This document shows, piece by piece, positions 1-64,000 of a stretch of DNA of 64,000 bases (position 1 is its first letter; each line of letters starts with the position of its first letter). The notes beneath the pieces are model-generated. The model had not been told where the DNA came from. It saw only the letters and a list, made by a program, of their open reading frames with translations, and made no database searches. The DNA is taken from the NCBI GenBank assembly GCA_001897375.1, contig MKSU01000016.1, forward strand, positions 1-64,000, written 5' to 3'. Made by a program: the position numbers and the translations under genes. This stretch comes from Sphingomonas sp. 67-36 (GTDB taxonomy: Bacteria; Pseudomonadota; Alphaproteobacteria; Sphingomonadales; Sphingomonadaceae).

Positions 1-78
1 CTGCTCAAGGCTCGTCTCCTTCGGCAACCTTGAATCAGACCTCAACTCAAAACGGAATCCACTGAATGCAGACAACGC

Positions 79-888
79 CTAGAGCGCCTTGCCCGCGCGC
101 CCGGCGAGGTCCGTCACATATTGCCACGCCACGCGGCCCGAGCGGCTGCCGCGCCGGGTCGCCCATTGCACCGCCTCCGCCGGATCGAAGGGCAGGTCGT
201 AGCGATCGGCGTAACCACGCACGATCGCGAGATAATGATCCTGATCGACGACGTGGAAACCGATGCTCAGCCCGAAGCGATCGGCGAGCGCGAGATGGTC
301 GTCGATCGAATCGCGCGGGTTGATGGCGTTTTCCTGCTCATGGATATCGCGCGGGATGAGGTGACGGCGGTTCGAGGTGACGACCAGCCGCGCGTTGGCC
401 GGCCGCGCCTCCGCGCCGCCTTCCAGCAGCGAGCGGAGCGCGCGTGAATCGGCGGCAGCTTCGATGCCCAGATCGTCGAGGAACAGCACGAAGGCGCGCG
501 GCATGCCGGCGATCAGCGCGAACAGCTCGGGCAGGGTATCGAGCCGGTCCGCCGCGACCTCGACCAGCGCGATCGCGCCGCCCTCCGCCTGGATCGCCGC
601 GACGCTCGCCTTCACCAGCGCCGATTTGCCGGTGCCGCGCGCGCCCCACATCAGCACGTCCTGCGCCGCATGGCCCGCCGCCAGCCGCGCGAGATTGTCG
701 TGCAGCAGCGCCTTTTGCGCATCCACGCCCCGCAACAGCTCGATCGGCACCGGCGCGAAGGCGCGCGTGGCGACGAGGGTATGGTCTCGCCAGACATAGG
801 CGGGATGCGCGAGCGGGTCGGCAGAGAGGGGCGGGGACGGGGCCAGCCGCTCCAGCGCGGCGGCGATGCGGGCGAGCGTGTCATCCAT
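79..888 (-). CDS. DUF815-family AAA-type ATPase
   Basis: The 269-residue product is a soluble nucleotide-binding protein of the DUF815 type, often annotated only as an ATP-binding protein. A Walker A motif (GARGTGKS) lies near residues 82–89 and a Walker-B-like stretch (FVLFLDDL) near residue 135, followed by a sensor-like VVTSNRRHL segment, so the AAA core looks intact. The family is common in proteobacteria, but its substrate is not established. It is the last gene of a leftward set, 31 bases downstream of prsT, and may be co-transcribed with it. The remaining bases to its right in that gap show no separate promoter I can defend. The start is an ATG at 888. Family assignment is fairly sure; the cellular role is unknown. 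Confidence 0.85.
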   Translation of the reverse strand: MDDTLARIAAALERLAPSPPLSADPLAHPAYVWRDHTLVATRAFAPVPIELLRGVDAQKALLHDNLARLAAGHAAQDVLMWGARGTGKSALVKASVAAIQAEGGAIALVEVAADRLDTLPELFALIAGMPRAFVLFLDDLGIEAAADSRALRSLLEGGAEARPANARLVVTSNRRHLIPRDIHEQENAINPRDSIDDHLALADRFGLSIGFHVVDQDHYLAIVRGYADRYDLPFDPAEAVQWATRRGSRSGRVAWQYVTDLAGRAGKAL

Positions 889-919
889 CAGGCGCGGCTA
901 GCGCAGCGGGCGCAAAGCC

Positions 920-2920
920 TCAATGGGCGAGCGCCTGCGCCAGATGCACGCGGATGTCCGGCCGGACGGGGGCCAGCGCGGCGGCCTTGCGCAGCAGCGG
1001 TGTCGCCGAAGCCGCATCGCCATCGTTGAGCATCGCCCAGCCATAGGCATCGGCGGCGGTCGGATTCATCGGCGCGAGCATATAGGCGCGGCGCGCGTAA
1101 TGGCGCGCCGTTGCCGGATCGCCGGCGCCGGTATGGGCATAAGCGAGCTGGGCGAGCAGCAGGGCATCGCGTGAGCCGACCGACCGCACCAGCCCCTCCA
1201 GCGTCTCGATCGCGGCGTCCCACTGGCGCGCGGTGAGCTGGAGGTTGGCGAGGATGCGCCGCGCGGCGATATCCTCGGGGTTCTGCGCGCGGAACAGCGC
1301 GACGGCATGCGCGCCATCGGCGACGGCGCCCGATTGCGCGGCGGCTTCGGTGAGGCGCAGGAAGGTCGGCGTATCGAAGCGCAGGTTGGCGGCGCGGACG
1401 TAAGCGGCGTAGGCGGGCGCGAACCGGCCCGAGATCGCCAGCGTATCGCCGAGCAGCATCTGCGCTGCCGGTGCGCCGGGAGAGGCGGCGGCGAGCGCTT
1501 GCGCGCGGGAGAGCGCGCCGGTCCGGTCGCCGTCCTCGATCATCGCCCGTACCAGCGGCACGATCGCGGTCGGGTCGCCGGGCGCATCGGTGGCCTGGCT
1601 GGCGAGCACCGGGACGCTGGCATCGCTGGCGAAGGGCGCGGGGCGGCCGAGCACGGGGCTGGCGGCGCGATCGAGGAAGCGCGCCGCCCAGTCCCGCTCG
1701 CCGGTCGCCTCGAAGGCGCGGCCGACGAGCGCGAGCGTATAGCTGTCCGCATCGTCGCGCAGCGCCATCGGGCGCAGCACGTCCAGCCCGCCGCGCAGGT
1801 CGCCGGAGCGCACCAGCGCCGCGCCGAGCAGGCGGCGCGCGGCGATGTTCATCGGCTGTCGCCCGACCAGCTCGTGCCACCGCGCCACCGCCTGCTCATA
1901 ATCGCCGGAGGCATAAGCGATCGCGCCGCTCAGCAGCACGACGCCGGGAACGCCATCGATCGCGCCGCCGATTTTGGCGAGCATCGCGCGCGCCAGTTCG
2001 ATCCGCCCGGCGCGCATGGCGAGCACCGCCTGGAGATAGAGCGCTTGCGGGCTGCCCGGCCGCGCGGCGAGCGCGCTGCGGGTCGCGGCCAGCATCTCGC
2101 CGTAGCGCCCGAGGTCGCCCAGCGTCGCGGCATATTCGATCAGCGCGGGATGGTAATAAGCGTCGCGCGCCAGCGCCGCCTCGAACCACGGCAATGCGGC
2201 GGCGAGGCCGTAGCGGCTGCGGACGATCTCGCCGCGCAGCGTCAGCGCGACCGGATCGGTTCGGGTCAATGCCAGCGCGCGCTGGGCGGCGGCATCCGCG
2301 CCGCCGACATCGCCTGCGTCGAGCCGGATGCGGCCGAGTGCGGTCCATGCGACGGCATCGTCGGGATGCGCGGCGAGCAGGTCGTGCAGCAGGTTGCTCG
2401 CGCCCACCACGTCGCCGCCGGCGGCGAGCGCCCGCGCGCGGACCTGTTGCAGCGCGGGCGCATCGGTTCCGGCGGTCGCGCGCAGGGCGCGGGCAGTTTC
2501 CCCCTGCCTGAGCCATGCATCGGCAAGCAGCGGACGGATCACCGCACGATCCGCGCCGGTACGCAGCGCCCGGTTGAGCGCGCCTTCCGCCGCCTCACCC
2601 TCGCCAAGCGCCAGATCGGCGCGCGCGAGCAACAGCAGCGTGTCCAGGCGGTCCGGCGAGACGGCAAGCGCGGTTTCGGCATGATGACGCGCGGCGCTGT
2701 AATTGCCGGTGGCGAAAGCGGCGGCGGCGGCCTTGGCCTCGGCGTGTGGATCGGGCGCGGCGGCGTGGCGGGCGATGGCGATGATGCCGAACACCACCGC
2801 GAGACTACCGATCCCGGCGGCACCCAGCCGCAACACCCGCGCCCATGCCGTCAGCCGGGCGCGCCGGGTCCGGCGACGCCTCCTGCGCAGCAAGGGGTAG
2901 CTCGCCGGCCCTTCAATCAT
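920..2920 (-). CDS. prsT: TPR-repeat protein, PrsT-like (PEP-CTERM system)
   Basis: The product has about 666 residues. A short basic N-terminus rich in Arg is followed by one hydrophobic segment (about residues 30–48), then continuous tetratricopeptide-type helical repeats to the end. It is probably membrane-anchored with the repeats outside the cytoplasm. Position and architecture match the TPR protein PrsT that accompanies PrsK and PrsR in exosortase/PEP-CTERM genomes. I see no lipobox, although the family is often called a lipoprotein. The ATG at 2920 overlaps the prsR stop by 8 bases, which supports this start over an upstream one inside prsR. TPR content is clear; the PrsT name rests mainly on the neighbours. 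Confidence 0.75.
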   Translation of the reverse strand: MIEGPASYPLLRRRRRRTRRARLTAWARVLRLGAAGIGSLAVVFGIIAIARHAAAPDPHAEAKAAAAAFATGNYSAARHHAETALAVSPDRLDTLLLLARADLALGEGEAAEGALNRALRTGADRAVIRPLLADAWLRQGETARALRATAGTDAPALQQVRARALAAGGDVVGASNLLHDLLAAHPDDAVAWTALGRIRLDAGDVGGADAAAQRALALTRTDPVALTLRGEIVRSRYGLAAALPWFEAALARDAYYHPALIEYAATLGDLGRYGEMLAATRSALAARPGSPQALYLQAVLAMRAGRIELARAMLAKIGGAIDGVPGVVLLSGAIAYASGDYEQAVARWHELVGRQPMNIAARRLLGAALVRSGDLRGGLDVLRPMALRDDADSYTLALVGRAFEATGERDWAARFLDRAASPVLGRPAPFASDASVPVLASQATDAPGDPTAIVPLVRAMIEDGDRTGALSRAQALAAASPGAPAAQMLLGDTLAISGRFAPAYAAYVRAANLRFDTPTFLRLTEAAAQSGAVADGAHAVALFRAQNPEDIAARRILANLQLTARQWDAAIETLEGLVRSVGSRDALLLAQLAYAHTGAGDPATARHYARRAYMLAPMNPTAADAYGWAMLNDGDAASATPLLRKAAALAPVRPDIRVHLAQALAH

Positions 2921-4259
2921 GCAGGTCGTAGCTCTTGAGCAGATCGTAGAGCGTGGGCCGGCTGATCCCAAGCAGGCGGGCGGTGTTCGAGATATTGCCG
3001 TCCGCCCGCGCCAGCGCGCGACGGATGGCGGTGCGGTCCGCCGCCTCGCGCACGGTGCGCAGGTTGATCGGCGCATCATCCGGCTCGGCGAGGTCGAGAT
3101 CGGCGGCGGAGATCAGCTTCCCGTCCGCCATGATGACGGCGCGCTTTACGCGGTTCTCCAGCTCGCGGACGTTGCCGGGCCAGCTCCAGCCGTCGATCGC
3201 GGTGCGCGCATCGGGGGCGAGGCCGGTGACGGCCGGGTTCATCGTCTTGGCGTATTTCGTCACGAAATGCCGTGCGAGCAGCGCGGCGTCGCCGGGTCGC
3301 TCGGCGAGCGAGGGGATGCGAACGACGATCTCGGCCAGCCGGTAATAGAGGTCGTCGCGGAAGCTGCCGTCCGCGACCATCGCGTCGATATCGCGGTGGG
3401 TGGCGCAGACGATGCGCGTGTCGACCGCGATCGGGCGGCGGCCGCCGATCCGCTCGATCGTGCGCTCCTGCAGGAAACGCAGCAGCTTGACCTGCAGGGG
3501 CAGGGGCACGTCGCCGATCTCGTCGAGGAACAGGGTGCCACCCTGCGCCTGCTCGATCTTGCCGGGAGTCGTCTTGACTGCGCCGGTGAACGCGCCTTTC
3601 TCGTGCCCGAACAGTTCGCTTTCGAGCAGGGTTTCGGGAATCGCGGAGCAGTTGATCGCGACGAACGCCCCGTCGCGGCGCGGCGAGGCGTCGTGGAGGC
3701 CGCGCGCGAGCAATTCCTTGCCGGTGCCGCTGGCGCCGAGCAGCATGACGGAGACATCGGCCGGCGCGACGCGCTCGATCGTGTTGATGACCTTGAGCAT
3801 TTCCGGCGCGGCCGTAATCAGCCCGGCCATCGTCGCGCCCTTCGCATTGGCCGCCAGCCGGCGGTTTTCAGCTTCCAGCTCATGCACATGGAAGGCGCGG
3901 GCGACGATCAGGCCGAGCGCGTCGATGTCGATCGGTTTCTGGTAGAAATCCCAGGCGCCGTCGGCGATCGCGCGGAGCGCGCTTTCGCGGGCGCCGTGGC
4001 CGGAGGCGACGATCACCTTCGTATCGGGCTTGAGCGCGAGGATCTCCATCAGCGTGGCGAAGCCCTCGGCGGTGCCGTCCGGATCGGGCGGCAAGCCGAG
4101 ATCGAGCGTGACGACCGCCGGCTCGTGCAGCCGGAGCGCGTCGATCGCTGCCGCGCGATCGCCAGCGACGATCACCTCATAACCGTCATAGGCCCAGCGC
4201 AACTGGCGCTGGAGGCCGATATCGTCCTCGACGATCAACAGCTTGGGACGATCGCTCAT
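2913..4259 (-). CDS. prsR: Sigma-54-dependent response regulator PrsR
   Basis: This NtrC-type activator of 448 residues has a receiver domain (phosphoacceptor Asp53 in VVTLDLGLP), an AAA+ domain and a C-terminal Fis-type helix-turn-helix. Walker A is GASGTGKE at 175–182, the sigma-54 contact loop GAFTGA is intact at 222–227, and Walker B (TLFLDEIGD) is near 242–250. The HTH contains NTARLLGISRPTLYDLL. It should activate RNA polymerase with sigma-54 at promoters of an exosortase/PEP-CTERM regulon after phosphorylation by PrsK. Its start overlaps the prsK stop (ATGA), indicating translational coupling. The family call is strong; the target genes are inferred and none is recognisable in this window. 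Confidence 0.9.
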   Translation of the reverse strand: MSDRPKLLIVEDDIGLQRQLRWAYDGYEVIVAGDRAAAIDALRLHEPAVVTLDLGLPPDPDGTAEGFATLMEILALKPDTKVIVASGHGARESALRAIADGAWDFYQKPIDIDALGLIVARAFHVHELEAENRRLAANAKGATMAGLITAAPEMLKVINTIERVAPADVSVMLLGASGTGKELLARGLHDASPRRDGAFVAINCSAIPETLLESELFGHEKGAFTGAVKTTPGKIEQAQGGTLFLDEIGDVPLPLQVKLLRFLQERTIERIGGRRPIAVDTRIVCATHRDIDAMVADGSFRDDLYYRLAEIVVRIPSLAERPGDAALLARHFVTKYAKTMNPAVTGLAPDARTAIDGWSWPGNVRELENRVKRAVIMADGKLISAADLDLAEPDDAPINLRTVREAADRTAIRRALARADGNISNTARLLGISRPTLYDLLKSYDLHD

Positions 4260-6313
4260 GCCGCCTGCTCCAGTTCACCGGCGGCGCGCAGCGTCACACG
4301 GAAGCGCGTGCCTTCGCCCGCCCGGCTTTCCACCGACACCGCGCCGCCCATCGCCTCGGCAAGCTGCCGCGCCTCGAACGCGCCCAGCCCGAAGCCGCCT
4401 TCCTTGCCCGAGACGAAGGGCTTGAACAGCCGGTCCCGCACGAACGCCGGGGACATGCCGCAGCCCCGATCGATCACCTCCACCGCCACCTGCCGCGATT
4501 CGGGCAAGACGACGATGTTCAGGGTAACGGGGGCGTTCGCGGCGCTTGCCTCGATCGCGTTCTGGACGAGGTGGCCGAGCAATGTCTCCAGCCCGGCCGC
4601 ATCGGCCACCGCCACGGCATCCGCCGTGCCGCCTACCGCGACCGGATGCTGCGCGCGCCGCGCTGTCGCGATCCGTTCCGCCAGCGGGCGCAGCGGCACC
4701 GCGCGCAACGCCTCGCCGCGCCCGCCGTGATGCTGCGACAGCCGCGCCAGCAGGGTGTTCATCCGCTGCGACGAATCGCGCAGCGTCTCCACCATGTCGG
4801 CGCGGAAGGCGGGATTGTCGGCGTGGCGCTCGGCGTTGCGCGCGAGCAGGGTGAGCTGGCTCACCAGATTCTTGAGATCGTGCATGATGAAGGCGAAACG
4901 GCGGTTGAACTCGTCGAAGCGCTGCGCGTCGGCGAGCGCGTCATGCGCGCGGTCCTCGGCGAGATAGCTCGCCACTTGCTGCCCGGCGACGCCGAGCAGG
5001 TCGAAATCCTCCCAGTCCAGCGCGCGATCGAGCGGCGGCCGGGCAAGCACCAGCGCGCCGGTCAGCAGGTCGAAATGGATCAACGGAACGACCGCCCACG
5101 CATCGGCGCGTCCGGTCAGCCATGCCGGGGTAGCGTCGCGGTCGGTCGCCGGCGCAGACCCGTCTCGTACCGCGTCAAGCTCGATGATGCGCCGCGTTCC
5201 CGCGAGATGGGCGTGGAGCGCTGCGTTGGCGTCGGGCGGATCCGCGCCGCCGGCATCGCCGGGCCAGTTCCATCCCGCGCCGCGCTCGAGTGCGCCCTCG
5301 CGCGCGACGAGCAGCAGGCCGGCCGGCGAATCGGTCACGTCCGCCACCGCCTTCACCACGCGCACCGCCAGCGGCGCGGCGCCGTCGCCTGGCGAGCCGA
5401 GTGTTTCGTTGAAGCGCAGCCATTCGGCGCGATAGTCATAGCGGTGCGCGAACAGATGCTTGGCGACCAGCACCTTGGTCGATGCGCGCAGCCATGGGGT
5501 CGAGACGATGGTGAGCAGCGCGGCGGCGGTGCCGAAGACGAATGCGGTCTGCACCATCCGCGCACGGTTGCCGCCCAGCTCGGCGACGAAGCCGGCCGCC
5601 AGCCCGACGATCATGATATAGGCGGCAATCAGCACGGTCGAGAGGAGCACGAAGGCAAGGCGACGCGAAAGCTGCAACCGCCCGTCGCCGTCTCGATGCA
5701 GTACTGCGCCGAACAGCAGCGCGACCGCGACCGTCCCCAGCCCGCGCGCGGCGGAGAGGATCGCGCCGCGCTCGCCGCCCAGCCAGCCATCGACCTGAAG
5801 CGGCAAATCGAGCGCGAACAGCAACGACAGCGCCAGTGCGACGATGCGCACGCCGCCGCGCGCGGTCGAGGCCTGTATCCGGTAGAGCAGCAGCAGCGTG
5901 GCGAGCGTCGCCAGCATCCGCAGCGTCAGCCGCGCGGGATCGATCAGCGCCGTCGCCGCATCCTGCTCCGCAGCCGCTTCCGCCACCCCTAGCGTCATGG
6001 CGAGCGCCGTGACCAGCGCACAGATGAGGCAGAGCGCGGCCAGCCAGCGCGTGCCGCCGCGCGCATCGCGGCGAGCGAGCGCATAGATGAAGCCGAGCCA
6101 CACGAGATTGCGCAGGCCCTCCGCCAGCCGCGTCGCGACGTCGCCCGATCCGATCCCGGCCACGGCCAGCGCCCACAGGGCGGTCGCGCCGAGCGCTGCC
6201 ACCAGCGGGACGGCGGGCAGGCCGCCGCGCTGCCGCCGCATCTGGCCGAGCGCCAGCGCGCCGAACAGCAACGCCGCGAGCGCGTAGCTCCACAGGATCA
6301 TCGACGGCGGCAT
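4256..6313 (-). CDS. prsK: Membrane sensor histidine kinase PrsK
   Basis: The 685-residue kinase opens with a long polytopic region (roughly eight hydrophobic segments within residues 5–275), followed by a GAF-like domain (about 310–450) and a kinase core. The H-box reads FAFIMHDLKNL with His478. The ATPase domain keeps an N-box (LVQNAIEAS), a G1 box (DRGCGMS) and a glycine-rich G2 segment (GGFGLGAFEA). This arrangement is typical of the PEP-CTERM system kinase PrsK. It presumably phosphorylates PrsR, whose gene overlaps its 3' end. The ATG at 6313 follows the sugar transferase stop by one base (TGACATG). An internal ATG at 6301 is a possible alternative start. The signal sensed is unknown. 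Confidence 0.88.
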   Translation of the reverse strand: MPPSMILWSYALAALLFGALALGQMRRQRGGLPAVPLVAALGATALWALAVAGIGSGDVATRLAEGLRNLVWLGFIYALARRDARGGTRWLAALCLICALVTALAMTLGVAEAAAEQDAATALIDPARLTLRMLATLATLLLLYRIQASTARGGVRIVALALSLLFALDLPLQVDGWLGGERGAILSAARGLGTVAVALLFGAVLHRDGDGRLQLSRRLAFVLLSTVLIAAYIMIVGLAAGFVAELGGNRARMVQTAFVFGTAAALLTIVSTPWLRASTKVLVAKHLFAHRYDYRAEWLRFNETLGSPGDGAAPLAVRVVKAVADVTDSPAGLLLVAREGALERGAGWNWPGDAGGADPPDANAALHAHLAGTRRIIELDAVRDGSAPATDRDATPAWLTGRADAWAVVPLIHFDLLTGALVLARPPLDRALDWEDFDLLGVAGQQVASYLAEDRAHDALADAQRFDEFNRRFAFIMHDLKNLVSQLTLLARNAERHADNPAFRADMVETLRDSSQRMNTLLARLSQHHGGRGEALRAVPLRPLAERIATARRAQHPVAVGGTADAVAVADAAGLETLLGHLVQNAIEASAANAPVTLNIVVLPESRQVAVEVIDRGCGMSPAFVRDRLFKPFVSGKEGGFGLGAFEARQLAEAMGGAVSVESRAGEGTRFRVTLRAAGELEQAA

Positions 6314-6314
6314 G

Positions 6315-7703
6315 TCACCGCGCGCCGGCGGGCCAGAGCACCACCCGCAAGGTCTGGAGCAGGATCAGCAGATCTAGGAACGGCGAATAGTTCTTCGCGT
6401 AATAAAGATCGTATTCCAGCTTGTTGCGGGCGTCGTCTATTGACGCGCCGTAAGGATAGTTGATCTGCGCCCAGCCGGTGATGCCGGGTTTCACCATATG
6501 GCGCTCAGCGTAATAAGGCAGTTCGCGTTCGAGATCGGCGACGAATTGTGGGCGTTCCGGGCGCGGGCCGACGAAGCTCATCTCGCCCTTCAGCACGCTC
6601 CAGCATTGCGGCAGTTCGTCGATCCGCACCTTGCGGATGAAGCGCCCGACGCGCGTGACGCGCGGATCGCGCTCCGCCGCCCATATCGCATTGCCGCCTG
6701 CCTCGGCGTCCTGCCGCATCGAGCGGAGCTTTGGAATCTCGAATGTCTGGTTGAACAGCCCGACGCGGCGCTGCCGGTAGAAGGCCGGTCCCTTGCTCTC
6801 CAGCCGGATCGCGAGCGCGGTGAGCAGGATCACCGGCAGCGCGACGATCAGCAGCAGCAGGCTGACGATCACGTCGAAGGCGCGCTTGACGATCGCGGTG
6901 AGCATCCGCCCGGAGGAGAAACCCTCGGTGAAGATGAGCGAGGAGGGATTGACCGTCTGGAGATCGATGCGACCTGTTTCGCGTTCGAGAAAGGCGGAGA
7001 ATTCGTTGACCTGCACCCCCGTCGTGCGGACGCGCAGCAGATCCTTGAGCGGCAGGGCGTTGCGACGCTCCTCGATCGCCAGCACGACTTCCGACGCCTT
7101 CAGGTGGACGACATGATCGGCGAGGTTGTGGATCGCGTCGCGCGCGATCGCCTGCGGCACCAGCGCCTCCGGCTCGCCCATCGCGACATAGCCGACGATG
7201 ACGAAGGTCGATCCGGGCGTCCGCTCAAGCCGCTCCAGCCGCGCCGCGCGCCCGCCCGCGCCGAGCACGACGATACGGCGCTTGAACCGCTCGCCGCCGA
7301 GCAGGCCGCCGAACAGCACGCGCACCAGCACCAGCCCGGCGATCGCGAACAGCATCGCGTAGAACAGATTAGACCGCCAGAACGTCAGCGACGGCATCAG
7401 GAAGAAGAGTAGCGCGAGGAACAGAACGCCGAGCGACACCGCCACCATCAGCCGCATCGCCGCCTGGCGGATCGAGACGAGCACGTCGGCCTGATAGGCG
7501 CCGACCGCCACCATCGCGATCATCAGCGGGCCGGCGAAGCTGACGAGCTGGGGCAGGCGGGTCCATACCGATCCCACCGCGATCCCGATCTGCCACGCGC
7601 GCACTTCCCACCCCGCTTCGGCGGCGGCGAGCAGCAGCAGCACGTCGAGCAAGCCAAGCAGCAGCACCGCATTGGGCACGTAATGCTTGAAAACCCTGAT
7701 CAT
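6315..7703 (-). CDS. Polyprenyl-phosphate sugar-1-phosphate transferase, exosortase-associated
   Basis: This 462-residue membrane enzyme starts a polysaccharide repeat by moving a sugar-1-phosphate from a nucleotide sugar to a polyprenyl phosphate carrier. The N-terminal half has four hydrophobic segments and a Rossmann-like CoA-binding fold ([12 protein letters not shown]). The C-terminal half is the bacterial sugar transferase domain, with [10 protein letters not shown], the PKLRSMR segment, DELPQ and FVGPRPERP motifs, and a GITGWAQI end. This matches the PEP-CTERM/XrtA-associated family (TIGR03013). It heads the leftward operon with prsK. The ATG at 7703 gives the family's usual length; longer upstream reading has no hydrophobic or conserved content. 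Sugar specificity cannot be read from the sequence. Confidence 0.88.
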
Positions 7704-7854
7704 TCCCGCGCTGTCCGATCGTGCGTGTAAGTTTCTCCGACAGGTGATCGCAGGAAATGGCAAATAAAGGCTGAAGGCGACGACAGGTGGATCGAACCGT
7801 TGCGATCGGCGGTTCTCCTTGCGATGAGGAACCTTGAGGAATTTGGAGAGCCGA

Positions 7855-8907
7855 ATGCACGTTGCTTCGCCGATCGTACCAGTGATCCTGTCCGGCGGCG
7901 CGGGGACGCGGCTGTGGCCGATGTCGCGGCCGGAAATGCCCAAGCAGATGCTGGCGCTCACCGCCGAGCTGACGATGCTCCAGCTCACCGCGTCGCGCGC
8001 GCATGACGATCGTTTCGCCGCGCCCGTGGTGGTGGCGAGCGCGGCACATGCCGATCTGGTCGAGCAGCAACTGGAGGCGATCGACCAGCCCGCGCAGCTG
8101 CTGATCCTCGAGCCGGCGGGACGCAACACCGCGCCGGCGATCGCGCTCGCCGCATTGGCGGTGGAGGACAAGGCGTCCGCGCTGCTCGTCATGCCGTCCG
8201 ATCACGTCATCGCCGATGTCGCTGCCTTCCATGCCGCGATCGCCGTCGCGATGCCGCTGGTGGAGGAGGGGTGGCTCATCACCTTCGGCATCGCGCCGGA
8301 CGCGCCGGAAACGGGCTACGGCTATATCCGCGCCGGCGAGGAGATCGCGCCCGGCGTCCATCGCGTCGACCGTTTCGTGGAGAAGCCGCCGCTGGAAAGC
8401 GCGCGGGCGATGCTGGAATCGGGCGACCATGTGTGGAATGGCGGCATCTTCCTGTTCCGCGCCGACGCCTATCTCGACGCACTCGCCGCGTTCGAGCCGG
8501 AGATGACCGGGGCGGTGACCCGCGCGATGGCCGGCGCGCGTCGCGACGGCGCGCGGGTGACGCCCGACGCGGAAGCATTCGCGAGCGCCCGGGCCGAATC
8601 GATCGATTATGCCGTGATGGAGCGCGCGTCGCGCGTCGCGGTGGTGCCGGTGGCGATGGGCTGGAACGACGTGGGAAGCTGGGACGCGCTCCACGCGATC
8701 AGCGCGCACGACGAGGCGGGCAATGCGATCCACGGCGAGGTGATCGCGCTCGACACCACCGATTGCCTCGTGCGCAGCGACGGCGCGCGCGTCGCGATGG
8801 TCGGGGTGCGCGACCTGATCGTCGTGGCGAGCGGCGACGACATCCTGATCCTGCCGCGCGGGCGCGGGCAGGACGTGAAGAGACTGCTGGAGGCGATGAA
8901 GGGGTGA
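7855..8907 (+). CDS. Mannose-1-phosphate guanylyltransferase
   Basis: The enzyme makes GDP-mannose from mannose-1-phosphate and GTP, supplying activated mannose (and fucose or rhamnose derivatives) for surface polysaccharide. The nucleotidyltransferase signature ILSGGAGTRLWPMSR and PEMPKQ sit within the first 30 residues. EPAGRNTAPA, the VMPSDH metal site and FVEKP follow in the expected order. The protein is about 350 residues and lacks the C-terminal phosphomannose isomerase cupin found in long ManC/AlgA proteins. The ATG at 7855 has GGAGAG six bases upstream, better than the in-frame ATG at 7834. It is divergent from the sugar transferase–prsK operon across about 150 bases, which suggests a shared polysaccharide role. 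Confidence 0.9.
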   Translation: MHVASPIVPVILSGGAGTRLWPMSRPEMPKQMLALTAELTMLQLTASRAHDDRFAAPVVVASAAHADLVEQQLEAIDQPAQLLILEPAGRNTAPAIALAALAVEDKASALLVMPSDHVIADVAAFHAAIAVAMPLVEEGWLITFGIAPDAPETGYGYIRAGEEIAPGVHRVDRFVEKPPLESARAMLESGDHVWNGGIFLFRADAYLDALAAFEPEMTGAVTRAMAGARRDGARVTPDAEAFASARAESIDYAVMERASRVAVVPVAMGWNDVGSWDALHAISAHDEAGNAIHGEVIALDTTDCLVRSDGARVAMVGVRDLIVVASGDDILILPRGRGQDVKRLLEAMKG

Positions 8908-8980
8908 GGGCGCCGGTGAGCGCGGACGCTGCGCATGTTCACAGGCTGTTCAATCCTCGGCGGCTATGCCTCGCCGCGAA

Positions 8981-9280
8981 ATGAGGATCAGGACCAGTCT
9001 GCTGCCGTTGCTGCTCGCCGCCGCGCCGGCCGCCGCCGCGTCGGCGGACCAGGGGCGTGAGGCGAGCGCCGCCTGGGAGGCGACGCGCGCCGGGCGCATC
9101 CTGCCGCTCAAGGAGATCGAGCGGCGCGTGGTGCCGACGATGAAGGGCGCGCAATATATCGGCTTCGACCTCGAATTGCCGAGCGGCGTCTATACGCTGA
9201 AGTTCCTGCGCGACGGCACGGTGATCTGGGTCGACGTGGACGGGCGCACCGGCCAGGTGATCGGGCGCACCGGCCGGTGA
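8981..9280 (+). CDS. PepSY-domain periplasmic protein
   Basis: This small exported protein of about 99 residues begins with a cleavable signal peptide (basic MRIR, hydrophobic SLLPLLLAAAPAAAASA). One PepSY-like domain follows, ending in a pattern of the type YTLKFLRDGTVIWVDVDGRTGQVI. PepSY domains are often encoded with two-component systems and are thought to act in the periplasm as inhibitors or signal modulators. Here the gene lies 77 bases before an OmpR-type regulator and its kinase. A second in-frame ATG at 8966 would add five residues (MPRRE) before the same signal peptide, and neither start has a strong ribosome-binding site. The domain call is good; its role in signalling is inferred. 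Confidence 0.75.
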   Translation: MRIRTSLLPLLLAAAPAAAASADQGREASAAWEATRAGRILPLKEIERRVVPTMKGAQYIGFDLELPSGVYTLKFLRDGTVIWVDVDGRTGQVIGRTGR

Positions 9281-9357
9281 TTCAGCAAACCGACAGGTCA
9301 ATTCCCTCAGGCGGGGTTCGGTGTTAACGCCGTGGGCGTAACCCAAAGGGAGACAAC

Positions 9358-10023
9358 ATGCGCGTCCTGATCGTCGAAGACGAGCCGAACCTCGGCCAGC
9401 AGCTCAAGAGCACGCTGGAGGGCGCCGGCTATGCGATCGATCTCGCCACCGACGGCGAGGAGGGGCATTTCCTCGGCTCGACCGAAAGCTATGACGCGGT
9501 GGTGCTCGATCTCGGCCTGCCGGAGATCGACGGGCTCACCGTGCTCGATCGCTGGCGCAAGGAGGGCAAGGTCATGCCCGTGCTGGTGCTCACCGCGCGC
9601 GACAGCTGGTCGGACAAGGTGGCCGGGCTGGACGCGGGCGCGGACGATTACGTCGCCAAGCCGTTCCAGACGGAGGAGCTGATCGCCCGCCTGCGCGCGC
9701 TGATCCGCCGCGCCTCCGGCAACGCCTCGTCGGAGCTGACCGCCGGCGACGTGCGGCTCGACACCCGTTCCGGCAAGGTGACGCGCGCCGGCGAGCCGGT
9801 GAAGCTGACGGCGCAGGAATACAAGCTGCTGAGCTACCTGCTCCATCACAAGGGCAAGGTGGTGAGCCGCACCGAGCTGATCGAGCATATCTACGATCAG
9901 GATTTCGATCGCGATTCGAATACGATCGAGGTGTTCGTCACGCGCATCCGCAAGAAGCTGGGGCAGGACGTGATCACCACGATCCGCGGGCTGGGCTATA
10001 GCCTGGAAGATCCCGCGGGCTAA
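9358..10023 (+). CDS. OmpR/PhoP-family response regulator
   Basis: The 221-residue regulator has an N-terminal receiver domain with acidic pocket (VEDE) and phosphoacceptor Asp51 (VVLDLGLPEIDG). The conserved Thr (VLTAR) and Lys (AKPF) follow. The C-terminal winged-helix DNA-binding domain ends with VFVTRIRKKLGQDVITTIRGLGY. It resembles PhoP/QseB-type regulators. The ATG has GGGAG a few bases upstream. The cognate kinase starts 15 bases after the stop, and a PepSY protein precedes it, so the three form a likely signalling operon for an envelope or cation/antimicrobial-peptide signal. The signal and target promoters cannot be determined here. Confidence 0.92.
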   Translation: MRVLIVEDEPNLGQQLKSTLEGAGYAIDLATDGEEGHFLGSTESYDAVVLDLGLPEIDGLTVLDRWRKEGKVMPVLVLTARDSWSDKVAGLDAGADDYVAKPFQTEELIARLRALIRRASGNASSELTAGDVRLDTRSGKVTRAGEPVKLTAQEYKLLSYLLHHKGKVVSRTELIEHIYDQDFDRDSNTIEVFVTRIRKKLGQDVITTIRGLGYSLEDPAG

Positions 10024-10038
10024 GCCGCCGCCACCGCG

Positions 10039-11409
10039 ATGATCGAAGACGCGCCGGACAAGATACGCCCGATCCGCCGCACGGGATCGCTCACCCGGCG
10101 CATGATCCTGATCGCGGCGGCATGGATCCTGCTGCTGCTGGCGGGCGGCGGGCTGGCGCTCGATCGCGTGCTGGCGAGCGCCGTCACGCGCAATTTCGAC
10201 GATCAGCTCGAATATGTCCTGCAATCCCTGCTCGTCTCGGCCGAGATCGGCCCGGACGGGGAGGTGATCTTCAACCGCGAGCCGGCCGACCAGCGCTTCC
10301 TGGAGCCTTATTCCGGCCTCTACTGGCAGGTGTCGGCGCGCGGGCGCGAGCCGTTCCCCTCGCGCTCGCTATGGGACCGGCAGCTCGCTTACGGCGCGAA
10401 CCATAACGACCGCAGCGTCCATATCTACGACAGCAGCCAGTTCCGCGACGAGAAGCTGCGGGTGGTGGAGCGCGACGTGACGCTGCCGCGTTCGCAGGTG
10501 CGCTGGCGCTTCCAGGTGGCGCAGAGCCGCGCCGGGCTGGACGCGCAGATCGACATATTGCGGCGGACGCTGGTGCGCAGCTTCCTGCTGCTCGGGCTGG
10601 GGCTGATCGTGCTCGCCGCGATCCAGACCTTCTACGGGCTGCTGCCGCTCCGCAAGCTGCGGCTGGAGATCGCGAAGATGCGCGGCGGCAAGATCAACCG
10701 CATCTCCGGCGACATGCCGGTCGAGGTGGCGCCGCTGGTGCACGAGCTGAACGCGCTGGTCGCGCATAACGAGGTGCAGGCGGAGGAGGCGCGGCGCCAT
10801 GCCGGTAACCTCGCCCACGCGCTCAAGACGCCGCTGACGGTCATCATGAACGCGGCGACCGCCAATTCGGACGACCTCGCCGAAACCGTGGTGCGGGAGG
10901 CGCGGACGATGCGGCGGCAGGTGGATCACCATCTCGCCCGCGCGCGCGCGGTCGGTCGGCGCGGATCGGCGCACAGCCGCGCGGCGGTATGGCCGTCGAT
11001 CGAATCGGTCGAACGCGCGGTGCAGCGGCTCTACCCGCACGTCCGCATCGACATGGACGGCGCGAAGGACCTCGTCGCGCATATCGAGCGGCAGGACCTC
11101 GACGAGATCATCGGCAACCTCGTGGAGAATGCCGCGAAATACGGCGGTGGCAGCGTGTTCGTCACCGTTTCCGCGCATTCCGGCTTCGTCGAGATACTGG
11201 TGGAGGACGACGGCGCGGGCATCCCGGAGGAGGAGCGCACCCGCATCTTCGATCGCGGCGCGCGGCTGGACACGGGCAAGCCGGGCACGGGACTCGGCCT
11301 CGCTATCGTGCGTGACGTGGCGGAAATCTACGAAGGCACGGTGACGCTGGAGGAAAGCGAGGACCTCGGCGGCCTGCTCGTCCGGCTGCGGCTGCCGATG
11401 GCCGGGTAA
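10039..11409 (+). CDS. PhoQ-like sensor histidine kinase
   Basis: The 456-residue inner-membrane kinase has a first transmembrane segment at about residues 22–45, a periplasmic sensor region (about 46–175), a second membrane segment near 180–200, and a HAMP-like linker. The catalytic core has an H-box of the PhoQ kind (NLAHALKTPLTV) rather than the common SHELRTPL. An N-box (NLVENAAKYG), G1 (EDDGAGIP) and G2 (GTGLGLAIV) are all intact, so it should be active. It sits directly after its response regulator gene. The periplasmic domain is not one I recognise, so the stimulus is unknown. Confidence 0.9.
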   Translation: MIEDAPDKIRPIRRTGSLTRRMILIAAAWILLLLAGGGLALDRVLASAVTRNFDDQLEYVLQSLLVSAEIGPDGEVIFNREPADQRFLEPYSGLYWQVSARGREPFPSRSLWDRQLAYGANHNDRSVHIYDSSQFRDEKLRVVERDVTLPRSQVRWRFQVAQSRAGLDAQIDILRRTLVRSFLLLGLGLIVLAAIQTFYGLLPLRKLRLEIAKMRGGKINRISGDMPVEVAPLVHELNALVAHNEVQAEEARRHAGNLAHALKTPLTVIMNAATANSDDLAETVVREARTMRRQVDHHLARARAVGRRGSAHSRAAVWPSIESVERAVQRLYPHVRIDMDGAKDLVAHIERQDLDEIIGNLVENAAKYGGGSVFVTVSAHSGFVEILVEDDGAGIPEEERTRIFDRGARLDTGKPGTGLGLAIVRDVAEIYEGTVTLEESEDLGGLLVRLRLPMAG

Positions 11410-11534
11410 ACCAATGTTCCGGTGCCTTAACTATTAGCTGCGTGGTGCATGACAGGCCGACGCCCCTGAAAACGCCGCGAAACGCGAGGGCGCGTTAAAC
11501 TTTCCGTAGCCATCGGCGCTTACCAAAGGCGGCA

Positions 11535-12953
11535 ATGGGACGTATCCGTTTACCCTTATTGGTCGGCAGCAGCTTCCTTTATGTCATGCTGGCGGCGGGG
11601 ACGATGTGGCTGCTGGCCGACGGCCGGGGAGTCGCGCCGCTGTGGCCCGCCAATGCGGTGCTGCTCGCGATATTGCTGCAAGGCCCGAAACCGCTGTGGC
11701 GGGAGGCGATCCTCGTCGGGGTCTTCGGCAATCTGGTCGCGTCGCTGCTGCTGCGGGGGGTGATCCTCACGCCGCTGCTGTTCAGCGTGGCCAATCTGTT
11801 CGAAACGGCGATCGCCGCGATCGCGCTGCGCCGCGTGCTGAGCGATGGCGAGGTGCTGGGCGGGCCGGGCAACGTCGGGCGCTTCATCATCTGGGCCGGG
11901 CTGGTCGCGCCGCTGCTCAGCATGGGCGTCGGCGCGGCGGTGGCGTATTGGTTCATCGGGCAGGACTTATGGATTTCGGCGCGCACATGGTTCTTCAGCA
12001 ACGCGCTGGGCCTCTTGGTGTTCACGCCGTTCTTCTCCTCGCTGCTGGCCGGGGAATATAGCCGGCTGATCCGCGAGATGTCCGCCACCGAGCGGATGAA
12101 GGCCGCCGCCGCGATGGCGGTGATGACGGTGACGGCGGTGACGGTGTTCTTCTATGCGCCGCGGCCGGTGCCGGGCCTGCTGTTCGCGCCGCTGATGCTC
12201 ATCACCTTCAAGCAGGGGCGGCTGGGGACGCAGGTGGCGGTGATGATCGTCGCGATCACCGGGATGATCGGCGCCATGCCCGCCGCTTCCAGCTTCGATA
12301 TCTACGGTCATACACTGGAGGGGCGGCTGCACGTGATGCAGCTTTTCCTCGCGCTGATGCTGCTGACCACCCTGCCCGTGGCGGCGAGCCTGTCGGCACG
12401 CGCGCGGCTGATCGAGCAGCTTGCCGATAGCGAGCGACGCCTGCGCGCGCGGGAAGCGGACCTGATCCGCCTCGCCGCGACCGATCCGATGACGGGCCTG
12501 CTCAACCGCGGGGCGCTCAATGAACGACTTGCGACCATCGATGACGAGGTGGGGCTGGCCATCGCGGTGCTGGATCTCGATCGTTTCAAGCAGGTCAACG
12601 ACCGTTACGGTCATGATGTGGGTGATCGCGCGCTGATGCATTTCGCCCGGCTGATCTCCACCGGGATACGTCAGGGCGACGTGGCGGCGCGTTCCGGCGG
12701 CGACGAATTCATGATCTATTTCCCCGCGACCAGCGAAACCGATGCCTGGACGGTATGCACGCGGCTGGCGGACACGCTGTCGAACCAGCCGCTGCTGCTG
12801 GACGGCGATCAGGCGCTCGATCTGCGGATGAGCTGCGGCGTGGCCGATCAGCGTCGCGGTGAGACGCTGGAGACGGTGATCAAGCGCGCCGATCAGGCAC
12901 TCTACGCGGCGAAGGCGGCGGGCCGATCCCGTGTGCTGCGCGCGGCGGCCTAG
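11535..12953 (+). CDS. MASE1-GGDEF diguanylate cyclase
   Basis: The 472-residue protein has an N-terminal MASE1-type membrane sensor of about eight hydrophobic segments (residues 7–285, with the typical [10 protein letters not shown] near 36–46). A short helix leads to a C-terminal GGDEF domain starting at DPMTGLLNR. The active-site motif is an intact GGDEF (388–392). An inhibitory I-site RxxD (RQGD, 379–382) lies exactly five residues before it, so an active cyclase with product feedback by cyclic di-GMP is expected. No EAL domain is present. It is monocistronic on the plus strand. Its TAG stop overlaps the stop of the convergent oxidoreductase gene in a shared CTAG. Confidence 0.92.
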
Positions 12954-13945
12954 GCCGGCGCCAGCGCCCGCATCGCCTCCGCCGCGATCGCCAGCGAGCG
13001 TTTGCGCGCCTCATGGTCGTGGATCATGCTCGTCAGCATCACCTCGTCCACGCCGGTCCGCCTGACGAAGGCGGCGAGGCCGCTCGCCACCTCGTCGCGC
13101 GTGCCGATCGCGGTGCATTGCAGCACATGATCGAGGATCGCGGCGTGCTGCGGGGGCAGGCCGGCGCGATAGCCCTCGATCGGCGGTGGGAGCTGGCGCG
13201 GGTTGCCGGTGCGCAGCGCGACGAACGCCTGCTGCTGCGAGCTGGCGATATATTCGGCCTCTTCATGCGTGTCGGCGGCGAAGACGTTGAAGCCGGCCAT
13301 CGCATAGGGCTTTTCGAGCTGCGCCGAAGGGCGGAACTGGCGGCGATAGGTCTCCAGCGCCTGATCGAGCGCATCCGGCGCGAAATGCGAGGCGAAGGCA
13401 TAGGGCAGGCCGAGGATCGCCGCGAGTTGCGCCCCGAACAGGCTGGAGCCGAGAATCCACAGCTCCGGTTTCGCCCCCGCGCCGGGGGTTGCACTGATGC
13501 CGGTACGGCCGTCGTCGGCGAAATAGCTCTGCAATTCCACGACATCGTTGGGGAAAGCGTTGGGGTCGGTGTCCAGCGTGCGGCGCAGCGCGCGGGCGAC
13601 GCGCTGGTCGGAGCCGGGCGCGCGGCCGAGGCCCAGGTCGATGCGGCCGGGGAACAGCGCGTCGAGCGTGCCGAACTGCTCCGCGATCTGGAGCGGCGCG
13701 TGGTTCGGTAGCATGATCCCGCCCGCGCCGATGCGGATCGTGGCGGTCGCCTGCCCGACATGCGCGAGCACCACGGCGGTCGCGGCGGAGGCGATGCCGG
13801 GCATGCCGTGATGCTCCGCCACCCAATAGCGGTGGTAGCCGTGAAGCTCGGCATGGCGCGCGAGATCGGCGGCGTTGGCGAGTGAGCGGGCGACGGTCCC
13901 CCCTTCCACCACGGGGACGAGATCGAGCAGGGAATAGGCGGTCAT
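12950..13945 (-). CDS. LLM-class flavin-dependent oxidoreductase
   Basis: The 331-residue protein belongs to the bacterial luciferase-like monooxygenase family (flavin-dependent TIM barrel). Recognisable features are the opening [11 protein letters not shown], the [12 protein letters not shown] segment with the conserved histidines, the [21 protein letters not shown] stretch (quoted in part only) and [14 protein letters not shown]. These match the MsnO8-like or YhbW-like group of unknown substrate. The ATG at 13945 begins the conserved region; an earlier in-frame start adds only a non-conserved Arg-rich tail. It runs convergently with the diguanylate cyclase and divergently from the nucleotidase gene. 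The physiological substrate is not deducible. Confidence 0.88.
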
Positions 13946-14046
13946 GCGCCGGGATGTGGCGTGACGGGTTGCGATCCGCAACCTCCCTTCGCTTCGGGCA
14001 AGGTTCGGCTTGCCGCTCCTGTGCCACCCCCCTAAAGCCCGCCGCG

Positions 14047-14703
14047 ATGCCGCCGATGCTCGCCCCGATCCGCAACTGGATCTTCGATCTGGACAACACG
14101 CTCTATCCGGCGAGCGCGGACCTGTTCGCGCGGATCGATGTGAAGATGACAGCCTATGTCGCCGATCTGCTCGGCACCGACCTGCAGGAAGCGCACCGCA
14201 TCCAGAAGGCTTATTTCCTCGGCCACGGCACCACGCTCGCTGGGCTGATGAAGGAGCATAAGATCGATCCGCACCATTATCTCGATTTCGTCCACGATAT
14301 CGAGATGGACGTGCTGGAACAGAATTTGCCGCTTGCCGCCGCCATCGCGAAGCTGCCGGGGCGCAAGATCGTCTTCACCAACGGCGATGCGCCTTACGCC
14401 CGCCGCGTGCTCGACCGGCTGGGGCTGGGCGCGAGCTTCGAGGCGATCCACGACATCCACGCGATGGCGCTGATGCCGAAGCCGGCGCCCTCGGCCTATG
14501 CCGGGCTGTGCGCGGCGTTCGGGATCGATCCGGCGCAATCCTTGTTCGCCGACGACATGGCGCGCAACCTCGCGCCCGCCAAGGCGATCGGCATGACGAC
14601 CGTGTGGGTCGACAACGGATCGGAGCAGGCGGCGGACAGCGACCGCAGCTTCATCGATCATACGACCCACGACCTGACGCACTGGCTTGAAGGAATCCTA
14701 TGA
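14047..14703 (+). CDS. Pyrimidine 5'-nucleotidase (HAD superfamily)
   Basis: This haloacid dehalogenase-like hydrolase of about 218 residues matches the SDT1/pyrimidine 5'-nucleotidase type that dephosphorylates nucleoside monophosphates. Motif I is FDLDNTLYP near the N-terminus, where the first Asp is the nucleophile. Motif II is VFTNGD. The motif III Lys lies in the MPKPAP segment, and motif IV is FADDMARN. A helical cap lies between motifs I and II. The start at 14047 is chosen because conserved sequence begins there; a second ATG lies three codons later. The stop overlaps the dapD start as ATGA, so the two genes are translationally coupled, an arrangement familiar from sphingomonads and related bacteria. 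Confidence 0.88.
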
Positions 14704-15521
14704 GCAACACCGAGCTTGAACAGACGATCGACGCCGCCTGGGAAAACCGCGCGGAGATCGGCCTTTCCACCGGCGGCGAGGTGCGGATCGCGGTGGATCG
14801 CGCGCTGGCCCTGCTCGATTCCGGTGCGGCGCGCGTGGCGGAGCCGGATGGCAACGGCGGCTGGCGCGTCAACCAGTGGCTGAAGAAGGCGGTGCTGCTG
14901 TCGTTCCGCCTCAACGACAACACGCTGATCGACAACGGGCCGGGCGCGGGCCACTGGTTCGACAAGGTGCCGTCGAAATTCTCCGGCTGGACCGAGGGCG
15001 AGTTCCGCGACGCCGGCTTCCGCGCGGTGCCGGGCAGCGTGGTGCGGCGTGGCGCGTTCGTCGGCAAGGGCGCGGTGCTGATGCCGAGCTTCGTCAATAT
15101 CGGGGCCTATGTCGGCGAGGGCACGATGGTCGATACCTGGGCGACCGTGGGGAGCTGCGCGCAGATCGGGAAGAACGTCCACCTTTCCGGCGGCGCGGGC
15201 ATCGGCGGCGTGCTGGAGCCGTTGCAGGCCGATCCCGTCATCATCGGCGACGGCGCGTTCATCGGCGCGCGTTCCGAGGTGGCGGAGGGCGTGCGCGTCG
15301 GCGAGGGCGCGGTACTGTCGATGGGGGTCTATCTCGGCGCCTCCACCAAGATCATCGACCGCGCGACCGGCGAGGTGTTCCGTGGCGAAGTGCCGCCCTA
15401 TTCGGTGGTGGTGCCCGGCTCGACCGGCGGCAATCTCGGGCTTTATTGCGCGGTGATCGTCAAGCGCGTGGACGCGCAGACGCGCTCCAAGACGAGCATC
15501 AACGAACTGCTGCGCGATTGA
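14700..15521 (+). CDS. dapD: 2,3,4,5-tetrahydropyridine-2,6-dicarboxylate N-succinyltransferase
   Basis: DapD succinylates tetrahydrodipicolinate from succinyl-CoA in the meso-diaminopimelate/lysine pathway, feeding peptidoglycan synthesis. The 273-residue product has the family's usual length. An N-terminal helical domain is followed by a left-handed beta-helix of hexapeptide repeats (about 105–230), including the characteristic [10 protein letters not shown]-like segment (here [13 protein letters not shown]) and GARSEV. The C-terminus ([13 protein letters not shown]) is typical. It overlaps the nucleotidase gene by four bases. Other dap genes are not in the window. The assignment is secure. 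Confidence 0.96.
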
Positions 15522-15551
15522 GCACGGCGGCGGCGGCTCCTCGGTATATCG

Positions 15552-17102
15552 TTAGCGCAATGGCGGTCGCTTCGGCGGCAGAGGACCCTCGATCCGATAA
15601 AGAGCGCTACGTTCATGGTGCCAGATGGACGTCATGCCGGTGATGGTGGGCGGCGGCATGAAGGGGAGATCGATTAGCCAGAGATAGTCGAACGCATCGC
15701 GGGGTATCGACGAGATTACCCGCGCGAGCGTTCGATGATCGGGGCAGCGCATGAGTTGCGATGGATCGGCCTCAAATGGGCGCGCGGCCGGATAGTTGAT
15801 CGTCATTAGCGGCGCGCCGACATTACGCCATTGCTCGTCTGAAAAGACGCGACGGCGCGCGAGCGCGAGGCCGCCGATATGATCGAGTCGCGCGCTTTTC
15901 CATATCGGATCGCAACTTACCGAAACCAGCGACGCGACCCGAGAACCCGCGGGCAAATGATCGACCGCCGCAAGTTCCTGCGTGAACCGGTCGTCCAGCG
16001 CGGCGAGGCTGACAGTGTTGCCCGCGATCCGCGCGACGAAAAATGCCAGGCCGACTATCGCATACAATCCCGCCATGCGTCTGTTCATTGTAGGTTTCGG
16101 CCGCAGTGAAAGCGCCGCGAACATCATCGCGTAGGCAGCAAGACGGGTATCCGCGAGCGCCGAGCCAAAGAGCCAGTAGGGAAGGATCATGAAAGCGGCG
16201 AACAGCGCAAGCGCGCCGTTCCGTAACGTCTCCGCCGTCTCCATCTGTCGGGGGTGAAGAACGGTGCAAAAAAGAGCGAGCAGCACCGCGAAAGACAAGA
16301 CATCCCAGATCATCCAGCGATCGCGGAATATCATCATGAACCACGTCAGCTTCTCATAAATGTTGAAAAAATCATGTGTGGCGCCGCCGCCACCTACGCC
16401 GCCGAATAATATCAGCGGCACGGGCGCGATCAGGGGCAGGCAGGCGAGCGCGGCACGCACTGGATGGCCTCGCTCGGCCAGGCCTGCCGCAAAGGCGACG
16501 AGTCCGAGTACCGCCCAACCGAATATATGGATCGCCCACAGCATCACCGACAAGGGGACGAATATTGCCGCCCGCAATCGCAGTCGTTGCAACCTGCCCA
16601 ATCGCAACCACAGGGCCAAAGCCGAGAGAGACAATCCCATGGCGAGCGAGAAATTGAGAAAACCGGTATGAAAAGCCTGGTTGTAAAACAGTGGAAGCGC
16701 AAAGGGCGCGGCGGGACTGATCCGACCATGGACCTCTCGCGATAGCCAGAGTGCGCCGACGACACCGATCGCGGGGATCGCAATGGTGACGAGTTTCACG
16801 GCCGGCTCCAGCCCAAGCCCCGGAGCAAGCGCGGCGACGATCAGATCCACGCCGAGATTTCCGATCAATCTCCAATGAAAATGATACCATTGGGATAAGG
16901 GGAGCGTGGAGCCGTCAAGCATCACCCTGTAACGGCCGATATGGCCGGGAACATCGGTGAGCGGCGGTACGGCAGGCCATAGCAACGGAACACAGACCAG
17001 AATGGCCGCCATGGTCGCGAATGCTCGACGCTCCCACCATTGGCCAGACGCGTTCGTGTTCCTCTTTCCTATTTCAACCACGGTGGTCATGCCAAAATCC
17101 AT
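15552..17102 (-). CDS. Polytopic membrane protein, possible GT-C-type glycosyltransferase
   Basis: The product has about 516 residues, with about ten hydrophobic segments from residue 27 to 400 and a C-terminal soluble domain. An early loop carries an acidic DVPGHIGRY sequence at the place where GT-C glycosyltransferases have their catalytic Asp, so a lipid-linked-sugar transferase is one possibility. I do not recognise a specific family. The DNA is visibly richer in A/T than the flanking dapD and glpX genes and uses codons these rarely use (for example AAA, ATA, CGA), which suggests recent acquisition. The start is uncertain: ATG at 17102 or 17090, and neither has a convincing ribosome-binding site. 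The gene stands alone on this strand. Confidence 0.65.
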   Translation of the reverse strand: MDFGMTTVVEIGKRNTNASGQWWERRAFATMAAILVCVPLLWPAVPPLTDVPGHIGRYRVMLDGSTLPLSQWYHFHWRLIGNLGVDLIVAALAPGLGLEPAVKLVTIAIPAIGVVGALWLSREVHGRISPAAPFALPLFYNQAFHTGFLNFSLAMGLSLSALALWLRLGRLQRLRLRAAIFVPLSVMLWAIHIFGWAVLGLVAFAAGLAERGHPVRAALACLPLIAPVPLILFGGVGGGGATHDFFNIYEKLTWFMMIFRDRWMIWDVLSFAVLLALFCTVLHPRQMETAETLRNGALALFAAFMILPYWLFGSALADTRLAAYAMMFAALSLRPKPTMNRRMAGLYAIVGLAFFVARIAGNTVSLAALDDRFTQELAAVDHLPAGSRVASLVSVSCDPIWKSARLDHIGGLALARRRVFSDEQWRNVGAPLMTINYPAARPFEADPSQLMRCPDHRTLARVISSIPRDAFDYLWLIDLPFMPPPTITGMTSIWHHERSALYRIEGPLPPKRPPLR

Positions 17103-17375
17103 ACGGATAATATTAGGACTTCCTAGCATCTGGCACGATCTTCTCCAGAGGTTGTTCATTCTGTGAACGATGTAGCGGAAGAACACCTTCTTCCTGTCGT
17201 TTCGGTGTCGGCGGAAGACCGATGCGCCGCCGATGACAAGCGAAACCGGATGCAGGGGCGGAGCCGCTCTTCCGCCGGGAATGCTTGCGCGACTCCGTGG
17301 CCGTTTCACTATTCGCTGTCTCGACAATGACGCATCCCGCTCCTATCGCCGCTGCAAAATCCTGAGAGGAATTCA

Positions 17376-18341
17376 ATGCCCACAGCCAGCCATATCCTCG
17401 ACCGCGTCCTGGTGCTCGAGATGGTGCGCGTCACCGAAGCCGCCGCGATCGGCGCGTCCACGCTCGTCGGGCGTGGCGACGAGAAAGCCGCCGACGCCGC
17501 CGCCGTCGAGGCGATGCGCGAGGCGCTCAACAGCCTCGACATGGACGGCACCGTCGTAATCGGCGAGGGCGAGCGCGACGAGGCGCCGATGCTGTTCATC
17601 GGCGAGAAGGTCGGCACCGGCAACGGCCCGAAGATCGACATCGCGCTCGATCCGCTGGAGGGCACCACGATCTGCGCCAAGTCCGGCCCGAACAGCCTCG
17701 CCGTGCTGGCGATCGCCGAGGCCGGCGGCCTGCTCAACGCGCCTGACGTCTATATGGACAAGCTGGCGATCGGGCCGGGCTATCCGGCCGGCATCCTCGA
17801 TCTCGACAAGACGCCGACCGAGAACATCCAGGCGATCGCGGCGGCCAAGGGCGTGTCGCCCAACGAGATCATGGCCTGCGTGCTCGATCGCCCGCGCCAC
17901 GAGAAACTGATCGCGGAGCTGCGCGCGATCGGATGCGGCGTGGTGCTGATCGGCGACGGCGACGTGGCCGGCGTGATCGCCACCACCGACCCGGACACGA
18001 CGATCGACGTCTATATGGGATCGGGCGGTGCGCCGGAGGGCGTGCTGGCCTGCGCCGCGCTGCGCTGCGTCGGGGGGCAGTTCAAGGGCCGCCTCTTGTT
18101 CCGCAACGAGGACGAGCGCGCGCGCGCGCGCAAATGGGGCATCACCGATCTCGACCGCCAGTACGACCTCAAGGATCTCGCCAAGGGCGACTGCATCTTC
18201 GCGGCGACCGGCGTGACCGACGGCTCGCTGCTCGAAGGCGTCAAGCGCCGGGGCGACCGCATGACCACCGAGAGCGTGGTGATGCGCGCCTCGTCCGGCA
18301 CGGTGCGCTGGGTGAAGGGCGAGCATCGCATCGAGCGGTGA
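17376..18341 (+). CDS. glpX: Class II fructose-1,6-bisphosphatase
   Basis: GlpX hydrolyses fructose-1,6-bisphosphate to fructose-6-phosphate in gluconeogenesis. The 321-residue protein has the family's length. Clear metal- and substrate-binding motifs include GRGDEKAAD, VVIGEGERDEAP and DPLEGTT, plus the conserved GPGYPAG segment. A ribosome-binding site (GAGAGG) precedes the ATG by about six bases. The CPBP protease gene follows after a single base. It complements pckA, also in this window, in building hexoses from C4 acids. The 270 bases upstream hold the probable promoter region and a GGCGG/CCGCC hairpin but no gene that I can support. Confidence 0.95.
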   Translation: MPTASHILDRVLVLEMVRVTEAAAIGASTLVGRGDEKAADAAAVEAMREALNSLDMDGTVVIGEGERDEAPMLFIGEKVGTGNGPKIDIALDPLEGTTICAKSGPNSLAVLAIAEAGGLLNAPDVYMDKLAIGPGYPAGILDLDKTPTENIQAIAAAKGVSPNEIMACVLDRPRHEKLIAELRAIGCGVVLIGDGDVAGVIATTDPDTTIDVYMGSGGAPEGVLACAALRCVGGQFKGRLLFRNEDERARARKWGITDLDRQYDLKDLAKGDCIFAATGVTDGSLLEGVKRRGDRMTTESVVMRASSGTVRWVKGEHRIER

Positions 18342-18342
18342 G

Positions 18343-19062
18343 ATGACGGCGGCGCTGCTGCTCGCCGCGCTGCTGGCGGCGAGCTGGTATGTGCGGCGGC
18401 GGCTGGCGCTCGATTTCGGACATGGCCGCGCGGGCGCCTATCGCGCGGTGACCGTGCGACAGCTCGGCGGTTTCGCCGCGCCGGCGCTGCTCGCGCTGGC
18501 GCTGGCGGGCGAGTGGCGCGCCTTGTGGCGGATGCCGGAAAGCTTCGCGCGGCTGGCCGAGGCGCTGGGCATCGCTGGCTGGGTCGCGCCCGGCGACGGC
18601 TGGACCTTGCTGCTCGGTGCGATCGGCGGGAGCGCGCTCGGCGCGGGCTTCGCCTTCATCCACTGGCGCTGGCGGGGCAGGCGCGGGCCGATGTTCGGCG
18701 AGCTTGGCTGGATCCTGCCGCAAGCGCGTGGCGATCTCGGCTGGGGTGTGCTGCTGTCGCTCGTCGCCGGGGTGGCGGAAGAACTGTTCTTCCGCCTCGC
18801 GCTGCCGCTGCTCGTCGCGCTCGCCACGGGCAGCGCACTGGCCGGCTTCATCCTCTCCGCGTTGCTGTTCGCCGCCGCGCACCGCTATCAGGGCAAGGCC
18901 GGCGTGATCGCGACCGGGGCAATGGGCGTGGCGTTCGCCGTGCTCTATCTGGCAAGCGGGGCCTTGTGGTTGGCGATCGCGGCGCACATCGTGGTGGACC
19001 TGAACAGTCTGGTGATCCGCCCCGCGATCACCGGCGCGTGGGGGCGCAAAAGCGCGGGTTGA
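18343..19062 (+). CDS. CPBP-family intramembrane metalloprotease
   Basis: This 239-residue integral membrane protein has six to seven hydrophobic helices. The CPBP/CAAX-protease signature is present: the EELFFR motif (EExxxR) near residue 146, an AHRYQG histidine near 183, and a final HIVVDLNSL motif. These supply the catalytic glutamates and metal-ligand histidines of the Rce1-like family. Bacterial members act in protein maturation or peptide self-immunity, but the substrate of this one is unknown. It starts one base after the glpX stop, so it is very probably co-transcribed with glpX, although no functional link is evident. Confidence 0.85.
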   Translation: MTAALLLAALLAASWYVRRRLALDFGHGRAGAYRAVTVRQLGGFAAPALLALALAGEWRALWRMPESFARLAEALGIAGWVAPGDGWTLLLGAIGGSALGAGFAFIHWRWRGRRGPMFGELGWILPQARGDLGWGVLLSLVAGVAEELFFRLALPLLVALATGSALAGFILSALLFAAAHRYQGKAGVIATGAMGVAFAVLYLASGALWLAIAAHIVVDLNSLVIRPAITGAWGRKSAG

Positions 19063-19114
19063 GAAAAATCGTTCGTATGCTAAGTAAAGCGGCGATCGTT
19101 GGGAGAGGAACAGG

Positions 19115-20677
19115 ATGATCGATCTCGAAGCCATTCAGTGCCTGTCGGACATTCCGGCCGCGCAGGCGAAGGTACGCGGCGATGAGACGGCATTGCTGTT
19201 CGAAGGGCAGACGATCACCTTCGCGGCGCTCGAGGCGCAGACTGCGGCGGTGGCACGCGCGCTGACCGCCGACGGCGCGAAGCCGGGGCAGCGAATCGCG
19301 GTATTGACCAAGAACCATCCGCGCTGGTTCCCGTTGTTCTTCGGAGCGGGCCGTGCGCGCGCCTGCCCGATGCCGGTCAACTGGCGGCTCTCCGTGCCGG
19401 AGATCGCCTTCATCCTTTCCGACGGCGCGCCCACGCATCTGTTCGTCGGCGAGGATTTCTTCGACGGCGCGCTGGAAGCGGTGGCGGGCATGGAGCGCCG
19501 TCCGCATCTCATCGCGCTCTACGGCGAGCATCCCGGTTTCGTCCCGTTCGAAGCGTGGCTGGCACGCGGCGAGGGGCATGAGCCGGCCGGGCGGCCCGAA
19601 CTCGACGACGATGTGCTTCAGCTCTACACCAGCGGCACCACCGGGCGGCCGAAGGGCGTGGTGCTCACCAACCGCAACTATCGCCGCTTCATGGAGATGG
19701 CCGAGCAGGTCGATGGCTTCGCTTATGAGGCGGGGCGGACGATGATGATCGTCATGCCCTTGTTCCATGTCGCGGGTACGAACCTCGGCTTTTCCGGGCT
19801 GGCGCAGGGCTGCCGCACCGTGCTGGTCAAGGATTTCGTGCCGGCGGATGCGATCGCGACGATGGTCGAGGAGAAGGTGAGCTACGCCTTCCTCGCGCCG
19901 GCGATCATCCAGATGCTGCTCCAGTCGCCGCGGATCGCGGGTGTCAGCTTCCCGGAATTGCGGAACATCTCCTATGGCGCGTCGCCGATCTCCGAAGATA
20001 CGCTGGCGAAGGCGCAGGCGGTGTTCGGCTGCGATTTCATCCAGTTCTACGGCATGACCGAATCCGCCGGCTCCGGCTCCTATCTGTCGCCCGAGGCGCA
20101 TCGCGCGGGCGGGCTGCTCAAGTCGTGCGGCAAGCCGTGGCCGGGGGTGGAGATGGCGATCATCGGCGCGGATGGCGAGCCGCTGCCGTCGGGCGGGATC
20201 GGCGAGATCGTGATCCGCGGTGACATCGTGATGAAAGGCTATTGGAACCGCGACGAGGCGACCGCCGAGACGCTGGCCGGCGGCTGGCTGCACACCGGCG
20301 ACGCGGGCTATATGGATGCGGACGGCTATTTCTTCGTCCACGACCGGATCAAGGACATGATCGTCTCCGGCGGGGAGAACGTCTATCCGGCCGAGGTGGA
20401 GAATGCCATCGCGGGCTGCCCCGGCGTGGCGGACGTGGCGGTGATCGGCGTGCCCGACGACAAATGGGGCGAGGCGGTCAAGGCGCTGATCGTGCCGGAA
20501 GGCGAGGGTGCGACGGCGGAGGCGGTGATCGCGTGGGCGAGATCGCGGATCGCGGCGTACAAGGCGCCCAAGTCGGTCGATTTCGTCGAGGCGCTGCCGC
20601 GCAACCCCTCGGGCAAGGTGTTGCGGCGCGAATTGCGCGCGCACTATTGGGCCGGCCGCGACCGCGCGGTGGGGTAA
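19115..20677 (+). CDS. Acyl-CoA synthetase (AMP-forming), fatty-acid ligase type
   Basis: The 520-residue member of the ANL superfamily activates a carboxylic acid, probably a fatty acid, to acyl-AMP and then acyl-CoA. The P-loop-like motif LYTSGTTGRPKGV is near residue 167, and the adenylate-binding FYGMTES segment lies near 310. A GWLHTGDAGYMD motif follows, and the C-terminal lysine region PRNPSGKVLRREL carries the catalytic Lys. An AGGA box precedes the ATG. The gene ends four bases before the convergent chorismate mutase gene. Chain length cannot be deduced; medium- or long-chain fatty acid is most likely from the overall form. Confidence 0.9.
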   Translation: MIDLEAIQCLSDIPAAQAKVRGDETALLFEGQTITFAALEAQTAAVARALTADGAKPGQRIAVLTKNHPRWFPLFFGAGRARACPMPVNWRLSVPEIAFILSDGAPTHLFVGEDFFDGALEAVAGMERRPHLIALYGEHPGFVPFEAWLARGEGHEPAGRPELDDDVLQLYTSGTTGRPKGVVLTNRNYRRFMEMAEQVDGFAYEAGRTMMIVMPLFHVAGTNLGFSGLAQGCRTVLVKDFVPADAIATMVEEKVSYAFLAPAIIQMLLQSPRIAGVSFPELRNISYGASPISEDTLAKAQAVFGCDFIQFYGMTESAGSGSYLSPEAHRAGGLLKSCGKPWPGVEMAIIGADGEPLPSGGIGEIVIRGDIVMKGYWNRDEATAETLAGGWLHTGDAGYMDADGYFFVHDRIKDMIVSGGENVYPAEVENAIAGCPGVADVAVIGVPDDKWGEAVKALIVPEGEGATAEAVIAWARSRIAAYKAPKSVDFVEALPRNPSGKVLRRELRAHYWAGRDRAVG

Positions 20678-20680
20678 GGC

Positions 20681-20959
20681 TTATCCCCGCAGCCGCTCGT
20701 GGTGGCGGATCACCTCGTCGATGATGAAGCGCAGGAACTTCTCGCTGAACTCCGGGTCCAGTTCCGCCTCCTCGGCGAGGCTGCGGAGGCGGGCGATCTG
20801 CGCTTCCTCGCGGCCGGGATCGGCGGGGGGCAGGCCGGCGGTGGCCTTGTGCCGCCCCACCGCCTGCGTGATCTTGAAGCGTTCGGCTAGCAGGCAGACG
20901 AGCGCCGCATCGATATTGTCGATGCTCTTGCGGTAACCCTTCAGCACGTCGTCCGGCAT
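20681..20959 (-). CDS. Chorismate mutase, AroQ type
   Basis: This monofunctional mutase of 92 residues converts chorismate to prephenate for phenylalanine and tyrosine synthesis. The all-helical AroQ pattern is visible: YRKSIDNIDAALVCLLAERF in helix 1 (with the conserved Arg and Asp), VGRHKA in the middle and REEAQIARLR before the last helix. No prephenate dehydratase or dehydrogenase domain is fused. The ATG at 20959 has GGGGGG a few bases upstream and is preferred to a TTG seven codons earlier. It is divergent from the polyprenyl diphosphate synthase gene across about 107 bases, which should hold both promoters. Confidence 0.88.
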   Translation of the reverse strand: MPDDVLKGYRKSIDNIDAALVCLLAERFKITQAVGRHKATAGLPPADPGREEAQIARLRSLAEEAELDPEFSEKFLRFIIDEVIRHHERLRG

Positions 20960-21066
20960 CTCGCCCCCCGAATCCTTCAATCGCGAGCCTTTTGGGGGTC
21001 GCCCGGCCCATGCGCAAGATCAGGCTTATTGCGTTTTCATCCCCGTCGCCTAGAGCCGCACATCAG

Positions 21067-22077
21067 ATGAGCGCCACCATCCACCGTCTGGCCGACCGGG
21101 CCCCCTCCCTCGAACCGATGATCGAGCTGGTCACGGGGGACATGAACCTCGTCAACGCGGCGATCCTCGACCGGATGCAGTCGCAGATTCCGCTGATCCC
21201 GGAGCTTGCCGGTCATCTCATCGCCGGCGGCGGCAAACGGATGCGACCGATGCTGACGCTCGCGAGCGCGCGGCTGCTCGGCTATATGGGCACGCGGCAT
21301 CACCGGCTGGCGGCGGCGGTGGAGTTCATCCACACCGCGACGCTGCTGCACGACGATGTGGTCGACGGATCGGACCTCAGGCGCGGCAAGCGCACCGCCA
21401 ACCTGATCTGGGGCAATCCGGCCAGCGTGCTGGTCGGCGATTTCCTGTTCAGCCGCAGCTTCGAGCTGATGGTGGAGGACGGCAGTCTCAAGGTGTTGAA
21501 GATCCTGTCCAATGCCAGCGCGGTGATCGCGGAGGGCGAGGTGAACCAGCTCACCGCCGCGCGGCGGATCGATCTGGGCGAGGATCGCTATCTGGAGATC
21601 ATCAACGCCAAGACGGCCGCGCTGTTCGCCGCCGCCTGCCGCATCGCGGCGGTGGTGGCGGAACGGCCCGAGGCGGAAGAGGCGGCGCTCGATGCTTACG
21701 GCCGCAATCTCGGCATCGCCTTCCAGCTAGTCGACGACGCGATCGATTATATTTCCGACGCCGGCACGATGGGCAAGGACGCGGGGGACGATTTCCGCGA
21801 GGGCAAGATGACGCTGCCGGTGATTCTCGCCTATGCGCGCGGCGACGAGGCGGATCGCAAGTTCTGGAAGGACGCGGTGGAGGGGCGCCGCGACAGCGAC
21901 GCCGACTTTGCCCACGCGGTCGAACTGGTCCGCGCCACGCGCGCGGTGGACGACACGCTGGCCCGCGCGCGCCACTATGGCCAGCGCGCGATCGACGCGC
22001 TCGGCCCGTTCGCCGCGAGCAAGGCCAAGGAGGCGATGGTCGAGGCGGTGGAGTTCGCGGTGGCGCGGGCCTATTGA
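21067..22077 (+). CDS. ispB: Polyprenyl (octa/decaprenyl) diphosphate synthase
   Basis: This trans-isoprenyl diphosphate synthase of 336 residues extends farnesyl diphosphate with isopentenyl diphosphate to make the ubiquinone side chain. The first aspartate-rich motif is LLHDDVVDGSDLRRG and the second is FQLVDDAIDYIS. GGGKRMRPML near the N-terminus binds the pyrophosphate. Residues before the first Asp motif suggest a long-chain product, in keeping with Q-10 in sphingomonads, but chain length cannot be proved from sequence alone. The ATG at 21067 begins the conserved part. Its stop overlaps the stop region of the convergent small membrane protein gene. Confidence 0.9.
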   Translation: MSATIHRLADRAPSLEPMIELVTGDMNLVNAAILDRMQSQIPLIPELAGHLIAGGGKRMRPMLTLASARLLGYMGTRHHRLAAAVEFIHTATLLHDDVVDGSDLRRGKRTANLIWGNPASVLVGDFLFSRSFELMVEDGSLKVLKILSNASAVIAEGEVNQLTAARRIDLGEDRYLEIINAKTAALFAAACRIAAVVAERPEAEEAALDAYGRNLGIAFQLVDDAIDYISDAGTMGKDAGDDFREGKMTLPVILAYARGDEADRKFWKDAVEGRRDSDADFAHAVELVRATRAVDDTLARARHYGQRAIDALGPFAASKAKEAMVEAVEFAVARAY

Positions 22078-22415
22078 GCGCGGGCGGTGAACCGGCTGGC
22101 GAGCGACGCAACCGCTGCGGCGGGAAGCGCCAGTATGGCGAGCAGGATGATGCCGAACACCCACATCGATCCGATTCCATTACCGATCCACAGCACCGGA
22201 AGCTGCGCGAAGGTGACGATCACGCCGGCCAGCCACCCCCGTTTCGGAAAAGCCACGCCGGCCGCGCCCGAAAGAAGCAGGGAACCGGGATAGGCCGCCG
22301 TCCAGTAAGAGGCTGCGTCCCACGGCTCTTTCGCCTGTGTGGAATGGCTGATCGCCAGCCAATACAGCACGGCGAGGACTGTCAGGACGACAATGCGCGC
22401 GGACTGATTGGGCAT
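22071..22415 (-). CDS. Small hypothetical membrane protein
   Basis: The product is 114 residues, with four hydrophobic segments: residues 6–24, about 41–58, 62–82 and 84–105. There are almost no charged residues in the body and no motif I recognise. The ATG at 22415 has a strong ribosome-binding site (AGGGGGAG), which supports real expression. It converges with ispB, overlapping seven bases at the 3' ends, and is divergent from the glycosyltransferase gene. No function can be assigned. Confidence 0.65.
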   Translation of the reverse strand: MPNQSARIVVLTVLAVLYWLAISHSTQAKEPWDAASYWTAAYPGSLLLSGAAGVAFPKRGWLAGVIVTFAQLPVLWIGNGIGSMWVFGIILLAILALPAAAVASLASRFTARAQ

Positions 22416-22504
22416 GATGGCTCCCCCCTTGGCCAGCGCGATCATAGTCCGGGTGCGGCAATGCGCTACCCGCTCTTAACCGGGTTCGGTTAAGCCGTTG
22501 CGCA

Positions 22505-23674
22505 ATGCTGCGCGTGCTGACCCTTTCCTCGCTGTTCCCCGATGCCTCGCGTCCCAATTTCGGGGTGTTCGTGGAGCGGCAGACGCTGGGTCTCGCCGCG
22601 CATCCCGATGTCGCGCTGACGGTGATGGCGCCGCTGGGCGTGCCGCCGTGGCCGCTGTCACGACACAAACACTACCGCGCCTTCGCCGACCTGCCGGAAC
22701 GGGAGGTGTGGAAGGGCGTGGAGGTGCTGCGCCCGCGCTTCACCGTGCTGCCGGGCACCGGGGGGCGCTATCATGTCGCGGCTATGCAGCGTGCCGCATG
22801 GCGCGCGATCGCCGGGCAGGCGTTCGACGTGATCGATGCGTCATTCTTCTTCCCGGATGGTCCGGCGGCCGTCGGACTTGGATGGGCACTCGATCTGCCG
22901 GTGTCGATCAAGGCGCGGGGGGCGGACATCCATCACTGGGGCCGCGCCCGCGCGACCGCCGCGCAAGTGATCGAGGCGGGGAAGGCGGCGGACGGTCTCC
23001 TCGCGGTTTCCCGCGCGATGCGGGAAGATACGGCCGCGATCGGCATCCCGGCGGAGAAGATACGGGTGCATCACACCGGGGTGGATCTCGCGCGGTTCGT
23101 GCCGGTCGACCGCATGGCGGCGAAGGCGGCGCTTGGGGTGAGCGGGCCGCTGGTCGTGTCGATCGGGGCGCTGATCGCGCGCAAGGGACATGACGTGGTG
23201 ATCGACGCTGTGGCGCGGCTCGACGGCGTGACATTGCTGATCGCGGGCGAGGGAGAGGCGCGGCCGGTGCTGGAGGCGCGGATCGCGCGCCTGGGGCTGG
23301 GCGAGCGGGTGCGGTTGCTCGGATCGGTGCCGCATGGCGAACTGCCCGCGTTGATCGCGGCGGCGGACGTGATGGCGCTCGCGTCATCCTCCGAAGGGTT
23401 GGCAAATGCGTGGGTCGAGGCGCTCGCCTGCGGGACGCCGATCGTCATCACGCCTGCGGGCGGCGCGGAGGAGGTGGTCACCGCGCCGGAAGCCGGACGG
23501 ATCGTGCCGCGCGAAGCCGGCGCATTCGCGGCGGCGATTGGGGAATTGCTCGCCGCGCCGCCCCCGGCGGAGGCCGCGCGGGCGCACGCGCTGGGCTTCA
23601 CTTGGGAGGCGAATACGGCGGCATTGTATGACCACCTCGCCGGGCTGGTCGCGGCGCGTCAGGCGAGGGGGTAG
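22505..23674 (+). CDS. Glycosyltransferase family 4 protein
   Basis: The 389-residue GT-B-fold enzyme has an opening LTLSSLFPDASRPNFGVFVE, which binds the acceptor, and a C-terminal nucleotide-sugar domain. The latter has VVSIGALIARKGHD near residue 218, LLIAGEGE near 258, and the family signature ASSSEGLANAWVEALACGTPIV near 298–319 (quoted in parts), with the conserved glutamates. It is a retaining GT4 transferase, possibly for exopolysaccharide. It stands as a single gene whose last 16 bases overlap the 3' end of the convergent Mth938-like gene. Donor and acceptor sugars are unknown. Confidence 0.88.
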   Translation: MLRVLTLSSLFPDASRPNFGVFVERQTLGLAAHPDVALTVMAPLGVPPWPLSRHKHYRAFADLPEREVWKGVEVLRPRFTVLPGTGGRYHVAAMQRAAWRAIAGQAFDVIDASFFFPDGPAAVGLGWALDLPVSIKARGADIHHWGRARATAAQVIEAGKAADGLLAVSRAMREDTAAIGIPAEKIRVHHTGVDLARFVPVDRMAAKAALGVSGPLVVSIGALIARKGHDVVIDAVARLDGVTLLIAGEGEARPVLEARIARLGLGERVRLLGSVPHGELPALIAAADVMALASSSEGLANAWVEALACGTPIVITPAGGAEEVVTAPEAGRIVPREAGAFAAAIGELLAAPPPAEAARAHALGFTWEANTAALYDHLAGLVAARQARG

Positions 23675-24027
23675 AGCGCGGCAGCGATCTGCCGCCCCTC
23701 ACCGCGCAATACGCCCCAAGCGCGAGCGGCGGCGCGGCTGTCCATCGGCTCGATGCCGATGCCGCGTTCCTCCAGCCATGCGACCAGCGCGCGCGGCGGG
23801 CGGGAAAGGTCGCTGCCGGTGCCGAGCAGGATGAACTCCGGCCGGGCGGCGACCAGCGGCGCGAGATCGTCGGGCACGAGATCGGCGAGCGGCGGCGGGG
23901 ACCAGAGCGCGACCGAATCCACCGTCATCAGCAGCGCGGGGAAGGTGCCGTCGTCGGTGCGGAACCCCGCCGGGCCGATCCCCTTGACGATCGGACCAGC
24001 GGGATCGCGGGTACGCTCCAGTTTCAC
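23659..24027 (-). CDS. Mth938-like domain protein (DUF498/NDUFAF3 family)
   Basis: The 122-residue protein belongs to the Mth938/DUF498 family, related to mitochondrial NDUFAF3, a complex I assembly factor. Family features are the IKGIGPAGFRTDDG-like opening (here IVKGIGPAGFRT), PPEFILLGTG-like middle (RPEFILLGTGSD) and a GIGIEPMDSRAAARAWGVL segment near the end (quoted in part). In alphaproteobacteria it commonly follows secD/secF, as here, with only nine bases after the secF stop. Its role in bacteria is not established. The 3' end overlaps the glycosyltransferase gene by 16 bases. Confidence 0.85.
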   Translation of the reverse strand: MKLERTRDPAGPIVKGIGPAGFRTDDGTFPALLMTVDSVALWSPPPLADLVPDDLAPLVAARPEFILLGTGSDLSRPPRALVAWLEERGIGIEPMDSRAAARAWGVLRGEGRQIAAALYPLA

Positions 24028-24036
24028 CCCCCGGCC

Positions 24037-24993
24037 TTACCCTTCGCGCGGGCCGATGCGCTCGGCCCGGTCCTCGCGCTGCGCAGGCGGCTCGGCGCGC
24101 AGGCCCAGCGTGATGAGCAGCGACGACGACACGTAGATCGACGAATAGGTGCCGACTACGATGCCGAGGATCATTGCCGCCGTGAAGCCGCGCAGCACAT
24201 GGCCGCCGAGGAACAGCAGCGCGAACAGCGCCAGCAGGATCGTCACGGAGGTCATCACCGTGCGCGGCAGCGTCTCGTTGACCGACAGGTTGATGATCTC
24301 GCGCATGTCCATCTTGCGATAGCGGCGCATGTTCTCGCGGATGCGGTCGTCGATGACGATCTTGTCGTTGATCGAATAGCCGATGATCGTCAGCACCGCC
24401 GCGACGATGTTGAGATCGAACTCGAACTGCGTCAGCGCGAAGAAGCCGAGCGTCATCAGCAGATCGTGGACGATCGCCACCACCGTCGAGATACCGAACT
24501 GCCATTCGAAGCGGAAGATCGCGAACAGGCCGATGCCGAGGATCGCCAGCACCACCGCCAGCACGCCGTTGCGGATCAGCTCGCCCGAAACCTTGCCGGA
24601 AACGGTGGAATAGCGGCTGAACGTCGCGCCGGGGAAGTTCTGCGCGAGCGCCGCCTCCACCTTCTTGACGACGGCGTTGGTTGCGCCCTCGTCGGCGCCC
24701 TGCTGCACCGGCAGGCGGACGGTGATCGTCTTCGGATCGCCGAACTGCTGGAGCGAGGCGTCGCCCACGCCGAGCGAATCCACCACCTTGCGGACGTGAT
24801 CGAGATCGGGCGCCGCGGCGAACTTCTCCTCGATCATCAGGCCGCCTTCGAAATCGACGCCGAAGTTGAGGCCGCGCGCGAAGGTAAGCCCCACGCAGAG
24901 CAGGCTCAGCAGCAGCGTCAGCGCGAAGGCCATCTTGCGCAGCCGGACGAAATCGATGTTCGTATCGTCGGGAACGAGCTTCAGGAGTTTCAT
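24037..24993 (-). CDS. secF: Protein translocase subunit SecF
   Basis: SecF is the smaller partner of SecD in the SecDF–YajC complex that uses proton motive force to pull secretory proteins through SecYEG. The 318-residue protein has a first membrane helix near residues 22–42, the RGLNFGVDFEGG motif at the start of the periplasmic P4-like domain, and five further membrane helices after about residue 140. The conserved YSINDKIVIDDRIREN segment (quoted in part) contains the functional Asp/Arg residues. It starts 16 bases after secD and is followed by the Mth938-like gene. Confidence 0.96.
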   Translation of the reverse strand: MKLLKLVPDDTNIDFVRLRKMAFALTLLLSLLCVGLTFARGLNFGVDFEGGLMIEEKFAAAPDLDHVRKVVDSLGVGDASLQQFGDPKTITVRLPVQQGADEGATNAVVKKVEAALAQNFPGATFSRYSTVSGKVSGELIRNGVLAVVLAILGIGLFAIFRFEWQFGISTVVAIVHDLLMTLGFFALTQFEFDLNIVAAVLTIIGYSINDKIVIDDRIRENMRRYRKMDMREIINLSVNETLPRTVMTSVTILLALFALLFLGGHVLRGFTAAMILGIVVGTYSSIYVSSSLLITLGLRAEPPAQREDRAERIGPREG

Positions 24994-25009
24994 GGTCTAG
25001 CGCTCGCCT

Positions 25010-26614
25010 TCAGATATTGATCGTCTTGGGCTTGGCGCGGCGCAGCCAGCCAGCCACCAGCATCCGGGTGAAGGTGACAGCGGTGAACACCGAGGTGACG
25101 ATGCCGATCAGCAGCACCACCGCGAAGCCCTTCACCGGCCCCGAACCCAGCACGAACATGATAACGCCGGAAATGGCGTGGGTCATGTTCGCCTCGAAGA
25201 TCGTGCGGCTCGCCTCCTTGTAGCCCAGCTCGACGGACTGGACGATCGACCGTCCGCGATGCCGCTCCTCGCGGATGCGCTCGTTGATGAGCACGTTGGC
25301 GTCCACCGCCGTGCCGATCGTCAGCACGAAGCCGGCGATGCCCGGCAGCGTCAGCGTGCCGTTGATGAGCGCCAGCACGCCGACGATGACGAACACGTTG
25401 ATGATGACGGCGAGGTTCGCATAGACGCCGAACCGGCCGTAGGTGACGAACATGAAGGCCACGACCAGCGCCACCGCCACGGCGGAGGCGAGGATGCCGG
25501 CCCGGATCGAATCCGCGCCGAGATCGGGGCCGACGGTCGATTCCTCCACCACCTTCAACGCCACCGGCAGCTTGCCCGAGCGCAGCGCGATGGCGAGCTG
25601 GTTGGCGCTGTCCACCGTGAAGCTGCCGGAGATCGAAGCCCGGCCGCCCATGATCGGCTCGTTGATATTAGGCGCCGAGATCACCGAGTTGTCGAGGATG
25701 ATCGCGAACGGCTTGTTGACGTTCTCCTGCGTCACCTTGGCGAAGCGGCGACCGCCCTGGCTGTCGAAGGTGATCGCGACCTGCGGCTCGTTGGTCTGCT
25801 GCGAGAATTCCTGCCGCGCGTCGGTCAGCATGTCGCCGGTGATGATCGCCGATCGCTTGACGGCGATGAACGGGATGCCGGCGGGATTGTTCGGATAGGG
25901 CAGGATCTGGCTGCCGATCGGCGCCTGCTTGTTGCGGAGCTGATCCGGCGTGGCGGTCGTGTCGACCAGCTTGAATTCCAGCTTGGCGGTCTTGCCGAGC
26001 AGGTCCTTCAGCGCCTGCGGGTTCTGCAGGCCCGGCACCTGCACGACGATGCGGCTGCTGCCCTGGCGGATGATCGTCGGCTCACGCGTGCCGAGCTCGT
26101 CGATGCGGCGGCGGACCACCTCGGTCGCGTCGCCCATCGCGCGATCGACCGCCTGATTCAGCCCGGCGGCCGTGGGGGTGAGGACGAACCGGCTGGTGTC
26201 CACCACCTGGATGTCCCATTCGCGCTGGCCGGTCATCCCCGCGCCGCCGCCGGTGATCGACAGCAGCCGCTCGCGCGCGGCGTCGACCTGCGTCGGATCG
26301 CGCAGCATGAAGGTGAGCTTGCCGTCGCGCGTCGAGATGTCGCCGATCTCGATGCGCGGATTCTGGCGGCGCATCTCCGTCTGCACCTGCTCGCGCATCT
26401 GCTCCAGCCGGCTCGACTGGAGATCGTTCACGTCCGCCTCGAGCAGCAGGTAGCTGCCGCCGGCGAGATCCAGCCCGAGGTTGATGCGCGGGTGCGGGAT
26501 GTGGCCCCATTGATCGGTGATGCGCTGCGGCAGCAGGCTGGGGATGGCAAGCGCCACCAGCACCGCGAGCAGCGCCCAGATCGACAGAACCTTCCAGCGC
26601 GGGAAGTCCAGCAT
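25010..26614 (-). CDS. secD: Protein translocase subunit SecD
   Basis: The 534-residue SecD carries one N-terminal membrane helix (about residues 8–28), the D1 motif INLGLDLAGGSYLLLE, a large periplasmic P1 domain, and five C-terminal membrane helices. The conserved GTAVDANVLINERIREE segment carries the proton-relay Asp and Arg residues. It works with SecF and YajC to drive late steps of protein export. The ATG at 26614 comes one base after the yajC stop. Length and order (yajC–secD–secF) are those usual for alphaproteobacteria. Confidence 0.96.
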   Translation of the reverse strand: MLDFPRWKVLSIWALLAVLVALAIPSLLPQRITDQWGHIPHPRINLGLDLAGGSYLLLEADVNDLQSSRLEQMREQVQTEMRRQNPRIEIGDISTRDGKLTFMLRDPTQVDAARERLLSITGGGAGMTGQREWDIQVVDTSRFVLTPTAAGLNQAVDRAMGDATEVVRRRIDELGTREPTIIRQGSSRIVVQVPGLQNPQALKDLLGKTAKLEFKLVDTTATPDQLRNKQAPIGSQILPYPNNPAGIPFIAVKRSAIITGDMLTDARQEFSQQTNEPQVAITFDSQGGRRFAKVTQENVNKPFAIILDNSVISAPNINEPIMGGRASISGSFTVDSANQLAIALRSGKLPVALKVVEESTVGPDLGADSIRAGILASAVAVALVVAFMFVTYGRFGVYANLAVIINVFVIVGVLALINGTLTLPGIAGFVLTIGTAVDANVLINERIREERHRGRSIVQSVELGYKEASRTIFEANMTHAISGVIMFVLGSGPVKGFAVVLLIGIVTSVFTAVTFTRMLVAGWLRRAKPKTINI

Positions 26615-26615
26615 G

Positions 26616-26954
26616 TCAGTCGTTCGCCGGCTTGCCGCCGAGCGGGGTGACTTCCGCCAGCGTCGCCTTGACCACGCGGACGCGGGTGTTCGGGGCGATC
26701 TCCACCTCGACCACCGCGTCCTCGACCTTCGTCACCTTGCCCATCAGGCCGCCGGCGGTGACGACCGAATCGCCCTTCTTCACCGCCGAGACGGCGTTCT
26801 GAAGCGTCTTCATCCGGCGCTGCTGCGGGCGGATCATCAGGAAATAGAAAACGATGAAGACCAGGAACAACGGCGCGAGGCCGAGGAATCCGGCCATCCC
26901 GCCTTGCTGCGCGGCGCCGCCGGCCACCTGGGCGTAAGCTGGAGAAATGAGCAT
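26616..26954 (-). CDS. yajC: Preprotein translocase accessory subunit YajC
   Basis: YajC is a 112-residue, single-span membrane protein of the SecDF–YajC complex. A hydrophobic helix (about residues 23–41, ending FYFLMIRPQQRRMK) leads into a small cytoplasmic domain with the family pattern VKKGDSVVTAGGLMGKV. The ATG at 26954 is preferred because upstream reading through the tRNA-Pro region has no family similarity. The upstream box GGGAAAA is weak. It is the first gene of the yajC–secD–secF–Mth938-like leftward operon, so the promoter should lie in the roughly 120 bases between it and the divergent monooxygenase gene. Confidence 0.95.
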   Translation of the reverse strand: MLISPAYAQVAGGAAQQGGMAGFLGLAPLFLVFIVFYFLMIRPQQRRMKTLQNAVSAVKKGDSVVTAGGLMGKVTKVEDAVVEVEIAPNTRVRVVKATLAEVTPLGGKPAND

Positions 26955-27076
26955 TTTTCCCGTTCGTGATTGTTCGGCGGGCGAAAAACCCGCACGGAAG
27001 CGTGGCGCGCTATCATCGTAACGAAATCGGCGCAACAGAAGCGGTGCCGAAGCGGTGGCGGACGAAGGAGAGAGGA

Positions 27077-27382
27077 ATGACGATTCTGGTGATGGGCACG
27101 ATCCGGCTGGCGGCGGGCGAGGGCGTGAAGGCGGCGAAATTACTCGCAGATCATGCGGCGGCGTCACGCGCGGAGGCGGGGTGCGATGATTATTGCTTCG
27201 CCTTCGACGCCGCCGATCCCGACCTGATCCGCGTCGCCGAGCGCTGGGCGAGCGTGGAGGCGCTGGCGATGCATGGCGCGGCGGAGCACCAGAAGGCGTT
27301 CGGCCGCTCGTTGCGCCTCCATTCCCCGCAGGAAATGTCGGTCGACGCGTGGGACGGGACGCATTGGCGCAAGCTGATCTAA
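27077..27382 (+). CDS. Antibiotic biosynthesis monooxygenase (ABM) family protein
   Basis: The 101-residue protein has the ferredoxin-like ABM fold, shared with the quinol monooxygenase YgiN. The pattern is a strand (ILVMGTIRL), a helix, then AGCDDYCFAFDAADPDLIRVAERWAS (quoted in part around the conserved ERW) and a helix with HxxAxH (HGAAEHQKAF). Small cofactor-free oxygenases and heme-degrading proteins share this fold, so the substrate is open. The start is well supported by GGAGAGAGG immediately upstream of the ATG. It is a single gene between the divergent yajC operon and tRNA-Pro. Confidence 0.85.
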   Translation: MTILVMGTIRLAAGEGVKAAKLLADHAAASRAEAGCDDYCFAFDAADPDLIRVAERWASVEALAMHGAAEHQKAFGRSLRLHSPQEMSVDAWDGTHWRKLI

Positions 27383-27429
27383 GGCCGCTTGCGTTGCAGG
27401 CAGGGGGCGCGTAGAGGCGCCCCTCCGGT

Positions 27430-27506
27430 CGGGGCGTAGCGCAGCCTGGTAGCGCATCACACTGGGGGTGTGGGGGTCGCAGGTTCGAATCCTGTCGCCC
27501 CGACCA
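27430..27506 (+). tRNA. tRNA-Pro (anticodon GGG)
   Basis: The 77-base cloverleaf is complete. The acceptor stem CGGGGCG pairs with CGCCCCG, the D-stem is GCGC/GCGC, and the anticodon stem TCACA pairs with TGTGG around loop CTGGGGG, giving anticodon GGG. The T-arm has GCAGG, TTCGAAT and CCTGT. The 3' CCA is encoded. The isotype is set by the anticodon and by the C1–G72 pair typical of bacterial tRNA-Pro. I saw no integrase or duplicated 3' end nearby, so there is no sign of use as an attachment site. Confidence 0.96.
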
Positions 27507-27703
27507 ATTTTCACGCAGCGATATGAAGCCCGTCCCCGGCAGGGACGGCTGCGCGCGGTTTCGGGCCGATTCGGTCCATGACGGATTTGTCATGGTGCGC
27601 CCACGCGGCTTCAAGGGCGGCTGCCGCATGGTCGCTGGCGGATATGCACCATGCCGCGAGTTTCTCATCTTCGTCGGATCGATCGTTGCCCGGGCGACCG
27701 GCG

Positions 27704-28081
27704 ATGAACGGGCTGCGCATGGCGGGCTGGGCGGCGGTTGGCGCGGCGGCGGTCGGCGCGGGTGCGTTCGGGCTGCTCGCGGACAACGTGCCCCACACGG
27801 CCGCGCCGCGCGGCGCAGTGGGCGGCGCGACCTATTCTCCGGTGAGCCATGTCCGGCATCACGCGCTGGTCGTCACCAGCCTGCGTACCGGCGGGGCGGA
27901 GGCGACGGCCGGGCTGAAGGTGGGCGATACGGTGGAAGCGATCGACGGCCATGCCGAGGTGACGCTCGCCACGCTTCGCGCGGCCGAGGCGCGGCGCGCG
28001 CCCGCCGTGCTGAAGGTGCAACGCAATGGTGACGTCTTCACCCTGACCTTGCTAAGGGAGGCGCCGGGAGGCGCATCTTGA
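27704..28081 (+). CDS. Membrane-anchored single-PDZ protein
   Basis: The 125-residue protein has a short N-terminus, one hydrophobic segment (about residues 6–23, likely an uncleaved anchor or signal sequence) and then a single PDZ domain. The PDZ carries the pattern VVTSLRTGGAEATAGLKVGDTVEAIDG and ends with LKVQRNGDVFTLTLLRE (both quoted as patterns). No protease domain is fused. Its TGA stop overlaps the TTG start of the response regulator (TTGA), so it is translationally coupled to the two-component pair and may be the periplasmic sensing or tethering part. An upstream ATG at 27578 is possible, but the added stretch is low-complexity and unconvincing. Confidence 0.7.
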   Translation: MNGLRMAGWAAVGAAAVGAGAFGLLADNVPHTAAPRGAVGGATYSPVSHVRHHALVVTSLRTGGAEATAGLKVGDTVEAIDGHAEVTLATLRAAEARRAPAVLKVQRNGDVFTLTLLREAPGGAS

Positions 28082-28764
28082 GCAAGATCCTTTTGGTCGA
28101 AGACGATGATTCGACCGCCGATTACATCTCCAATGGGCTGAGCGAGGCGGGCTTCGTCGTCGATCGCGTGGACAACGGGCGCGACGGCCTGTTCCAGGCG
28201 ACCGACGGCGGATACGACTGCATCGTCCTGGACCGGATGCTGCCGAGACTGGACGGGATGGCTGCGCTGGCCGCGATCCGCGCGGCGGGCGTGACCACGC
28301 CGGTGCTGATCCTCTCCGCGATGAGCACGCCGGAGGATCGCGTCGCCGGCCTAACCTCAGGCTCGGACGATTACCTCACCAAACCGTTCGTCTTCGCCGA
28401 GTTGCTGGCGCGCGTGCGGCTGCTGGTGCGGCGCGGGCAGGCGGGCGGCGCGGCGCCGGAGACCAAGCTGGTGTGCGACGATCTGGAGATGGACCTGCTC
28501 GCCCATCGCGTGAAGCGCGCGGGCAAGCCGGTGGACCTTCAGCCGCGCGAGTTCCGGCTGCTCGAATATCTGCTGCGCCATGTCGATCAGGTGGTGACGC
28601 GCACCATGCTGCTCGAAGGCGTGTGGGATTATCATTTCGATCCCGGTACCAACGTCACCGACGTGCACATCAGCCGGCTGCGCAAGAAGATCGACGAGGG
28701 CTTCGCACGGCCGCTGCTGCATACGGTGCGTGGCGCGGGCTACAAGCTGGGCGTCGAGCGATAA
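28078..28764 (+). CDS. OmpR-family response regulator
   Basis: The 228-residue regulator has a receiver domain (acidic VEDDD near the N-terminus, phosphoacceptor Asp in CIVLDRMLPRLDG, conserved Lys in TKPF) and a winged-helix DNA-binding domain (ending VTDVHISRLRKKIDEG). It resembles heavy-metal or copper-type regulators such as CusR/QseB. The start is a TTG overlapping the PDZ gene's stop, with GGGAG about ten bases upstream. No ATG precedes the conserved receiver start. The stop is TAA and overlaps the only plausible start of the kinase gene. Its targets are unknown. Confidence 0.9.
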   Translation: MSKILLVEDDDSTADYISNGLSEAGFVVDRVDNGRDGLFQATDGGYDCIVLDRMLPRLDGMAALAAIRAAGVTTPVLILSAMSTPEDRVAGLTSGSDDYLTKPFVFAELLARVRLLVRRGQAGGAAPETKLVCDDLEMDLLAHRVKRAGKPVDLQPREFRLLEYLLRHVDQVVTRTMLLEGVWDYHFDPGTNVTDVHISRLRKKIDEGFARPLLHTVRGAGYKLGVER

Positions 28765-30113
28765 GGCTGCACCTGCTCCGCTCCACCACGCTGCGCTTCG
28801 CGGCGCTGGTGTTCGGGTTGCAACTCGCCGGGGCGGCGATCACCGTCGGCACGGTGCGCGAGATCACGCGCGGACAGATCACCGCCGCGGCAGGCCAGGG
28901 GGCGGAGCAGGTCCGGCACGGGCTGGTCGCGATCTACCGGCGCGGCGGGACGGCGGCGATGCAGGCGGAGGTCTCCCGCCTGATCCGCGCGCGCGGGCCG
29001 CAGCTCGTGCTGCTGCTGGTCGATCGCGATGGACAGTTCCTCGCCGGCAATGTCGCGGACTGGCCGCCGACCGTGACGGCGGACGGCGGGGCGACGACGA
29101 TCGAGATCTTCCGCATCGACCGCGACCTTTCGGAGCGGATGCGCGTCATCGCCACCCGCCTGCCGGACGGAAGCCGGCTGCTCACCGGCCATGTCATCGA
29201 GAGCGAGCTGCGCTTCGCCCGTGCGATGGAGGAGGCGATGCTGCTGGCGATGGCGGTGGCGCTGATCTTCGCCGGACTGGCCGGGCTGATCGCCGCGCGG
29301 ATGATCGAGCGCCGGCTCGGCCGCACCGTGGCGACCGCCGACGCGGTGGCGGCCGGCGACCTCACCCGGCGCGTGCCATTGGGCGGCGGCAACGATGCGT
29401 TCGAGGCGCTGGCGCAGGCGATCAACGCGATGCTCGACCGGATCGCCGTGCTGGTCGGGGAGTTGAAGCTCGCGACCGACGGGCTGGCGCACGACCTGCG
29501 CGCGCCGCTCACCCGGCTTCGCGCGACGCTGGAGCGTGCGCTTGCCGCCGCGCCCGACGAGGCGGGCCGCACCACGATCCTGCGCGCGATGGATGAGGGC
29601 GAGCGGCTGCTGGCGATGCTCGACACCGCGCTGCGCATCACCCGCGCCGAGGCCGGGCTGGGCCGCGAGGCGTTCGGCGAGGTGGAGATCGGCGCGATGC
29701 TGGAGGATTTGGCCGACATGTTCGGTCCGCTGGCCGAGGATCGCGGGATGAGCATCGCGGTGGAAGCGCCGCCGGCGCCGGTCACGATCAACGCCAACCG
29801 CGAGATGCTTGGGCAGGCGCTCGCCAATCTGGTCGACAATGCGCTGAAATATGGCGCGGGGGCGGTCACGCTGTCGGCGGTCGCCGACGCGCGCGAGGTG
29901 GAGATCAGCGTCGCGGATCGCGGGCCGGGCATCCCGCCCGAGGCGCGCGAGGATGCGCTGAAGCGCTTCGGCCGGCTCGATGCGGCGCGGCATGAGGGCG
30001 GCGCGGGGCTGGGCCTGTCCCTGGTCGCGGCGGTGGCGCATCTGCACGGCGGCATTCTGACGCTGGGGGACAATGCGCCCGGCCTGATCGCGACGATGAC
30101 GATCATGCGCTAG
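28761..30113 (+). CDS. Sensor histidine kinase with apparent ATA start
   Basis: This HAMP-containing kinase of about 450 residues has a membrane segment at about residues 13–32, a periplasmic region with a VLLLVDRDGQFLAGN strand pair, and a second segment near 160–180. The H-box is GLAHDLRAPLTRLR, with N-box LVDNALKYG, G1 ADRGPGIP and G2 GAGLGLSLV, so the catalytic parts are intact. The reading frame has no ATG, GTG or TTG before the first membrane segment. The natural start position, ahead of RLHLLRSTTLRF, is an ATA overlapping the regulator's TAA stop. A CTG at 28767 and a GTG inside the membrane segment are alternatives. A homologue would be expected to read ATGA here. Confidence 0.82.
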   Translation: MRLHLLRSTTLRFAALVFGLQLAGAAITVGTVREITRGQITAAAGQGAEQVRHGLVAIYRRGGTAAMQAEVSRLIRARGPQLVLLLVDRDGQFLAGNVADWPPTVTADGGATTIEIFRIDRDLSERMRVIATRLPDGSRLLTGHVIESELRFARAMEEAMLLAMAVALIFAGLAGLIAARMIERRLGRTVATADAVAAGDLTRRVPLGGGNDAFEALAQAINAMLDRIAVLVGELKLATDGLAHDLRAPLTRLRATLERALAAAPDEAGRTTILRAMDEGERLLAMLDTALRITRAEAGLGREAFGEVEIGAMLEDLADMFGPLAEDRGMSIAVEAPPAPVTINANREMLGQALANLVDNALKYGAGAVTLSAVADAREVEISVADRGPGIPPEAREDALKRFGRLDAARHEGGAGLGLSLVAAVAHLHGGILTLGDNAPGLIATMTIMR

Positions 30114-30123
30114 AACCGGCGTT

Positions 30124-30149
30124 CGTGCTCCCGCCGGAGCGGGAGCACG
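30124..30149. terminator. Bidirectional hairpin between kinase and peroxiredoxin genes
   Basis: A perfect 11-base inverted repeat (CGTGCTCCCGC and its complement) with a CGGA loop lies between two convergent stop codons. It has no run of T on either side, so termination strength is uncertain, but its position between converging genes fits a shared terminator. Confidence 0.7.
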
Positions 30150-30156
30150 GATGGCA

Positions 30157-30636
30157 TCAGATGCTGGCGAGCATATGCTCGGCGGTGCTCACCTTGAACT
30201 CGCCGGGCGCCTCTACGTTGAGTTGCTCGACCACGCCGTCGTTGACGACCATCGAATAGCGCTGGCTGCGCTTGCCGAGGCCGAACTTGGAGCCGTCCAT
30301 CGTCAGGCCGATCGCCTCGGCGAAATCGCCGTTGCCGTCCGCCAGCATGGTGATGCCGTCCGCGTCGGCGGACTTGGCCCAGGCGCCCATCACGAACGGA
30401 TCGTTGACGGCGGTGCAGGCGACCTCGTCGATGCCCTTGCCCTTAAGCTCGGTTTCCTTGTCGACGAAGCCGGGCAGGTGCTTGGCCGAGCAGGTCGGCG
30501 TGAAGGCACCGGGCACTGCGAACAGCGCCACGCGGCGGCCCTTGAAATAATCCTCGCTGTCCACCGCCTCGGGGCCGTTGGCGGTCGCCTTGACGAGGGT
30601 GGTCTTGGGCAGCTTGTCGCCGACGCTGATCGTCAT
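30157..30636 (-). CDS. Peroxiredoxin, Prx5/PrxII type
   Basis: The 159-residue thiol peroxidase reduces hydrogen peroxide and organic hydroperoxides. The peroxidatic Cys lies in the family motif VPGAFTPTCSAKHLPGF, near residue 49, with the conserved Thr and, later, Arg (KRSQRYSM). No glutaredoxin domain is fused. The pattern LKGKGIDEVACTAVND and the FGLGKRSQRY segment are typical of the Prx5 group (AhpE is less similar). The AGGAGA box before the ATG is strong. It converges with the kinase gene and is divergent from yqgE across about 107 bases. Confidence 0.93.
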   Translation of the reverse strand: MTISVGDKLPKTTLVKATANGPEAVDSEDYFKGRRVALFAVPGAFTPTCSAKHLPGFVDKETELKGKGIDEVACTAVNDPFVMGAWAKSADADGITMLADGNGDFAEAIGLTMDGSKFGLGKRSQRYSMVVNDGVVEQLNVEAPGEFKVSTAEHMLASI

Positions 30637-30743
30637 CGTGGAATCTCCTGTCGCCGCGCGAATGCGGTCGGGGGCTAGGTCGCAAGGACGGGCGGGATTT
30701 TCAAGCGTGGCCTGCGCGGCACGCGGCGGCTATGCTGTGCCGA

Positions 30744-31304
30744 ATGGAGTCCGCGACCTTTCTTGCCGGCCAGTTCCTGCTGGCGATGCCGGGAATCGGC
30801 GATCCGCGCTTCGATCAGGCGGTGATCGCGATCTGCGCGCATGACGCGGAAGGCGCGATGGGGATCGATATCGGCGCGGCGTTCGACGGGCTGACGCTCC
30901 ACGACATGCTGCGGCAGGTGGATATCGATCCCGGCGCCGCGCCCGACGTTCCGGTCCATCGCGGCGGCCCGGTGGAGACGCGGCGCGGCTTCGTGCTGCA
31001 CAGCCGCGACTGGGGCGGGGCGGACACGATCGACGTCGCCGGGCGCTGGGCCCTGTCGGCGACGCTGGATGCGCTGCGCGCGATCGCGGAAGGCCGGGGG
31101 CCGGCGCGCTGGCTGGTCGCGTTGGGCTATGCCGGCTGGGGACCGGGCCAGCTCGACGGCGAGATGACGCGGCATGGCTGGTTCAACACGCCGGCGGACG
31201 ATGCGCTGCTGTTCGACGCGGCCGCCGACGAACGTTGGGAGCGCGCCTTCGCCGGCGCGGGGATCAACCCGCGCCTCCTGGTCGGGGAAGCGGGGACGGC
31301 CTGA
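30744..31304 (+). CDS. YqgE/AlgH family protein
   Basis: The 186-residue protein belongs to the YqgE/AlgH family (UPF0301). The opening FLAGQFLLAMPGIGDPRFDQAV is diagnostic (quoted in parts), followed by ICAHDAEGAMGIDI, a HRGGPVETRRGFVLHS segment, and the LGYAGWGPGQLDGE motif near residue 135. Family members are widespread in proteobacteria and linked to regulation of alginate in Pseudomonas, but their molecular role is unclear. The ATG at 30744 starts the conserved part. It is monocistronic and converges with the hypothetical exported protein gene. Confidence 0.92.
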   Translation: MESATFLAGQFLLAMPGIGDPRFDQAVIAICAHDAEGAMGIDIGAAFDGLTLHDMLRQVDIDPGAAPDVPVHRGGPVETRRGFVLHSRDWGGADTIDVAGRWALSATLDALRAIAEGRGPARWLVALGYAGWGPGQLDGEMTRHGWFNTPADDALLFDAAADERWERAFAGAGINPRLLVGEAGTA

Positions 31305-31310
31305 GGCGCG

Positions 31311-32915
31311 TCACTTGCTCCCGCTGGCTGTCGCCGCCTTGCGCCGGGCTTCGAGCGTTTCCGGCGCGGGGATGACCGGCGAGAGATCGGCGATCACCGT
31401 CTCCGCATCATTGAAAATTCCCTCGGGCAGCCCCGGCGCGCCGCGGTCGCCGGTGATGAACAGCGCGGCGATCAGCCCGTTCTGCACGATCGGCGTGATG
31501 ATGAAGCCTTGTTTCCCGCGCGCCTTGGCGAGCAGCGCGGCGTGCAGGGCATAGCCGTCGATCGACGGCATGAGCGGGGCATAGCCGATCAGCACCTCGA
31601 ACTTGCTGCCGTTCTCCGGCGGCTTCTTGGGGACGATCAGCAGCTTCGATTTGTCGGTGCGCCAGATCGTCTTGCTCAGCGCTTCATATTCACCCGCCTG
31701 ATCGGCGGCGGGGATCAGGCCGAACAACGTCTTGTTGTCGCTGTCCTTGGCGAGCGTGGCCGCGCGCAGCTTCGCGTCGCGATCGGCCCATAGCTGATCG
31801 ACGTCCTTGCCGAGCCCGCCGATCAGTTCATCCGCCGCCGCGCCCGCCCGCAGACGCCGCGTGACCTCGACGACGGCGCCGAACGATGCGGCGACCCATT
31901 GCGAGCGCGCCGCGAACAGCCGCCGCGCGCCCTTCACGTCGCCCGAATCGGCGAGATGGACGATGCCGTACAGGTCCATCACCTCGACGAAGGCGGCGTC
32001 GTCGCCCTCGGGCTTGCCGTCCGCCTTGCGCTGGTCGAAATTGGCCTGCGCGTCCCTGGCCCGCTCCGCCGCAACGTCCGCGTGGCCCGCCAGCGCGTGC
32101 GCGACCGCCGCTTCGGCCAGCCTGATCGAGAGGATGTTCTTCGGCGTGTTGACGCGGTTGTAGTCGATCAACCCGTCATAGGCGCGCGCGGCATCGGCAA
32201 ATCGGCCGAACTCCTCCAACCGCGCCGCCTCGAAGCGCAGCGTCGGCGCCGAAGCGCGCGAGCGCCAGCCCAGATAGTGCAGTTCCGCCTCCGAGCCGGT
32301 GCGGGTGGCGAGCATATAGCCTGGCACCATGACCAGGCCGAACAGATTGTGCCGGACGTTCTCCATGCCGCGCAACGCGGCTTCCTCGGCCTGCGCGGGT
32401 TTGCCCATGCGATAGAGCGCGGCGGCCTCGATCAGGTCGGGCGCGCGACCCTGCGAGCGGGCGTAATAGGGATCGGCGGAAAGCCCGCTCTCCGCCATTT
32501 CGCGGCGCGCCAGTGCGGCGTCGGCAAGAGCGGCGTCATAATCCTTCGCCTCGATCCGGTGGAGCGCGCGGGCGAGGATCAGATGCGCGCGGCGCTTCGC
32601 ATTGGTTTCCTTCTTGTCGCCGTCGATCAGCGAGGTGCAGGCCGCGACGCCCTCCGCGCCGAATTTCCGCTTCGAGGCATCGGGACTTTCGGGCTGCGGC
32701 GCGAGCAGGCCGACGAGCGCGATCGCGCCCAGCACTCGCGCGGCCCGCTCGCCACCGGACATGTTGTTCGGCTGGCCGTCGCATTGCAGGTAGAGCGAAC
32801 CCTGCTTCTCCGCCGGATCGGCGGCGGGCGGCGCCTGCGTCGCCGATGCCGTCTGCGCGGCGAACAGGCCCAGCGCCGCCACCGTAGCGCCGAACCGGCG
32901 CGAACCCCTTTTCAT
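31311..32915 (-). CDS. Hypothetical exported protein with helical repeats
   Basis: The product is 534 residues. A clear signal peptide (MKRGSRRFG, then a hydrophobic core ending TASA) predicts export to the periplasm. The middle (about 95–310) is rich in alternating Ala-containing helices and resembles divergent tetratricopeptide repeats, for example a FGRFADAARAYDGLIDYN unit. The C-terminal part (about 400–534) is different and contains a KLLIVPKKPPENGSKFEVLIGYAPL stretch (quoted in part only) with no family I know. It stands alone and leftward, upstream of and divergent from ahcY. No function is proposed. Confidence 0.7.
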   Translation of the reverse strand: MKRGSRRFGATVAALGLFAAQTASATQAPPAADPAEKQGSLYLQCDGQPNNMSGGERAARVLGAIALVGLLAPQPESPDASKRKFGAEGVAACTSLIDGDKKETNAKRRAHLILARALHRIEAKDYDAALADAALARREMAESGLSADPYYARSQGRAPDLIEAAALYRMGKPAQAEEAALRGMENVRHNLFGLVMVPGYMLATRTGSEAELHYLGWRSRASAPTLRFEAARLEEFGRFADAARAYDGLIDYNRVNTPKNILSIRLAEAAVAHALAGHADVAAERARDAQANFDQRKADGKPEGDDAAFVEVMDLYGIVHLADSGDVKGARRLFAARSQWVAASFGAVVEVTRRLRAGAAADELIGGLGKDVDQLWADRDAKLRAATLAKDSDNKTLFGLIPAADQAGEYEALSKTIWRTDKSKLLIVPKKPPENGSKFEVLIGYAPLMPSIDGYALHAALLAKARGKQGFIITPIVQNGLIAALFITGDRGAPGLPEGIFNDAETVIADLSPVIPAPETLEARRKAATASGSK

Positions 32916-32987
32916 CCTGTTGCCCCCCGGCGTGATTTCACAACCGGAAGTGGCAGTACGGCGGCTCGCGAGTCAATCGCGCGTTCG

Positions 32988-33007
32988 ATATAAAGATATC
33001 TTTATAT
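32988..33007. promoter_or_regulatory. 20-bp perfect palindrome, probable ahcY operator
   Basis: The sequence ATATAAAGATATCTTTATAT is a perfect, unbroken dyad in otherwise GC-rich DNA, 61 bases upstream of the ahcY start. It is the right size for a dimeric regulator site. From memory it resembles sites of SahR, the ArsR-family repressor that controls S-adenosylhomocysteine recycling in proteobacteria. No sahR gene is in this window. Confidence 0.75.
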
Positions 33008-33067
33008 TTGCATCTGACCGCATTGGCGCTTATGGGCGCGTGATCCAGTATTTCCCGGAGAATTAAC

Positions 33068-34486
33068 GTGGCAACCGTTCTCGATCGCCCGACCACTGAT
33101 TACGTCATCAAGGATATCGCGCTCGCCGATTTCGGCCGCAAGGAAATCGAGATCGCCGAGACGGAGATGCCCGGGCTGATGGCGCTGCGCGAGGAATTCG
33201 GCGCGTCTCGGCCGCTGAAGGGCGCGCGCATCACCGGATCGCTGCACATGACGATCCAGACGGCGGTGCTGATCGAGACGCTCGTTGCGCTGGGCGCCGA
33301 CGTGCGCTGGGCGACCTGCAACATCTTCTCGACGCAGGACCATGCCGCCGCCGCCATCGCAGCCGCCGGTATCCCGGTGTTCGCGGTGAAGGGCGAGAGC
33401 CTTGCCGAATATTGGGATTATGTCGGCTCGATCTTCGACTGGGATGACGGCAACGGGAAGACCGCCAACATCATCCTCGACGACGGCGGCGACGCCACGA
33501 TGTTCGCGCTGTGGGGTGCGAAGCTGGAGCGCGGCGAGCAGTTCGGCGAGCCGGAAAATGCCGAGGAAGTGGAGTTCCAGCGCGCGCTCAAGGCGTTCAT
33601 CGCGAAGAAACCGGGCTATCTCACCGAGACGGTGAAGAACCTGAAGGGCGTTTCGGAGGAAACCACCACCGGCGTCCACCGGCTCTACGAGATCGCCAAG
33701 AAGGGCGAACTGCCGTTCCCGGCGATCAACGTGAACGATTCGGTCACCAAGTCGAAGTTCGACAACCTCTATGGCTGCAAGGAATCGCTCGTTGATGCGA
33801 TCCGCCGCGCGACCGACGTGATGCTGGCCGGCAAGGTCGCCTGCGTCGCGGGCTTCGGCGACGTGGGCAAGGGCTCGGCCGCGTCGCTGCGCAATGGCGG
33901 CGCGCGCGTGCTCGTCACCGAGATCGACCCGATCTGCGCGCTCCAGGCGGCGATGGAGGGCTATGAAGTGGTGACGATGGAGGAGGCGGTGAAGCGCGCC
34001 GACATCTTCTGCACCGCCACCGGCAACGCCGACGTCATCACCGCCGATCACATGAAGGCGATGAAGCCGATGGCGATCGTCTGCAATATCGGCCACTTCG
34101 ACAGCGAGATCCAGATCGCCGCGCTTTCGAACTACGAGTGGACCGAGGTGAAGCCGGGCACCGATCTCGTGAAATTCCCGGACGGCAAGCAGATCATCGT
34201 GCTCGCCAAGGGCCGCCTCGTGAACCTCGGCTGCGCCACCGGCCATCCCTCGTTCGTCATGTCCTCGTCCTTCACCAACCAGACGCTCGCGCAGATCGAG
34301 CTTTGGACCAAGAGCGGCGAGTATGAGAACAAGGTCTACGTCCTGCCGAAGCACCTCGACGAGAAGGTTGCGGCGCTGCACCTCGAGAAGCTGGGCGTGA
34401 AGCTCAGCAAGCTCAGCCAGAAGCAGGCGGACTATATCGGCGTGAAGGTCGAGGGGCCGTTCAAGCCCGATCATTATCGTTACTGA
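33068..34486 (+). CDS. ahcY: Adenosylhomocysteinase
   Basis: AhcY hydrolyses S-adenosylhomocysteine to adenosine and homocysteine, removing the product inhibitor of methyltransferases. The 472-residue protein shows all hallmarks: [13 protein letters not shown], the [15 protein letters not shown] segment, [13 protein letters not shown] with the catalytic Lys/Asp, the NAD-binding motif [11 protein letters not shown] and the C-terminal KPDHYRY that closes the partner's cofactor site. The start is GTG, with GGAG seven bases upstream. A perfect 20-bp palindrome lies upstream and an intrinsic terminator follows, so ahcY is probably transcribed alone, although divL starts 112 bases later in the same direction. 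Confidence 0.97.
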
Positions 34487-34508
34487 TCGGGAATAATGCC
34501 CGAAACGA

Positions 34509-34536
34509 GGGGGTCGCGGTCGCGGCCCCCTTTTTT
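34509..34536 (+). terminator. Intrinsic terminator after ahcY
   Basis: A G5/C5 stem with an inner CGC/GCG extension is followed directly by six T residues. This is the clearest rho-independent terminator in the window. It separates ahcY from the divL-like gene, so that gene probably has its own promoter between about 34537 and 34598. Confidence 0.88.
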
Positions 34537-34598
34537 CATGCCCGAACTCTGCCTATCACCCCCGGCATGACGATCCACGAAGGGCGGGTGCCCCCGGC

Positions 34599-36935
34599 AT
34601 GATCGAGATTTCGACCGCCGCCGCGCTGGCCGTTGGTGCGGCCGTCGCGCTGCTGCTGTTCGCCGGCGCGTGGCTGCTATTCGCCGGATTGCGCGCGACG
34701 GCCGGGGCGCGGGCCACGGGCGCGGTCAATGCGCGTTACGAGGCGCTGCTGCGCACGGCGCCGGCATCGCCGATCATCGCTTATGGCGACGGGCGGCTCG
34801 AGCTGAACGCTACCGTTGCGGGCTGGCTGGGCGTCGAGGGGTTGCCGGGGCGGATCGACGAGCTTGCGGGCGTGTTGCCGGCGGAGACGATCGCCGCGCT
34901 CAAGAGCGATATCGCCGCCGCGCAACGCGCCGGTCGGGGCTTCGCGCGGGCGATGACGCTCCCCGGATCGTCGCGGACGCTGCTGTGGCGCGGCGAGCGC
35001 GGGCCGCAGGAGATGGGCGGCGCGGTCGTCGTCTGGGTGTTCGACGCCACCGACAGCCAGCGCGAGATCGCGCAACTCACCGCGCAGAAGGACGAGTTGC
35101 AGGACGCGTTCGAGGCGCTGACCAGCCTGATCGAGACCGCGCCGCTGCCGATGTGGTATCGCGGGCCGGACCTGAAGCTGGCGATGGCCAATACCGCCTA
35201 TGTCGCGGCGGTCGAGGCGGCGGACGCGGCGGACGTGGTGGCGCGCGGACTGGAGCTGGTCGAAGGCTCCGGGCAGGGCGGGCCGCTCGGCGGCGCCGTG
35301 GCAGCGCGCGAGCTGGGACGGCCGCAAGAGCGCGTGCTGCCCGCGACGATCGGCGGCGAGCGGCGCTCGCTCAGGCTCCATGATATCCCGCTGCCGAGCG
35401 GGGGCGTCGCCGGCTATGCGATCGACATCGAGGATCTGGAGCAGGCCCATGCACGCGAGCGGCGCTTCGCCGAAGCGCAGCGCGCGCTGCTCGACCGGCT
35501 TTCGGCCGGGGTGGCGCAATTCGGGCGCGATCGCGCGCTCGCTTTCTGCAACCAGCCGTTCCGCCGCATGTTCGCGATGCGCAGCGAATGGCTCGCCGAC
35601 CGCCCCGAGTTCGATCGCGTGCTGGAGCGGATGCGCGAGGCGAATCGCGTACCCGAAGTGCGCGACTTCCCCGGCTGGAAGGCGGAACGGCGCGACTGGT
35701 TCACGCAGGACGGCGCGTTCGAGGAGACGTGGCTGCTGCCCGATGGCGCGCATATCCGCGTGCTGGTTCAGCCACTGCCGGATGGCGGCCTGCTGTTGAT
35801 CTTCGAGGACCGGACGGAGCAGGTGCAGCTTGCCTCCGCGCGCGACACCCTGCTGCGCGTGCGCACCGCCACCTTCGACAACCTGTTCGAAGCGCTGGGC
35901 GTCTTCGCCACCAACGGCAAGTTGCAATTGTGGAACAACCGCTTCCGCGCCCTTTGGGGGCTGGAGGAGGAATTCCTCAGCGGCCATCCGCGCGTCGACG
36001 CGGTGGCGGAGAAGGTCGCCGCGAAGCTCGCCAATCCGGGGCAGGCGCGGTTCATCAACGAACTGGTCCGCGCCGCCACCGTCGAGCGGCAGACCCGCAG
36101 CGGGCGGGTCGATCTCGCGGACGGGCGGCATTTCGAGTTCGCGGCGGTGCCGTTGCCGGACGGCAATGCGCTGTTCACGATGCTCGACATCACCGACAGC
36201 CGCCGCATCGAGCAGGCGCTGCGCGAGCGCACCGAGGCGCTGGAGAAGGCCGACCGCACCAAGACCGCCTTCGTCGCCAGCATGAGCTACGAATTGCGCA
36301 CGCCGCTCACCTCGATCAGCGGCTTCGCGGAGATGCTGCACGGCGGCTATGCCGGCAAGCTCACGAAACAGGCCGACGCCTATGTCGAGGCGATCCTCGA
36401 ATCGGTCGAGCGGCTGGGCGTGATGATCGACGACGTGCTCGATCTGACGCAGGCGGCGGACGAGGGCGAGGCGCTGGAGCGGGACGATATCGACCTCGCC
36501 GCGATCGCACGCGCGGCGGCGGATCGCCTCGCGCCGCAGGCCAGGAAGGACGGGATCGATTACGTTGTGGAGATCAGCCATTCGATCGGCCGGATCACCG
36601 GCGACGCACGGCGTATTCGCGAGGTGATCGAGCATCTGCTGCGCCACGCAATCGGCGCGGCCGGGAAGGACGGCCGGGTGTTGCTTCACGCGGACGGCAA
36701 TGCCGGCGCGGCGCGGATCGTGGTGTCGGACGACGGGCCGGGGATGGACGCGGAAGCCATGGCCCATGCCTTCGACCGCTTTCCCCGGCCGGGCATCGCC
36801 AGCGGCGGGGAGCGCGCGCTCGATCTCGGCCTGCCGCTCGCCAGGCAGTTCGTCGAGGCGCATCGCGGCACGATCGAGTTGCTCAGCGAGCCGGGCGAGG
36901 GCACGCTGGTCACGGTGGAACTGCCGCGGCGATGA
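34599..36935 (+). CDS. divL: DivL-like PAS protein, histidine-kinase homologue with Tyr in the H-box
   Basis: The 778-residue membrane protein has one N-terminal helix (about residues 6–30), three or four PAS-like sensor domains (about 45–150, 170–275, 285–400, 415–530), a HisKA-type dimerisation helix and an ATPase-like domain. The H-box reads FVASMSYELRTPLTSI: residue 564 is Tyr where His accepts phosphate, as in Caulobacter DivL (Tyr550). The ATPase part keeps G1 (DDGPGMD), but its N-box lacks the key Asn (HLLRHAIGA) and its G2 box is degenerate (RALDLGLPL). It is probably a non-kinase regulator of CckA that reads DivK. The stop overlaps tsaE as ATGA. The gene order ahcY–divL–tsaE supports the identification. 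Confidence 0.88.
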   Translation: MIEISTAAALAVGAAVALLLFAGAWLLFAGLRATAGARATGAVNARYEALLRTAPASPIIAYGDGRLELNATVAGWLGVEGLPGRIDELAGVLPAETIAALKSDIAAAQRAGRGFARAMTLPGSSRTLLWRGERGPQEMGGAVVVWVFDATDSQREIAQLTAQKDELQDAFEALTSLIETAPLPMWYRGPDLKLAMANTAYVAAVEAADAADVVARGLELVEGSGQGGPLGGAVAARELGRPQERVLPATIGGERRSLRLHDIPLPSGGVAGYAIDIEDLEQAHARERRFAEAQRALLDRLSAGVAQFGRDRALAFCNQPFRRMFAMRSEWLADRPEFDRVLERMREANRVPEVRDFPGWKAERRDWFTQDGAFEETWLLPDGAHIRVLVQPLPDGGLLLIFEDRTEQVQLASARDTLLRVRTATFDNLFEALGVFATNGKLQLWNNRFRALWGLEEEFLSGHPRVDAVAEKVAAKLANPGQARFINELVRAATVERQTRSGRVDLADGRHFEFAAVPLPDGNALFTMLDITDSRRIEQALRERTEALEKADRTKTAFVASMSYELRTPLTSISGFAEMLHGGYAGKLTKQADAYVEAILESVERLGVMIDDVLDLTQAADEGEALERDDIDLAAIARAAADRLAPQARKDGIDYVVEISHSIGRITGDARRIREVIEHLLRHAIGAAGKDGRVLLHADGNAGAARIVVSDDGPGMDAEAMAHAFDRFPRPGIASGGERALDLGLPLARQFVEAHRGTIELLSEPGEGTLVTVELPRR

Positions 36936-37378
36936 TCCGGCTGGCCGATCCGGCGGCGACCGAGGCGGTTGGCGCGTCGCTCGCCGCCGTGCTGGCGCCG
37001 GGCGACGTGGTGACGCTCGACGGCCCGCTCGGGGCGGGCAAGACGAGCATCGCGCGCGGGCTGCTCGCCGCGCTGGGGCTGGCGGGGGAAGCGCCGTCGC
37101 CGAGCTTCGCGATCGTCCAGCCTTATGCACCGCCCGAGGTGCGGCTGCCGGTACTGCACGTCGATCTCTACCGCATCGACGATCCGGGCGAGATGGAGGA
37201 GCTGGGGCTGGACGAGGCGCGTCATGATTCCGCGCTGCTGATCGAATGGCCGGAGCGCGCCGGGCCGTACGCCTGGCCCGATGCGTTGCGGCTCAGGCTG
37301 GAGATATTGCCGGACGGCGCGCGCGGGTTGACTTGGGCCGCGCCCCCGGCTTGGGAGCGGCGATGGCGACCGACATGA
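36932..37378 (+). CDS. tsaE: tRNA threonylcarbamoyladenosine biosynthesis ATPase TsaE
   Basis: TsaE is the ATPase partner of TsaB/TsaD in forming t6A at position 37 of ANN-decoding tRNAs. The 148-residue protein has the P-loop GPLGAGKTS at 31–39, the PSPSFAIVQPY switch-like segment, and the conserved VDLYRIDD and LLIEWPER motifs. Its ATG overlaps the divL stop (ATGA), and the amgK gene starts 15 bases before its stop, so it is embedded in a tightly coupled run. tsaB and tsaD are not in the window. Confidence 0.94.
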   Translation: MIRLADPAATEAVGASLAAVLAPGDVVTLDGPLGAGKTSIARGLLAALGLAGEAPSPSFAIVQPYAPPEVRLPVLHVDLYRIDDPGEMEELGLDEARHDSALLIEWPERAGPYAWPDALRLRLEILPDGARGLTWAAPPAWERRWRPT

Positions 37379-38343
37379 TTCCCCCCGCCGGCGCAGCCGC
37401 CTTCCTCGCCGCGAACGGCTGGGCGGGGGCGGAGATTTCGCCGCTGGCGGGCGATGCCTCCTTCCGACGCTATTTCCGGGTGCGCCTCGGCGAGCGGCGC
37501 GGCGTGCTGATGGACGCGCCGCCGCCGCACGAGGACCCGCGCCCGTTCATCGCGATCGCGCGCTGGCTGGGCGAGCGCGGCTTCTTCGCACCGGTAATCC
37601 ACGCGGCGGACGAGGTGGCGGGTCTCGTGCTAATCGAGGATTTCGGAGACGCGCGGATGCGCGAGGCGATCGAAAGCGATCCCGACGCGGCGATGCGGCT
37701 CTATGGCGAGGCGATCGATGTTTTGGTCGCGCTGCGCGGGCACGAGGCGATGGCGGGGTTGCGGCCCTATGACCTCGCCGAGTTGCAGCGCGAGGCGGGG
37801 CTGCTGGTCGAATGGTACTGCCCCGCGATCGGGCTGGAAGTGGATGCCGACGGCTATCGCGCGGCGTGGGACAAGGTGCTGGCGCGCGCGATCCCCGAAC
37901 GGGCGGTGACGGTGCTGCGCGACTATCACGTCGAGAATCTGATGCTGATCCCGGCCGGGCTGGGGCTGCTCGATTTCCAGGACGCGCTGGCGGGGCATGC
38001 CGCCTATGATCTCGTTTCGCTGTTGCAGGATGCGCGGCGCGACGTGGAGCCGTCGATCGAGGAGGCGATGCTCGTCCGCTACCGCGCCGCGACTGGCGAG
38101 GGCGAGGCGTTCCTCGATGCCTATCATGTGCTGGGCGCGCAGCGGAACGCGAAGATCGTCGGCATCTTCACCCGGCTGTGGAAGCGCGACGGCAAGCCGC
38201 GCTACCCGGCGCTGTGCCCGCGCGTCTGGGCCTATCTGGAGCGCGATCTGACCTATCCGGCGCTCGGCCCGGTCGCGGCGTGGTTCGACGAGAATATCCC
38301 GCCCGAATTGCGCGGCGACCCGATGGTGCTGGCAGGACGATGA
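37363..38343 (+). CDS. amgK: Aminoglycoside-phosphotransferase-fold sugar kinase AmgK
   Basis: AmgK phosphorylates N-acetylmuramate or N-acetylglucosamine at the anomeric position in peptidoglycan recycling. The 326-residue protein has the APH fold, with a nucleotide-binding segment GDASFRRYFRV (30–40), a catalytic loop DYHVENLML (187–195) and metal-binding LDFQD (203–207). Its identity as AmgK rather than a generic phosphotransferase rests on the following murU gene, which is coupled by ATGA overlap. The ATG at 37363 has GGGAG upstream and overlaps tsaE by 16 bases. An ATG at 37375, overlapping the tsaE stop, is an alternative. Confidence 0.85.
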   Translation: MATDMIPPAGAAAFLAANGWAGAEISPLAGDASFRRYFRVRLGERRGVLMDAPPPHEDPRPFIAIARWLGERGFFAPVIHAADEVAGLVLIEDFGDARMREAIESDPDAAMRLYGEAIDVLVALRGHEAMAGLRPYDLAELQREAGLLVEWYCPAIGLEVDADGYRAAWDKVLARAIPERAVTVLRDYHVENLMLIPAGLGLLDFQDALAGHAAYDLVSLLQDARRDVEPSIEEAMLVRYRAATGEGEAFLDAYHVLGAQRNAKIVGIFTRLWKRDGKPRYPALCPRVWAYLERDLTYPALGPVAAWFDENIPPELRGDPMVLAGR

Positions 38344-39095
38344 CCCGACCCAGGGCGATCCGCCCCAACCCCGGCGGCAAGGTGCCGAAGACCGCGATGG
38401 TGATGGCCGCCGGCCTCGGCAAGCGGATGCGCCCGCTCACCGCGACGCGGCCCAAGCCGCTGATCGAGGTGGCGGGCAAGGCGCTGATCGATCATGTGTT
38501 CGACCGGTTGAAGGCGGCCGGGGTGGAGCGCGCGGTCGTCAACGTCCATTACCTCGCCGACGCGCTGGAGGCGCATCTGCTCCATCGCGTGAAGGGGATC
38601 GAGATCATCGTCTCCGATGAGCGCGGGCAGCTGATGGAGACCGGCGGTGGGCTGGTGCAGGCGCGCAACCTGCTGGGCGACGAGCCGTTCCTCTACGTCA
38701 ACAGCGACAATCTGTGGATCGACGGGCCGAGCGACGCGATCAGGCTGCTCGCCTCGCGGTGGGACGATGCGGCGATGGACGCGCTGCTGCTGATGGTGCC
38801 CTATGCCCGCGCGCACAACCATCGCGGACAGGGCGATTTCCGCCTCGCGCCCGATGGGCGGATCGTCGGGCGGCGCGGACGCGGGCAGGTCGCGCCGTTC
38901 GTGTGGACCGGCGTGCAGATCATGCACCCGCGCCTGATCCGGGACTGGCCGGAGGGGCCGTTTTCCACCAACCTGTTCTGGGATCGCGCGATCGAGGCCG
39001 GACGCGCCTATGGCGTGGTGCATCAGGGGCTGTGGTTCGATGTCGGCACCCCCGGCGCGATCAAACGGACCGAGGCGCTGCTCGCCGATGGCTGA
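38340..39095 (+). CDS. murU: N-acetylmuramate-1-phosphate uridylyltransferase MurU
   Basis: MurU makes UDP-N-acetylmuramate from UTP and the AmgK product, letting the cell bypass MurA/MurB and so fosfomycin-sensitive steps. The 251-residue nucleotidyltransferase has the signature AAGLGKRMRPLT (23–34), the conserved RPKPL lysine, METGGGLVQA, and the metal-binding VNSDN motif. It is somewhat longer at the N-terminus than Pseudomonas MurU because of a basic leader (MTRPRAIRPNPGGK). Its start overlaps amgK by ATGA and its stop overlaps addB by eight bases. The name is inferred from family plus the neighbouring kinase; a different UDP/dTDP sugar is possible. Confidence 0.84.
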   Translation: MTRPRAIRPNPGGKVPKTAMVMAAGLGKRMRPLTATRPKPLIEVAGKALIDHVFDRLKAAGVERAVVNVHYLADALEAHLLHRVKGIEIIVSDERGQLMETGGGLVQARNLLGDEPFLYVNSDNLWIDGPSDAIRLLASRWDDAAMDALLLMVPYARAHNHRGQGDFRLAPDGRIVGRRGRGQVAPFVWTGVQIMHPRLIRDWPEGPFSTNLFWDRAIEAGRAYGVVHQGLWFDVGTPGAIKRTEALLADG

Positions 39096-42000
39096 AGGCC
39101 GGCGGCCACGGATCTACACCATCCCGGCGCACCGGGCCTTCGCCGACGCGCTGGTCGCGGGGTTGATGCGACGGCATGGCGGCGAGCCGCTCGGGCTGGC
39201 GCGCGGCTTGGTGCTGCTGCCGAACAACCGCGCGAAGATAGCGATCACCGAGGCGTTCGTGCGCGCGTCGGGCGGGGGGTTGGTGCTGCCCCGGCTGGTG
39301 GCGATCGGCGCGGACGATCTGGGCGAAGCGATCGGCGCCGCGCTCGATCCGGCCGACGATGCGGCGCCGGTGCCGCCCGCCATCGCCCCGCTCGCACGGC
39401 GGATGATCCTGTCGCGGCTGGTGCAGGAGGAGCGCGGCGATCTCGACGCGGCGGAGGCGGTGCGGCTGGCCGGGGAGCTGGCGCGGACGCTCGACCAGCT
39501 CATCGTCGAGGAGGTGCCGCCGTCGCGGCTGGCGGAGCTGGACCTCGGGCCGGAACTGTCGGAACATTGGCAGCGCGCGCTCGCCTCGTTCCGCGTGGTG
39601 CTCGATCGTTGGCCGGGCGAGCTGGCGCGGCTCGGGCGGATCGACCTTGCCGAGCGGCGCGCGCGGCTGCTGTCGCGGCTTGCCGGGCGGTGGAGCGAGA
39701 CTCCGCCGGCCGGGTTCGTCTGCGCGGCCGGCATCACCGATTCCGCGCCCGCCGTCGCGCGGCTGCTACGTAGCATCGCCTTTCTGCCAAAGGGCATGGT
39801 GGTGCTGGCCGGCGTCGATACCGCGATGCCGGAGGAGGAATGGGAGGCGCTCGGCCCGCACCCGGAGGACGAGCGGCGGCGCGCGATCGAGGTGCATCCG
39901 CAATTCCATCTCAAGCTGCTGCTCGAACGCATCGGCGTCGCGCGCGGCGAGGTGACGACGTGGCGCGACGGCAGCGATTTCGATGCTTCGGCGGCGCGCG
40001 GGCGGGCGATCGCCAACGCGCTCGCACCGGCGGACTTCACCGGCAAATGGACCGGTCTGGCGGCTGCGGACCGGCGGCTGACGGGCGTGCGCGCGGCGGA
40101 GTTCGCCAATCCGGCCGGCGAGGCGCAGGCGATCGCGCTGGCGCTGCGCGGCGCGCTGGAAACGGAAGGGCGGACGGCGGCGCTCGTCACGCCGGATCGC
40201 GCGCTGGCGCGGCGGGTGGCGGCGCATTGCAAACGCTGGAACATCGGGATCGATGACACCGCCGGGCGGCCGCTCTCGATCCTCCCGCCGGGGACATTGC
40301 TGAGCGCGATCGCGGAGGCGGCCGCGCAGGATTTCGCGCCGCTCGCCTTGCTCACCCTGCTCAAGCATCCACTGGTGCGCGCCGGGGATCAGCGGGCGGC
40401 GTGGCTCGACGGGGTGCGGCGGCTCGATCGCGCGCTGCGCGGACCGCGTCCCGCACCGGGGCTATCCGGCATCGACGCGCGAATGGGCGAGGATCGCTGG
40501 TGGAGCGAGACGCGCGACCTGCTCGCGCCGATCGCGGCGGAACTGGGCGCGTCGGACCGCCCGTTCGCGGGGCGCATCGCGGCGCTTCGCGAGGCGGCGC
40601 AGGCGTTGGCTGGCGACGAGGCGTGGCGCGGCCCCGCCGGACGCGCGGCGGCGGACCTGCTCGCGGAACTGGAAGCCGAAGCGGAAGCGGGGCCGCGCGC
40701 GGTGTCGCTCGATGATCTCGCGCCGCTGATCCGGCTGCTGATGGACGAGGTGGCGGTGCGGCCGGCGCAGGGGGGCCATCCGCGCCTCGCCATCTACGGC
40801 CTGATCGAGGCTCGGTTGCAGAGCGCCGACCTGATGATCCTCGGCGGGCTGAACGAGGGCGTATGGCCGGGCACGCCCGCGCCGGACCCGTGGCTCGCCC
40901 CGCGCATTCGCGCCGCGCTCGGCCTGCCGGGGCTGGAGCGGCGGATCGGCGTCGCCGCACATGATTTCGGGCAGGGGCTGGGCGCGCCGGAGGTGTTGCT
41001 GACCCGCGCGCGGCGCGACAGCCGCTCGCCGACGCTCGCCTCGCGCTTCTGGCTGCGGCTGGAGGCGATGGCGGGGAAGGATTTCGCCCGCGCGCACGAT
41101 CTGGAAGGTTGGGTCGAGGCGCTCGACCGGCCCGCGGCGCATCGGCCTGCCTCGCGCCCCGCGCCGTCGCCGGCGAAGGAACTGCGACCGCGCGAGATCT
41201 CGGTGACGCAGGTCGATCGCCTGAATGCCGATCCCTTCGCCTTCTACGCCCAGCGCATCCTGCGGCTCGCCGCGCTCGATCCGGTCGATGCCGATCCTAC
41301 CGCCGCGTGGCGCGGAACGGCGGTGCACGAGGTGCTGGAGAGATGGGCGCGCGAGGATGGTTGCGCGATCGAGAAGCTGCGCCCGCGCGCGCTGGCGATG
41401 CTCGACGATCCGGCGGCGCATCCCTTGCTGCGCGCGCTGTGGCAGCCCCGGCTGATCGCGGCGATCGACTGGATCGCGAACCGGCTCGCGCAGCAGCGCG
41501 CCGAGGGCCGCAACGTGCTGCGCGTCGAGGAGAAGGGCGCGGCGGAGATTGCGGGCGTGAGGCTTTCCGGCAAGTTCGATCGTATCGACCGAGCGGCGGA
41601 CGGCAGCCTCGTTATCGTCGATTACAAGACCGGCAAGGCGCCGTCGCCGCTCGCGGTGCGGGAGGGCTTCTCGATGCAGCTCGGGCTGCTCGGCGCGATC
41701 GCGGAGGCCGGCGGGTTCGAGGGGATTTCGGGGACCGCGGGCGGGTTCGAATATTGGTCTCTGGCCAAATATCGCGACGAGTTCGGGCAAGTCACCAGCC
41801 CGGTTGACCCGGCGGGGAAGAACGGGCGGATCTTGACCGGCGAGTTCGTCGAGCGTGCGCGCCGGACGTTCACGGCGGCGGCGGAGCAATGGCTCACCGG
41901 GGACGAACCGTTCGTCGCCAAGCTCCATCCCGAATACGCGCCTTACGCCGATTACGACCAGTTGATGCGACGCGACGAATGGTACGGCCGTGACCGCTGA
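39088..42000 (+). CDS. addB: Double-strand break repair protein AddB
   Basis: AddB is the 970-residue subunit of the AddAB helicase–nuclease that resects DNA ends for RecA-dependent repair. It has a helicase-like N-terminal body that lacks a canonical Walker A, as usual for the alphaproteobacterial type. The C-terminal PD-(D/E)XK RecB-type nuclease starts near residue 700; its active-site residues lie in GKFDRIDRAADGSLVIVDYKTGKA near 830 (quoted in part around DYKTGK). I see no obvious iron–sulphur cysteine set. The ATG at 39088 overlaps murU, and the stop overlaps addA by 11 bases. Family call is strong. Confidence 0.93.
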   Translation: MAEGRRPRIYTIPAHRAFADALVAGLMRRHGGEPLGLARGLVLLPNNRAKIAITEAFVRASGGGLVLPRLVAIGADDLGEAIGAALDPADDAAPVPPAIAPLARRMILSRLVQEERGDLDAAEAVRLAGELARTLDQLIVEEVPPSRLAELDLGPELSEHWQRALASFRVVLDRWPGELARLGRIDLAERRARLLSRLAGRWSETPPAGFVCAAGITDSAPAVARLLRSIAFLPKGMVVLAGVDTAMPEEEWEALGPHPEDERRRAIEVHPQFHLKLLLERIGVARGEVTTWRDGSDFDASAARGRAIANALAPADFTGKWTGLAAADRRLTGVRAAEFANPAGEAQAIALALRGALETEGRTAALVTPDRALARRVAAHCKRWNIGIDDTAGRPLSILPPGTLLSAIAEAAAQDFAPLALLTLLKHPLVRAGDQRAAWLDGVRRLDRALRGPRPAPGLSGIDARMGEDRWWSETRDLLAPIAAELGASDRPFAGRIAALREAAQALAGDEAWRGPAGRAAADLLAELEAEAEAGPRAVSLDDLAPLIRLLMDEVAVRPAQGGHPRLAIYGLIEARLQSADLMILGGLNEGVWPGTPAPDPWLAPRIRAALGLPGLERRIGVAAHDFGQGLGAPEVLLTRARRDSRSPTLASRFWLRLEAMAGKDFARAHDLEGWVEALDRPAAHRPASRPAPSPAKELRPREISVTQVDRLNADPFAFYAQRILRLAALDPVDADPTAAWRGTAVHEVLERWAREDGCAIEKLRPRALAMLDDPAAHPLLRALWQPRLIAAIDWIANRLAQQRAEGRNVLRVEEKGAAEIAGVRLSGKFDRIDRAADGSLVIVDYKTGKAPSPLAVREGFSMQLGLLGAIAEAGGFEGISGTAGGFEYWSLAKYRDEFGQVTSPVDPAGKNGRILTGEFVERARRTFTAAAEQWLTGDEPFVAKLHPEYAPYADYDQLMRRDEWYGRDR

Positions 42001-45000
42001 CGCGCTCGTCCCCTTGCCACCGCTGCGCGGTGAGCAGCGCACCGCGAGCCGGCCGGACAGCCATGTCTGGCTTTCCGCCTCGGCCGGCACGGGGAAGACG
42101 CAGGTGCTCGCCGCGCGCGTTTTCCGCCTGCTGCTGCGCGGGGTGGAACCGGGGGCGATCCTGTGCCTCACCTTCACCAAGGCGGGTGCGGCGGAGATGG
42201 CGGCGCGCGTCAGCCAGCGGCTCGCGGCGTGGGTGCGTGCGCCGGAGACGGTGCTGGCGAAGGACCTGATCGCGCTGGGCGAGGAGCCGACGCCGCAGCG
42301 CGTCGCGCGCGCCCGCACGTTGTTCGCCAAGGTGCTCGACGCGCCGGGCGGGGGGCTGCGCATCCAGACGATCCACGGCTTCTGCCAGGGATTGCTTGCC
42401 GCTTTCCCGGCGGAGGCGGGGCTGGTGCCCGGCTTCCGCCCGATCGAGCCGCGCGAGGAGGCGCTGCTGATGCGGCAGGCGCTCGCCGACCTCCTGGTCG
42501 ATGCCGAGCGCGAGGGACGGAGCGGTCCGGCGGCGACGATTGGCGCGCTCTCCGTGCGGCTGGGCGAGGAGAAAGCGGAAGGCTTCCTGCGCGATTGCGC
42601 GCGCGCCGGACGGGCGCTGGAGGGGCTGCCGAGCGGAATCGGCCCCCATATGCGGCGCGCGCTCGGGCTACCGGGGGGCGATGTCGAGGAGACGATCCGC
42701 GCGGCCTGCGGCGACGATGCGATCGACCGGCGCGCGCTGGAGACGATCGCCGCGCTCAACCGCGCATGGGGGACGAAGAACGGCGTCGCGCGGGCGGAGG
42801 CGGTCGCGACGTGGCTCGCGCTCGGCGCGGAGCAGCGCGCGGCGGCGCTGGATGACCTTCACAACATCTGGGCCAAGGCGGACGGCGATCCGCGTTCGTT
42901 CGGCAAGGGGCAGGCGCCGCAGGACCCGGTCTATGCCGATCTCGCGATGCGGCTGCACGGGCAATGCGCGGAGCTGTTGTCGCTGCGCGTGCGCGCCGCC
43001 TTCGCCGACCTGCTCGCCGACGCGCTGACGGTGGGGCGGGACTATGCGCGCGGCTATGCGGCGGCGAAGCGGCGGGCGGGGGCGGTCGATTTCGACGACC
43101 TGATCGCCGCGACGGTCGATCTGTTCGACCAGCCGGGGATCGGCGAATGGGTGCGCTTCAAGCTCGACCAGATCACCGAGCATGTGCTGATCGACGAGGC
43201 GCAGGACACCAATGCGAGCCAGTGGCGGATCGTGCGCGCGCTGGTGGACGAATATTTCGTCGGGCGCGGTGTCCATGCGCCTTCGACACGCACCCTGTTC
43301 ACCGTCGGCGATCACAAGCAGGCGATCTTCGGCTTCCAGGGCACCGATCCGATCAATTTCGTTGCGGCCGAGCACTATTTCGCCGGCCGGGCGGAAGAAG
43401 TGCGCGGCGAGGACTTCATGGCCGACGAGGAGCGCGGGCTGGCGTTCGAGAAGCTCTCGCTGGTGGCCTCGTTCCGCTCGACGCGGCCGGTGCTGGAGTT
43501 CGTCGACGCGGCGATCGGGCTGATCGGGCATGAGGCGCTGGGCATGGCGGAGGCGGTGCCGCCGCACGCCAGCGAGGTGCCGGGGCCGGGCGTGGTCGAG
43601 CTATGGCCGCCGATCTGCGCCGGGGCGGGCGAGGGCGACGACGGCGAGGAGCAATGGATCGACGATGCGGTGCGCGAGAATGCCGCCCGCATCGCCCGGC
43701 AGGTACGCGCGTGGCTCGATCAGGGGCTGATGCTGGAGAGCAAGGGCCGCGCGCTGCGCCCGGAGGACGTGATGATCCTCGTCAAGCGGCGCGGCGAGCT
43801 GGCGCAATTGCTTGTCGCGCGGCTCTATGCCGAGGGCGTGCCGGTGGCGGGGGTCGATCGCCTGCGGCTCAACGCGCCGCTGGCGGTACAGGACCTGCTC
43901 GCGGCGATCCGCTTCGTGCTCCAGCCCGACGACGATCTCAGCCTTGCCAGCCTGCTCGTCTCGCCGCTGATCGGCTGGACGCAGGAGGAATTGCTCGACC
44001 GCGCCGTGCCGCGCTCCGGGAGCCTGTGGCGGCATCTGTCGGCGCGGTATCGCGATCTGCTCGCGCCGCTCGACGCGATGCTGGCGCGGGCGGATTTCAC
44101 CACGCCCTATCAGTTCCTGGAGGAATTGCTGTCGGGCGCGCTCGACGGACGGCGGAGGCTGCTCGAGCGGCTCGGCGAGGAGGCGCGCGATCCGATCGAG
44201 GAACTGCTGTCCGCCGCGCTCGATTTCGAGACCAGCGCGACGCCCTCGTTGCAACGCTTCCTCGACTGGTTCGATCGCGGCGAGGTGGAGATCGTGCGCG
44301 ATGCTGCCCAGCCGCGCGACGCGGTGCGCGTGATGACGGCGCATGGCGCGAAAGGGTTACAGGCGCCGTTAGTGATCCTCGCCGACGCCACCGCCGACCC
44401 GGACGCGGCGATGCGTTCGGCGCTGATGTGGACGCCGCCCGATCTCGCCGCGCCGCTCCCGGTGTTCCGCCCGCGCAAGGACGAGCGCGCCGGCGAGATC
44501 GACGCGGTAGTCGCCGCGACCGACCTGCGCGAGCGGCAGGAGCATTGGCGGCTGTTCTACGTCGCGGCGACGCGCGCCGAGGAAAGGCTGGTGATCGCCG
44601 GTTCGCTCAGCGCCAAATGGCAGGGCGTGCCGCCGCCGGAGAGCTGGTACGGTCTTGCCGCCGGCACCTTCGATTCGCTCGGCGTGGCGGGGGAGGGCGC
44701 GCGGACCTTCGCCGGCATCGCCCCGCCGACCGCCGCGAAACCGCGCGCCATGAAGCAGGTGGAGCCGGTCGAGGCATCCGCCGTGCCGGAATGGGCGCGC
44801 CGGCCTGCCCCGCAGGAGCAGCGCCCGCCGCGCCCGCTTGCGCCGTCATCACTTGGTGAAGATGAGGTGGCCGATCCGCCGCCCGGCCCGGCGATGCGCG
44901 CGGCGGCTGAGCGCGGACGGCTGATCCATGCACTGTTCGAGCGGCTTCCGGCGGTGGCCGCCCGCGATCGCACGCGCGCCGCCGATCGCTGGCTGGCCGA

Positions 45001-45421
45001 TGTCGGGCAGGTTTCCGACGTCGCCGAGCGCGCGGCGATCATCGAAGCGGCGTTGCGGGTGATCGAGGATCCGGCGCACGCCGCCCTGTTCGGGCCGGAC
45101 GCACTGGCCGAAGCGCCGGTCAGCGCGGTGCTGCCGGACGGCGTGGTCGTGGCGGGGACGGTGGACCGGCTGCTCGTCACCGACACGCTCGTCCGCATCG
45201 TCGATTTCAAGACCGGGCGGCAGGTGCCGCGCGGCGCGGACGAGGTGCCGCCTTATCACCTGCGGCAGATGGCGGCCTATGCCGCCGCGCTCGCGGTGAT
45301 CTTCCCCGGTCACCGGATCGAGGCGGCGTTGCTCTATACCGGCGGGCCGCTGCTGCTGCCGTTGTCCGCCGAGCTGCTCGCGCAGCACAAGCCCGGCTAT
45401 CGCGCGGCGGAGCAAAGCTAG
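41990..45421 (+). CDS. addA: Double-strand break repair helicase AddA
   Basis: AddA is the 1143-residue UvrD-like helicase–nuclease of AddAB. Motif I is SASAGTGKTQ near residue 30, motif Ia includes LTFTKAGAAEMA, and motif II is VLIDEAQDTNASQW near 400. Motifs V and VI appear as VMTAHGAKGLQ and FYVAATRAEERL near 780–865. The C-terminal nuclease has IVDFKTGRQVP near residue 1070 with the active-site Asp and Lys. The start is GTG within the last codons of addB. In alphaproteobacteria the order addB–addA–trxA is common and is found here. Confidence 0.94.
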   Translation: MTADALVPLPPLRGEQRTASRPDSHVWLSASAGTGKTQVLAARVFRLLLRGVEPGAILCLTFTKAGAAEMAARVSQRLAAWVRAPETVLAKDLIALGEEPTPQRVARARTLFAKVLDAPGGGLRIQTIHGFCQGLLAAFPAEAGLVPGFRPIEPREEALLMRQALADLLVDAEREGRSGPAATIGALSVRLGEEKAEGFLRDCARAGRALEGLPSGIGPHMRRALGLPGGDVEETIRAACGDDAIDRRALETIAALNRAWGTKNGVARAEAVATWLALGAEQRAAALDDLHNIWAKADGDPRSFGKGQAPQDPVYADLAMRLHGQCAELLSLRVRAAFADLLADALTVGRDYARGYAAAKRRAGAVDFDDLIAATVDLFDQPGIGEWVRFKLDQITEHVLIDEAQDTNASQWRIVRALVDEYFVGRGVHAPSTRTLFTVGDHKQAIFGFQGTDPINFVAAEHYFAGRAEEVRGEDFMADEERGLAFEKLSLVASFRSTRPVLEFVDAAIGLIGHEALGMAEAVPPHASEVPGPGVVELWPPICAGAGEGDDGEEQWIDDAVRENAARIARQVRAWLDQGLMLESKGRALRPEDVMILVKRRGELAQLLVARLYAEGVPVAGVDRLRLNAPLAVQDLLAAIRFVLQPDDDLSLASLLVSPLIGWTQEELLDRAVPRSGSLWRHLSARYRDLLAPLDAMLARADFTTPYQFLEELLSGALDGRRRLLERLGEEARDPIEELLSAALDFETSATPSLQRFLDWFDRGEVEIVRDAAQPRDAVRVMTAHGAKGLQAPLVILADATADPDAAMRSALMWTPPDLAAPLPVFRPRKDERAGEIDAVVAATDLRERQEHWRLFYVAATRAEERLVIAGSLSAKWQGVPPPESWYGLAAGTFDSLGVAGEGARTFAGIAPPTAAKPRAMKQVEPVEASAVPEWARRPAPQEQRPPRPLAPSSLGEDEVADPPPGPAMRAAAERGRLIHALFERLPAVAARDRTRAADRWLADVGQVSDVAERAAIIEAALRVIEDPAHAALFGPDALAEAPVSAVLPDGVVVAGTVDRLLVTDTLVRIVDFKTGRQVPRGADEVPPYHLRQMAAYAAALAVIFPGHRIEAALLYTGGPLLLPLSAELLAQHKPGYRAAEQS

Positions 45422-45482
45422 TCGCATGGCCGTTGAGTGCGGGCGCGCCGCATCCTAGATTGGCCGCAAAGGAGATTCACGA

Positions 45483-45806
45483 ATGGCCACCAAGAAGATC
45501 ACCGACGCGAGCTTCCACGCCGACGTCATCGCATCCGGCAAGCCGGTGCTGGTCGATTTCTGGGCGGAATGGTGCGGCCCGTGCAAGATGATCGGTCCGA
45601 GCCTGGAGGAAATCTCCGACGAGCTGGGCGAGCAGGTGACGATCGCCAAGCTCAATATCGACGAGAACCCGGACGCCCCCGGCCGTTACGGCGTGCGCGG
45701 CATCCCGACGATGATCCTGTTCAAGGGCGGAAACCCGGCCGCGACCAAGGTCGGCGCCGAGCCGAAGGGCCGGATCAAGGCGTGGCTGGAAGGCGAGCTG
45801 GGCTGA
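45483..45806 (+). CDS. trxA: Thioredoxin
   Basis: The 107-residue TrxA reduces disulphides in cytoplasmic proteins such as ribonucleotide reductase and peroxiredoxins. The active site is WAEWCGPCK near residues 28–36, and the cis-proline segment is GIPTMILFKGG. Length and fold are standard, with no extra domain. AAAGGAG sits eight bases before the ATG. It starts 61 bases after addA, so it may have its own promoter or be the last gene of the divL–addA run. Its 3' end lies three bases from the convergent glutathione transferase gene. Confidence 0.96.
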   Translation: MATKKITDASFHADVIASGKPVLVDFWAEWCGPCKMIGPSLEEISDELGEQVTIAKLNIDENPDAPGRYGVRGIPTMILFKGGNPAATKVGAEPKGRIKAWLEGELG

Positions 45807-45809
45807 CGC

Positions 45810-46421
45810 TCAGCTCAGCGGGATGGCGACCTGGCTCGCATAGCCGAGTCGCTCCCCAAGCCGGCGATACCAGTCGGCGAGACGCGGCATGTCCGGCCGC
45901 TCGATCGGCAGCGTGAACCAGGTGTGGACATAGACGCCCATCGGTATGTCGCCGATGCCGAAACGCGCGCCGGACAGCCACGGTTGGCGAGCAAGCGCTT
46001 CCTCCAGCACCGCGAGCATCTTTGCGCACGCGGCTTTCGAACGCTCGACCGCCGCCACGTCGCGCTCCTCCGGAGTCTTGCGAACGAGGTTGAGGAACGC
46101 GTCCTTTTGCGCCTCGCCATAGAGGAACTGCCAGTCCATCCAGCGATCGGCCAGCGCGCGATCGCGTGGTGAACCGGGCCATAGCCCGCCGTCCGGATGG
46201 CTGTCCGCGAGATAGCGGAGGATCGCATTCGATTCCCACAGCACGAAATCGCCGTCCTCGATCGTCGGGATCAGGCGGTTGGGATTCTTCGCCAGATAGG
46301 CGGCGTCCATGCCGAACGCGCCGCCCACGTCGATCCGTTCATAGGGCAGGGCCAGCTCCTCCGCGAGCCATACCACCTTCTTGACGTTATGCGAGTTGAG
46401 ACGGCCCCAGATGCGCAGCAT
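45810..46421 (-). CDS. Glutathione S-transferase family protein
   Basis: The 203-residue protein has an N-terminal thioredoxin-like domain (WGRLNSHNVKKVVWLAEELALPYE opening, quoted in part) with a likely catalytic Ser/Asn in the RLNSHN segment. NPNRLIPTIEDGDFVLWESNAILRYLA (quoted in part) carries the cis-Pro and ESNAI motifs. An all-helical C-terminal domain has the FGIGDIPMG capping Asp. It is likely a cytoplasmic transferase; its substrate is unknown. The ATG at 46421 follows the argJ stop by two bases, so it is probably co-transcribed with argJ. An upstream in-frame ATG inside argJ is less likely. Confidence 0.9.
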   Translation of the reverse strand: MLRIWGRLNSHNVKKVVWLAEELALPYERIDVGGAFGMDAAYLAKNPNRLIPTIEDGDFVLWESNAILRYLADSHPDGGLWPGSPRDRALADRWMDWQFLYGEAQKDAFLNLVRKTPEERDVAAVERSKAACAKMLAVLEEALARQPWLSGARFGIGDIPMGVYVHTWFTLPIERPDMPRLADWYRRLGERLGYASQVAIPLS

Positions 46422-46423
46422 GG

Positions 46424-47650
46424 TCAGCTCCGATAATCGGCGTTGATCGAGATATAGCCGTGGGTCAGATCGCACGTCCAAACGGTCGCGCGGCCGTCGC
46501 CGAGGCCGAGATCGACGCCGATCTCCACCTCGCGGCCCTTGAGATGCGCGGCGATGGGGGCCTCGTCATAGCCCTCCACCGCCAGCCCCTCGCGCGCCAC
46601 CTGCGTCGCGCCGAAGCGGATCGCGAGGCGATCGCGCTCGGCCGGCTCGCCCGCCTTGCCGACCGCCATCACCACGCGGCCCCAATTGGCGTCCTCGCCG
46701 GCGATCGCGGTCTTGACCAAGGGGGAGTTGGCGATCGACATGGCGATGCGATGCGCGCTGGCGTCGCTCTCTGCGCCCTCCACGGTGATCTCGATCAGCT
46801 TTTGCGCGCCCTCGCCGTCACGCACCACCAGCATCGCGAGCTGGCGGCACAAGTCGGCGAGCGCCGCGCGGAAGGCGTCCGCGCCGGGGCTGTCGTCGCC
46901 GGAGAGCGGGGCGTTGCCCGCCTTGCCGGTGGCGAAGGCCAGCACGGTGTCGCTGGTCGAGGTGTCGCCGTCCACCGTGATGCACGAGAAGGTGCGGCCG
47001 TTCGCCGCCGACAGCGCGGATTGCAGGAAAGTTGGCTCGACGGCGGCGTCGGTGAAGATGAAGCCGAGCATCGTCGCCATGTCCGGCGCGATCATGCCCG
47101 ATCCCTTGATGATGCCGACCAGGGTGACTGTCCGGCCGTCGATCACCGCGCGGGTCATCGCGCCCTTGGGATAGGTGTCGGTGGTGCCGATCGCTTCGGC
47201 CGCCGCGAGCCAGTCGCACGGCTCGGCGGTGAAGGCCGCGTCCAGCCCGGCCTCCGCCTTGTCGATCGGGAGCGGCACGCCGATCACCCCGGTCGAGGCG
47301 ACGAACACGTCGGAAGGCTGGCAGCCGAGATGCCCCGCCGCGCGCGCCGCGATTGCCTCCACCGCCGCGCGCCCGCGATTGCCGGTGAAGGCGTTCGAGT
47401 TGCCGGCGTTGACCACCAGCGCGCGGGCGCTGCCCAGCACCAGCGCCTTGCGGCACCATTCCACTTCCGGCGATGGGCATTTCGATTGCGTCAGCACCCC
47501 GGCGACCGCCGTCCCCGCATCGAGCGTGACGAAGGTGAGGTCGCAGCGGTCCCATTGCTTGTAGCGCGCGCGGGCGACGCGCAGCATCGCGCCGGCGACG
47601 GCGGGCAGGTCGGGAAAAGGCGTGGCGAGCGGGGAGGTAGACGTGGACAT
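46424..47650 (-). CDS. argJ: Bifunctional glutamate N-acetyltransferase/amino-acid acetyltransferase ArgJ
   Basis: ArgJ recycles the acetyl group from N-acetylornithine to glutamate in arginine synthesis. The 408-residue precursor cleaves itself before the nucleophilic Thr in the conserved KGAMTRAVI segment (near residue 195), giving alpha and beta chains. ASTGVIG, NAGNSNAFTG and the C-terminal GEDANWGR pattern are characteristic. Whether the second activity (acetyl-CoA use) is present cannot be told from sequence. The ATG at 47650 begins the conserved N-terminus. gst follows directly. It is divergent from the TonB-like gene across only about 44 bases, so the two promoters must be compact. 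Confidence 0.95.
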   Translation of the reverse strand: MSTSTSPLATPFPDLPAVAGAMLRVARARYKQWDRCDLTFVTLDAGTAVAGVLTQSKCPSPEVEWCRKALVLGSARALVVNAGNSNAFTGNRGRAAVEAIAARAAGHLGCQPSDVFVASTGVIGVPLPIDKAEAGLDAAFTAEPCDWLAAAEAIGTTDTYPKGAMTRAVIDGRTVTLVGIIKGSGMIAPDMATMLGFIFTDAAVEPTFLQSALSAANGRTFSCITVDGDTSTSDTVLAFATGKAGNAPLSGDDSPGADAFRAALADLCRQLAMLVVRDGEGAQKLIEITVEGAESDASAHRIAMSIANSPLVKTAIAGEDANWGRVVMAVGKAGEPAERDRLAIRFGATQVAREGLAVEGYDEAPIAAHLKGREVEIGVDLGLGDGRATVWTCDLTHGYISINADYRS

Positions 47651-47694
47651 GCCCGCGCCATAGACTCCCGCCCGGCGCGGCAAAAGGGGTGAGC

Positions 47695-48225
47695 GTGAGC
47701 GAGGATGAGGTGAAGCGCGAACGGGACGAAGCGGGACTGGATGTGCGCGGCGTCGCCGTCACGCTGATCTGCGCGGTGCTCGGCCTCGGCATCGTCTTTC
47801 TCGTCGCACTGCAGCTTCAGCAATGGGTGGACAGGGCGGGCGAGCATTTCGCCGCCTGGAAACGCGGCATCGAGCAGCCCCGGCCGGCGGCGGAGCAGCC
47901 CGCGCGAACGATCCCCTCGCGCGATCCGGCGAAGGCGAACAAGCCCGCGCAGGCCGACCTCACCGGCGCCTTCACGGAAAACAGCTATCCGCCAGAAGCG
48001 CTCCGGCGCGGCGAGCAGGGGCGAACAGTGGCCGATCTCGCCATTGACGCCACCGGCGCGCCGACCGGCTGCAAGGTCGTGACGAGCAGCGGATCGCGCG
48101 CGCTCGACGAGGCGACCTGCCGGATCGCGCTTCAGCGGATTCACTATCAGCCGGCACGCGATGCGAAGGGCGATGCGGTTGCCGGTATGCTGCGCCTCCC
48201 GGTCAAATGGGTGATCCCGGAGTGA
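47695..48225 (+). CDS. TonB-family C-terminal domain protein
   Basis: The product is about 176 residues. A cytoplasmic N-terminus with charged residues precedes one membrane helix (about residues 21–42), a proline-rich linker (QPRPAAEQP) and a C-terminal domain of the TonB type (ENSYPPEALRRGEQGRTVADLAID, quoted in part, then a DEATCRIALQRIHYQPA end). Such proteins transduce energy to outer-membrane receptors or act in other envelope roles. The start is taken as GTG at 47695, because AAAAGGGG lies five bases upstream; GTG at 47689 would leave no spacing. No ExbB/ExbD is adjacent. Confidence 0.8.
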   Translation: MSEDEVKRERDEAGLDVRGVAVTLICAVLGLGIVFLVALQLQQWVDRAGEHFAAWKRGIEQPRPAAEQPARTIPSRDPAKANKPAQADLTGAFTENSYPPEALRRGEQGRTVADLAIDATGAPTGCKVVTSSGSRALDEATCRIALQRIHYQPARDAKGDAVAGMLRLPVKWVIPE

Positions 48226-48293
48226 CACAATACGGGCGATCCCGGCGAAAACGGTTGGACGTTTGCGGGCGGCGTCCCTATGTCTTCGCGCGC

Positions 48294-48548
48294 ATGAACC
48301 TGCTGCTGCTCCTTTCCGCCCTGCTGTCCGCGCTGACCGGCGTCGGCGCGCGCGTCGCGGGGCCACAGCCGGTGCAGGCCGTGGCGCAGGAGCAGACGGT
48401 GCGTCAGGCGCCGCTGGTGGTTGCGGCGCGGCCGATCCTGCGCCCGGCGGCATCGCTGCCGGCGCTCGCTACCATCGCGGGCGGCTTGTCCGTTCCCGCC
48501 GATCTGGTTTCCGCCATTCCCGCCTGGGTGGATCGCCGGCGCGAATAA
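48294..48548 (+). CDS. Small exported hypothetical ORF directly upstream of secA
   Basis: The 84-residue ORF starts with MNLLLLLSALLSALTGVGARVAG (quoted in part), which looks like a signal sequence, and continues as a proline- and alanine-rich tail (RPILRP, SAIPAW) with no recognised fold. It lies 114 bases before secA in the same direction, the place where the arrest peptide SecM precedes secA in enterobacteria. There is no sequence match to the SecM arrest motif that I can see. Two GC-rich hairpins follow (48549–48563 and 48612–48628). It may be a real leader, or only an open frame. Confidence 0.5.
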   Translation: MNLLLLLSALLSALTGVGARVAGPQPVQAVAQEQTVRQAPLVVAARPILRPAASLPALATIAGGLSVPADLVSAIPAWVDRRRE

Positions 48549-48628
48549 GGCGCCCGATGCGCCGGGCAGCACGTTTGCCCTTCGCATTCTCTCACCGCTG
48601 AACAATTGCGTGCCGCGTTCGCCGCGGC
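48549..48628 (+). promoter_or_regulatory. Hairpins between small ORF and secA
   Basis: Two short inverted repeats occupy the secA leader. The first, GGCGC–CCGAT–GCGCC at 48549–48563, begins right after the small ORF's TAA stop. The second, GCCGCG–TTCGC–CGCGGC at 48612–48628, lies about 25 bases before the AGGA ribosome-binding site of secA. They could form a structured leader; without homologues this is only suggestive. Confidence 0.4.
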
Positions 48629-48662
48629 GTCGCGTCAATCCAGTATCTACAGGAAATCCGCC

Positions 48663-51398
48663 ATGTTCGCTGGCTTCGCCAAGTCGCTTTTCGGTTCCTC
48701 CAACGATCGCTACGTCCGCTCGCTCAAGCCCGTCATCAACAAGATCGCCTCGTTCGAGCCGGCGCTTGAGGCGATGGACGATGCGACGCTCGCCAACCAG
48801 ACCGTGCTGTTCCGCGAACGGCTCGCCAATGGCGAGACGCTCGACCAACTCCTGCCCGAAGCCTTCGCCACGGTGCGCGAGGCGGCGCGGCGTGTGTTGG
48901 GCCAGCGCCATTACGACGTGCAGATGATCGGCGGCATCGTGCTCCATCGCGGCGAGATCGCGGAGATGCGCACCGGCGAGGGCAAGACCCTGGTCGCGAC
49001 GCTCGCCACCTATCTCAACGCGCTGCCGGGGACGGGCGTTCACGTCGTCACCGTCAACGACTATCTCGCCAGCCGCGACGCGGACTGGATGGGGCGGGTC
49101 TATCGCTTCCTCGGCCTCACCACCGGCGTCATCATCCCGAACCTGTCGGACGAGGAGCGGCGCGCGGCCTATGCCGCCGACATCACCTACGGCACGAACA
49201 ACGAGTTCGGCTTCGATTACCTGCGCGACAACATGAAGTATGAGCGCAACCAGATGGTGCAGCGCGCCTTCAGCTTCGCGATCGTCGACGAGGTGGACTC
49301 GATCCTGATCGACGAGGCGCGCACCCCGCTCATCATCTCCGGCCCGACCGACGACAAGTCCGAGCTGTACGTCAGCGTCGATGCGGTGGTGAAGCAGCTC
49401 ACCCCCGACGATTACGAGAAGGACGAGAAGCAGCGCAGCATCGTCCTGACCGAGGACGGCACTGAAAAGGCCGAGCGGCTGCTGGAGGCGGCTGGGCTGC
49501 TCAAGGGCAGCAACCTCTATGATTTCGAGAATACGCAGGTGGTCCACCACCTGAACCAGTCCCTGCGCGCCAACGTGATGTTCAAGGCCGACACCGACTA
49601 TATCGTCAAGGACGGCAAGGTCATCATCATCGACGAGTTCACCGGCCGCATGATGGACGGCCGGCGCTGGTCGGACGGCCTGCACCAGGCGGTCGAGGCG
49701 AAGGAGGGCGTGACGATCGAGCCGGAAAACCAGACGATGGCCTCGATCACCTTCCAGAATTATTTCCGCATGTATCCCAAGCTTTCGGGCATGACCGGCA
49801 CCGCCGCGACCGAGGCGGCGGAATTCTACGACATCTACAAGATGAACGTCGTCACCATCCCGACGAACCTGCCGGTGCAGCGCGTCGATGAGGAGGACGA
49901 GTTCTACAAGAACACCCACGACAAGTTCCGCGCGATCGCCCGCAAGATCCGCGAGCATGCGCAAAAGGGCCAGCCGGTGCTGGTCGGCACCGTCTCGATC
50001 GAGAAATCCGAGATGCTGAGCGAGTTCCTCAATCAGGAGGGCGTCGATCATTCGGTGCTGAACGCGCGCTATCACGAGCAGGAGGCGCATATCGTGGCGC
50101 AGGCCGGGCGGCTCGGCGCGGTGACGATCGCCACCAACATGGCCGGTCGCGGCACCGACATCCAGCTTGGCGGCAACCTCGAATTCCGTGTCGAGGACGA
50201 ACTGGCCGGGATGCCCGAGGGGCCGGAGCGCGACGCGGCGATCGAGGCGATCAGGGCCGAAATCGCGGCCGAAAAGCAAAGGGTGCTGGAGGCCGGCGGC
50301 CTGTTCGTGCTCGGCACCGAGCGCCACGAAAGCCGGCGCATCGACAACCAGCTTCGCGGCCGTTCGGGCCGTCAGGGCGATCCGGGCCTCAGCCGTTTCT
50401 ACCTCAGCCTCGACGACGATCTGCTGCGCATCTTCGGGCCGGACACGTTGTTCGCGCGGATGATGCGCAGCAACATCGAGGACGGCGAGGCGATCGGCTC
50501 CAAGTGGCTCACCAAGGCGATCGAGACCGCGCAGAAGAAGGTCGAGGCGCGCAACTACGACATCCGCAAGCAGGTCGTCGAATATGACGACGTGATGAAC
50601 GACCAGCGCAAGGTGATCTACGAGCAGCGCGCGGACATCATGGATGCCGAGACGGTCGGCGACGTGGTGGCGGACATGCGCGCGGAGACGGTCAACGCGG
50701 TCGTCGGCGAATCCTGCCCGCCGAACTCCTATCCCGAGCAATGGAACGTCCCCGGGATGAAGGAGCGCGTCGCCGAGCTGCTCAACCTGACCCCGGCGAT
50801 CGACGACTGGCTGACCGAGGAATCGATCGATCCCGAACTGGTGACCGAACGCATCCAGGCCGAGGCCGACGCGATGGTCGCGGCCAAGGCGGCCGATCTC
50901 GAGCCGGAGACCTGGACGCAGATCGAGAAATCGATCCTGCTCCAGAACCTCGATCACCACTGGAAGGAGCATCTCGCGACGCTCGACGCGCTGCGGCAGG
51001 TCGTCCACCTGCGCGCCTATGCGCAGAAGACGCCGATCAACGAATACAAGCAGGAGGCGTTCGCGCTGTTCCAGCGGATGCTCGACGCGATCCGCGAGGA
51101 TGTGACGCGCACGATTGCCTATGCGCAGTTCCGCATGCAGCCGCCGCCCGAACTGCCGGAGCTGCCTGACTTCATCACCACGCACTTCGATCCGTTCTCG
51201 GGCGAGGACGATTCGGCCGATATCGACGCGGGCACGCTCGGCATCGTCGCCAGCCAGCTTCCGCCGCTCCAGATCGCGCAACCCACCGCCGCCGAGATCG
51301 GCGAGGACCCGGAAAGCTGGAAAGGCGTGGTGAGCCGCAATGCGCCGTGCCCGTGCGGCTCGGGGCGCAAATACAAGCATTGCCACGGCGCAGTATGA
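48663..51398 (+). CDS. secA: Preprotein translocase ATPase SecA
   Basis: SecA is the ATPase that pushes preproteins through SecYEG. The 911-residue product is of standard length. The Walker A motif EMRTGEGKT lies near residue 100, and the [20 protein letters not shown]-box segment is near 210 (quoted in part). Also visible are a [11 protein letters not shown] region and the motif VI set [14 protein letters not shown] and [11 protein letters not shown]. The C-terminus carries the zinc-binding [16 protein letters not shown], which contacts SecB and ribosomes. AGGA precedes the ATG at 48663. It is followed by a strong bidirectional terminator. secD, secF and yajC are elsewhere in this window. 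Confidence 0.97.
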
Positions 51399-51445
51399 GG
51401 TGAGGTGAGGGCGGGCAGCGTGCCGGCTCTTGCTCCCGACAAGCA

Positions 51446-51481
51446 AAAGGGCGGCGGATCGTTGGTGATCCGCCGCCCTTT
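51446..51481. terminator. Bidirectional terminator between secA and lipoprotein gene
   Basis: A perfect 15-base inverted repeat (arms AAAGGGCGGCGGATC and its complement) encloses a GTTGGT loop. It is flanked by an A-run on the left and TTT/CTTT on the right, so it can work as a rho-independent terminator in both directions for secA and the convergent lipoprotein gene. Confidence 0.92.
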
Positions 51482-51500
51482 CTTTGCCTGTCGCCGAAAA

Positions 51501-52079
51501 TCAGGGTTTCGGCATCACAACGCTCGGGCCGATCTTGTCGATGACGTCGCGCGCGTTGAAGGCGCGAACCTCGTCGCGCGCCGGCGTGCCCTTGCGCATC
51601 AGAATCTCCGCCGAAGCCTCGTAACGATCGACGGTGCGCACATCGACGTTATCGCCCCAGAACGGGTCGCCCCACCACGGGTCCCACGCGCGCCAGCCGA
51701 AGCCGCGGCCGTAATAGCGCCACGACGGCCCCCACCAGCCGCCCATGCCGAAGCTCGGCCCCGGCGTGGAGTAGGTCTGCGCCTGGCGATCGGTCGAGCG
51801 ATCGACCATCACGAAATAGTCATAGCCGTTCTGGACCGTCAGTTCGGCCGCGCGATAGAGCAGGTAGCGCTCCACCGTGTCGCGATCGGTGACGGTGTTG
51901 CCCGCGAACGTGACCAGCCAGCGGTCCGTCTCGATCTGCCGGTCGCTATAGCCGGTGCGGTAGAATCCCTTGCCCGTCGCCGGGCGGTAAGTGGTCTCGG
52001 TCGCGCACCCGCTGACAAGCAGCGCGCCCGAGGCGATCGCCGCTAAAATCGTGCCGCGACCCTTGAGATGCTTGATCAT
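51501..52079 (-). CDS. CC0125/CC1285-family lipoprotein
   Basis: The 192-residue protein has a lipoprotein signal peptide ending in the lipobox LVSGC (Cys near residue 25). After it comes the family pattern YRPATGKGFYRTGYSD and RYLLYRAAELTVQNGYDYFVMVD (quoted in part), known from Caulobacter CC0125/CC1285. A central stretch is unusually rich in Trp, Gly and Tyr (GMGGWWGPSWRYYGRGFG). It is probably anchored in the outer membrane; its function is unknown. A GGAGATAG box precedes the ATG. It converges with secA across the bidirectional terminator. Confidence 0.85.
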   Translation of the reverse strand: MIKHLKGRGTILAAIASGALLVSGCATETTYRPATGKGFYRTGYSDRQIETDRWLVTFAGNTVTDRDTVERYLLYRAAELTVQNGYDYFVMVDRSTDRQAQTYSTPGPSFGMGGWWGPSWRYYGRGFGWRAWDPWWGDPFWGDNVDVRTVDRYEASAEILMRKGTPARDEVRAFNARDVIDKIGPSVVMPKP

Positions 52080-52142
52080 CTTCTATCTCCATACCCGTCA
52101 CGCCGACGGTTTCCCCGATCATGGGGCATGACGACGAAACGT

Positions 52143-52168
52143 GCGATGAACGCGCCGGGTTTCATCGC
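52143..52168. repeat. 8-bp inverted repeat upstream of the lipoprotein gene
   Basis: GCGATGAA and TTCATCGC form a perfect 8-base stem around a 10-base GC-rich loop. It lies between the CHAP gene stop (52213) and the lipoprotein gene start (52079), both leftward, so it may be a terminator for the CHAP gene or an operator for the lipoprotein gene. There is no T-run next to it in the leftward direction. Confidence 0.5.
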
Positions 52169-52212
52169 GCAAATCCGGGCCGGAAGCGAAACATTTTTTG
52201 CCGTGCGGACAC

Positions 52213-52773
52213 TTACCGCGCCGCGCGTCCGGCGTCCGGGACATAGGCGTCGATCAGCGCGCCAACATAATCGGGATTGCGCGAGGTGAGTTCGGGCGAG
52301 GGCTGGCCCGGCGCGTAGATGAAGCCGTTGACGCTGTAGATCGTGCCGCCCAGCCCCTGGGAGTCGCGATACCAGACCTTCACCTCGCTCCAGTCGTTGC
52401 GCGGCGACACGTCGTAGAGCGTCACGTCCTGCTCGGTGTGGCCGCGCGCGCCGTCGATGCGGGACCAGTTGGCGTGGGTGAGCATCAGCACGCGCCGCTC
52501 CACGATGCGGCTGACCACCGCGACATGGCCGAGCGGCAGGCGGGCCTGCTTCGCGAAGGCGATGACCGCGCCGATCTTCGGCTGGTGCCCGCGCGGATAG
52601 CGGCCCTCCGCCTGATCCCACCATGTCCAGGCGTCGCCGTAGATCTGGATGCCCGACGCGGCGCGCGCGAACGGCACGCATTGCCCGACATAGTCCAGCA
52701 GCGCCGCGGACGCCGGAACGGCCGACGCGGCAACGGCAAAGCCCATCAGGCCGGAGGAAAATCGTCTAAACAC
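52213..52773 (-). CDS. CHAP-domain (putative peptidoglycan amidase) protein
   Basis: The 186-residue protein begins with a signal peptide (RRFSSGLMGFAVAASAVPASA) and continues with a CHAP domain. The catalytic Cys is in VGQCVPFAR near residue 32, and the His lies in LGHVAVVSRI near 82. CHAP enzymes are cysteine amidases or endopeptidases acting on peptidoglycan; this one is short, with no extra wall-binding domain. The start appears to be GTG, with GAGAG about eight bases upstream; an ATG ten codons later would cut into the signal peptide. The 115 bases up to the MoxR gene carry no other feature I can support. Confidence 0.87.
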   Translation of the reverse strand: MFRRFSSGLMGFAVAASAVPASAALLDYVGQCVPFARAASGIQIYGDAWTWWDQAEGRYPRGHQPKIGAVIAFAKQARLPLGHVAVVSRIVERRVLMLTHANWSRIDGARGHTEQDVTLYDVSPRNDWSEVKVWYRDSQGLGGTIYSVNGFIYAPGQPSPELTSRNPDYVGALIDAYVPDAGRAAR

Positions 52774-52889
52774 CCGCCGCTCTCTCAGCTTGCACTGATG
52801 GCGGAATGGTTACTTCTATTGGTTAACAACCGGTTAGCGCCGGGCGCGAATCGTCGCGCGAGGGACTCGCTTCGTCGCTTTGGCCGCTC

Positions 52890-53744
<855 letters not shown>

Positions 53745-53788
53745 GCCCTCATCCCGTTCATTTCAAAAACCCGGTATGGCGATAGCGG

Positions 53789-54589
53789 CTATCCGCGCTG
53801 GCTGGCAAGCACCTGATAGGCCATCACGGCGGTCGCCACCGCCGCGTTGAGGCTGTCCGCCTTGCCGAGCATCGGCAGCTTCACGAGCAGGTCGCAGGCG
53901 GCCTCATATTCCTCCGGCAGCCCCTGCGCCTCATTGCCGGTGAGGAGGAAGGTGGGGGTGGGATAGGCCGGCGCGCGATAGTCGTGCTCGGTCTGGAGGC
54001 TGAGGCCGACCAACGTGCCGGGCCCGGCGCGCAGCCATGTCAGGAACGTCTCCCAGTCGCACCGCACCACCGGTACGGTGAACAGCGCTCCCATGCTGGC
54101 GCGCACCGCCTCGACCGAGAAGGGATCGACGCAATCGCCGATCAGGATCAGCCCGCCCGCGCCGACAGCATCCCCGGTGCGCAGGATCGTGCCGAGATTG
54201 CCCGGATCGCGGAGCCGTTCCGCGACCAGCCAGATGCCGGCGCTGTTCCGGTCGAGCGTGTCGAGCGGGGTGGCGAACTCATCGAACACGCCGACGACGG
54301 CCTGCGGATTGTCCTTGCCGGAGAGCTTCGAGAGGATGTCCGGCGTCGTCTCGATCGCCTCGCCGCCGGCCGCCTCGACCGCCGCGACCAGCCGTTCGAC
54401 CAGCGGATGCCGTGCGCTGGCGGCGGCGAAGAACAGCAGGCGGGGGGTGCGCCCGGTTTCATGCGCTTCGGTGAGGATGCGCAACCCCTCGGCGAGGAAC
54501 TGGCGTGACTCGCGGCGATGGCGCTTGTCGCGCAGATCGCGGACATGCTTCACCAGCGGGTTGGAGAAGGCGGTGATCTGGCGGGGCAT
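53789..54589 (-). CDS. TrmH/SpoU-family RNA 2'-O-methyltransferase
   Basis: The 266-residue SPOUT enzyme transfers methyl from S-adenosylmethionine to a ribose 2'-OH in rRNA or tRNA. The three SpoU motifs are visible: LRDPGNLGTILRTGDAVGAGG (motif 1, quoted in part), FLLTGNEAQGLP (motif 2) and VKLPMLGKADSLNAAVATAV (motif 3). An N-terminal substrate-binding domain (SNPLVKHVRDLRDKRHRRESRQFL, quoted in part) is of the RlmB/TsnR type. The exact base methylated is not known. Its ATG overlaps the HPr gene's stop (TGATG), although no functional link to the PTS is obvious. Confidence 0.9.
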   Translation of the reverse strand: MPRQITAFSNPLVKHVRDLRDKRHRRESRQFLAEGLRILTEAHETGRTPRLLFFAAASARHPLVERLVAAVEAAGGEAIETTPDILSKLSGKDNPQAVVGVFDEFATPLDTLDRNSAGIWLVAERLRDPGNLGTILRTGDAVGAGGLILIGDCVDPFSVEAVRASMGALFTVPVVRCDWETFLTWLRAGPGTLVGLSLQTEHDYRAPAYPTPTFLLTGNEAQGLPEEYEAACDLLVKLPMLGKADSLNAAVATAVMAYQVLASQRG

Positions 54590-54858
54590 CAATCCTCGCC
54601 GAACTTGGCCTCGACCAGCTCGCACATCGCGGAAACCACCTGCTCGGCCGCGTCGCCGGCCGCGCTGATGACGATCGTGTCGCCCATCGCCGCGCCGAGC
54701 ATCATCAGTCCCATTATCGAGGTGCCGGTGACGCTGGAGCAGCCCTTGGCGACGCTGACCGGAAGCGGCTGGGCGGAGGCGAGCGTCACGAACTTCGCGC
54801 TGGCGCGGGCGTGGAGACCGCGCCGATTGGTGATCTGCACCTCACGCGAGACGGTCAC
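54589..54858 (-). CDS. ptsH: HPr-family phosphocarrier protein
   Basis: The 89-residue HPr-like protein accepts phosphate from enzyme I at His16 (RRGLHARAS) and can be phosphorylated at a Ser in the TSIMGLMML segment (near residue 47) by HprK. In alphaproteobacteria lacking sugar permeases it serves regulation (nitrogen-related or carbon-related PTS). The start at 54858 overlaps the EIIA gene's stop by four bases. Enzyme I (ptsP/ptsI) is not in the window. The presence of the HprK gene upstream in the same operon supports Ser phosphorylation. Confidence 0.94.
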   Translation of the reverse strand: MTVSREVQITNRRGLHARASAKFVTLASAQPLPVSVAKGCSSVTGTSIMGLMMLGAAMGDTIVISAAGDAAEQVVSAMCELVEAKFGED

Positions 54859-55283
54859 GCAGCGGCCTCGCCCAGCACTTCCGACGCGACCGAGATATAT
54901 TTGCGCCCCGCCTCGCGCGCGGCGGCGACGGCGGCGACCACCGTCATCGCCTTGCGCGCCGATTCGAGCCGGATCAGCATCGGCAGGTTGATGCCCGCGA
55001 TCACCTCCACCCGGCCGCGCTCCATCAGCGAGATGGCGAGGTTGGAGGGCGTGCCGCCGAACAGGTCGGTCAGCACGATCACGCCGCGTCCGGCATCGAC
55101 GGCGGCGATCGCATCGCGGATGTCTCCGCGCCGCGCCTCCATGTCGTCGTCGGGGCCGATCGCGACGGTGCGGACCTGCTGCTGGGGGCCGACGACATGC
55201 TCCATCGCGGTGACGAATTCGTCGGCGAGGCGCCCGTGCGTTACCAGTACCAGGCCGATCAATTGCTTGTTCAGGTCGTTCAT
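54855..55283 (-). CDS. PTS EIIA-Man-type regulatory protein
   Basis: The 142-residue protein is the EIIA(Man) domain alone. His16 (LVLVTHGRLAD) is the phosphate acceptor, and VIVLTDLFGGTPSN is the family signature around residues 69–82. Without EIIB and EIIC domains it cannot form a sugar transporter by itself and is taken to be regulatory, as in other alphaproteobacteria. It overlaps HPr at its 3' end and rapZ at its 5' end (ATGA), forming a coupled set hprK–rapZ–manX-like–ptsH. Confidence 0.92.
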   Translation of the reverse strand: MNDLNKQLIGLVLVTHGRLADEFVTAMEHVVGPQQQVRTVAIGPDDDMEARRGDIRDAIAAVDAGRGVIVLTDLFGGTPSNLAISLMERGRVEVIAGINLPMLIRLESARKAMTVVAAVAAAREAGRKYISVASEVLGEAAA

Positions 55284-56194
55284 TGCCCTATCGGGTGTCC
55301 CTCAAGCGCATCCTGCGGCGCCGCCGCGAGATCGCGATGCGTGACCGTGGGCGAAAATCCGGCATTAAGCAACCGCTCTGCCACCCGCTCGGCGACGTGG
55401 ACCGAGCGGTGTCTTCCCCCGGTACAGCCGAACGCGATCGTGACATAGGCTTTTCCCTCCGCGATATAGCGCGGGACGAGCAGCAGCAGAAGATCCTCGA
55501 TCCGCCGCATCGCATCGCCATAGGCCGGATCGGCGGCAATATAGGCGGCGACATCCTCGTCGCGGCCGGTGCCGGGGCGCAGCGCCGGCTCCCAATGCGG
55601 GTTGCGCAGGAAGCGCATGTCGAACACCAGATCGGCGTCGCCCGGCAGCCCGCGCGCGAAGCCGAACGACATGACCGAGACGATCGTCTCGCCCAGCCCG
55701 GAGCGGGAGAAGGCTGCGCGCACCTGCTGCGCCAGCGCATTGGCGTTGAAATGGCTGGTGTCGATCAGCCGGTTGGCCCAGCGGCGGAGCGGGGCGAGCA
55801 ATTCCCGCTCGCGCTCGATCCCGTCGCGCGCCGGGCGGTCCAGCGCGAGCGGATGGCGGCGGCGCGTCTCGTCGTAGCGCCGGGCCAGTTCGTCCGAATC
55901 GCAATCGAGGAACAGGGTGCCGATCTCATAGCCGCCCTTGGCGCGGAGCCGATCGACCTGCGCGACGACCTGCGCCGCGTCGAAATCCCGCGTGCGCGCG
56001 CCGATGCCGAGCGCCAGCGGGCGTTGCATCCCTTCGGTTCCTTCGGGCGGCAAGGCGTTGAGCAGCCGGTCGAGCAGCGAGAGCGGCAGGTTGTCCACCA
56101 CTTCCCAGCCGAGGTCTTCCAGCGTCTTGAGCACGGTCGACTTGCCCGCGCCGGACATGCCGGTGACGAGCAATATCTCGGGGGGCGGGGTCAC
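55280..56194 (-). CDS. rapZ: RNase adapter protein RapZ
   Basis: RapZ is a 304-residue nucleotide-binding adapter. In enterobacteria it guides RNase E to the sRNA GlmZ and so sets glucosamine-6-phosphate synthase levels. The P-loop TGMSGAGKST lies near residues 11–20, the NLPLSLLDRL segment near 40–50, and the C-terminal FGCTGGRHRSVHVAERV is diagnostic (quoted in part). No GlmZ analogue is expected outside gammaproteobacteria, so its role here may be different. The start is GTG (56194), overlapping the hprK TGA as GTGA; no ATG precedes the conserved part. Confidence 0.92.
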   Translation of the reverse strand: MTPPPEILLVTGMSGAGKSTVLKTLEDLGWEVVDNLPLSLLDRLLNALPPEGTEGMQRPLALGIGARTRDFDAAQVVAQVDRLRAKGGYEIGTLFLDCDSDELARRYDETRRRHPLALDRPARDGIERERELLAPLRRWANRLIDTSHFNANALAQQVRAAFSRSGLGETIVSVMSFGFARGLPGDADLVFDMRFLRNPHWEPALRPGTGRDEDVAAYIAADPAYGDAMRRIEDLLLLLVPRYIAEGKAYVTIAFGCTGGRHRSVHVAERVAERLLNAGFSPTVTHRDLAAAPQDALEGHPIGQ

Positions 56195-56610
56195 GAGGAA
56201 ATCCGGCGCATCACAAGCTCGATCTTGATCGGGGCCGAAGCCTCGAACGGATTGACCGCGATAGCCGGAACCACGCGTTCGGCAAGAGTGCATGTGGCCG
56301 TCTCCGGCATGCGCTCGACCCGCGCGTCGAGCCGCACCGCCAGCGAAACCGGCGCGCGATCCAGGTGCGGCAGGTCGACGATGCCTACCCCGCGCACCTC
56401 GATCCGCCCGGCGATCGTCGCCGGCGGACGGGCGATCAGCGCATCGCCGGCGCCGTCCAGATCGGTGTAGTCGTCCGACACCAGCATCGCGCCGCGATCG
56501 ATCAGGCGGAGCGCGAGATCGGACTTGCCCGATCCCGACGGCCCGATCAGCAACACCGCCCGCCCGCCGATCGCGACGGTGGTGGCGTGGATCGTCTCGC
56601 GCGCCGGCAT
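56191..56610 (-). CDS. hprK: HPr kinase/phosphorylase, short alphaproteobacterial type
   Basis: The 139-residue protein corresponds to only the C-terminal catalytic half of Bacillus HprK, as is usual in alphaproteobacteria. The P-loop GPSGSGKSDLALRLI is at residues 23–37, with SDDYTDL after it. The EVRGVGIVDLP segment matches the conserved HprK signature loop. It phosphorylates or dephosphorylates HPr on Ser. It is coupled to rapZ (GTGA overlap) and begins one base after the chvG stop, suggesting a single chvI–chvG–hprK–rapZ–EIIA–ptsH transcript. Confidence 0.92.
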   Translation of the reverse strand: MPARETIHATTVAIGGRAVLLIGPSGSGKSDLALRLIDRGAMLVSDDYTDLDGAGDALIARPPATIAGRIEVRGVGIVDLPHLDRAPVSLAVRLDARVERMPETATCTLAERVVPAIAVNPFEASAPIKIELVMRRISS

Positions 56611-56611
56611 G

Positions 56612-58177
56612 TCAGCCGCGATCCGCCAGCGGCAGGTGCACGACGAAGCGCGCGCCGCTCAGGCGGTCCTTGCGGTCCTGCACCTCGATCATCCCCTGAT
56701 GCCCTTCCACGATCGTTCGCGCGATGGCGAGGCCGAGGCCCGAATGCTGGCCGAACGCCTCGCTGTGCGGACGAATCGACTGGAAGCGGCGGAACACCGC
56801 CTCGCGCGCATCCTCCGGCACGCCGGGGCCTTCGTCCTCCACCACCACCTCCAGCTCGCCGTCGAGCGGGCGCGCGGCGATCGCGATCAGCCCGCCGTCC
56901 GGGGAAAAGGAGAGGGCATTGTCGATCAGATTCTCGAACACCCGTTCCAGCCGCGCGCCCTCGCCGGAAACGACGAGGCGTTCCCCGGCGGGCCGGTCGA
57001 AGCGGATGCGCACCCCGCGCTCGATCCCGCGCTCGCGCCGCTGCGTGACCATCCCCTCGATCATCGTGCCGACGTCCACCGGCTCGAACTTGGCGCGGCT
57101 GAGCTGCGCGTCGAGCCGCGAGGCCTCCGAGATATCGGTGATGAGTCGGTCGAGCCGGTGGACGTCCTCGCGCACGATCGACAGCAGCCGCTCCTGCAAT
57201 TCCGGGTCCTTTACATGGCCGAGGCCATCGACCGCCGAGCGGAGCGAGGCGAGGGGGTTCTTCAGTTCGTGCGTCACGTCCGCCGCAAACGCCTCGGTCG
57301 CGTCGATACGCGCGCGCAATGCGAGGCTCATGTCCGATAGCGCGCGGGCGAGCATCCCGATCTCGTCCTTGCGCGCGGGGAGGCGCGGCACCACCACCTC
57401 GCGCGCCCGGCCCAGCCTGACACGAACCGCCGCGCGCGCCAGCCGCCGCAGCGGGCGGACGATCGTCCGCGCGAGGAACAGCGAGACGAGGATGGAGACG
57501 ATCGTCACCGTCAGCAGCACCAGGCTGAGGCGATAGCGCTCCACCCGCACCGTCTGCGTGATGTCGCGCGCGTTGACCGCCGTCATCACCGCCGCGCCGT
57601 CCAGCATCGGCGCGGCGGCGGTGATGACCGGCGTGCGGTCCGGCGCGCGCCACACGGTCGCGGCGGCATGGCCGGATTGCGCGGTGCGCACGTCGGGCCA
57701 GTCGTGCCCCTCGTTATGCTCGCGGTAGAGCGGTGCGCGCACCGCGCCGACCACGGTGTCGATTCCGGCGTCGAGGAAGCGCGCGATGCGCTGCCCGCTG
57801 TCGTCCTTGTCGGGATCGAGGAGCTGGAAGTTGCGTTTGCCGAGCGCGCGGCTGTCCACGATCAGCTTGCCGTCCGGCGCGAACAGGCGGATGCGCGTGC
57901 CGGTATCCTGCGCGAGCTGGACGATCAGCGGATCGCGCAGCTTCGGCGTCACGGTCTGCAACGCCTCCGCGATCAGCCGCGCCTCGCGCATCGCCTGCTC
58001 GGTGCGGTTGTCGAGGATGCGGACGCGATACGAATCGAGGTAGAAGAATCCTCCGGCCAGCAGCAGCAGCGCGAAGATGTTCACCGCAAGAATGCGGCGG
58101 GTCAGCGAAACCCGGCCGGACCAGCGCAGCGCGAGATCGCTGCCCTCACTCCTCGGAGAAACGGTATCCGGCGCCAT
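56612..58177 (-). CDS. chvG: Sensor histidine kinase ChvG
   Basis: The 521-residue kinase has membrane segments near residues 28–48 and 230–255 flanking a large periplasmic domain, then HAMP, and a kinase core with H-box [16 protein letters not shown] (quoted in part; His near 310). N-box [11 protein letters not shown]1 EDEGPGVP and G2 HSGLGLAIA are intact. ChvG/ChvI (ExoS/BvgS-related naming varies) controls envelope stress, acid response and polysaccharide in alphaproteobacteria. The chosen ATG (58177) overlaps the last 32 bases of chvI. The gene leads into the PTS genes, linking surface stress with carbon regulation. Confidence 0.93.
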
Positions 58178-58850
58178 AGAGCGTCTCGATAGCGTCGAAT
58201 TCGGGATCGACCTCGCGGAATTTACGCCGCACCCGCTTGATATGCGAGTCGATGGTGCGGTCGTCGACGTAGATGTCGTCCTGATAGGCCGCATCCATGA
58301 GCTGGTTGCGGGTGCGGACGATGCCGGGGCGCTGGGCGAGCGTCTCGAGGATAAGGAACTCCGTGACGGTCAGGGTGACGGATTCGCCGCCCCAGGTGAC
58401 GCGGTGACGCGCAGGGTCCATCACCAGCCGCCCGCGCTCCAGCGGCCCCTGCGCTTCCGCTTCCGCCCCGTCGGGCGCCTGCGTCAGTTCGGCGCGGCGC
58501 AGGATGGCGCGGATGCGCGCGATCAGCAGGCGCTGGCTGAACGGCTTGGCGATATAATCGTCCGCCCCCATCGCGAGGCCGAGCGCCTCGTCCAACTCGT
58601 CGTCCTTGCTGGTGAGGAAGATCACGGGAATCTGGCTCTTCTCGCGCAGCCGGCGGAGCAACTCCAGCCCGTCCATCCGCGGCATCTTGATGTCGAAGAT
58701 GGCGAGATCGGGCGGGTTGTCGATCAGCGCTTTCAACGCGGTCTCCCCATCCGAATAGACACGGGTGAGGAAGCCCTCGGTCTGAAGCGCGATCGAGACC
58801 GAAGTGAGGATGTTCCGGTCGTCGTCGACGAGCGCGATCGTTGCCGTCAT
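58146..58850 (-). CDS. chvI: Response regulator ChvI
   Basis: The 234-residue OmpR-family regulator has a receiver domain (VDDD acidic pocket, phosphoacceptor Asp in [12 protein letters not shown], Lys in AKPF) and a winged helix ending in [30 protein letters not shown] (quoted in part), which is very characteristic of ChvI. It is the first gene of the leftward chv–PTS operon and is divergent from pckA across 140 bases. In Agrobacterium and Sinorhizobium the chvI and pckA genes are also neighbours, so this arrangement is ancestral. Confidence 0.95.
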
Positions 58851-58990
58851 GGGACAGCCGACTAGTGCAAAGACGGGACAGGCTCAATGCCCGCGTGGTT
58901 TGACGGGGCGGACCGCTAATTCTATGCGGGCGGAAGACGCCGCGTCCTCGTGCGGGCCGAGCGATACTTAGGTTTTTAGGGGAATTGCTT

Positions 58991-60598
58991 GTGAGCGATC
59001 GTATTCCGGCGACGGGCCTCGAGGCCCAGGGGATCAGCACCCGCGCGGCGCTGCACTGGAACCTCGGCACCGCCCGTCTGGTCGAGGCTGCGATCCAGCG
59101 CGGCGAGGGCGAGCTTGCCGCCGAAGGCCCGCTGGTGGTGAAGACCGGCGCGCATACCGGACGGTCGGCGCAGGACAAGTTCATCGTTAAGGACGCCGAG
59201 ACCGCCGACACCGTGTGGTGGGGCAAGACCAACAAGGCGATGGAGCCGGCGCATTTCGCCGCGTTGAAGGCGGATTTCCTCGCCGCGCTGGCCGACAAGG
59301 ACGATCTCTACGTCCAGGACCTCTACGGCGGGTCGCAGCCGTCGCACCGCGTCCGCGTGCGCGTCATCAACGAGCTTGCGTGGCACAACCTGTTCATCCG
59401 CACGATGCTGGTGCGCCCCGAGGTGTCGGAGCTGAAGGGCTTCGAAGCCGACTATACGATCATCGACCTGCCGAGCTTCCGCGCCGATCCGGCACGCCAC
59501 GGCTGCCGCAGCGAAACGGTGATCGCGGTCAACTTCACCGAGAAGCTGATCCTGATCGGCGGCACGCTCTACGGCGGCGAGATGAAGAAATCGGTGTTCG
59601 GGCTGCTCAACTATCTGTTGCCGCCGAAGGGCGTGATGCCGATGCACTGCTCCGCCAACATGGGCGCTGACGGCTCGACGGCGGTGTTCTTCGGGCTTTC
59701 CGGCACCGGCAAGACCACGCTCTCGGCCGACGCCAGCCGCACGCTGATCGGCGACGACGAGCACGGCTGGTCCGACACCGCCGTGTTCAATTTCGAGGGT
59801 GGCTGCTACGCCAAGATGATCCGCCTGTCGCCGGAGGCGGAGCCGGAAATCTACGCCACCACCAAGCGCTTCGGCACGGTGCTGGAGAATGTGGTGATGG
59901 ACGAGGAGACGCGCACGCTCGACCTCGACGACGCGACGCTCGCCGAGAACAGCCGCGCCGCCTATCCGATCGGCTTCATCCCCAACGCCTCGAAAGAGAA
60001 TATGGGCGGGGTGCCGACGAATATCGTGATGCTGACGGCGGATGCCTATGGCGTGCTGCCGCCGATCGCGAAGATGACGCCGGATCAGGCGATGTACCAT
60101 TTCCTCTCCGGCTACACCGCGCGCGTCGCCGGCACGGAGATCGGCGTGACCGACCCGGACGCGACCTTCTCCACCTGTTTCGGCGCGCCGTTCATGCCGC
60201 GCCACCCGTCGGTTTACGGCAATCTGCTCAAGGAGCGGATCGCCAAGGGCGGGGTGGATTGCTGGCTGGTCAACACCGGCTGGACGGGGGGCAAATACGG
60301 CGTCGGCAGCCGCATGCCGATCAAGGCGACCCGCGCGCTGCTCAACGCCGCGCTCGACGGCAGCCTGAACGACGCCGAGTTCCGCACCGATCCGAATTTC
60401 GGCTTCAAGGTGCCGGTGAGCGTGCCGGGGGTCGATGCGGCGATCCTCGATCCCCGCGCGACCTGGGCCAATCCGGCCGAATATGACGCGACCGCCGCGC
60501 GGCTCGTCGATCTGTTCAACGAGAATTTCGCGCAGTTCGCCGATCACGTCGACGAAGGCGTTCGCCAGTCCGCGCCGAAGGTATCGCAGCCCGCGTGA
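58991..60598 (+). CDS. pckA: Phosphoenolpyruvate carboxykinase (ATP)
   Basis: PckA turns oxaloacetate into phosphoenolpyruvate with ATP in gluconeogenesis. The 535-residue enzyme has the kinase-1a P-loop GLSGTGKTT (235–243), the kinase-2 DDEHGW metal site, [11 protein letters not shown] near 195 and the Arg in NTGWTGG. The start is GTG at 58991, preceded at seven bases by AGGGGA; a TTG at 58985 is less likely. It is divergent from chvI. In this window it joins glpX as a second gluconeogenic enzyme. Confidence 0.96.
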
Positions 60599-60667
60599 TC
60601 CCGCTCGCGCACCCCGGCGGCCGCTGCTACAGTGGCCGCTCCGGGGGTTGCTTTTGCGAGGTTAACG

Positions 60668-61000
60668 ATGGGACTTATCGACACCATTCTGAGCCAGCTC
60701 GGGTCGAACGTGGACGTGGCCAATCTGGCCGCCAAGGTCGGGCTGTCGCAGGATCAGGTGGAGCAGGCGATCGCCGCGCTCAGCCATGCCCATACCCAGG
60801 ACGGCGACACCGTCGACACCGCCGCTGAAACCACCGGCCTGCCGGCGGACACCTTGCAGCAGATCGTCGGTCATATCGGCGGCGAAGGCTCGCTCGGCCA
60901 GTTCGCGCAGATGATCGGCGCGGTCGGCGGCGAAGGAGGCGAGGGTGGTGCCGGCGGCCTGCTATCCGGGCTGGCCGGGAAGCTGTTCGGCCGGGGCTGA
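60668..61000 (+). CDS. Small DUF937-like protein
   Basis: The 110-residue protein has an N-terminal amphipathic helix (MGLIDTILSQLG), a helical domain with VGLSQDQVEQAIAAL, and a glycine-rich C-terminus (GGEGGEGGAGGLLSG). The pattern resembles the DUF937/YidB group. It has no signal peptide or membrane segment, and its function is unknown. The ATG at 60668 is preceded by a weak GAGG box. Its last 39 bases overlap the 3' end of the convergent nfeD gene, so both ends are constrained by coding. The gap from pckA is only about 70 bases. Confidence 0.65.
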   Translation: MGLIDTILSQLGSNVDVANLAAKVGLSQDQVEQAIAALSHAHTQDGDTVDTAAETTGLPADTLQQIVGHIGGEGSLGQFAQMIGAVGGEGGEGGAGGLLSGLAGKLFGRG

Positions 61001-61446
61001 GCCAATCGGTTCCAGGCGGAGCACGCCGTTCTCCACGGCGACGATCCGCATCCGTGTGCCGGCGGCGGCGTCAGGGCCGGTCGCCGGCCATGTGCCGTCG
61101 CCCAGCACGGCGCGGCCGGCGCCGTCGACGATCGGCTCCGCCACCACCACCGTCGCGCCGATTACCCGCGCGGCGCGATCGTTGAGCATCGGATCGCTCG
61201 TCTCCAGCGGATAATCGCGATACCAGCGACGGCCGATCGTCACCGAGACGATGCTCCACGCGGCGAAGCTGCCGACCTGCGCGATCAGCGGCAGTTCCGG
61301 CAGCGCGAACAGCGCCAGGCCGGTGATCGCCGCGGCGACCGCCAGGAAGATCAGGAAGATGCCCGGTATCAGCAACTCCGCGATGCCGAGCAGAATCGCG
61401 GCGGCGAGCCACGCCGCCGAGAGATGCTGGACGATCTCCTCGAATA

Positions 61447-61450
<4 letters not shown>
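60962..61450 (-). CDS. NfeD-family membrane protein
   Basis: The 162-residue protein has three to four membrane helices within residues 10–75 (WLAAAILLGIAELLIPG and following) and a C-terminal OB-fold-like domain (GATVVVAEPIVDGAGRAVLGDGTW, quoted in part). It is the short NfeD type that lacks a protease domain. Such proteins pair with SPFH/stomatin proteins in the inner membrane, possibly in membrane-domain organisation. It overlaps the upstream SPFH gene by ATGA, a conserved pairing, and its own 3' end overlaps the convergent DUF937-like gene. Confidence 0.88.

Positions 61451-64000
<2,550 letters not shown>

Follow-up and report, generated by a model that had tools for sequence, protein, structure and literature searches.

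A predicted DivL pseudokinase of Sphingomonas with a nearly genus-wide altered ATP site and a conserved helix pair for putative DivK docking

The window, meaning the whole 64,000-nucleotide stretch of Sphingomonas sp. 67-36 DNA that was analyzed, contains an open reading frame that on sequence grounds encodes the DivL orthologue of Sphingomonas. DivL is a membrane-bound pseudokinase with several PAS domains that belongs to the CckA-ChpT-CtrA pathway; in Caulobacter it is essential and regulates CckA. The ATP site of the predicted protein is altered, whereas the DHp helix pair and DivK are kept, and we consider it probable that the DHp-CA block acts as an ATP-independent receptor for phosphorylated DivK (DivK~P), through which CckA is controlled.

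The divL reading frame is open and intact and starts with ATG, and the gene order in its neighborhood is ahcY-divL-tsaE, the names of both neighbors being our assumption (Table 1). Pfam matches were found for PAS_7, PAS_4, HisKA, and HATPase_c, together with a match for PAS_8. The AlphaFold model, built from 60 sequences (mean pLDDT 85, pTM 0.36), folds into an N-terminal helix, four PAS-like domains with boundaries set by eye from the secondary structure, a DHp helix pair, and a CA domain, whose ATP lid at residues 730 to 741 is of low confidence; the arrangement of the domains in the model is unreliable because the pTM is low. The start of the N-terminal helix is presumed to be a membrane anchor, judging by eye from its hydrophobicity. 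A putative anchor and several PAS domains thus precede the DHp-CA core, which is the DivL layout, as we take Caulobacter DivL to consist of a membrane anchor and a PAS array in front of its core.

Table 1. Coordinates of divL, its domains and motifs, and the neighboring genes in the window
Feature	Position	Strand	Remarks
ahcY (S-adenosylhomocysteinase)	33068..34486	+	Upstream neighbor; start approximate; name presumed
divL	34599..36935	+	Predicted 778-aa DivL pseudokinase: putative N-terminal membrane helix, four PAS, DHp, CA
Long N-terminal helix	34614..34757	+	Residues 6-53; AlphaFold model
Four PAS-like domains	34764..36188	+	About residues 56-149, 185-276, 304-404, 432-530
DHp (HisKA) helices	36231..36458	+	Residues 545-620
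Tyr564 codon TAC	36288..36290	+	Replaces phosphoacceptor His; equivalent to Caulobacter Tyr550
CA (HATPase_c) domain	36471..36932	+	Residues 625-778
Codon 683	36645..36647	+	N-box His
G1 box D711-x-G713-x-G715	36729..36743	+	Kept
G2 box D742-L-G744 for G-x-G	36822..36830	+	First Gly replaced by Asp
tsaE-like ATPase gene	36932..37378	+	Start overlaps divL stop by 4 nt (ATGA); name presumed
amgK-like sugar kinase gene	37363..38343	+	Best NCBIfam match AmgK, below cut-off; start by eye

Among PDB sequences, the protein matches Caulobacter DivL best (PDB ID 4q20, E value 3.7e-38), followed by the kinase HK853 (E value 3.7e-24). A tree was built from 56 kinase cores, with a bootstrap that was not quite settled; a branch supported at 99/96 separates 38 DivL-like sequences including 4q20 from 17 other kinases of the same genome and HK853, with Caulobacter DivJ and PleC outside the set. 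The Foldseek search with the full-length model gave long multidomain structures at the top ranks and 4q20_B at rank 9 (TM-score by target 0.78, 36% identity), which has the highest target-normalized TM-score and identity among the 50 hits listed. The identity as DivL, which the earlier note had proposed from the Tyr motif, is supported by these matches, by the kinase-core fold, and by the tree. A grouping with ordinary PAS histidine kinases, which the note had named as evidence against DivL, is not seen among the kinases that the tree covers.

The H-box reads SMSYELRTPL, which is standard except for the Tyr at the position of the phosphoacceptor His. In the N-box, VIEHLLRHAIGAAG, the Asn is replaced by His683, whereas the G1 box (VVSDDGPGMD) is intact and the F-box is kept. 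These three states of the H-, N-, and G1 boxes agree with the earlier note, which had also described the G2 box as lacking its GxG; here the G2 box is ERALDLGLPLA, in which the first Gly is indeed lost (Asp742) but the second one (Gly744) is kept, so that this wording was slightly too strong. The complete set of N-, G1, F-, and G2 boxes that Caulobacter DivL retains is therefore not found in this protein, with the N-box Asn replaced by His and the G2 GxG changed to DxG. An active HisKA kinase has both a phosphoacceptor His and an N-box Asn, and neither is present. Judging from these motifs, Tyr564 rules out the usual route of phosphotransfer, and the loss of the N-box Asn and of the first G2 Gly should disable catalysis further. 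The N-box Asn and the two G2 Gly residues are present in each of the 17 other histidine kinase cores compared from the same genome (out of 18 other matches), and the motif loss is therefore not a background trait of the genome. A sequencing error behind the motif changes is unlikely, as the Tyr is found in all 74 genus homologues examined, and L020, L021, L022, and L047 share both His683 and Asp742.

The motif survey covered 252 homologues, composed of 74 from the same genus (101 genus genomes searched, with 73 of the proteins reaching the CA domain), 130 from the remaining genera of the family (every match outside the genus in the family genome search), and 48 from the class (the best scoring of 81 other class genomes with a match). 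The H-box Tyr is found in 74/74 genus proteins, in 127/127 family proteins with a DHp (three have none), and in 44/48 class proteins, where the exceptions are two His, one Val, and one Ser; it is an ordinary DivL trait. An ordinary PAS histidine kinase that gained its Tyr by chance would agree with the NCBIfam search, where the 25 best of 70 matching families are all generic kinase models that score well under their own cut-offs, with no DivL model among these 25. The Tyr counts, the PDB ranking, and the branch separating the DivL-like sequences from the kinases included in the tree (without Caulobacter DivJ and PleC) refute this explanation, leaving it a negligible probability.

The N-box Asn is found in none of the 73 genus proteins (71 His, 2 Phe), compared with 121/130 in the other family genera and 45/48 in the class. 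In family proteins of other genera that lack the Asn, the position is occupied by R, I, L, E, V, G, or H, while in the sampled genus His683 is 97% uniform, above 75% of the CA columns. The G1 Asp is present in 73/73, 124/130, and 48/48 proteins, respectively, and Asp711, Gly713, and Gly715 of the G1 box are fully uniform in the genus, where the F-box is conserved in 70/73. The first G2 Gly remains in 59/73 genus proteins, the others having 8 Asp, 3 Gln, 2 Ala, and 1 Ser, and outside the genus it is present in 118/128 family proteins with a residue at this position and in 46/48 class proteins. In the DHp, Thr571 is invariant in the genus (74/74), and position 567 has 70 Arg and 4 Lys. The closest relatives of the window's protein (L020, L021, and L022) share the G2 change, and His683 together with Asp742 is found in these three and in L047.

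A separate collection of 80 named loci, which is unusable for Tyr counts because its search patterns included the Tyr motif, gave at position 683 34 His, 4 Asn, and 2 Arg among the 40 loci with at least 60% identity, versus 35 Asn, 4 His, and 1 Phe among the 40 below 60%. The loss of the N-box Asn is thus a near-universal Sphingomonas trait, which is not absolute because 4/40 of these close relatives keep the Asn (L375, L379 S. asaccharolytica, L384 S. turrisvirgatae, and L386), and the G2 change is rarer within the genus than the N-box loss. The degradation of the ATPase site described in the earlier note is real, and it is a trait of the genus, not of this strain alone.

Two class-level homologues inside the DivL branch, L099 (from genome G339) and L336 (from G287), have His in place of the Tyr and intact ATP-site motifs and are possibly active or ancestral-like DivL proteins. 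Sphingomonas-type divL genes were also found in records named Arthrobacter sp. TPD3018 (L356, 67% identical) and Microvirga sp. SRT01 (L371, 65% identical), which are probably mislabeled or contaminated assemblies.

The genome encodes DivK on contig C13 (C13:124379-124738), matching Caulobacter DivK with an E value of 1.3e-34, with PleD as the next match (9.7e-19). CtrA (contig C9) and CckA (contig C16, an 805-residue frame) are present as well, recognized by what we take to be their signature motifs. DivK was found in 98/101 genus genomes and in 88/88 of the near-complete ones, the three negative genomes being only 82 to 86% complete. For Sphingomonadales, the available text of Brilli et al. 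2010 (PMC2877005) describes degeneration or loss of DivJ-PleC-DivK together with a divK-like gene, which might suggest that DivK was lost from the present genome; as DivK was found, this was rejected. In the sister species genome G048, which is one of these 88 and whose DivL is 97% identical, the DivK match covers only residues 54 to 120 in a 101-residue frame, which is either a damaged gene or an assembly error.

DivL and DivK were searched in the same set of 149 family genomes. DivK matches under an E value of 1e-25 were found in 127 of them, with the weaker matches of G209 (4.8e-18) and G224 (9.8e-18) counted as absent. A DivL match at an E value of 1e-50 is missing in 17 genomes, which yield weak kinase matches only, and in 13 of these synteny indicates gene loss, as ahcY and tsaE are found with unrelated genes or almost nothing between them. 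G236 has DivK and, between ahcY and tsaE, a leftover stretch of 84 residues from the DivL CA domain that includes the G1 and G2 motifs (L174, about 6139-6393, minus strand). Three further genomes (G113, G145, and G224), in which no DivK was counted, have at the same ahcY-tsaE locus a DivL with the same PAS part as in Sphingomonas, but unlike the Sphingomonas protein it lacks the H-box segment and ends in a CA remnant without the G1 Asp.

When G215, whose locus runs off the contig, and G192 and G242, where ahcY was not found, are left out, 146 resolved family genomes remain, in which DivL is gone or DHp-less in 16/21 genomes without DivK versus 1/125 with DivK (Fisher p 4e-16, a value that overstates independence because the genomes are related and only about five DivK losses are involved). 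These loss events were counted by eye on a weakly supported tree of 49 genomes (AhcY, TsaE, and AmgK), with many weak nodes and with AhcY recovered for only 30 entries. A DHp-bearing DivL without DivK occurs in G117, G122, G156, G157, and G182, of which G122 and G182 are only 66 to 67% complete. The coupling of DivL and DivK in the family is not absolute, because G117, G156, and G157 keep the DHp without DivK and G236 shows the opposite.

Changes at the ATP-site residues (683, 711, 713, 715, 742, or 744) are present in all 73 sampled genus members and in 14/122 DivK-bearing family proteins outside the genus, and since the latter have DivK, a change of the ATP site does not need DivK loss. All 122 keep Tyr564. 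In the class sample, 69 genomes have both DivL and DivK, 14 only DivL, 4 only DivK, and 55 neither (p 4e-21), at thresholds (E values of 1e-30 for DivL and 1e-20 for DivK) under which some matches may be other PAS kinases or receivers.

Eight family genomes without DivL and DivK (G103, G120, G163, G172, G196, G205, G233, and G239) have a CckA match of 49 to 58% identity in a frame of 520 to 594 residues; the frames of the other 13 genomes with a CckA match have 775 to 992 residues, and the CckA proteins of the eight look as though their N-terminal sensor region had become shorter. Their CtrA has diverged too, with 61 to 68% identity. In G209, G138, G113, and G212, CckA and CtrA gave no match at the thresholds used, and DivK gave only the weak match of G209; these four may have lost the entire CtrA pathway. 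G128, the other sampled member of the genus of G209, has CckA, CtrA, and DivK.

Selection on the domains was estimated by comparing the window's protein with its three closest relatives (L020 to L022), giving omega values of 0.107 to 0.148 for the CA domain, 0 to 0.085 for the DHp, 0.02 to 0.09 for PAS2-4, and 0.18 to 0.23 for PAS1. Versus five more distant genus members, the values are 0.30 to 0.41 (CA), 0.23 to 0.67 (DHp), and 0.49 to 0.99 (PAS1). In pairwise comparisons, where the pairs within each group are not independent, the CA omega has a median of 0.35 and a maximum of 1.00 in the genus (1252 pairs) versus 0.32 and 0.86 in other genera (243 pairs), the dN ratio of CA to PAS2-4 is 1.84 versus 1.54, that of DHp to PAS2-4 is 0.99 versus 0.72, and the median dN in the genus is 0.167 for the DHp and 0.168 for PAS2-4. 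By these estimates, the DHp and CA are under slightly looser constraint in the genus than in other genera, yet far from neutral, and their faster change in the genus than elsewhere, measured against PAS2-4, fits some relaxation of the whole block. A pseudogene was rejected, given the open frame and the low CA omega versus close relatives.

For the receptor function that we favor, DivK~P would dock on the DHp around Tyr564, Arg567, and Thr571, the docking change would travel through the PAS array to the balance of CckA kinase and phosphatase activity, and the DHp-CA block would be kept as a receptor without a need for ATP. The analysis shows the orthology, the motif states, the presence of DivK, CckA, and CtrA in the genome, the constraint on the DHp and CA, and the co-occurrence of the DHp with DivK, whereas the binding of DivK~P, the control of CckA, and the direction of the signal are what we infer from Caulobacter. 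Caulobacter DivL acts neither as a kinase nor as a phosphatase; its DHp binds DivK~P, its binding of TNP-ATP is weak (57 uM), and its crystals show no nucleotide (PMC4211667). It shares with the Sphingomonas protein the H-box Tyr and the DHp-CA core, and of the presumed docking residues R567, T571, F576, and Y595, the Arg and Thr are identical in both, while Phe576 and Tyr595 replace Caulobacter Tyr562 and His579, so that two of the four differ.

The earlier note had suggested that the protein may be nothing more than a PAS-based scaffold, with a vestigial DHp and CA and the PAS array alone acting on CckA. The altered ATP-site residues would agree with this, as would the three sphingomonads without a DHp, the greater freedom of DHp and CA relative to PAS2-4 in the genus, and the DivL proteins of Rhodobacterales that, in the available text of PMC9430884, exist as PAS domains only. 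However, the DHp does not outpace PAS2-4 within the genus, the CA omega is well below 1 versus close relatives, the G1 box, Tyr564, and Thr571 are invariant, Arg567 is at most exchanged for Lys, DivK is retained, and G236 is the single DivK-bearing resolved family genome in which the DHp is missing. A scaffold of this kind is further disfavored because sphingomonads without DivK usually lose the DHp or the whole gene, and we regard it as rather improbable.

Nucleotide binding may survive in Sphingomonas DivL, because G1 is invariant and the F-box and His683 are nearly so in the genus. The CA domain could then bind an adenine nucleotide allosterically, without Mg-dependent catalysis, which would explain the retained G1 and F-boxes and the uniformity of His683, as random decay should leave mixed residues like those at the Asn losses elsewhere in the family. 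On the other hand, TNP-ATP binding is already weak in Caulobacter DivL and its crystals lack nucleotide, G2 varies in the genus, the G1 residues are maybe kept for folding, and among the named close relatives four keep the Asn and two have Arg, so that we consider nucleotide sensing unlikely. It is quite doubtful that the pocket was retuned, with the N-box His and G1 binding an adenine nucleotide, another ligand, or a metal noncatalytically, which would make DivL a metabolite sensor gating the DivK~P input to CckA. The ATP-independent receptor for DivK~P therefore remains our preferred explanation of the DHp-CA block.

The DivL family, its Tyr, and a DivL-DivK coupling are already known from other alphaproteobacteria. 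As far as the available text of PMC4211667 goes, Caulobacter DivL keeps all histidine kinase boxes, and this is a trait of the Caulobacter protein and not of the family, because short DivL proteins without any kinase domain are described in the available parts of the literature. A DivL without a kinase domain accompanies the absence of DivK in the portion of Brilli et al. (PMC2877005) available to us. For Rhodobacterales, the available text of PMC9430884 proposes that DivK loss preceded a degenerate and then a short DivL. The short, PAS-only DivL of Rhodobacterales, with a degenerate kinase part in some early lineages, likewise shows decay of this part (PMC9430884 and PMC2877005, as far as available), but there the decay goes with DivK loss, whereas Sphingomonas retains both DivK and the DHp and shows the alteration at the ATP site alone. 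CtrA, the end point of the pathway, is dispensable in Sphingomonas melonis according to the accessible part of PMC8116508. The genus-wide N-box change and the co-loss of DivL and DivK in sphingomonads were not found reported in the accessible parts of the open-licence literature.

The reuse of a kinase as a receiver has been studied well in DivL (PMC4211667), and the evidence on whether the CA domain of DivL needs ATP comes, as far as we have seen, mainly from one species. The sphingomonads provide a natural dissection, in which the ATP site changes with DivK and the DHp kept, while a loss of DivK is usually accompanied by that of the DHp or of the entire gene. Sphingomonas thereby separates the ATP-site change from the loss of DivK and the docking helix, which are coupled in Rhodobacterales as far as the available sources show, and the family offers graded natural variants of DivL, from intact through N-box His, N-box plus G2, and DHp-less to absent.

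Elsewhere in the window, the minus strand of positions 920-8192 carries genes of XrtA/PEP-CTERM exopolysaccharide regulation, with a PEP-CTERM response regulator, a PrsK kinase, and a glycosyltransferase above the NCBIfam cut-offs and a PrsT-like protein below. A ChvG-like kinase (the best NCBIfam match, below cut-off) adjoining an OmpR-type regulator is found at positions 56612-58850, also on the minus strand.
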